Below are positions 1-33,961 of a DNA stretch of 33,961 nucleotides, one piece after another; the first letter of the stretch is position 1, and every line of letters starts with the position of its first letter. A program made the position numbers and the translations under genes. The stretch is from the NCBI GenBank assembly GCA_017853605.1, contig JAFMJG010000013.1, positions 1 through 33,961 on the forward strand, in the 5' to 3' direction. Origin of the DNA: a bacterium. GTDB taxonomy: Bacteria; Bdellovibrionota_C; UBA2361; OMII01. The notes under the pieces are model-generated. The model made no database searches. It was not told the origin of the DNA and saw only the letters and a list, made by a program, of their open reading frames with translations.

Positions 1-10
1 GCCTTAGGTC

Positions 11-616
11 ATGAGCGATCTGTTTTCGTGGATTCTGCTTGTCCCGCTGTACGCGCTCGGAGCCTTTCCCACGGGCAAGCTTGTGTCGCGCATGCACGGG
101 GTGGACATTACGGCCCACGGCAGCGGGAACGTGGGCGCCACAAATGTCGCGCGGGTTATCGGCAAGAGAGCAGGGCTGGTGACCCTGCTTGGCGACGTGC
201 TCAAGGGAGCTGTCGGCGTCCTTGTTGCCTCCCTCCTCGCTCCCCGTGGCGCATTTCCTGCAGCTGCAGCTGCTGCTGTTGTGTGCGGCCACTGCTTCTC
301 GCTGCCCCCGTTCCTAAAGGGGGGAAAAGGGGTGGCCACAGCCCTTGGCGCCGTAATTGCGCTTCATGTTTGGAGCGGCGTTGTCGCGATAGCCGCTTTT
401 GCTGCGGTTTTCGCCCTTACGGGAATTGTGTCGCTCTCCTCGCTGATAGCTGCCCTGATTGTGCCGGTGTCCTCGCTGCTGATGAACCTTCCGGAAGCAG
501 CGACGGTCTCCTATGCCGTGATCGCTGGCGTGGTTATCTTGCGGCACCGCGACAATATTCACCGGCTGGTAGAGGGAAGGGAGGCAAAGTTCCGGTTCAG
601 GCAAGAGGCCGAGTAG
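11..616 (+). CDS. plsY: Glycerol-3-phosphate acyltransferase PlsY
   Basis: 201 aa hydrophobic protein with PlsY-type motifs: GAFPTGKLVSR, HGSGNVGATNVARVIGKRAG, LPPFLKGGKGVATALG. Confidence 0.93.
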   Translation: MSDLFSWILLVPLYALGAFPTGKLVSRMHGVDITAHGSGNVGATNVARVIGKRAGLVTLLGDVLKGAVGVLVASLLAPRGAFPAAAAAAVVCGHCFSLPPFLKGGKGVATALGAVIALHVWSGVVAIAAFAAVFALTGIVSLSSLIAALIVPVSSLLMNLPEAATVSYAVIAGVVILRHRDNIHRLVEGREAKFRFRQEAE

Positions 617-630
617 CCCCTCCCGAGCCG

Positions 631-906
631 TCACTTTGCGTGCTCGAGGGCCTCTGGGCCGTGGTAGGAGAGGGTCCCGTTATCCCAGAGGACGTTCACC
701 ATAACCGCCCGCGACTTGTTCTCCTGCGACGTGTTGGTGGTCTCGTGCCTCATTGACTTTACCGTTCCGCAACAGCCCCGCGCGGATACCGTGACGGTCT
801 CGATGTCGCCATCAACGTTGCCGGTGGCGGCCGCCGTTGAATCCTTTGCCAACGTGACTGTGTAGGGCAGGCGGCGCACGCGGTCGTTTACCTTAAATTT
901 TTCCAT
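631..906 (-). CDS. Small hypothetical protein (91 aa)
   Basis: ORF 91 aa (MEKFKVNDRVRRLPYTVTLAKDS...) between plsY (convergent) and a non-coding region; plausible composition, no family recognised. Confidence 0.55.
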   Translation of the reverse strand: MEKFKVNDRVRRLPYTVTLAKDSTAAATGNVDGDIETVTVSARGCCGTVKSMRHETTNTSQENKSRAVMVNVLWDNGTLSYHGPEALEHAK

Positions 907-971
907 GGTGTCCTCTCATCTGGCGCGCGCAAGCGCGGCGAAGCTCTCTCTCTTAGACTCTAGACTAAGCC

Positions 972-994
972 TCAGGGGCTCAAAAAGCCCCTGA
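972..994. other. Perfect 9-bp stem-loop (tcaggggct-caaaa-agcccctga) without a T-tract
   Basis: Arms 972-980 and 986-994 are exact reverse complements; no following T run, so not a typical terminator. Confidence 0.5.
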
Positions 995-1334
995 TCGCGC
1001 CCGGGGCTCGGCGGGCGCCGATGTGCAGGACGAATCCCAAGGCGTTCGAACTGCGTTTGAAGCTGCCTCGGAATGCGCAATTAAAGCAGGCAGATAGCCA
1101 AGTAAGCCCTGAAAAAGCGTAAAAAGAGCCGAAAAAGTCAAGTTTTTTAATTTTGCAGCCGACCGTCCGTCAGTCATTTTTCATTCAAGCTTTGCGCAGC
1201 GCCTGCCGACCCTCCCATGTGAGGGAAAAGACGGCCCTCAAGAGCTTCCCCTATTTGGGCAATCCTCTAGCCGAGTTCAAGCATCTGAATGAGGTAAGCG
1301 GTTTTTCCAAAGGGTTTTTCTGGGGGACTAAGCG

Positions 1335-2588
1335 ATGGCTAAGGACAACGGCAAGGGCAGCGGAAATCTCATCTGTTCCTTTTGCGGCAAGACTCAGGAG
1401 GAGGTCCGGAAGCTTGTTGCTGGGCCATCAGTCTACATCTGCGACGAGTGTGTCGACCTGTGCAATGACATCCTTACCGAGGAGTTTGATGGGCATGCCC
1501 ACCAAACTAACCGCCTGGCTGTCCCAACCCCAAAGGATATCAAGGCATCGCTCGATGACTACATCATCGGCCAGGAGCACGCGAAAAAGGTTCTCTCAGT
1601 TGCAGTGCACAACCACTACAAGCGCATCCAAAACAACCATGCAGCCAAGGGCGCAGTTGAGCTCCAGAAGTCGAACATCCTTCTGATTGGCCCGACAGGA
1701 TCGGGGAAGACTCTGCTTGCCCAGACGCTGGCGAGAATTCTTGACGTGCCGTTCACGATCGCGGACGCGACAAGCCTCACGGAAGCTGGCTACGTGGGTG
1801 AGGACGTAGAGAACATCATCGTGAACCTGCTGCAAGCGGCCGACTACGATATTGAAAAGACGCAGCGGGGCATCGTGTACATCGACGAGATAGACAAAAT
1901 CGCGCGCAAGAGCGACACCCCGTCGGTGACCCGCGATGTGTCGGGCGAAGGCGTGCAGCAAGCGCTGCTCAAAATCATTGAGGGGACGAAAGCGAACGTT
2001 CCGCCGAAGGGCGGCCGCAAGCATCCCCAACAGGACTTCATACAGGTTGACACCTCGAACATCCTCTTCATCGTTGGTGGGGCCTTCGATGGAATTGAGA
2101 GGATTATCAACCAGCGCAGCGGCAAGAAGGGCTTAGGCTTTGGCAACAACATCGTCCAGATGGCAGAGAAGCGGGAGAACCCGCTCGCGCTGCTTGAGAC
2201 GGAGGACCTGCTGAAGTTCGGGATGATTCCGGAGTTCATCGGGCGCCTGCCGGTCGTCTCAAGCCTTGAGCCGCTCGACCAGCCGGCGCTGATCGAGATC
2301 CTGACAAAGCCCAAGAACGCGCTCATCAAGCAGTACCAGACCCTGCTGTCAATGGAGGGGGTCGAGCTGACCTTCACCACAGAGGCTCTCGATGCTATCG
2401 CCAAAAAGGCTCTCGAGAAGAAGACAGGGGCCCGCGGACTACGGTCGATTATCGAGCACGCCATGCTTGAGGTCATGTACGACATCCCGAGCAACACGAG
2501 CGTGAAGGAGGTCATCATCACGCCGGATGTCATCAACGGCACGCAGCCTCCGATGAAGGTCTACCACAAGGAAGCGGTTGCCAGCTGA
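1335..2588 (+). CDS. clpX: ATP-dependent Clp protease ATP-binding subunit ClpX
   Basis: 417 aa; N-terminal zinc-binding domain [10 protein letters not shown]...[10 protein letters not shown], Walker A GPTGSGKT, Walker [29 protein letters not shown], pore [19 protein letters not shown]. Confidence 0.99.
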
Positions 2589-2597
2589 GGCAGCCGG

Positions 2598-3284
2598 CTA
2601 GCCTGGATTAAGGATCACGACCTCTACCCGGCGATTGCGGCGGCGGCCATCCTCCGTCCGGTTTGAAGCGATCGGATCCGTCTCGCCGAGGGCACGAAGC
2701 TGGATTCGGCGGGGGGCGATGCCGTTGTCGGCCAAGCTGTCGGCGACCGAGCGGGCGCGGGCGTCAGAGAGCCTATAGTTGTACTCGATGGTCCCGATCG
2801 AATCGGTGTGCCCCTCGACTGAAAGCTGGCGGCTCGGGGCGTTCTGCAGGGCGGCCGTGATCTCCCTGATGGTGGCTAGCGCAGCGGGAGTGAGCACGGC
2901 TTTGCCGAACTGAAACAGCACGTCGGGCAGGTTGATGACGACCCCTCTGGGTGAGTCCCGCACATCAACACCCTTGGCGCGAAGCTCCTCGAGCAGCCTC
3001 CTGTTCTCTTCTAGCACCGCTCCCTGCTGAGCGATGAGGGCATCTTGGTTATCCAGGCGCCTGTTCTCCCTGTCGAGCTGGGAGCCTATGAGGGCTCCCC
3101 CTAGGGCGCCTGCTGCAGCCCCTATAGCGACTCCCGCGCCGGTGTTGCCGGTTTGGTGGCCGATTATGGCGCCTAGCCCTGCGCCTGCTGCGGCTCCGCC
3201 GACTGCGCCCGCCTCGGTTGATCCAATTTGTCCGCCTTGGCAGGCCGAGAGGATGAGCAGCGCAGCAAACAGGGGTCTCCTCAT
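2598..3284 (-). CDS. OmpA-family lipoprotein with N-terminal glycine-zipper domain
   Basis: 228 aa; signal peptide with lipobox LSAC; VGGAAAGAGLGAIIGHQTGNTGAGVAIGAAAGALGGALIG; C-terminal OmpA peptidoglycan-binding motif EGHTDSIGTIEYNYRLSDARARSVADSLADNGI. Confidence 0.93.
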   Translation of the reverse strand: MRRPLFAALLILSACQGGQIGSTEAGAVGGAAAGAGLGAIIGHQTGNTGAGVAIGAAAGALGGALIGSQLDRENRRLDNQDALIAQQGAVLEENRRLLEELRAKGVDVRDSPRGVVINLPDVLFQFGKAVLTPAALATIREITAALQNAPSRQLSVEGHTDSIGTIEYNYRLSDARARSVADSLADNGIAPRRIQLRALGETDPIASNRTEDGRRRNRRVEVVILNPG

Positions 3285-3307
3285 GACATCAGCGCTCCTT
3301 GTAGCGG

Positions 3308-4276
3308 CTAAAACTTCTCTGGAGGGGAGGATTTCGCCCTTTCAATCCCATTCTTTGCAGACTGCAGTCCCGGGTTTTTCTTCAGCGCCTCCCTGAATTC
3401 ATACTGGGCATCGCTGTTGCGCCCCATGGCCAAGTAGACCTCGCCGAGCTCTGCGTGGTAGTTGGCGTTGCCTGGGCAGAGCCGCTGCGCGCGCCGGAGG
3501 TGGTAAAGCTTCTGGGAGATCTCTGAGGCTGCCTGCGCTGACTGGTCCTCTCCAGCTGCCTCCGCGCAGCTTCCCTCCTGCTGGGAGCTTGGCGCGAGGC
3601 CCGATGTGGTCGAGCTCTCAACCTCGACAATGTCGGTTTCTGTCATGCTCGTTCCTCCAGCGCGCTCCTCGACCGTGGTCTCGATGACCTCTGTTGTCTC
3701 CTGCTGCACAACTGGCGCCTTTGCCGCGCGCTTCGCTGCCGCTGGCTTTGCGGCGCCTTGGTAGCGGCCGCGCGGCTCAACATCGGTGCGCAGCGGGGCT
3801 GCTGCTGCGGCAGGCCTGGGAGCCGGGCCGCGCCTCTCTAGCTGAGCGAGCTTTCGCGCGGCCTCTGGCGACAGCGAGTGTTGTGATGGGCTGGGCAGGT
3901 AGTGGGAGCGTGAGGACGGCACAGCCACAGGAGGATCGGACTGAATGGCGCGGAGCTCGTCGATCTCCTGCCGCTGGGCCTGGATGAGCCGGTCCTGGCG
4001 TTCGAGAGCCTCGTCCTGGCTCTGGGCGGTCTCCTGCTGGGCCTGAAGGGCGTTGCCGATCAGCGCGCCGGTGGCTGCACCGGCAACAGCTCCTATCGCC
4101 AAGCCATTCCCTGCGTTGCCGGTCTGGTTCCCAACGATGGCGCCCAGCCCGGCACCGACGATTCCGCCGGTGGCTGAACCGATAGCGGTTGTCTGCTTCG
4201 GCTTAGTGCAGCCTGCAACCGTCGAGGCCACCACTAGGGATAGAGCGGAGTAGAAAAGGAGGGAGCGTTTTGCCAT
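3308..4276 (-). CDS. Glycine-zipper lipoprotein with C-terminal TPR-like region
   Basis: 322 aa; lipobox VAGC; glycine zipper VGAGLGAIVGNQTGNAGNGLAIGAVAGAATGALIG; C-terminal TPR-like ANYHAELGEVYLAMGRNSDAQYEFREALKKNPG. Confidence 0.85.
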   Translation of the reverse strand: MAKRSLLFYSALSLVVASTVAGCTKPKQTTAIGSATGGIVGAGLGAIVGNQTGNAGNGLAIGAVAGAATGALIGNALQAQQETAQSQDEALERQDRLIQAQRQEIDELRAIQSDPPVAVPSSRSHYLPSPSQHSLSPEAARKLAQLERRGPAPRPAAAAAPLRTDVEPRGRYQGAAKPAAAKRAAKAPVVQQETTEVIETTVEERAGGTSMTETDIVEVESSTTSGLAPSSQQEGSCAEAAGEDQSAQAASEISQKLYHLRRAQRLCPGNANYHAELGEVYLAMGRNSDAQYEFREALKKNPGLQSAKNGIERAKSSPPEKF

Positions 4277-4307
4277 CGTCAGGGCCTCTTAGTTGTTAGA
4301 TGTTTCT

Positions 4308-4706
4308 CTAGTCGCTAGATCCGGAGCCGTAGCGGTCGCTAAAGTACGCATCGTGGTACCGTTGCCGCCTGAGATCGTCAAGCTCGTCTTGCTGCTTGCG
4401 CATCTTTTCGGCCTGCAGCTCCATGAACTGCTTCTGCTCCTTCTCTGTTGCCTTCTTGGCGTCGTTCTTGTCGGAGCTGGCGCCGATCACTGCGCCGCCG
4501 AGCGCCCCCGTTGTGGCGCCCAAGGCAGCGCCCTCTCCAGCGTGACCGCTCGCCGAGCCGACTAAGGCGCCTGTTCCAGCACCGACCGCGCCGCCTATCG
4601 CGGCGCCCTCTGCCGTCGACTGAGAGCACCCACATGCAATGGCGGCTACCAGGGCCACTAAGGCCATTCTCGGGGCAACGGAGCTTGGCGTGCAGAAAAT
4701 CTTCAT
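4308..4706 (-). CDS. Small glycine-zipper lipoprotein with charged C-terminal helix
   Basis: 132 aa; lipobox near AIACGC; IGGAVGAGTGALVGSASGHAGEGAALGATTGALGGAVIG followed by KKATEKEQKQFMELQAEKMRKQQDELDDLRRQ. Internal start at M14 (about 4667) is also possible. Confidence 0.8.
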   Translation of the reverse strand: MKIFCTPSSVAPRMALVALVAAIACGCSQSTAEGAAIGGAVGAGTGALVGSASGHAGEGAALGATTGALGGAVIGASSDKNDAKKATEKEQKQFMELQAEKMRKQQDELDDLRRQRYHDAYFSDRYGSGSSD

Positions 4707-4920
4707 GGTCGTACCTCGAAGGCGCTATCCTAAGGGGGGCATACAGCCTCCCTAGGTATGGTATGGCAGACAATGCTAAGCCCGTGGTGTAACAGGACTA
4801 GATTGATCTGCGGCAGCCACGCACCACTACCAGGCGATACTAGAATCCAGCTTCATGAGCCGCAATCCAAAATAGGGCGCAAACGAGGCAGGCCGGTGCT
4901 CAAAGGGCATGGAGGGTTGC

Positions 4921-5457
4921 TTAGCCCGCTGCGTTGGGAGAGTCCGTTATAGTTCGTTTTGGCGCCGGAAGTAGGATGAGCACTGCCACGCCCACACAGA
5001 TAGCCGAGTCAGCGATGTTGAAGGCTGGCCAATGGTAGCTAGACCAGTAAAAGTCGAGAAAATCGACCACTCTGCCGTAGGTCAGCCGGTCAATGACGTT
5101 TCCCACCGCCCCGCCCATAATCGCCGCAAGTGCGCTCTGCGGAAGCCATCCCCTCTGGGCAGTCTGGCGGAGAAACACGAATACCACCGTCAGAGCCAAG
5201 AGGATTGTCAGGGCAAGCACGACTTGGCGTGGACCGTCCGCGAGATTTGACCAGAGGCCGAATGCTGCCCCCGGATTGAAGGCCAAGGTCATGTTGAAAA
5301 GGCCCGGGATCACCGGCAGAACTTCTCCCTCCTGGAAGTGCTTGAGCACCCAGAACTTCGAGACCTGATCAGCAAACGTGGTGCTTAAGGTGACCAGCGC
5401 CACGAGCAGCCAATTGATTTCGGAGCGGGTTGGCGTTGGTTGGCCTGAGGAGGTCAT
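4921..5457 (-). CDS. lspA: Lipoprotein signal peptidase (signal peptidase II)
   Basis: 178 aa membrane protein with LspA motifs FNPGAAFG, GGAVGNVIDRLTYGRVVDFLDFYW, WPAFNIADSAI (catalytic Asp pair). Confidence 0.96.
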   Translation of the reverse strand: MTSSGQPTPTRSEINWLLVALVTLSTTFADQVSKFWVLKHFQEGEVLPVIPGLFNMTLAFNPGAAFGLWSNLADGPRQVVLALTILLALTVVFVFLRQTAQRGWLPQSALAAIMGGAVGNVIDRLTYGRVVDFLDFYWSSYHWPAFNIADSAICVGVAVLILLPAPKRTITDSPNAAG

Positions 5458-5501
5458 AAGGCCGACACGGTAACAGAATTACGTCCTGAAAGCAGCCACC
5501 C

Positions 5502-6740
5502 TCAATAGTCAGAGTCCACGCGGCGCGGCGACTGCGGGGCCGGGAGCGGCAGTTCGACTTGGCGCGGCTTGGGAGTAAAGCCCTTGAGCGAGAGCTCCCC
5601 GACCTGGCCTGACTTCGTCGAAAAAACGACGTTGCCCGACGAGACAAAAAGCAGGTTACTTACGCCCCCAGATACCGTTTCCGAGTCGAGCTCCTGCATC
5701 GTGAAGGGCGATGCAGTCGCTGAAACTCCGTAGGAACTGTCTGGAGACAGCTCGTTTACCGTTAGCAGAGAATCCCGCCCAACGGATGCTATCCTGGCAC
5801 CGTCCCGAGAGATCGCGACAGACGAGACCCGGCCTGAATGAAGCTGGTGTCGTGCTGCGAGGGTGAATCCCCGAACCTCCCATACCTCTACGTACCCATC
5901 CTCGATGCCGAGAACGAGCCGCCGGCCGTCAGCAGACACGGCCAGGGAAGCGATGCCACGGTCTGGCTTGCGAAGAGCCCGCAGGGACGTTCCTACGTGC
6001 CCAAAGAAACGTCCCGGAGAGAGGTTTGTGTCATACGCGCCTCCCTGGTCATCAGCAGAATAGGGGAGCCATCCGATGAGCGTTCCGTCCCAGTCTGTCG
6101 AGAAGAAGGCCCGGTCGGATGGATGGCTGGCAACACCACTAATGAGCGTCTGGTGAGCAACGTAGCGCTCGAATGCGAGGTCTCGCTGCTTGTCGTCGCG
6201 CGCAGTCCTCTCGAGCTCGTAGTGCCAGCGGTAGACCCTGCCATCCGCCCCGGCTATCAGCACCGAAGTGTCCTTGTCGTGGAAGCTTAGCGCTACAGCC
6301 CTGGCTTTCAGCCGTTCAAGAGACCAGTCGGCCTTGCACTGCGCCAAGCAGCTCACCCGAACCCTTCCGCCATCCACGTATGCTACAAGGGGCAGTGTGG
6401 CTCCGATGGCTGCTATCTGCGGGTTGGAAGGAAGCTTCTTTAGCAGTTGGCCCGAGCCGCTTGGCAGGTCCCAAACGATCACGCTTCCGTCACTGGCAGC
6501 CGAGACAAGTTGGGGCGGTGAAGATGAGACCTCAGTGATGGCTAGCACCTCTCCGGCGTGCTGGGTGACCTGAGGCAAGGAGCCGACAGGGGTCCGCTCC
6601 CACGGTCGTATCTCGATTGATTCTAACGAGGTAGGCGACACCAGTGAGTTGGTAGCATCGAGTGCCTGCTGCGCTACCTGGCATCCGAGGAGCAGGAAGC
6701 ATGCAAGTGAGACCAGTGTAAATCTATAGTAATGCAGCAT
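5502..6740 (-). CDS. WD40-repeat lipoprotein
   Basis: 412 aa; lipobox LLGC; repeated beta-propeller-like segments such as LVSAASDGSVIVWDLPSG, RRLVLGIEDGYVEVWEVRG, ARIASVGRDSLLTVNEL. Confidence 0.85.
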   Translation of the reverse strand: MLHYYRFTLVSLACFLLLGCQVAQQALDATNSLVSPTSLESIEIRPWERTPVGSLPQVTQHAGEVLAITEVSSSPPQLVSAASDGSVIVWDLPSGSGQLLKKLPSNPQIAAIGATLPLVAYVDGGRVRVSCLAQCKADWSLERLKARAVALSFHDKDTSVLIAGADGRVYRWHYELERTARDDKQRDLAFERYVAHQTLISGVASHPSDRAFFSTDWDGTLIGWLPYSADDQGGAYDTNLSPGRFFGHVGTSLRALRKPDRGIASLAVSADGRRLVLGIEDGYVEVWEVRGFTLAARHQLHSGRVSSVAISRDGARIASVGRDSLLTVNELSPDSSYGVSATASPFTMQELDSETVSGGVSNLLFVSSGNVVFSTKSGQVGELSLKGFTPKPRQVELPLPAPQSPRRVDSDY

Positions 6741-6751
6741 AGTTGAGCATG

Positions 6752-6783
6752 GAGCGGAAAAAATGACGATGAAGTTTCCGCTC
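6752..6783. promoter_or_regulatory. Inverted repeat GAGCGGAAA-N14-TTTCCGCTC in the divergent intergenic region
   Basis: Perfect 9-bp arms (6752-6760 / 6775-6783) immediately upstream of the WD40 lipoprotein start and before the leader of the plus-strand gene. Confidence 0.5.
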
Positions 6784-6940
6784 TCAGCACTATATGGTAT
6801 AGACTAAGGCGCTACCGGTGAGGAAGGTCGGGACCGATCTTTCATTGTACGTAGCCGCGAAGGGTCAAGAGATCGGATGGGTTCGCTCGGCACCAACAAG
6901 GCCAGCAACAGTAACCTCCGGTAGAAAAGGCGCAGTTCGA

Positions 6941-6990
6941 AAGGGTCTTCTGCCGCGCGCAGCCCTTGAAGGGAAGGCTCTATTTTTTAT
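6941..6990 (+). promoter_or_regulatory. Candidate attenuator-like alternative hairpins in a long 5' leader
   Basis: AAGGG-tctt-CTGC-cgcgc-GCAG-CCCTT (6941-6967) shares its 3' arm with AGCC(C)TT-gaaggg-AAGGCT (6961-6979), which is followed by ctaTTTTTTattt. Confidence 0.35.
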
Positions 6991-7059
6991 TTACGGTAAA
7001 TTTCGTCGGGGGTCATTCGGACCAGACCTAGGCGTTGGTGCTTCGGTTTGGACGCTCGT

Positions 7060-7118
7060 AAACGGGGAAGGTTGTCGCTGGAGAGCTTGCTCGCGCGATT
7101 GCAAGGCCGGCCCCGTTT
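7060..7118 (+). promoter_or_regulatory. Nested stem-loop in 5' leader
   Basis: Outer 8-bp stem AAACGGGG (7060-7067) / CCCCGTTT (7111-7118); inner CTTGC (7086-7090) / GCAAG (7101-7105); ends about 40 nt before the GTG start at 7160. Confidence 0.4.
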
Positions 7119-7159
7119 AAGGCTCCTAAAAGCTAGTAACCTGTTCGATTAAAGGAGTC

Positions 7160-8614
7160 GTGGCACAGGATATGCAACACAGTTATTTTGAAGTTGGAAC
7201 GTCGCTTCTCGCAAAGCCTCAGGCGTTGTGTGATTTGGTTGAGATGGAAGCAGGGCACTCTATCCTGGTCTTCTGCAATTCGCCTTCGGACGCGGATTTT
7301 GCGGACGTGATTCTCAAGAAGCGCGGAATTTCATCGCTGAAGCTGATCGGGTACGTCCCGCAGATAAAGCTCAGCAAGGCGATTCAGCAGGTCCAGAAGA
7401 AAGAAGTTACAGCTCTCGTCCTCACGGATGTTGCCGCTCGTGGCGTGCCGCTGCAGGATTTTGATGTCGTGATCAACTACTCGATACCCGCAGACCCGGA
7501 GGTCTACTTCACGCGCTACGCGGCAGAGGGCGAGACCAAGACCAAGAAGGTTCTCAGCCTCGTGTCGGCTGTGGACCTCACTAACTTCCACTTCTTGAAC
7601 AAGCTTGCGAAGGTCGAGCTAGCAAAGGCTGAGCTGCCTTCTCCCGAGCAGGTGTTTATCGGCAAGTTTACCCAGCTACGGGACCAGGCGGTTGAGAAGG
7701 GGCTCCTGTCGGACAGTGGCCTCGCCCAGCTTGCGGACAAGGTGCTCGGAGACGGGAGCGCGCGAGATATCGTTGCCTTCCTGCTTCACAACACCATGAC
7801 GGTCATCCCGTCCCTCAAGGCGGCTTCTCCGGCGGCTCGTGATGAGCGCGAGGAGTACGGTGAGGGCGACGAGGAGGCAGAGGAGGGCGACGAGGATCGC
7901 CAGGACTTCGGGCGCCGTGGCGGCCGTGGTGGACGTGACCGGCGTGGCCGTGATCGCCGCGACCGTGGCGAGGGCCGCGGCAATCGGGATGATCGGGGCC
8001 CACGTGGTGCTGGCCGGTCGCAGGGCCAATTCGACGAAAACGATGAGCTTATCGATGATGACAGCCAGGCCCGCTTCCTTGGTGGCGGAGGAGACCTCGG
8101 CGATGGGTCGCGGCGCGGCCGAGGACGCGACCGAGACCGAGATCGCGGTCGCGGACGTGACCGCGATGGCGATGGCGGAGAGCGGCAGCCTCGGCAGCCG
8201 CGCCAGCCGCGTCCGCAGGTCGTGGTGGACAAGGAGGCCAGGCTCTACGTTGGCGCAGGGTCCAAGCAGGGGCTCTCAAAAGAGGCGATTCTGCAGAAGG
8301 TGGTCGATGTGTGCGGCGTGAGCGCAACCGACGTGCATCGCGTTGCGGTGCGTGGAGCGTACTCATTCGTTGACGTGCCTGAGGCGATCGCAGACCAGGT
8401 TGTTGATGGGCTGAGCTCATCAGAGTCGAGCGGCGGCAAGTCACTCTTTGTGAAGCGTGCCGTGACGCTGTCAATTCCCCGTGAGGGCGCTGCTCCGTCG
8501 GACGCAGAGAATTCGGACCCACACGGCGGTGCAGAGGCCAACGGCGCTCCGTCGGATGAGCCGATGGACTCTCACGATGGTCCGACGATGCTGGCGGTGG
8601 ACGAGCAGGGCTAA
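7160..8614 (+). CDS. Truncated DEAD-box helicase-like protein: RecA2 (helicase C) domain, RGG/RD-rich linker and DbpA-like RNA-binding domain
   Basis: GTG start with SD aaaggag. Motif IV-like ILVFCNSP, motif V-like ALVLTDVAARGV; motif VI position reads YFTRYAAEGETKTK instead of HRxGRxGR. RGG/RD-rich linker, then RLYVGAGSKQGLSKEAILQKVVDVCGV...YSFVDVPEAIADQVVDGL. No DEAD/Walker A domain present. Confidence 0.85.
   Translation: MAQDMQHSYFEVGTSLLAKPQALCDLVEMEAGHSILVFCNSPSDADFADVILKKRGISSLKLIGYVPQIKLSKAIQQVQKKEVTALVLTDVAARGVPLQDFDVVINYSIPADPEVYFTRYAAEGETKTKKVLSLVSAVDLTNFHFLNKLAKVELAKAELPSPEQVFIGKFTQLRDQAVEKGLLSDSGLAQLADKVLGDGSARDIVAFLLHNTMTVIPSLKAASPAARDEREEYGEGDEEAEEGDEDRQDFGRRGGRGGRDRRGRDRRDRGEGRGNRDDRGPRGAGRSQGQFDENDELIDDDSQARFLGGGGDLGDGSRRGRGRDRDRDRGRGRDRDGDGGERQPRQPRQPRPQVVVDKEARLYVGAGSKQGLSKEAILQKVVDVCGVSATDVHRVAVRGAYSFVDVPEAIADQVVDGLSSSESSGGKSLFVKRAVTLSIPREGAAPSDAENSDPHGGAEANGAPSDEPMDSHDGPTMLAVDEQG
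7905..8220 (+). repeat. Low-complexity coding region (RGG/RD/DR repeats)
   Basis: Runs of Arg/Gly/Asp codons, e.g. cgaccgagaccgagatcgcggtcgcggacgtgaccgcgatggcgatgg, encode GRDRDRDRGRGRDRDGDGG. Confidence 0.6.
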
Positions 8615-8636
8615 TAGAAAGCCCGCTCGGAACGCT

Positions 8637-8690
8637 CTCGGGCGCCCCTGCCTCCCTATCTTGAGGAGGCAGGGGCGCCCGAGTTTTTTT
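8637..8690 (+). terminator. Intrinsic terminator
   Basis: Perfect 19-bp stem ctcgggcgcccctgcctcc / ggaggcaggggcgcccgag, 9-nt loop, followed by TTTTTTT. Confidence 0.95.
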
Positions 8691-8730
8691 GAGCGCCCTT
8701 CCTAAGCCCCGTCATGCGCGAACTGCCCAG

Positions 8731-8755
8731 CTTGCTTTAACCTAGTTAAAGCAGG
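8731..8755. promoter_or_regulatory. Operator-like palindrome TGCTTTAAC-cta-GTTAAAGCA
   Basis: Perfect 9-bp arms (8733-8741 / 8745-8753), 3-nt spacer, located 25-45 bp upstream of the ATG at 8778. Confidence 0.55.
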
Positions 8756-8777
8756 AAACGCATGGAGGAGCTCACTC

Positions 8778-8987
8778 ATGGCAACGGAAGCAGGGACTAC
8801 CCCAACAGGCGATGAGGAATACAGGCAGCTCCTCAGCGAGTACTATCACGAGCTGCAGTGCCAGCGCCCTCAGGGTGCGGCAACGGGGCTGGAAGAGGTG
8901 AAGCTGAGGCTTTTTCTCTCTCTGCTTTCTGCGGCACCAAAGAGGGGATCTTCAGCGGGTGGCCTTAACCCGCCAGGACATCCCTAG
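8778..8987 (+). CDS. Small hypothetical protein (69 aa)
   Basis: Good SD (ggaggag) before ATG; MATEAGTTPTGDEEYRQLLSEYYHELQCQRP...; 3' end overlaps the convergent MFS gene. Confidence 0.5.
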   Translation: MATEAGTTPTGDEEYRQLLSEYYHELQCQRPQGAATGLEEVKLRLFLSLLSAAPKRGSSAGGLNPPGHP

Positions 8988-10145
8988 CGCCAAGCAGGCG
9001 AGCACCGAACCCGCCAGGAATGGCAGGGCCGAGCCCCGCGAGAAGAGGGCTCCAGCAAAGAGCGGCCCGAGGATCCGGCCCATCGCGGCGGCCGACTGGT
9101 TTATGGCGAGCCCGACGCCCTGCCTGTCAGCGGGGCAGGCGAGGGAGATCAAGCCGAGCATCGATGGGTTGAACAGGCCGCTTCCGAGCGCCAACAGGGC
9201 CCCTGAGGTGAGGAAGAGCGGGAAGCTGCCTACCGAGCCTAAACACGGGATGAGAACGAGGCTTGCTGCAATAACGAGGAGGCCGCAGCGCAAGAGAAAA
9301 GACTCGCTCTTTGAGACCAGCCAGCGCCTGACAAGAAAACCCTGCACGATAACGGCAGAGATGCCCACTACCACGAGAAAGGCGCTGGTCAGGGCGGTGG
9401 CCTTCTCCATCGAGTTTGCCTCGCCCGGAGCGACCCACACGCTCTCGATAAACAGCCCAACGCTCTGCTCCATGAGGGCAAAGGAGGTCATCATGCACAA
9501 GGTAGTCAGCACGAGCTGCTGCAGGGCGCCCTCCGCACGGAGGAAGCTGGCGAGCGAATGGCGATTGCCGGGCGCGCCAACGGCTGCCTCTCGCCTCGTC
9601 TCTCGCACGGACGAGAGCACGAGAGCGATATTGCCCGCAGCGAGGGCAGCCGCGAGCGCAGCAGGAGCCCGGTAGTCGAAGTGAAAGAGCACCCCTCCGA
9701 TAGCGGGCCCTAGCACAAATCCAAGCCCAAAAGCGGCCCCGATCAGGGCCATCGCGCGGCTGCGCTCCTGCGGCGGGTGCGTGTCTGATAGCACCGCCTG
9801 CGCCGTCGATATATTTGCGGCGCCAACGCCCGTCAGGGCCCGGGCAACGAAGAGTAGGGTGAGGGTGCTTGAGAGGGCAAACGCAACGTGCCCGCACAGC
9901 GTAACAGACAGCGTCATGAGCAAAATGGGGCGCCGACCAAAACGGTCTGAAAGGGCTCCCCAAACCGGGCTGAGGATAAACTGCATCAGCGAATACACGG
10001 TCCCAAGCTGCGTGACCGTTGCCGCAGAGGCGCCGAAACTTTTCGCCAGAAAGGGCTGGGCGGGGATGATGAGCCCAAGCCCCATGACGTCCAGGAGCAC
10101 GATGAGGAAGACAGTTAGGCGAGTGGAGGCGAGGGAATCTTTCAA
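8952..10145 (-). CDS. MFS (DHA1/TetA-like) transporter
   Basis: 397 aa, about 12 hydrophobic segments; MFS motif WGALSDRFGRRPILL, GIIPAQPFL-type N-terminus, GLGFVLGPAIGGVL. Confidence 0.9.
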   Translation of the reverse strand: MKDSLASTRLTVFLIVLLDVMGLGLIIPAQPFLAKSFGASAATVTQLGTVYSLMQFILSPVWGALSDRFGRRPILLMTLSVTLCGHVAFALSSTLTLLFVARALTGVGAANISTAQAVLSDTHPPQERSRAMALIGAAFGLGFVLGPAIGGVLFHFDYRAPAALAAALAAGNIALVLSSVRETRREAAVGAPGNRHSLASFLRAEGALQQLVLTTLCMMTSFALMEQSVGLFIESVWVAPGEANSMEKATALTSAFLVVVGISAVIVQGFLVRRWLVSKSESFLLRCGLLVIAASLVLIPCLGSVGSFPLFLTSGALLALGSGLFNPSMLGLISLACPADRQGVGLAINQSAAAMGRILGPLFAGALFSRGSALPFLAGSVLACLALGMSWRVKATR

Positions 10146-10352
10146 GATACGGACCGTTTCTTTGCTCCTCGGGCTTCTACCCTGATGTCAGGGGGCTGGC
10201 AACAAGCGCTTGTGAGCCACAGGCAAAAAGCCCTTGCCGGGCGGGCTGTTGCGGCGCCGACAGAGCCTTTACCCAACTGGGCGATTGGCTTACATTCTGG
10301 TACGCGGTTTTTGCGTTCCCACCGAGAAGGGCTGGGGCACAAGGAATAGACA

Positions 10353-11408
10353 ATGGGCGTTGATCTCTCTCCCCAAAACATCAAGGAACTCATGGCCCGA
10401 TTCGGGCAGCAGCTCAAGGAGGCCCGCACAAGGGACGATCTGGAGCTCATGAAGCGCGACTGGGTCTCAAAAGAGGGCTTTGTAAAGGAGCTCTTCAAGG
10501 GGCTTCGAGATGTGCCCGCAGAGGAGAAGCCGACAGTTGCAGCGCTCCTCAACGAGCTTCGCGTGGCAGTAGAGGAGGGGATTGAGTCCCGGGAAAGGGC
10601 GCTCCGCAGTGAGGCTCTGCAGGCGCAGCTTTCGAGCGAGTATCTCGATGTCTCTCTTCCCGAAGCCGCAACAGGGCTCGGCTCAATTCACCCGATATCG
10701 GTCGTTGAGGATAGGATCACCGAGGTGCTGCGCCCATTTGGCTTTCAGAGCGTCATGGGGCCCGAGATTGAGACCAGCTACTACTGCTTCGACTCGCTGA
10801 ACATACCGAAGCACCATCCGGCCCGGGACCTGCAGGACACCTTCTATACAGAGACGGGCCACGTGCTCCGCACCCATTCTACCTCTGTGCAGGCCCGCAT
10901 CCTGCAGCACCGGGCGATCTTTGAGAACTGTCGACTACCAGTCAAGGTTGCGTCGTATGGCCGCTCGTACCGAAACGAGAAGGAGGATGCTTCTCATACT
11001 GCAATGTTTCACCAATATGAGCTGGTGTGGGTTGAGCCAGGCCTGACCCTCGCCCACCTGCTTGGGCTCATCACGCACATTTTGAAGGAGCTGTACGGCA
11101 AGCGGCGCAAGGTGCGCTTTACCCCCCGGTTCTACCCGTACACGGAACCCTCGGTGGGTCCGCAGATAGACTGCTCTGTGTGCCGGGGTGAGGGGTGCCC
11201 CTCGTGTGGCGGCGCTGGCTGGGTGACGATTGGAGGCTCAGGAATGATACACCCTAATGTGCTGCGTGAGTTCAAGCTCGATCCCGAGAAGGTATCCGGG
11301 TTCGCTTTCGGGCTGGGCACGTCGCGCTTGGCTGGGCAGCTCTACAACCTTCCGCACCTGCGTGCGGTGTATGAAAATGACCTTCGGATACTCAAGGAGA
11401 TCGTATGA
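10353..11408 (+). CDS. pheS: Phenylalanyl-tRNA synthetase alpha subunit
   Basis: 351 aa; HPISVVEDRITEVLRPFGF, HPARDLQDTFY, LRTHSTSVQARIL, FHQYELVWV, GMIHPNVLREF, GFAFGLGTSRLA. Contains Cys-rich insert CSVCRGEGCPSCGGAGW. Confidence 0.97.
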   Translation: MGVDLSPQNIKELMARFGQQLKEARTRDDLELMKRDWVSKEGFVKELFKGLRDVPAEEKPTVAALLNELRVAVEEGIESRERALRSEALQAQLSSEYLDVSLPEAATGLGSIHPISVVEDRITEVLRPFGFQSVMGPEIETSYYCFDSLNIPKHHPARDLQDTFYTETGHVLRTHSTSVQARILQHRAIFENCRLPVKVASYGRSYRNEKEDASHTAMFHQYELVWVEPGLTLAHLLGLITHILKELYGKRRKVRFTPRFYPYTEPSVGPQIDCSVCRGEGCPSCGGAGWVTIGGSGMIHPNVLREFKLDPEKVSGFAFGLGTSRLAGQLYNLPHLRAVYENDLRILKEIV

Positions 11409-13531
11409 GGCTGTACGTTCGGCTGCTTGAGAAGCTGATTGAGATCCCGGAGTGCCAAGTGGCAGCGGCATCGCACTCCCCCCTTCGGGTGCTGCTTGAC
11501 GATCTCGGCCTCGAAGTTAAGGGAGTAGAGGCATCCCCGGAGAGGGGCGTCATCTACACGCTCGAGACCCTGGCAAATCGCGGCGATCACCTCAGCCACG
11601 TGGGAGTAGCCCGCGAGATCTCGGCCAGGACGCTGGCGCACATCAAGATGCCGCCGGTGGCGGGCCAGCTGAGCGACCGCAAAGCCTCGGTGCTGGTGCG
11701 CCGGGCCACCGACAAGTGCATGCGCTACGCCCTTATGGAGATGAGCATCCCGACGGGAATGGCGCTCCGCAATGACATCGCATGCTTCCTTGAGGAACCC
11801 GAAAAGCTCCATCCGATCGTGAGCATCCTCAATTACGTGCAGGCAGAGATGGGCCAGCCGATGCACGCGTTCGATGCCGACAAAGTTGAGGGAGAGGTGT
11901 CGGTTGAGCTCTCCTCCAAGCCGGAGCAAGTAGAGGCATTGGATGGCAAAGCCTACACGGTGCCGGAGGGCTCAATCCTTATCAGGGACCGCAAAAAGAT
12001 ACTTGCGGTAGCCGGAGTTATCGGGTGCCAAAACTCGATGGTCACTGGAGGCACCCGGAAGGTGCTCATCGAGGCCGCAAGCTTTGATCCAGTTTCGGTG
12101 CGCATCACGGCGCGTGCGATGGGCCTCTCAACAGATGCCTCCTACGCCTTCGAGCGCGGATGCGATGTCGAGGGGCTGCTGCCAGCCCTGAAGCGGCTGG
12201 CGTACCTCGCGGGGGGCTCGGCGGGCACTGCCAAGGACACCGAGGCGGCGCACGTGATCGGCATAACGGTAGCGGATGGAACGGTGACCGAGAAGCGCAA
12301 GGTCTCAGTCGCGCTCTCTGCCCTCAGGAGGCAGCTCAACCTCCCGCGCCTGGAAGAGGTCGAGGTTGTCACGAGGCTCAAGAACCTTGGCTACCAAGTG
12401 GAGGCAAGTCCCGCAGGAAAGGATCGTGAGCTGCAGATCGCGGTTCCTCCCTGGAGGCTTTGGGACGTGCGTGACAGGGATGACATTTACGAGGACATGG
12501 CGCGCTCGGTTAGCCTTAACAGGGTGCGCCCTGAGCTGCCGCCGCTCGATTATGAAACGGCTCCCCCTAACAGCATCGAAAAGCTTCAGCGGGTAATTCG
12601 AACGGCGCTCACAGGGAGCGGGTTCGTTGAGGTAATTACCCCGGGATACTACTCGGCGGCAGAGGTCTCACTGCTCAATCAGCTTTCAACGGGGATCCAC
12701 AAGCGCCACATGGCGCTCAAGAACTCCCTTGAGGCAAAGTACTCGCACATGAAGACCACCAACGTGGTTAATCTCACAAGGCTGCTCTCGGCGAACAGGA
12801 AGCGGGGGGTTCTCGCGGCGAAGGTGTATGAGGTCGGGAGGGTCTTTTGCCTTCCTGAAGAGATGCCGTCCGATGAGCCGCGTGAGCGCGACGAGCTGGA
12901 CTACAACTTTGAGCACGATGTCGTCTCATTCGCGTCTGCTGGCCGCTGGTTCGAGGGCGAGTGGCGCAAGCCTGAAAGCCTCGAGGAACACCTGCGGCTC
13001 TTTAAGGGCGCAATCGCCGGGCTCATCAAGGGGATCGGCTGCGCCTTCTCGGCCAGCAAGTCGGAGTCGCCATTTCTCCATCCGGGGATCCAGGGCTCCG
13101 TAAAATGCGGCCGCCACGTGGTAGGCGTGTTCGGGGTGGTGCATCCCCTCATTCGGGAGGCGTGCGAGATCAAGGAAGAGGTGTTCTATGGCGAGCTTGA
13201 TGCCCGCCTGCTTGCGAAGCTGATGATAGGGGTTCCAGCCCCCGAGGTAAGTGACTTTCCTGCCGTTTGGCGTGACGTGACACTTAAGGTTGGGGTAAAG
13301 GATCAGGCTGGCCGGATCCTGAGGTTTATTCACGAGGCCTCAATCGACTCGCTTTCCGAGGCGGCGGTTGTCGATGACTTCCGCAAGCCGGAGGAGGAGT
13401 TTCGGCGGGTAACCTTCCGCGTGACCTTTCAGCACCGGGAGCGCACCCTTAGGGGCGAGGAGGTCGAGGCCTCTATGCACTCCCTGATCGACGGCTTGAT
13501 GTCCAAGCACGAGGTAGAGATGGCGCCCTGA
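11405..13531 (+). CDS. pheT: Phenylalanyl-tRNA synthetase beta subunit, short form lacking the N-terminal EMAP/OB tRNA-binding domain
   Basis: 708 aa; overlaps pheS by ATGA; GVAREIS, QPMHAFDADKV, GVIGCQNSMVTGGTRKVLIEAASFDPVSVR, FERGCD, C-terminal FDX-ACB-like FPAVWRDVTLKVGVKDQAGRIL. N-terminus jumps from GLEVKGVEASPE to IYTLETLANRGDHLSHVGVAREIS. Confidence 0.95.
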   Translation: MRLYVRLLEKLIEIPECQVAAASHSPLRVLLDDLGLEVKGVEASPERGVIYTLETLANRGDHLSHVGVAREISARTLAHIKMPPVAGQLSDRKASVLVRRATDKCMRYALMEMSIPTGMALRNDIACFLEEPEKLHPIVSILNYVQAEMGQPMHAFDADKVEGEVSVELSSKPEQVEALDGKAYTVPEGSILIRDRKKILAVAGVIGCQNSMVTGGTRKVLIEAASFDPVSVRITARAMGLSTDASYAFERGCDVEGLLPALKRLAYLAGGSAGTAKDTEAAHVIGITVADGTVTEKRKVSVALSALRRQLNLPRLEEVEVVTRLKNLGYQVEASPAGKDRELQIAVPPWRLWDVRDRDDIYEDMARSVSLNRVRPELPPLDYETAPPNSIEKLQRVIRTALTGSGFVEVITPGYYSAAEVSLLNQLSTGIHKRHMALKNSLEAKYSHMKTTNVVNLTRLLSANRKRGVLAAKVYEVGRVFCLPEEMPSDEPRERDELDYNFEHDVVSFASAGRWFEGEWRKPESLEEHLRLFKGAIAGLIKGIGCAFSASKSESPFLHPGIQGSVKCGRHVVGVFGVVHPLIREACEIKEEVFYGELDARLLAKLMIGVPAPEVSDFPAVWRDVTLKVGVKDQAGRILRFIHEASIDSLSEAAVVDDFRKPEEEFRRVTFRVTFQHRERTLRGEEVEASMHSLIDGLMSKHEVEMAP

Positions 13532-13542
13532 GGCGCGCGCAC

Positions 13543-14370
13543 TTACTCCCTGAGCTTTCGGTACAGGCGGACTAGGCGCTCGGCCTCGTGTTGAAGCTCC
13601 CGGAATGCCTCTCGGCGAGAGCCATCAACACCCTTCTCGGCGAGTGTGCTGTTGGAGATGAGTCCCTGGGTTTCGGGGTCAAGGCGCGATATCTCAACAC
13701 ACTCGGCGAGAAACTTAAACGAGTGCCTTCCGCCCCGTAATCCTGGAAGGAGACGGGCCGATGGCAGCTCGATGTCAATCGTGGCGACCTCCGGGCGGAC
13801 TCGAGGAAGCCCGATGCCCGCCCGGCGCAGGATATCGAGGTGCCCCTCGACCTGTTCGTATCCCTCCGGCCCTTCAATCCTTCCAGACAGCACATAGCGG
13901 CGCTTCTTGAGCGAGCCGGCGGTGGCCTCATCTTTGAGCTTGTCAAAGAGGCTCTCGGAGATCGGAACGCTGAACTCTAGCCGCGAGATGCGCGCGCCGC
14001 CTGCATTCTCCTTCGGCCCCTTGAACTCGAGCATGAACTCCTCGCGCTCTTTCTCGTCTCGGATGCGGCGCACGCGTGCGCTCGAGAACTTTGCAGAGTC
14101 GGCCTGGGCGCCGTCAATTCCATGTCGAGAGATAAGGTCCCGCAGCCCCTTGGAGGTAAAATAATGCTGCTCAATGACGAGGTAATGCTTTCCCTCCGTC
14201 AGCCGAGTGGCCACGTCGTCGTGCACGAAGTAACGGACCTCAATTTCGCGGGGAGAGCGGCTCCGGTAGCTCTCCGGACGGGAGGGAAGAGCGCAGCGCT
14301 TCGACTCGAGCAACGGCTCTTGGGGGGCAGAACCCTTCGACCGTCCAGCAGGTTGCTCTTGTCGGCTCAT
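13543..14370 (-). CDS. CYTH-like (triphosphate tunnel metalloenzyme-type) domain protein
   Basis: 275 aa; EIEVRYFV...YLVIEQHYFT...ARVRRIRD...FMLEFKG...RLEFSVPIS...KKRRYVLSG...VEGHLDIL...ATIDIELP pattern of alternating charged beta strands. Confidence 0.65.
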   Translation of the reverse strand: MSRQEQPAGRSKGSAPQEPLLESKRCALPSRPESYRSRSPREIEVRYFVHDDVATRLTEGKHYLVIEQHYFTSKGLRDLISRHGIDGAQADSAKFSSARVRRIRDEKEREEFMLEFKGPKENAGGARISRLEFSVPISESLFDKLKDEATAGSLKKRRYVLSGRIEGPEGYEQVEGHLDILRRAGIGLPRVRPEVATIDIELPSARLLPGLRGGRHSFKFLAECVEISRLDPETQGLISNSTLAEKGVDGSRREAFRELQHEAERLVRLYRKLRE

Positions 14371-14440
14371 TAACTAGCCTCCTTAGGGTCACGCTAACGC
14401 CACCTCGCGCATGCGACAAGCAGGCTCAAGCCCCCTTACG

Positions 14441-14725
14441 CTAGCCCAAGTAGCGCCTGAACTCAAAAGATTCAAATTCAGATTGAGTTAAATCTGAGGC
14501 TGAATGGGTGACCCGGGTCACGCGTGCCAACGGCGGGCCCTTGGCAAGGAGCTGCAGCAAGGCCTGGAGCGGCTCATCAGGCCCCTCAGCCAGAAGCTCA
14601 ACACGGCCATCAGGGAGGTTTTGCACCCAGCCCGTCAGGCCGAGGCGAGTTGCTGTTGTGCAGGCCCATTGCCGGAAACCCACCCCCTGTACTCGGCCCT
14701 CAATGTGAGCATGTATTCGCGGCAT
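14441..14725 (-). CDS. acyP: Acylphosphatase
   Basis: IHAHIEGRVQGVGFRQWACTTATRLGLTGWVQNLPDGRVELLAEG signature. ORF track begins at 14764; the internal ATG at about 14725 fits the family start. Confidence 0.93.
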   Translation of the reverse strand: MPRIHAHIEGRVQGVGFRQWACTTATRLGLTGWVQNLPDGRVELLAEGPDEPLQALLQLLAKGPPLARVTRVTHSASDLTQSEFESFEFRRYLG

Positions 14726-14763
14726 GGCTGGCAGCCTATCAGGGAGCCTCGCAGCGCGCAGCA

Positions 14764-15354
14764 CTAAGGCGTGGCCCCATTCTCAAGGGATAGCTGGTAG
14801 GCCGACCAGATATCAATTGCCGTGATCTCGCTCTCAAGCTCCCGGCTGTCGACCGACAGGTAGAGCCTATTGTCCACAAACGTTGCCTGCCACTCCGGGC
14901 TTGAGCGGGACAGGGGCAGGAGCTCGTCGAGGAGCTCGCTGTTGATGAGGTAAAACTGGATGCCCTCAACCCAGTTTGACCTGCTGCCGCGCAGCATATG
15001 GCAGAACTCAGGAACTTGCTCTGGCCCGTAAAAATAGATCCGGTGCTCGGCTTTGGGGGCTGCCCGAAGGGAATGTTCAAGCTTGCGACGCTCAGGACAC
15101 CCCACCTGCACCCACAGCAACAGCTCGCCGGTGATGTCCCGGCTCCAGATCGTTGGGTCCTTGGGGTCAAAGAGCCCGCCCGAAAAGGCTTGGCCGGGCC
15201 GGTAGCAGTGCACGAATGCCAACATGCGTGCGTGCAGGTGGTGCAGAGACTCCATCGGATGGAGGGGCACCTTCACCCGAAAGCGCTCGAAGACCCCCCG
15301 GTCTGAGTGGTTCAGCTCAATGGTAAAATTGTAGAACGCTGTGGCGAAGGACAT
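14764..15354 (-). CDS. YaeQ-family protein
   Basis: 196 aa; ATAFYNFTIELNHSDRGVFERFRVKVPLHPMESLHHLHARMLAFVHCY...FSGGLFDPKDPTIWSRDITGELLLWVQVGCPERRKL resembles the YaeQ N-terminal pattern. Confidence 0.8.
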   Translation of the reverse strand: MSFATAFYNFTIELNHSDRGVFERFRVKVPLHPMESLHHLHARMLAFVHCYRPGQAFSGGLFDPKDPTIWSRDITGELLLWVQVGCPERRKLEHSLRAAPKAEHRIYFYGPEQVPEFCHMLRGSRSNWVEGIQFYLINSELLDELLPLSRSSPEWQATFVDNRLYLSVDSRELESEITAIDIWSAYQLSLENGATP

Positions 15355-15457
15355 CTCTGGCTGAATAGTGACCGCCCCCCCTGTGCAGGGAAGAGCTTCT
15401 CTCTTACGCTCTATAGCCTTCGCTGCCGGGTATAGTCAAAGAGGGCTCCCGTAGGGA

Positions 15458-15506
15458 GAAAAAAGCCGGGGGCTGAAAGGCCTCTGCAGCCTCTCAACCC
15501 CCGGCA
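15458..15506 (-). terminator. Intrinsic terminator for the minus-strand sigma-factor gene
   Basis: gccgggggctgaaagg (15465-15480) pairs with cctctcaacccccggc (15490-15505), with A-tract 15459-15464 (U-tract on the minus-strand transcript). Confidence 0.85.
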
Positions 15507-15524
15507 CACTGGAGCAAAAACTAG

Positions 15525-16151
15525 TTAAACGACATGAGCGGGCTCAACGTCGTCGAGCTCTGCCATATTCCGGTATCCCTGGTAGTGGGCCTTAAGCTTC
15601 TCCCGCATGATGAGCCGGGAGCGGTGAAGCCTGCTCTTAACGGCCGGCACCGAAAGCTGCAGGATCCTTCCAACGGTCTCGTTTGAGAGCCCATCGATGT
15701 CCCTGAGGATAAAGATCGCCTTGTAATCCTCGGGCAGCTGGTCCACGGCGCATTGGATTGCGGTGCGAAGCTCATGACGTGAGGTCATGAAATCCACATC
15801 ATACAGCTCAGTGCGGTTGCCGACCCAATTCTGCTTTATGGTGGGCTCGACATCTTCGAGCGACACGGATCGGCGGCGGTTACGGGCGCGGATCTTCATG
15901 AAGCTGGCGTTCATGGTTACCCGGTACAGCCAGCTTGAGAACTGTGCCTTGTGCTCGAAGCTCTGCACCTTTGTGAGCACGGTGATAAAAACTTCCTGAA
16001 GAATCTCCTCGGCATCTTCCTGGCAGCGGGTAATCCTCAGGGCTAAGTTGAGGACCTTCGAGCCGTACCTTTCCACCAACTCCTCGAAGCAGTCATCCTG
16101 GCGGCTCGTTACTCCCTTAACAAGTTCAACGTCCGTTCTTCGTGTGGCCAT
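15525..16151 (-). CDS. ECF-type RNA polymerase sigma factor (sigma-70 family, RpoE-like)
   Basis: CFEELVERYGSKVLNLALRITRCQEDAEEILQEVFITVLTKVQSFEHKAQFSSWLYRVTMNASFMKIR (region 2); AVDQLPEDYKAIFILRDIDGLSNETVGRILQLSVPAVKSRLHRSRLIMREKL (region 4). Start chosen at MATRRTDVEL; ORF open to 16196. Confidence 0.93.
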   Translation of the reverse strand: MATRRTDVELVKGVTSRQDDCFEELVERYGSKVLNLALRITRCQEDAEEILQEVFITVLTKVQSFEHKAQFSSWLYRVTMNASFMKIRARNRRRSVSLEDVEPTIKQNWVGNRTELYDVDFMTSRHELRTAIQCAVDQLPEDYKAIFILRDIDGLSNETVGRILQLSVPAVKSRLHRSRLIMREKLKAHYQGYRNMAELDDVEPAHVV

Positions 16152-16532
16152 AGCTCCCTCCAAAAAACCGTCTCCCAATGGTCTCCAACCTGTCATAGCT
16201 TCGTTGCCCAGTTGTCACGGATTTGTAAAAACGGCCGCAGCAATTCGGTGAATTTTGTCACTGCAACGCTTCCCGCGGGCGTCGCAAAAAGGAGAGAGAA
16301 TGCCGGCTCACTGTGCTTGTGTAGTGGTCTTAGCGGGTTAGGATCTGGCGAAACGCGAGCGCCCCCTTGGGCCGGGCGCGGGGTCCTCCAGGGCAGCGTA
16401 AATGGGCGGCCCACGGCGAATTCGCTTGACTGCAGAAAGCGCCAGCCGGTACCCGGGAGTGAACGGGCATGACATCTGCGCCAAAGCGTGACAATATCCT
16501 GCGGTCAGAAAAAGAGAGAGGCTCGCCGCCAT

Positions 16533-16817
16533 ATGCCAAGAACAGTCCTGTGCGCAAAATTTCACAAAGAGCTCCCCGGCCTAGAAAAGCCCCCGTTTGG
16601 CGGAGAGATCGGAACGAAGATCTTCGAGAGGGTGTCCCAGCAGGCCTGGGACCAGTGGAGCAAGGACGTCCAGATCAAGGTGCTTAACGAGTACCGGCTC
16701 AACATGGGCGACCCCCGCGACTACAAGGTGCTCGTTGACCAGATGCTCCGTTTTCTCGGCCTAGAGGATGGGGCGGTTGCTGAGGTTGAGAACTCTGAGC
16801 GGGGCCGCCGTCAATGA
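16533..16817 (+). CDS. YggX-like Fe(2+)-trafficking / oxidative damage protection protein
   Basis: MPRTVLCAKFHKELPGLEKPPFGGEIGTKIFERVSQQAWDQWSKDVQIKVLNEYRLNMGDPRDYKVLVDQMLRFLG matches the YggX family pattern. Confidence 0.9.
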   Translation: MPRTVLCAKFHKELPGLEKPPFGGEIGTKIFERVSQQAWDQWSKDVQIKVLNEYRLNMGDPRDYKVLVDQMLRFLGLEDGAVAEVENSERGRRQ

Positions 16818-17623
16818 CCGTAGCCCTGGTTGGAGTCGGCAATCTCGGAAAAGCCCTCCTTGAGAGCCTGCTCGCCTCTTCGTACCGGTCCGAGGATGTT
16901 ATTCTCATAGAGCGTGGTGAGGAGGAGCGGCTAGCCTTGTCGCGTCGGTACGGGTGCCGGGTTGGCCAGAGCGTGCCCCCTGGCACCCATCTGGGAGCGG
17001 GGGATGTCATCGTGCTCACCGTTAAGCCCCAGGATGCTGACACGGCGTGCGCCCAGCTCAGGCCAGTGCTCACCCGCGATGTCGTGGTGCTCTCGTGCAT
17101 GGCGGGAGTTTCATGCCGGAGCCTCGCTGGATTCCTCGGAACCCCCAAAGTCGCGCGAGCGATGCCAAACCTGGGCGCGGCTTTCCGCGAAAGCGCGTCT
17201 GCTGTCTTCATGCCGCCGGAGCTGTCGGATGACGAGGTGCGGCATGTGCTCGCCATAGTCAACTCGTGTGGAAAGGCGTGGAGGGTCGAGCGCGAAGAGC
17301 TGATCGATGTGGCGACGGCTGTGGCGGGAAGCGGCCCAGCCTACCTCTGCTGGCTGGCGGAGCAGCTGGAGGGAGTGGCGATCGAGTCTGGATTTGCGCC
17401 CCACGATGCCCATGCCCTCGTTCTCCAGACCTTCAAGGGCGCAATAAGCGTCTTGGAGGGCTCGGCAGAGAGCTTCGCGTCGCTGCGAAAGCGTGTCACG
17501 TCGCCAAACGGCACAACTGCTGCAGCAATCTCGGTGCTCGACGAGCGAGTGGCATCGGATCATGTGCGGGATGCTGTCAGGGCGGCGCTCCAGCGGGCCC
17601 GCGAGCTGAGCGGCGTGCGCTAG
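16814..17623 (+). CDS. proC: Pyrroline-5-carboxylate reductase
   Basis: 269 aa; VALVGVGNLGKALLESLL Rossmann motif, VKPQD, VSCMAGVS, RAMPNLGA, VAGSGPAYL, TSPNGTTAAAISVLDE. Overlaps the previous gene by ATGA. Confidence 0.96.
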   Translation: MTVALVGVGNLGKALLESLLASSYRSEDVILIERGEEERLALSRRYGCRVGQSVPPGTHLGAGDVIVLTVKPQDADTACAQLRPVLTRDVVVLSCMAGVSCRSLAGFLGTPKVARAMPNLGAAFRESASAVFMPPELSDDEVRHVLAIVNSCGKAWRVEREELIDVATAVAGSGPAYLCWLAEQLEGVAIESGFAPHDAHALVLQTFKGAISVLEGSAESFASLRKRVTSPNGTTAAAISVLDERVASDHVRDAVRAALQRARELSGVR

Positions 17624-17824
17624 TCGGGCGCGGTCATTAGGCTCGTAGCTCGTCACGCACGCTCTCAGCAGCATGAGGTCGGCGTGGGGCAGATTTTTCC
17701 TGGTCCAACCGCCCAAACTTCCTTTCTTTTTCTCCTGCGGGTTTTCTCCTCAAGCGTTCGGCGGGCTCCTCCGATACTCCCCTTACAGGCGAGAAAGACA
17801 GTAAATCGCCGGAATCCGCTGTAC

Positions 17825-17932
17825 CCGCCGATGTCGTTACGAAAGGAAGCATTCGGCGGTTAGTCCAAGGATGGATTAGCAGTTCAATCGCAGCCGACTT
17901 GAGAAGCGCAGTTCCTGCCAGTCTGTGGCAGG
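17825..17932 (+). promoter_or_regulatory. Two stem-loops in the fliS leader
   Basis: ccgccgatg (17825-17833) / cattcggcgg (17850-17859) with one bulge; cctgcca-gtctg-tggcagg (17914-17932), 7-bp stem. Confidence 0.35.
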
Positions 17933-17980
17933 GCTCGGGTGGCGAACTTGATGAGCTAAACAACCGAGGATTACACCAAT

Positions 17981-18433
17981 ATGTACGGCAAAAACCCGCA
18001 CGACGCATACCAAGCAGTTCAGGTTACGACGACCGACCGCGGCCGCCTGCTTCTGATGATGTACGAAGGGGCGATCAAATTCCTCAAGCTTTCCGTGGTG
18101 GGACTTGAGGAGAAGGACATCCCTAAGTTCTGCCGCTACCTGGGCAAGGGCCAGGCAATCATCGCGGAGCTCATGAACACGCTAGACTTCGAGAAGGGAG
18201 GGTCCATCGCCCGTGACCTCGACCGCCTGTACGACTTTATGCTCTTCTACCTAAGCGAAGCGAACTTGTACCGTGACCAGGTGCGCATCACGAAGGTCAT
18301 CGGGCTCATAGACACGATTTACTCGGCGTATCGAGAGATCATCGAGGGCAAGGCAGCAGATGCCCCGATGTCCTCGACGGTCGAGGCGGAGAAGATCGGG
18401 GAAGCCCTGCGCAAGCTTCAGGTGGCCCTGTAA
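17981..18433 (+). CDS. fliS: Flagellar export chaperone FliS
   Basis: 150 aa; PHDAYQAVQVTTTDRGRLLLMMYEGAIKFLK...YLGKGQAIIAELMNTLDFEKGGSIARDLDRLYDFMLFYLSEAN. Confidence 0.95.
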   Translation: MYGKNPHDAYQAVQVTTTDRGRLLLMMYEGAIKFLKLSVVGLEEKDIPKFCRYLGKGQAIIAELMNTLDFEKGGSIARDLDRLYDFMLFYLSEANLYRDQVRITKVIGLIDTIYSAYREIIEGKAADAPMSSTVEAEKIGEALRKLQVAL

Positions 18434-18559
18434 GGCGAGACACATCAGCCGGTTAGGCATATTGGGGCGCTTCAGCCATGGCCCTGTCCATTTCGGCAGC
18501 CCAAGGCCCAGGAGACGCATCCTAACCTTCACGTCCCCCTCCATTTAAAGCCGGGGGCT

Positions 18560-21376
18560 ATGCCTCGCCGCGAGCAAGCGGCCTGGCTTCGTGATGGGCT
18601 TACCATGGTTAACGTACGCAAGCTTGCAGAACAGATTCGCCACGAGATCGACAGGAGCCTGAGTCTCAGCGCTCCGGGCGCCGGCGGCACCTTGCCCGCT
18701 GATGAGGCGCTGCTTTGGCAGAGCGGCGAGAGAGATTTTGCGAAGATTTTGGGGAGCCTCCCTCATGGGGAGAACTGCACTGCAGTTGAGATCGGCTGCC
18801 GCCATGGGCGCATGCTCAAGGCTGCATCGCGCAACTTCGGCAGGGTCGTTGGAATTGATGTCTCAGAGCTGGCTATCGCCCGTGCACGGGATGCGCTGGG
18901 CGCCAACCCGAAAGTTGAGCTGGCCGCGAGCCATGAGCTCGATCTACGGCCCATTTCGGACTGCTCCGCTGACCTGGTGTGGAGCTTCTCTGCGCTATCG
19001 ACCATGCCCCCGCTCGCGGTCGCGTCCTTCCTTAGGGACAGCAGGCGAGTGCTTAAGGCTAGCGGGGCGCTCCGCATCCAGCTTCTCTTCGGGCGGGAGC
19101 TCGTTATTAAGAGCGACGACATCCTTCATCCTCGAGTGTACCAGCGGGAGGCCTTCGAGCAGGCGGCTCGGCTGGCAGGGATGCGGGTAGCGGCCACAGA
19201 GCCTTCGCTGCCGGAGCTTAGCAGCGCCCTGCGGGCTCGCGGCGTGGAGTCAGCGACGCTCACATTGGTGCCTGATGGAGCGCCAGCATCGGTGGAGGCG
19301 ATAGCGCAGGCGCTGACGACCCTGAGCGGCGAAGAGTCCCCCTCTCTGCAGGCTCTTCCCGACCTTGAGGCCCTCTCAAAGATCGGGTTTGCTGCAGCCT
19401 TGGCGGAGCGGGGTGAGGAAGGGCGGGCCAGGCAGGTGCTTACCTACGTCGAGACGTGCTGTCGAGTCGCCGCAATGGACATTCAGGACATACTGGAGCG
19501 CGTAGTGGCAAAAGCCTCAGAGGTGCCTGCTGCGCCGGTCTCGGGCGATGCAGCGGCTCTTGCCGGCAACATGGAGGTGGTCCGCGAGCGTTTTCCGGCG
19601 GCATACCGCATCCTCTCTGAGGCGGGGAATGCCCCATCCGGAAAGGTGCGAGTGACGGGCACATCCCAGGGCCCGGCGGTCTGGCGAGAGGGGACCTGCC
19701 TCGATCACGCCGAGAAACCCCAGCAAGCGGCCGCCACCTGGGCCTCTCGTGCGCTCCTTGAAAAACGCGCTGCAGAGGCGCAGTCGGTCCTCGTTGTCGG
19801 ATTCGGGGGCGGCTACCACCTTGAGGAGCTGGCGCGGGGCAGCCGGCGAGAGGTTTGGTGTTTTGAGCCGAGCGCCGAGGCCCTCCACGCTGCCCTTGCC
19901 TCGCGGGACCTGCGGGCTTGCCTGAGGCAGCTTCGGGGGCTGTCGGTGTCACAGCCGGACCAGGACGCGCTCGACCAGGCGCAGGAGATCCTCGTGCGCC
20001 CCCAAAACGCGATGTTCGACGGCGAGCTCGTCCAGCCGCTTCGCTCGCAGATGGTCTCCCGCCAGGGACTCTCGCTGCTTCACCCCCGAATCGCGGTGCT
20101 TGGGCCGCTGCAGGGCGGAACAACGACGACCGGTTTCTACACGCAGGCGGCCCTGCAGCGCATCGGGCAGTGCTCCCGCGGAATGGACATGAGCGGCTTC
20201 AACAAGGGATATGAGCTGCTCGATGAAATGGTGCGCTCAGAGGGCGGCAGGGCGATTTCGAGATCGGCGTATGTCCAGGCGCTCACGACTGCGATGATGC
20301 AGAACTTCGAGGAGAAGCCGATTGACCTTCTCGTGTGCATGGCCCAGGCACCGGCCTCAGCTGCCTTCCTGGCCGAGATGCGGCGCCGGGGCGTCGTTAC
20401 TGCGCTCTGGTTCGTTGAGGACTACCTTCGCTTTACGTACTGGCGGGACATCGCAAAACACTACGACTTCGTGTTCACGATACAGAAGGGGGAATGCATT
20501 GATTCCATCAAGCGGGCCGGGGCTGGCGCCGTCCACTACCTGCCGATGGCATGCGATCCCCTGCTGCACCGGCCAATGGCGCTGGCTCCCGCGGAGCGCG
20601 AGGAGTGGGGCTCGCCGATCTCGTTTGTCGGGGCAGGGTACCACAATCGGCAGCAGATGTTTGCCTCGCTGGCGCACCTGCCCTTCAAGATTTGGGGCAG
20701 CGAGTGGCCCAGCTGCCGGCCATTTGACGCGATGGTGCAGCAAAATGCCCGCAGGATATCGCCTGAGGAGTACGTCAAAATCTTCAACGCATCAGCGATA
20801 AACCTTAACCTCCACTCCAGCACGGAGCGAGATGGAGTGGAGCCGAATGGGGACTTCGTCAACCCGCGCACCTTTGAGTTGGCTGCATGCGGCGCCTTTC
20901 AGCTGGTCGATGAGCGATCCCTGCTCGGGGAGTGCTTCACTGTTGGGCAGGAGCTGGCCACGTTCAGCAGCCTCGCCGACCTCAAGGACAAGATCGCCTA
21001 CTTCAGCGAGCGTCCCGAGGAGCGTGCTGCCTTTGCCGCGCGCGCGAGAGAGAGGGCGCTTCGTGACCACACGTATGACAAGCGGATGCAGCAGATGCTG
21101 GCGCTCATTTACGGCACCAAGTTCCAGCACCTCAAGGCCAGGGAGTCCTCCAGCCCCTGGAGCAAGATGGTGGAACGCAGCTCGGCCTGTCCGGAGCTTC
21201 GCGCCCGCTGTGAGACAGCGCGAGAGCGCGGGGAGCAGCCAACGCTGGACGCGCTCGTGTCTGATATTGTGACGGGCAAGGGGAAGCTCTCCGAAACTGA
21301 GCAGAAGCTCATGTTCCTGTTTCACGTGAAGAAGCACATCCTGCGGCCAGCCACGGCTGCCAAAGAGGGGGCGTAG
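18560..21376 (+). CDS. Multidomain protein: class I SAM methyltransferase-like N-terminus, Rossmann-like middle, CgeB-like glycosyltransferase C-terminus
   Basis: AVEIGCRHGRMLKAASRNFGRVVGIDVSELAIARAR (SAM motif I); VLVVGFGGGYHLEELARG...VWCFEPSAEAL; C-term WFVEDYLRFTYWRDIAKHYDFVFTIQKG...HYLPMACDPLLHRP...ISFVGAGYHNRQQMF...FVNPRTFELAACGAFQLVDER. Alternative start at 18605 (MVNVRKLAEQ). Confidence 0.85.
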   Translation: MPRREQAAWLRDGLTMVNVRKLAEQIRHEIDRSLSLSAPGAGGTLPADEALLWQSGERDFAKILGSLPHGENCTAVEIGCRHGRMLKAASRNFGRVVGIDVSELAIARARDALGANPKVELAASHELDLRPISDCSADLVWSFSALSTMPPLAVASFLRDSRRVLKASGALRIQLLFGRELVIKSDDILHPRVYQREAFEQAARLAGMRVAATEPSLPELSSALRARGVESATLTLVPDGAPASVEAIAQALTTLSGEESPSLQALPDLEALSKIGFAAALAERGEEGRARQVLTYVETCCRVAAMDIQDILERVVAKASEVPAAPVSGDAAALAGNMEVVRERFPAAYRILSEAGNAPSGKVRVTGTSQGPAVWREGTCLDHAEKPQQAAATWASRALLEKRAAEAQSVLVVGFGGGYHLEELARGSRREVWCFEPSAEALHAALASRDLRACLRQLRGLSVSQPDQDALDQAQEILVRPQNAMFDGELVQPLRSQMVSRQGLSLLHPRIAVLGPLQGGTTTTGFYTQAALQRIGQCSRGMDMSGFNKGYELLDEMVRSEGGRAISRSAYVQALTTAMMQNFEEKPIDLLVCMAQAPASAAFLAEMRRRGVVTALWFVEDYLRFTYWRDIAKHYDFVFTIQKGECIDSIKRAGAGAVHYLPMACDPLLHRPMALAPAEREEWGSPISFVGAGYHNRQQMFASLAHLPFKIWGSEWPSCRPFDAMVQQNARRISPEEYVKIFNASAINLNLHSSTERDGVEPNGDFVNPRTFELAACGAFQLVDERSLLGECFTVGQELATFSSLADLKDKIAYFSERPEERAAFAARARERALRDHTYDKRMQQMLALIYGTKFQHLKARESSSPWSKMVERSSACPELRARCETARERGEQPTLDALVSDIVTGKGKLSETEQKLMFLFHVKKHILRPATAAKEGA

Positions 21377-21380
21377 CACG

Positions 21381-23030
21381 ATGAAAAAGCGATACCCACA
21401 CAAGAGCAAGGTGCTGCTGGTGAACATCACCCGCCTCGGGGACATGCTCCAGGCGACACCGACGATCGCCGGCTTGAAGGCTGAAAATCCGGACTGCCAC
21501 ATCACCGTGCTGGTCGAGAAGCAGTTTGCTGACGTGTGCCACGTGATCCCAAATATAGACGAGGTCCTAGGGCTCGACCTTGGCCTCGTATGCCGAAGCC
21601 TCGACCGCGAGGGGGACGGGATCGTGGACGCATACGAGTATGTTGATGAAATGGTCCAGCGGCTGCGTGCAGAGAGCTTTGACTACTGCCTCAACATGTC
21701 GTCCTCGGCATATACCGCACTGCTGCTGAACCTCGTGGGAATAGGCCGAAACGGGGGGTGGACCTCAGATGAGTTGGGCTATCGGGTGATAGAGTCAGAG
21801 TGGGCGCAGCTCTTTGCCACATCTGTCTTCCACCAAAACCGGCAGTACAACTCCCTTAACCTCGTCGACGTGTTTCGTTGCTCAGCTGATGTCGAGAAGC
21901 ATCCGCAAAAGCTTCTCATCAACGTAACTCCTGAATCGCTCTCGCACTGCGAGAGCCTCCTCTCCTCTGCCGGGTTTTCAAATACGGGGCCCTTGATTGC
22001 GGTTCAGGCGGGGGCGAGCCAGGCCAAGCGCCAGTGGTCGCCGTCGAGGTTCATCGCCCTGATCAAGATCTTGGCTGAGCAGCACAACGCCAGGGTCGTC
22101 CTGACCGGATCGCCAAAAGAGGCCGCAATCGTTGATCCGATCGTGGCGGGCTGCCGCTCGCCGAACGTCGTGTCCCTGGTTGGGAAGACCACCGTGCCAC
22201 AGCTGGCTGCCATGCTGAAGCTTGCGGACATCCTTGTGACGGGCGACACCGGCCCGATGCACATGGCAGTTGCAGTGGGGACACCGGTGGTCTCGATGTT
22301 CCTGGCCTCGGCCTACGGGTTTGAGACTGGGCCATACAGCGCAGACAACATTGTGCTGCAGCCTGTGATCGGGTGTGGGCCGTGCAACCCAAACAAGAGC
22401 TGCGGGCGGCCGGACTGCCACGACCAGATTACGCCGGAGCTTATTGCGCACCTGACGATGCAGCGGCTGGGCGGTCCAGTGCTCGAAATCTCCCCTGGGA
22501 TCGCTGATCCGGCAAAAGTGACGGTATACCGCTCCGCATTTGATGAGCACGGCTTCTGCGATCTCATCCCGATTAACGGAAAGCCCCTGGATCCCCTGGA
22601 CAGATACCGTCGGGCGTACCGCCAGCTGTGGCTTGAGGACCTCGGAGGTCTCGAGGTGGCTTCCAGCGAGCTTCCTCAGGCGCCCGGCCTTGCGGTGCTT
22701 GATGATGGGCTGAAGGGGCTTGAGGAGATAGTGGCGTGTGCTCAGGCTGGACAGGAGCTGATCAAGAGCCTTGAGAGGTGTATCAGGGATGTTTCGGTGC
22801 CGGCTGCACACCTGGGAAAGGTCAACGACCAGCTGACCGCCTTGGACAATAAAATCGAGAACTTAGGCTTTCAGTTTGGGCCCCTTGAGTCGTTGAGCAG
22901 GATGTTCGTCTTCGCCAAGGAGAATTTAAAGGGGTCGGATCCGCTCGACCTCGCATCTCAAATGAACAGGGCCTACCGGGATCTGGAACGTCGGTGCGGA
23001 AAGTTCGCCGCATACTACCGGGCAGTGTAG
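21381..23030 (+). CDS. Glycosyltransferase family 9 (heptosyltransferase-like) protein
   Basis: 549 aa; VLLVNITRLGDMLQATPTIAGLKAENPDCHITVLVEKQFADV; IAVQAGASQAKRQWSPSRFIALIKIL; LADILVTGDTGPMHMAVAVGTPVVSMF; Cys-rich CGPCNPNKSCGRPDCHD. Confidence 0.92.
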   Translation: MKKRYPHKSKVLLVNITRLGDMLQATPTIAGLKAENPDCHITVLVEKQFADVCHVIPNIDEVLGLDLGLVCRSLDREGDGIVDAYEYVDEMVQRLRAESFDYCLNMSSSAYTALLLNLVGIGRNGGWTSDELGYRVIESEWAQLFATSVFHQNRQYNSLNLVDVFRCSADVEKHPQKLLINVTPESLSHCESLLSSAGFSNTGPLIAVQAGASQAKRQWSPSRFIALIKILAEQHNARVVLTGSPKEAAIVDPIVAGCRSPNVVSLVGKTTVPQLAAMLKLADILVTGDTGPMHMAVAVGTPVVSMFLASAYGFETGPYSADNIVLQPVIGCGPCNPNKSCGRPDCHDQITPELIAHLTMQRLGGPVLEISPGIADPAKVTVYRSAFDEHGFCDLIPINGKPLDPLDRYRRAYRQLWLEDLGGLEVASSELPQAPGLAVLDDGLKGLEEIVACAQAGQELIKSLERCIRDVSVPAAHLGKVNDQLTALDNKIENLGFQFGPLESLSRMFVFAKENLKGSDPLDLASQMNRAYRDLERRCGKFAAYYRAV

Positions 23031-23065
23031 GCAGCGCTCTAGCACTAAGCATAAAGAGAGGCACT

Positions 23066-23674
23066 ATGATTCAGGTTCAGGTAAATGGCCAGGCGCTGGG
23101 CATCCCAGTTGAGCGCGTTCAATCGTTCGCTGACCTCATCGAGCTCGTGAAGTCGTCGATCGATCCCGAGCACATGGTCACAGCGATCCTCCTCGATGGG
23201 CGCGACATGCGGGATGAGGAGTGGACTATGAGCCCGGCGCAGCTCCAAGGCGACAGGCTTGAGTTCTCGTCTGGGCGCCCCGAAGTGTACGTGGCGGAGC
23301 GCCTCCAGGACGCCTCGTCGGTAGTGCGCTCTTGCTTCTTTGAGTTTCGTGACGCCAGAAAGGGTTTTCAGGACGGGGACACGACTGCGGGCAACAAGCG
23401 GCTGAAGGTGGCAGTTGACACTTTGAAGGCGTTCTTCGAGTGGTACGGAACGCTCATGCAGCTCGTGCCCGATGCGGCTCGCGCCAAGCTCGATATCTCA
23501 GAGGAGGTCGTCTCGATCTCTGAAACCTGCAAGAAGATCTGCCAACAGCAGCTCTACCAGTCGTGGTGGGCGCTGGGAGAGAGCATTGAGAAAGACCTTG
23601 AGCCCAAGCTGGACAAGCTTGAGGACACATGCCGAAAGGTCGCCCGTGAGGCGCAGGGTGGAGAGATAGCATAA
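23066..23674 (+). CDS. Hypothetical two-domain protein (beta-grasp-like N-terminus, helical C-terminus)
   Basis: 202 aa MIQVQVNGQALGIPVERVQSFADLIELVKSS...; closely follows the GT9 gene and is followed by a strong terminator; no family recognised. Confidence 0.8.
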   Translation: MIQVQVNGQALGIPVERVQSFADLIELVKSSIDPEHMVTAILLDGRDMRDEEWTMSPAQLQGDRLEFSSGRPEVYVAERLQDASSVVRSCFFEFRDARKGFQDGDTTAGNKRLKVAVDTLKAFFEWYGTLMQLVPDAARAKLDISEEVVSISETCKKICQQQLYQSWWALGESIEKDLEPKLDKLEDTCRKVAREAQGGEIA

Positions 23675-23694
23675 CTGTTCCGGGGCCCATGCCT

Positions 23695-23735
23695 TAAAAG
23701 CGCGCGAGGTGCAGTGGTGCCTCGCGCGCTTTTTC
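23695..23735 (+). terminator. Intrinsic terminator
   Basis: agcgcgcgagg (23699-23709) / cctcgcgcgct (23720-23730) perfect 11-bp stem, followed by TTTTT; A-run on the 5' side. Confidence 0.93.
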
Positions 23736-24345
23736 TTTTGTGCCTAGCCAAGCTTCCGCCGGTTTGCCAGGCCCGCCCTGAGGGCCCCCCGGGCAGAAAG
23801 GCGCGGCGAGCCAGCAGACAGCGCGCCTGGCCAGCTGGAGTGGGAGAGTGTCTTGTCTTTATTTGGGGAGCGGTAAGAGGAGAGTGGAATGAGCGAGAAA
23901 CCGAAAGAACCGAGAAAAAAATGAGACCTAAATTAACCAGCTATCCGAAGAGAGCAAAACCGAAAGAAACCTTGCTAACCTTACCTTCGCTCATCCACTC
24001 AGGTGATCGTTCTCCGATCGCATCAATGGACCCGTGCGCTGCCCAATCAGCAGCACCAAGGTAAGACGACATCCCGGCCTAAAAGGATTCCGGGTTGTTT
24101 GCTGGCGGCCGGCAGCGGCTGTGCGTGCGCGACTAGCGTCAGGCGCCCCCAAAATACGCAGTGTTTCCAGGATACTGCCCGGGCTGCCACGAGTGCCTGG
24201 GGAACTCCTGCCTGGGGCAGATTTTTGGGGCTTCGCACACCCCGGCCGCATCTTAACTCGTTAGGCAAAATCCCCTTAGCCGAATGGCAAAGCCTCGGTT
24301 GGGGGGCAACTACTGGAGCAGCGTACGGAGACTAACCAGGACGTA

Positions 24346-27300
24346 ATGCATCGGAGCCCAGCCAACAATCCTTCCGGCAAGGTTGGATTCCTCACGCCCT
24401 GGAACCAGAGCTGTGGGCTCGCCACGTACGGGAAGTTCCTCGTCACGGAGCTTAGAGCTATCGGGCTCGACGTCACCGTCCTTTCCGAGCGGGGACAGCC
24501 CGTTGCGTCCCCGGACGAGCCGTTTGTGGTCCGGTGCTGGGAAAGGGCGAGCTCACCTCAGGAGCCAGGAGACTACTCCCAGCTGATGCAGGAGATTGAG
24601 TTGCGGGGCATCACCACGCTGCACATAAACTGCCAGGCACGATTCTTCAGCGCGCAGTCCTTTGCCCAAGCCCTGGCGCTCCTGCGTGCCCGTGGTGTGC
24701 GGATAGTCGCGCAGGTTCACAGCCTGTTCACCCTGGCCGAAGAGCTCTCCGCGCTGCTGGGCTGCGCGGACCGGATCCTCGTCCACGCTCCCGAAAACCG
24801 CCTCGAGGCGATAGCAAATGGCGCCTCTCCCGAAGCGGTGCTCGTCGTGCCGCACGGGGTCCATACGAGGCCGGCTGCGGAGGCGGAATCAGCAAAGGCC
24901 ATCCGCGCTGCCCTAGGAATTCCAGAGGGCGAGCCGCTCCTCATTACCTTTGGGTTCGTCCAGCCTCACAAGGGCCTCGAGTCGCTGGTGGAGGCGGTAT
25001 GCCATTTGCGGCAGCGGGGGATTCCCGCCCACGGGATCATCGTGGGGGAGACCCGCCCTGATGACCCGAACAGCGCTGCGTACCTTCGAGCTCTCAGAGA
25101 GCTCGTCAACCGCAGCGGCGTCACGGAGCACGTGTCGTTCATGACTACGTTTGTGCCTGACGAGAAGGTCGGGGAGTACCTGGCAGCAGCAGACGTGGTC
25201 ATCATGAACTACCGCTCGCAGCACTATGAGGCTTCGGGCGCTTGCTCCTTGGCGGTCGGCGCAGGGGCAGCGGTCATTACCTCCCTTGCGCCCGCGATGA
25301 TGGCGTTTGGGGATGCTGTTTGGCACGCAACCTCCGGCTATCCAGTGGCCCTCTCCGCTGAGCTGATCCTGACGAACCCTGTGCTGCGCAGGGAGCTGAG
25401 GGCCCGGGCACGAGCGTATGCCCAACGACACTCCTGGGCCTGCATCGCCCAGACGGTGGCGGAATTGTACGACGAATTGAAGACAGCTTCGCCGGCGGCA
25501 GTACACGCTGGCGCGAGCCAACCAAGCAAGGAGAAGCCCGTGAAAGACGCAAGGCAAGCAAAGCCGCGGAGAGTGACGCGAGTGTTGGTCCAAAACCGCC
25601 CCAACACATTCTCGCAGCGCGGCGGTGACACGGTTGTGCTTGAGCGAATTAGCCAGGGGCTCGCTGTTCGCGGAATTGAGGTCACTGTTGACGTCGAGGC
25701 AGTTCGCGACCCCAAGGACTTTGACCTCGTGCACCTGTTCAACTTCGCAACACCTCACCTGACCGAGGCGCTCGCGCGCCGTGCCCAGGCGGCGGGAGTC
25801 CCCTTTGTTGTCACCACCCTCTACGAAGAGGTGCCGGAGTTTCACAACCAGTCACACGCGCTCGCGAGTGCGCTCATCAGTTACGTGCAGGGCGGGCAGG
25901 ATCGCGAGTGGTGGCGGGCAAGCAAGCCAAGCGCCCATGGAGTCCAGCCGGCCCGCAGGCTTCCTGCCGATTGGCTGGCCCAGAACGCTGCGGCGCTCTT
26001 CGCTAATGGCGCTGGTGAGGCGCGGGCCCTGCGCAGGGACTTCCCGGCCGCAGCACCAGTTATTGAGATACCGGTGGGCCATGAGACCGGCCCACGCTCT
26101 GATGCATCGCTCTTTGAAAAAGCCCACGGAGTCCGGGATTTCGTCCTGTGCGTTGGCCGCCTCGAGACCCGCAAAAACCAGCTCATGCTGCTCAAGGCCC
26201 TCGAGGACTCGGACCTCACGGTTGTGCTCGCAGCGGGAGGGTTTTCTTACCAGCCCGAGTACGAGCAGGCGGTGCGGGCATTCAGGAGGCGCGGCAAGAC
26301 TATTATTCTTGATCGGCTGTCCCCAGAGATGCTCTCTTCTGCATACGCAGCGTGCCGCCTGCACGCTCTTCCCAGCTGGTATGAGCTGCCTGGCCTCGTT
26401 TCGCTTGAGGCGGCAGCCCACGGAAAAAACATCGTCGTGACGCGCACCGGCACATCGGCCGACTACGTCGGAGACAGGGCTTTTTACTGTGCGCCGTCGG
26501 ATGAGGACTCTATCTTCTCTGCCGTGCTGGCCGCCTACCACAGCCCAGCGCGCCAAGGACTAGTCGAGATGGCGAGCAGCTTCTCATGGGAGCGGACGGT
26601 AGACGAGACCGTGCGGGCCTACGGCGAGATCCTGCGAGAGGACCAGATCCCTGCAGTTCTGCCGCCTGCCGCCCGGGCATCGGCAGCGCCCGCCGCCTCG
26701 TACGGGTTTTACGACATGAGCGTCAACGCCATGGAGCTAGAGGATGCGCTGGCGCAGGGTGAAGGCGCCGCGCGCTCTATGGACTTTGGCCGTGCCGAGG
26801 AGCTGTTCCACAAGGCTGAAGCCATGGATCCGTCGTCGGTCCGGGCGATAAAGGGAAGGGCCGCCGTTCTCTTGGCCCAGTCCAAGATTTCTGAAGCCCA
26901 GCCGCTCTTTGACCGGGCCCTTGAGCTTGCGCCCAAGGACGCCAAGGTTCTTGCGGGCCGCGCGATGTGCGAGTCCATGTCGGGGCGCCCAGAGCTTGCC
27001 GTGCCGTATCTTGAGCGGGCGCTTGCGGAAGCGCCAGATAACCTCGTCGCCCTGTACCAGACGATAGAGTGCGCGTACCGGCTCTCCCGATTCCAGGAGG
27101 CGGAGCGCGCCCTCTTCAGGTACCTCGAGCTCCACCCCGGGGATTCGGAGATGCGCTTCTGTCTCGCGGGGTGCCTCTACAAGAAGGGGGACCTCGCGAC
27201 CAGCCTCTCGCACACCATGCAAGTTCTTTCGGCCAAGCCCGACCACGAGGGCGGGCTTGAGCTGCGAGTAAGGCTGCAGGCGGAGATCGCCGCCCAGGAT

Positions 27301-28197
27301 GCGGCGCGTGCCGCAGCAGTGCCTTCGCCAGGCGCGTACCCGATAGAGGCCCACAGCATTACTCCCGAGGGTCTCGACGAGCTGTCCAGGCTCATTCAAC
27401 AGTGGACTGTTGGCGCCCCTGGCATTGTTCCCGCTGAGGCAGTTGCGGCTTCAGGTGCCGCTACTGCGCCCCCAGTGGCCACAGAGGCGCCCAGAGCAGC
27501 TTTCGACGTTGACGCCAAGATAGCCGACATTGAGGCGCTCAAGCGCAGCGGAAAGCTGACGGCAGCTAAAGAGCGCCTCGACGAGGTCTCAGCCGTGCGG
27601 GAGCTCTCAGCCGAACAGCGGGAGGTGGTGCTCTGCCTGCAGGCAGAGTTTAAGGTCATCATGGGTGAGCTTGAGGAGGCAGCCCGCCTCTACGACAGGC
27701 TTCTGGACCGCAACCCGCACCTCGCACGGGCGTTGTGCGGTAAGGGCGCCCTCGCCGCAGAGGCACAGCAGTGGGGAACGGCGCAGGCATTCTTCGAGGC
27801 GTCTCTCGATTGTGAGGACGCATACGATGTGGCCCTCGCCGGGCTTGGGCTATGCAAGATGGTCGCAAACAAGCCAGAGGAGGCCTTTAACCTCTTCCGC
27901 CAGGCGGCGACCATCAATCCAGAGAACCATCGGGCGATACTTGGAGTGCTGCAGCTCGGCTACCCCCTGAAGCGCTACAAGGAGATGGAATCTCTTGTGC
28001 TTGCCTACCTGAAGCGTTACCCGAGCAACCTCGACATGCTTTACTCCTTTGCGGGGCTGCTCTACGCCCAGGGAAAGATGCGTGAGGCTCGATCTGAAGT
28101 GGAGAAGATCCTGATTGTAGAGCCGCGCCACGAGTCGGCGCTTGAATTGCGGGAGCTGCTGGACAAGGTATCCAGCGAGCCCACCACAATAATGTAG
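24346..28197 (+). CDS. Fusion of two GT4-like (GT-B fold) glycosyltransferase regions with a C-terminal TPR array
   Basis: 1283 aa; GT1: VGFLTPWNQSCGLATYGKFL...LITFGFVQPHKGLESLVEAV; GT2: VLVQNRPNTFSQRGGDTVVLERISQGL...VLCVGRLETRKNQLMLLKAL...LHALPSWYELPGLVSLEAAAHG; TPR-like AEELFHKAEAMDPSSVRAIKGRAAVLLAQSKISEAQPLFDRALELAPKDAKVLAGRAM and repeats. Confidence 0.9.
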   Translation: MHRSPANNPSGKVGFLTPWNQSCGLATYGKFLVTELRAIGLDVTVLSERGQPVASPDEPFVVRCWERASSPQEPGDYSQLMQEIELRGITTLHINCQARFFSAQSFAQALALLRARGVRIVAQVHSLFTLAEELSALLGCADRILVHAPENRLEAIANGASPEAVLVVPHGVHTRPAAEAESAKAIRAALGIPEGEPLLITFGFVQPHKGLESLVEAVCHLRQRGIPAHGIIVGETRPDDPNSAAYLRALRELVNRSGVTEHVSFMTTFVPDEKVGEYLAAADVVIMNYRSQHYEASGACSLAVGAGAAVITSLAPAMMAFGDAVWHATSGYPVALSAELILTNPVLRRELRARARAYAQRHSWACIAQTVAELYDELKTASPAAVHAGASQPSKEKPVKDARQAKPRRVTRVLVQNRPNTFSQRGGDTVVLERISQGLAVRGIEVTVDVEAVRDPKDFDLVHLFNFATPHLTEALARRAQAAGVPFVVTTLYEEVPEFHNQSHALASALISYVQGGQDREWWRASKPSAHGVQPARRLPADWLAQNAAALFANGAGEARALRRDFPAAAPVIEIPVGHETGPRSDASLFEKAHGVRDFVLCVGRLETRKNQLMLLKALEDSDLTVVLAAGGFSYQPEYEQAVRAFRRRGKTIILDRLSPEMLSSAYAACRLHALPSWYELPGLVSLEAAAHGKNIVVTRTGTSADYVGDRAFYCAPSDEDSIFSAVLAAYHSPARQGLVEMASSFSWERTVDETVRAYGEILREDQIPAVLPPAARASAAPAASYGFYDMSVNAMELEDALAQGEGAARSMDFGRAEELFHKAEAMDPSSVRAIKGRAAVLLAQSKISEAQPLFDRALELAPKDAKVLAGRAMCESMSGRPELAVPYLERALAEAPDNLVALYQTIECAYRLSRFQEAERALFRYLELHPGDSEMRFCLAGCLYKKGDLATSLSHTMQVLSAKPDHEGGLELRVRLQAEIAAQDAARAAAVPSPGAYPIEAHSITPEGLDELSRLIQQWTVGAPGIVPAEAVAASGAATAPPVATEAPRAAFDVDAKIADIEALKRSGKLTAAKERLDEVSAVRELSAEQREVVLCLQAEFKVIMGELEEAARLYDRLLDRNPHLARALCGKGALAAEAQQWGTAQAFFEASLDCEDAYDVALAGLGLCKMVANKPEEAFNLFRQAATINPENHRAILGVLQLGYPLKRYKEMESLVLAYLKRYPSNLDMLYSFAGLLYAQGKMREARSEVEKILIVEPRHESALELRELLDKVSSEPTTIM

Positions 28198-28447
28198 CTG
28201 CCGGATCAGCAGCCTGAACGAGTTGTCCACAGCAAGCGGCGGAAGCGATTCGCTCATCAAACGCTGTTTAGCAAATTCACGGCGAAATTTCGTTTCATAG
28301 AACACCGGCTTAGTGCTAGGGTCGAAAGTTGGCTGTAAAACGTTGTGACCTCCGGCAGATCGCTTCGGCTCAGCCCGTAGTATTAACCCCCTAGTGTTGA
28401 GTACATCGTTTTAGGCAGCGTCACGCCGGTTGAGAGCCTCACTCTCT

Positions 28448-31153
28448 ATGGATCCCACCCCCGTTGAAAACCAGGCAAGCAGCGCGCAGCGCCAACCCCA
28501 AACGGGGGGAGCGCAAGCTGCTCGCGTTTCGCATGCTCCGCTCACTGATGAGGTGCTCCTCGAGGAGTCCTCAAAGCTTCTTGAGGCCTTCAAGATCATG
28601 GAAGGGAGGCGCCACTCCGTGGTCAGCCAGGTTCTCTCGTACGCTGAGTACCTCAAGAAAGTTCTCAGCGATCCTCGCTACATGATCAGGAACGTATTCC
28701 AGTACACCGCGGACGCGATGGAGTCCTTCGGCTTTACCAAGAAGACGGTCCTGGGCCAGGAGATTCTGGACTTCAATCTGCGCCAGTGGCCGTGGGAGTC
28801 GCGCCTCGTGGTTGACAAGAAGAAGCTTGAGGGGCAGGAGCTGGCGCTCTACGAGTACTACCAGCAGATGAAGCTCTTTGGCCGGCGAGAGTACTCGAAT
28901 CGCATGTTCGTGTTCCACGGGCCGCCCGGCTCCGGCAAGACCCGGCTCAACGACACCCTCGATGCGATGCTTGAGGATTACTCTGAGCACAATGAGCAGG
29001 GAGGCCTTTGGCGAATCGCCTTTGTCTTTCCTGAAGAAGCAGGCATGAAGCCGTACGGGTTCGCCGCAAACCAGGCTCGAAGCGCATCCGTTTCAGAGGA
29101 AGACACGCCGCAGGGGCGACAGCTCATCTACCGGCCCCTTGGGAACACCGATCCGCTGTTTCTGCTCTCAACCTCATGTGATGGGGAAGGGCCGAGGGAG
29201 AAGCTGCTCCAAAAGCTTGAGCAGCATGAGAGGCTGCCGCCGGACCTCAACAAGGACTACCTGCTTCGGGGCGAGCTCGACACCTTTTCAGAGGCTATTC
29301 TTGAGACCCTGATGAGCTACTACCGAAACGAGCACCTCTCCCAGTCTGGCTCACAGGGGCGGGTTCCTGATGCCCGAGTCCTGGAGGAGGTGCTGCGCAA
29401 GCATGTGCGAGTCGAGCGGTATACCCTCTCGCGGCGGCAGGGGCGCGGCCTCTGTTCGAAATGGGCTACCCCCAACCGGGATGCCGACATTGAGCCGTTT
29501 TATAATTCGTACTCGCCGCCGCCAGAGGAGATTCGGGCGGCAGAGCGCGACCTCTACATGCCGACGAGCTTCATGGTGCGCGCCAACCGTGGGCACCTCC
29601 ATTTCTCAGACCTCTTCCGCCCTGACGAGCGCGACCGTGGCCGCGACGACATCTCGCACCTGAACCACCTTCTCAATGAGATTGAGTCGGGGCACACGCA
29701 GATCGTGTCCCTTCGCCAGGCGGCCTCCCTAAAAACAGAGAAGGTCAACGTGCAGCTTCGGGCGGACGCGAATGACGAGCTGATCAGCCTCAAGACCCAC
29801 GCGCAAGGCTGGGACTCGCTTGGGCGGAGGCTTCAGTTTATCACCGTTCCCCACGTGGTCCGCTACCTCTCGGAAGCGTCCGCGCACAAGGACTTCTTCC
29901 GCACCATTCTCGGCGCAGACAGGGTCATCTGCCCGCACGTGCTCAACACGGTAGCGCTCTTTTCGACATCAACTAGGCTCCTCAAGCCGGATCCCGTGCG
30001 CTACAAGGCCGTGCACGAGCAGCTGCCGAAGATCCTGGGCCGAATGAGCGTGGTAGAGAAGGCGCTGCTCCTCCAGGAGCCGCGTGACGGCGTGAAGTCT
30101 GAGCTCAACATGCTCAAGTCAGACGAGAAGCTGCGCTGGCACCAGGATGAGCTCAGCGTCCTCGCGAAATTTCTTCCGAACATCGCAAACGAGTACATGG
30201 GTGGGGTGGGCGAGACAAAGTTCTCGCTCTATGACGGGGGCTTCGGCATCTCGACCGCCAACGCCCAGGATCTGCTGCGCAAGGTGGCTGTGTTTCGGCC
30301 CACTGAGCCGATCACGGTTCTTGAGGTGCTCGAGGTGCTCAAGCAGCAGGGGGACAAGTTCCCGTACTACGAGAAGATAGAGGAGGCCAAGAGGCAGCTC
30401 GCCCACGCGCGCCTCGAGGAGCGCAAGGAAGAGGGGCTTCGCAAAGGAAAGCAGATGTCCGAGAGGGACGTGCAGGAGTCCCTTAGGGAGATAGCCGACG
30501 TTGTTGAGAGGCAGTTCCCGATCCCTGCGCCCCAGGCAATCATCAAGGAGGTCGAGACCTACGCCAAAAAACGGATCCAGGATGACTTCTACTACGCGCT
30601 CGGCATCGCCAGCGAGGAGCGCAGCTCGCTCTCAATTCAGCGCTACCTCGCGCATGCGCGGGTGGCGATAGGGCAGCCTCCGCTGGAGGTGGAGCCGCAG
30701 CATCGCGTTACTGAGCAGGAGCGAAAACACAACGACAAGCTGCTTGAGGACTTTGAGGACCGGGTCGTGAAGGGCGAGGACCTCTCCTCAAAAGAGAGGC
30801 GCATGGCGTTCCGCAAGCACCTCTTCGAGCAGATCGGGTTCTGGCAGGCCGAGCACCCGAACGAGAGCGCAGCCGCCAATTACGAGAGCATCTTCGGCGA
30901 GCTCGTCGAGGGGCTGCGCGTGGTCCGTAAAGAGTCGCTGGAGCGGCCGCTGAGCGAGTTCGAGCGGCTGACGCGAGAGTATGCCGAAGACCCGCTTAAG
31001 ATCACCAGGGACATGGCCGGCAAGGAAGATGAGAGGCGCCGGGCGTCACGCTGGGCCAAAGCAATTAGGGTGCTCGAAGACACGCTGAAGTACCCGCGTG
31101 AAGAGCGCTGGGATACGATCCGCAAGCACCTCGAGTGGGCGATTCACGGTTAG
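28448..31153 (+). CDS. prkA: PrkA-family (AAA+ / serine protein kinase-like) protein, long form
   Basis: 901 aa from ATG 28448 (track start TTG 28430). Walker A FVFHGPPGSGKTRL; PrkA-like MVRANRGHLHFSDLFRP, GGFGISTANAQDLL; adjacent to spoVR and DUF444 genes. Confidence 0.85.
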   Translation: MDPTPVENQASSAQRQPQTGGAQAARVSHAPLTDEVLLEESSKLLEAFKIMEGRRHSVVSQVLSYAEYLKKVLSDPRYMIRNVFQYTADAMESFGFTKKTVLGQEILDFNLRQWPWESRLVVDKKKLEGQELALYEYYQQMKLFGRREYSNRMFVFHGPPGSGKTRLNDTLDAMLEDYSEHNEQGGLWRIAFVFPEEAGMKPYGFAANQARSASVSEEDTPQGRQLIYRPLGNTDPLFLLSTSCDGEGPREKLLQKLEQHERLPPDLNKDYLLRGELDTFSEAILETLMSYYRNEHLSQSGSQGRVPDARVLEEVLRKHVRVERYTLSRRQGRGLCSKWATPNRDADIEPFYNSYSPPPEEIRAAERDLYMPTSFMVRANRGHLHFSDLFRPDERDRGRDDISHLNHLLNEIESGHTQIVSLRQAASLKTEKVNVQLRADANDELISLKTHAQGWDSLGRRLQFITVPHVVRYLSEASAHKDFFRTILGADRVICPHVLNTVALFSTSTRLLKPDPVRYKAVHEQLPKILGRMSVVEKALLLQEPRDGVKSELNMLKSDEKLRWHQDELSVLAKFLPNIANEYMGGVGETKFSLYDGGFGISTANAQDLLRKVAVFRPTEPITVLEVLEVLKQQGDKFPYYEKIEEAKRQLAHARLEERKEEGLRKGKQMSERDVQESLREIADVVERQFPIPAPQAIIKEVETYAKKRIQDDFYYALGIASEERSSLSIQRYLAHARVAIGQPPLEVEPQHRVTEQERKHNDKLLEDFEDRVVKGEDLSSKERRMAFRKHLFEQIGFWQAEHPNESAAANYESIFGELVEGLRVVRKESLERPLSEFERLTREYAEDPLKITRDMAGKEDERRRASRWAKAIRVLEDTLKYPREERWDTIRKHLEWAIHG

Positions 31154-31166
31154 GGAGTTCGTAAGC

Positions 31167-32813
31167 ATGCCAGGCACCGAGCACAACAGGCCAGCACAGC
31201 AAGGAGGGATGCCTTCGCTTGAGACAGAGGAGCTTCGGCGCCACAAGCTTACAGTGAAGGAATTTGCAGGCTCCCGGGAGGCGCAGGAGCGGCTGATTCA
31301 GGGATGGAAGGAGGAGATCGAAGGGATCGTGCGGCAGGCCTGCCCCCTCGACTTCTACCGGCAGGAGTTTGTTGTTGTCTCGTGGAAGCAGCTCCAGGTG
31401 ATCCTTGCCAGGGAGGGCTTTCCGAAGCGGTACGAGCACTGGCGCTTCGGGCAGAACTTTGAGAGCCAGGCTGTTCGTGACACGTATGGGCTCGGGCGCA
31501 CCTATGAGCTCGTCATAAACACCGATCCGTGCATCGCGTACCTGCTCGACTCAAACTCGGTCCAGGAGACGCGCACGGTGATGGCGCACGTCTACTTCCA
31601 CAACATTTTCTTCAAGCACAATTCCTACTTCCAGTCGACCGACCGGCGCATGCTTGACAAGATGGGAGCCCACGCTGACCGAATCAAGCGTTACCAGGAG
31701 GACTATGGCCCAGACACGGTTGAGGCGTTTCTCGACACGTGCCTCTCGCTCGACAACCTGATTGATGTGCACTCAGTGGCCCTGCGCCGGACGCGGGATG
31801 AGGGGGCTCCTGGCCAGCGCCTCGAGCCGAAGGCCCTAGATCCGATACGGCCGGTAAGGTTCAACGTGCCCAGCTACCTAGACCGGTACGTAAACCCGCC
31901 CGAGGTGCTGCGGTCGCAGGTTGAGCGGGAGACCAAGGAGCGCGATCGCCGGCTCAAGATGGTGCCGCCAGAGCCGGAGCAGGACGTGCTGCTCTTCCTG
32001 CTCAAGCATGCGCCGCTCCAGGCTTGGCAACAGGACGTGCTGTCGATGGTGCGCGAGGAGTCGTACTACTTCGCCCCGCAGCGCATGACAAAGATCATGA
32101 ATGAAGGCTGGGCCAGCTACTGGCACTCAAGGCTGATGACTGAGCACCTGCTACCCCGCTATCCCTCGGAAACTGTCGATTACTGCGAGTTCAATGCCGG
32201 CGTCCTCCAGCCATGGGGCGAAAGCATCAACCCCTACAGGTTTGGTGTCCGGCTGCTTCGGGACATTGAGGACCGCTGGAACAAAGGGAAGTTCGGCCAG
32301 GAATGGGACAGCTGCCGCGACATGGAGGCCCGCAGGAGCTGGGACAGGAAGCTCGGGCAGGGAGCCGAAGAGGTAATGAGGGCGATGGTGACCCACAACG
32401 ACCTGACCTTTATCCACCGCTACTTGACGCCGGAATTTTGCGCCGAGAACGGCTTTCACATTCATGAGAAGGACAGTGATGGGGACACCTTTGTCTCCTC
32501 CGAAGAGTTTCTGGAGATCCGCGCGATGCTCCTGAAGTCCCTCACCAACATGGGCCAGCCGAAGCTCGCGGTGCTCAATGCAAACCACGGCAATCGCGGT
32601 GAGCTCGTGCTCTTCCACTCTTTTGACGGGCAGGAGCTCAAAATGGACTTCTGCGCTGCGACCTGCCGGAACCTCTTTAGGCTCTGGTCCAGGCCCGTGC
32701 ATGTGCTCACTGAAAACAAGGATGGTGCACACATCAAGCTCTCCTTCGATGGCAGCGCATTCAAGAGCGACACGGACAGCGAAGATTTTGCCCGTTACTA
32801 TTCGGAGGACTAG
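31167..32813 (+). CDS. spoVR: SpoVR family protein
   Basis: 548 aa; DFYRQEFVVVSWKQLQVILAREGFPKRYEHWRFGQNFE, INTDPCIAYLLDSNSVQETRTVMAHVYFHNIFFKHN, MTKIMNEGWASYWHSRLM, NPYRFGVRLLRDIEDRWNKGKFG. Confidence 0.96.
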   Translation: MPGTEHNRPAQQGGMPSLETEELRRHKLTVKEFAGSREAQERLIQGWKEEIEGIVRQACPLDFYRQEFVVVSWKQLQVILAREGFPKRYEHWRFGQNFESQAVRDTYGLGRTYELVINTDPCIAYLLDSNSVQETRTVMAHVYFHNIFFKHNSYFQSTDRRMLDKMGAHADRIKRYQEDYGPDTVEAFLDTCLSLDNLIDVHSVALRRTRDEGAPGQRLEPKALDPIRPVRFNVPSYLDRYVNPPEVLRSQVERETKERDRRLKMVPPEPEQDVLLFLLKHAPLQAWQQDVLSMVREESYYFAPQRMTKIMNEGWASYWHSRLMTEHLLPRYPSETVDYCEFNAGVLQPWGESINPYRFGVRLLRDIEDRWNKGKFGQEWDSCRDMEARRSWDRKLGQGAEEVMRAMVTHNDLTFIHRYLTPEFCAENGFHIHEKDSDGDTFVSSEEFLEIRAMLLKSLTNMGQPKLAVLNANHGNRGELVLFHSFDGQELKMDFCAATCRNLFRLWSRPVHVLTENKDGAHIKLSFDGSAFKSDTDSEDFARYYSED

Positions 32814-32819
32814 GCAGCG

Positions 32820-33961
32820 ATGGGGAATGAGCTAGAGCCACAGAAATCCGGCCCACCTGAAGCGCAGCGGGGATCAGTGTCGCTTGAGACCTCATCGCTG
32901 GGGATCGAGCCGGACGTGCGCCGCTTTCGCGAGATCGTAAAGGGCAAGGTGCGCGAGGATCTCAAGGACTACATCACGAGCGACGACATTATCGCGCAGC
33001 ATGGGCAGGATGTCATAAGCGTGCCGGTCAAGGAGATCTCCCTGCCGCGTTTCGTCTTCGGTTCCAACGAGCAGGGCCTGGGCGAGGGCGAAGGTGATGG
33101 CGATGGGCAGGGCTCCCCAGGACAGGGCAAGGGAAGAAAAGGCGGCACAGGCGAGGGAAAGCATGCCAGGGAGGAGAAGTTCCACATTGAGGAGCTCGCA
33201 GACCTTCTTGGCGACGAGCTAAAGCTGCCCCGCATCACGCCCCGGCTCACATCTGGGCTAGAGGAGGCTGTGCCGCGTTACCAGAGCATCTCTCGCCACG
33301 GCCCTCCCTCGCTGCGCGATCACCGTAGAACCTTCCGCGAGGCGCTGAAGCGAAGCATTGCCGAGGGCACGTACGACGTGAACGACCCGGTGGTTACCCC
33401 CATCAAGGAAGACTTTCGGTACCGCGCAGAGCGCCTCAAGCCGAGGCCGAAGACGAATGCGGTCATTTTCTATGTGATCGACGTCTCGGGCTCCATGGGA
33501 GAGCTCGAGAAGTCTCTCGCGCGAAACACGGCATTCTGGATCGACGCCTGGATAGACCGGCAGTACAAGAGCACCGAGAAGTGCTACATCATTCACGACG
33601 TTCATGCCAAGGTCGTGGACAGGGACACGTTCTTCACCACGCGAGAGGCGGGCGGCACGGCAATTTCGTCCGCATACCAGGTCGCAAAAGAGCAGATGGC
33701 GACCCGCTTCCCGCCGGATGAGTGGAATATTTACCTCTTTCACTTCTCGGATGGCGACAACAGCTCCCAAATCGATGACGCGCGGGCAGTCGACCTGCTG
33801 AAGGAGAGCATCCTGCCGAAGGCCAACCTGTTTGGCTACGTCGAGGTCGGGTCCCACCACGGTGGCGGCGGGTTTATTCGGGTGCTGGGGTCGGCGTTCG
33901 ACGATGAGGAATCGGTTGTCTTGACCACCATGAACGGGCGCAAGGATATTATTCCCGCGAT
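32820..33961 (+). CDS. DUF444 (YeaH/YhbH) family protein with VWA-like MIDAS motif, 3' truncated by window end
   Basis: My translation from ATG 32820 is open to the window end: VRRFREIVKGKVREDLKDYITSDDIIAQHGQDVISVPVKEISLPRFVFG...FYVIDVSGSMGELEKSLAR...EAGGTAISSAYQVAKEQM...WNIYLFHFSDGDN. Missing from the supplied ORF track. Confidence 0.95.
   Translation, partial: MGNELEPQKSGPPEAQRGSVSLETSSLGIEPDVRRFREIVKGKVREDLKDYITSDDIIAQHGQDVISVPVKEISLPRFVFGSNEQGLGEGEGDGDGQGSPGQGKGRKGGTGEGKHAREEKFHIEELADLLGDELKLPRITPRLTSGLEEAVPRYQSISRHGPPSLRDHRRTFREALKRSIAEGTYDVNDPVVTPIKEDFRYRAERLKPRPKTNAVIFYVIDVSGSMGELEKSLARNTAFWIDAWIDRQYKSTEKCYIIHDVHAKVVDRDTFFTTREAGGTAISSAYQVAKEQMATRFPPDEWNIYLFHFSDGDNSSQIDDARAVDLLKESILPKANLFGYVEVGSHHGGGGFIRVLGSAFDDEESVVLTTMNGRKDIIPA

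Follow-up and report, generated by a model that had tools for sequence, protein, structure and literature searches.

A motorless DEAD-box derivative kept across a bacterial order: an apparent ancient pseudohelicase with a predicted RNA-binding role

Enzymes that have lost catalysis and are still in use are well known among kinases and much less so among RNA helicases. The pseudohelicases that we found in the literature either still have the two RecA domains or belong to the DNA helicases (PMC9539457, PMC4504706). Utp25 of the yeast SSU processome resembles the protein described here in being a conserved, DEAD-box-derived pseudohelicase that functions without helicase motifs, but it is eukaryotic, keeps both RecA domains, carries its accessory sequence as a disordered N-terminal part and has no reported DbpA domain (PMC9539457). 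PriA from Deinococcus radiodurans is a bacterial pseudohelicase that, according to its authors, lacks ATPase and unwinding activity while nucleic-acid binding and partner contact are kept; it belongs, however, to a DNA helicase family, and its motifs are degenerate rather than removed with a whole domain (PMC4504706). The helicases with a DbpA domain (PMC8190605) share RecA2, a basic linker and the C-terminal DbpA domain with our protein and, via full-length homologs in its class, also its ancestry, whereas RecA1, Walker A, DEAD, SAT and the arginine fingers are missing here and the contacts of YxiN to hairpin 92 are not conserved. A construct of E. coli DbpA comprising RecA2 and RRM (PDB 7bbb), which was matched in our search, is a man-made counterpart of the natural domain pair, though excised from an active enzyme. 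The open-access literature searched yielded no bacterial DEAD-box pseudohelicase that had dropped the whole of RecA1 and been retained throughout an order.

The window, that is the whole stretch of 33,961 nucleotides analysed, is an entire contig of a 3.0-Mb draft genome in 220 contigs (lineage Bdellovibrionota_C; UBA2361; OMII01). Unless indicated otherwise, the features given below lie on its plus strand. The frame at 7160-8614, from which a sequence-only reading had set out, is intact and open, but a later start is indicated. Translation from the GTG at 7160 would give four extra residues, none of which is conserved among relatives, one relative (L034) has an in-frame stop immediately before the conserved ATG, and the alignment reveals an AAGGAG...CAGGATATG segment kept across four genomes of the genus, so that the ATG at 7172 is most likely the start codon. 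The AAGGAG itself (7152..7157), conserved in the same four genomes, resembles a ribosome-binding site. The coding sequence accordingly spans 7172..8614 and specifies 480 amino acids.

As that reading had proposed, the protein begins in what is normally the second RecA domain: Pfam reports Helicase_C (PF00271, 3.6e-16, residues 19-116) and DbpA (PF03880, 3.1e-11, above cut-off, residues 361-427) and no DEAD domain, and none of the RecA1 motifs Q, I (GSGKT), Ia, Ib, II (DEAD) and III (SAT) is present. Within RecA2 (7172..7669), two of the motifs by which a DEAD-box domain of this kind is recognised are readily identified. Motif IV, LVFCNSPSD (7265..7291; canonical FCNTKSD), carries a lysine-to-proline replacement found in 96% of the pseudohelicases, and motif V, LTDVAARGVP (7421..7450), is kept apart from a final aspartate-to-proline change. 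The third, motif VI (HRxGRxGR, canonical form Y.HRTGRTGRAG), was rightly set apart from these two; it reads YFTRYAAEGET (7505..7537), in which the tyrosine and the first arginine are retained and the arginine fingers and glycines are gone. The linker and C-terminal RNA-binding domain noticed earlier are likewise present. An acidic, RGG/RD-rich linker (7835..8233), predicted to be disordered with low pLDDT at residues 181-352, leads to a DbpA-type RNA-binding domain with RRM-like fold (8240..8443). Its best Foldseek match, read for this part only, is the RNA-binding domain of YxiN with 23S rRNA (3moj, TM 0.80 by target length). AlphaFold was run on the whole protein and on RecA2 alone with an input of four sequences, which accounts for its low confidence: RecA2 reached a pLDDT of 45-48, and the DbpA part, at about 80, is the sole usable portion.

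Two short peptides stand out in otherwise fast-evolving disordered parts. The C-terminus carries GPTMLAVDEQG (8579..8611), a candidate docking motif conserved as PT(M/L/F)LAVDE in all ten genus orthologs, and a DDDSQARFLG-like peptide around 8020-8090 in the linker recurs in most of them; both may possibly serve in partner docking.

The missing domain is not hidden in the flank. The distance to the divergent gene, which starts at 6740, amounts to 419 nt from the GTG and 431 nt from the ATG, close to the 420 nt originally estimated as too short for RecA1; between relatives this gap differs by insertions and deletions and shows no alignment of coding type, and a search of the 1.2 kb upstream of the gene detected no remnant of RecA1. 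Downstream, a strong intrinsic-terminator-like hairpin with a 19-bp GC-rich stem, a 9-nt loop and a following T7 tract was read from the sequence at 8637..8690; the hairpin scan, with its loop limit of 8 nt, had missed it. An Rfam search of the window returned no RNA family.

Orthologs occur in 26 of the 29 genomes of the order (25 relatives and the window's own). In the three genomes that lack it the assembly is incomplete (84-88%), and all 13 of good quality have a match. Four further half-helicases of the same type were found in other families of the class (L074, L077, L078, L170). Helicase_C is recognised in all 26 order orthologs and DbpA in 25. DEAD is matched in merely two (L021, 1.8e-8; L029, 3.9e-7), both without a working Walker A and without the DEAD motif, so that an intact DEAD domain is found in none; the suspicion that orthologs might all carry it, with the window copy alone being truncated, is thereby removed. 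Ten full-length proteins from the rest of the class have DEAD, Helicase_C and DbpA throughout. In addition, 14 genes of the order encode a motor paralog with DEAD and Helicase_C in every case and DbpA in none, exemplified by a 415-residue protein with all canonical motifs (G000 C80:8971-10215); the activity of full-length and motor relatives is inferred from such intact motifs. Motor paralog and pseudohelicase occur together in G000 and about 13 other order genomes, where their genes are unlinked.

The proposed derivation from a helicase is borne out by a RecA2 tree and by the locus, which together show that the window protein and its orthologs share common descent with a full-length DEAD-box-RGG-DbpA helicase. 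In the tree (70 proteins) all 26 pseudohelicases of the order group with three class halves in a single clade (97/82). This clade is united with the full-length and motor genes at 100/100 support, to the exclusion of 17 further DEAD-box proteins from these genomes. The motor paralogs share 53-58% identity with the full-length class helicases and at most 45% with other DEAD-box genes. The inner branching of full-length, motor and pseudohelicase proteins is not fixed by this tree (AU p 0.33 for motor plus pseudohelicase). The divergent neighbour, a gene for a WD40 beta-propeller lipoprotein with the lipobox LLLGC (5502..6740, minus strand), is present at all 25 pseudohelicase loci compared and at L170, at 8 of 11 full-length class loci and at none of 14 motor loci. 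Because this neighbour is common to pseudohelicase and full-length loci and never accompanies the motor gene, the pseudohelicase appears to be the copy at the ancestral locus.

Living relatives preserve a series of stages in the decay of the motor. The intact type (L079-L083 and others) is followed by proteins with a motif-dead but recognisable RecA1 (L021, L029), by others in which RecA1 is barely detectable and requires a family profile (L045, L028, L008, L009, L024), by a group with about 200 unrecognisable residues in its place (L016, L017, L020, L022, L023) and finally by those without it, namely the window protein, seven genus relatives, L014, L015, L018, L019, L025, L031 and the class halves. 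On the tree, seven changes are needed to explain which proteins have an N-terminal region of RecA1 size, and this region was therefore probably lost several times. In genome G025 a half-helicase without RecA1 (L014:1303-2892, plus strand) still has a near-canonical motif VI, HRMGRTGNAG; domain loss and motif decay therefore appear to have followed no single fixed order and to have differed between lineages. One chromosomal locus holds, in different living relatives, the intact type, intermediates with dead motifs and the form that has no motor at all, and a motor-only sister gene exists in addition. This series would allow the ATP-requiring functions of DbpA/CsdA-type helicases to be told apart directly from those for which RNA binding suffices.

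What has been left of the protein is strongly constrained. Among the close relatives G000, G002 and G007, dN/dS after Nei-Gojobori is 0.03-0.07 for RecA2, the most constrained part, 0.05-0.06 for DbpA, 0.11-0.14 for the RGG linker and 0.11-0.44 for the tail; for DbpA the range given for close relatives overall is 0.05-0.13. Since synonymous divergence is high and many pairs come close to saturation at synonymous sites, these absolute ratios are rough. The motor paralog in G000, G002 and G007 gives 0.06-0.09, similar to RecA2 of the pseudohelicase. The RecA1 remnant of L008 and L009, on the other hand, has a pN of 0.28 (dN/dS 0.17), compared with a pN of 0.047 for RecA2 in these two. Judged by these values, RecA2, linker and DbpA domain are kept under purifying selection and pseudogene status is excluded; low dN/dS, retention throughout the order and intact frames in independent genomes agree with the earlier view that this is no fresh pseudogene. 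In RecA2, active-type and pseudohelicase proteins have 19 conserved positions in common, six have undergone a fixed switch in the pseudohelicases (K to P42, R to K53, R to K61, S to G64, L to V66, A to V131) and eleven are newly conserved in the pseudohelicases only. Such clade-specific fixed replacements together with newly conserved residues suggest a function that is changed but constrained.

The explanation that we favour is a functional pseudohelicase of ancient origin that would serve, independently of ATP, as an RNA chaperone or as a factor in RNP assembly. For this statement as a whole, function included, we would put the probability at roughly 0.6; descent from a helicase and the non-catalytic state, taken for themselves, appear close to certain. 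Walker A, DEAD, SAT and the arginine fingers of motif VI are missing from the window protein and, according to the motif table, from nearly all orthologs, in line with the non-catalytic nature originally postulated. Because these elements, including both arginine fingers, are missing, no ATP site should be able to form, and the pseudohelicase is presumably unable to hydrolyse ATP or to unwind RNA. Comparison shows that class relatives carry, divergent from a WD40 gene, a full-length DEAD-box RNA helicase (RecA1, RecA2, RGG linker, DbpA). In the lineage of the order, the copy at that locus lost its ATP-binding and arginine-finger motifs and its RecA1 eroded, several lineages including that of the window dropped RecA1 entirely, and a paralog elsewhere retained the motor but no DbpA domain. 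The DbpA domain and the RGG/RD linker are the predicted sites of RNA binding and may together hold structured RNA; the remodelled RecA2 could offer a second docking surface for RNA or protein, and the ribosome would be the most likely RNP concerned. The role as RNA chaperone or regulator, which had been suggested from the start, is thus retained as a proposal. The selection on RecA2, linker and DbpA suggests that a remnant without a motor does a useful, engine-free job on RNA. In its widest form, as a lineage-wide chaperone or assembly factor that arose by stepwise removal of a DEAD-box motor, with RecA2 turned into a binding module and motor and RNA-targeting domains divided between two genes in part of the lineage, the proposal is a tentative one to which we would give somewhat less than even odds.

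Which RNA might be bound is indicated only in outline. In YxiN, K427, G423 and T424 recognise hairpin 92 of the 23S rRNA (PMC3695512), and these residues align with D, Q and K of the window protein in a weak alignment (E 0.95). Since the contact residues are not conserved, specificity for hairpin 92 was rejected as a working assumption and this hairpin is a doubtful target. CsdA does not bind hairpin 92 (PMC8190605), and for this reason a broader, CsdA-like role appears more likely, by analogy, than a target specific to DbpA or YxiN.

It is conceivable, if rather unlikely, that the pseudohelicase instead serves the motor paralog as a subunit for specificity or regulation, with the motorless DbpA carrier recruiting the DbpA-less DEAD and Helicase_C protein to RNA in trans. 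The two paralogs are strictly complementary in domain content and present together in the 14 or so genomes mentioned above, and the short C-terminal peptide conserved in the genus could dock a partner. However, the two genes are unlinked, and six genomes of family f4 as well as G013, G016 and the class genomes G029, G035, G036 and G038 have the pseudohelicase without a detectable motor paralog. Because several families and the class halves thus lack the presumed partner, the subunit model is attractive in the window's genome but not general.

Less probable still is mere retention of the ancestral cellular role, for example in 50S assembly or cold adaptation, for which RNA binding would have sufficed and unwinding been irrelevant, without any new function. 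Locus and C-terminal domains are those of the full-length ancestor type, and Deinococcus PriA, a pseudohelicase that still binds DNA and contacts its partner, provides a precedent (PMC4504706). The fixed, clade-specific replacements and newly conserved residues in RecA2 do not, however, look like plain retention.

That the protein is one half of a split helicase, reassembled into an active enzyme with RecA1 from another gene, is very improbable. A conserved split helicase from a different family (Ski2-like DEVH) is indeed encoded in the window's genome, but its front half, the only RecA1-only protein recognised among the DEAD hits examined, has its own RecA2 gene directly downstream, and motif VI, which RecA2 must contribute for hydrolysis, is destroyed in the window protein and in nearly all orthologs. 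Truncation by assembly or sequencing, a frameshift or a decaying pseudogene can practically be dismissed, for although the window stems from a draft genome in many contigs, genomes of independent origin have the same architecture at 61-82% identity, with frames that are intact and dN/dS values that are low.

The Ski2-like helicase (PTGSGKT, DEVH) is split into two adjacent plus-strand genes (G000:C25, L041:1396-2244 and 2244-3446), the RecA2 protein opening at or beside the RecA1 stop codon and the RecA1 protein bearing an RG-rich tail in the genus. Its short frame, of 257-298 amino acids, is found in 11 of 12 genomes of the genus and in 12 of 13 other genomes of the order and class (L172-L185 in relatives). 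Beside the pseudohelicase locus, three tandem genes for glycine-zipper proteins, one with an OmpA domain, are followed by lspA for signal peptidase II (window 2598-5457, minus strand), an arrangement conserved in most genomes of the order. Near the end of the window (28430-33959, plus strand) genes for a PrkA-like protein, SpoVR and a DUF444 protein lie in a row, a well-known cluster of the PrkA-SpoVR-YeaH type.
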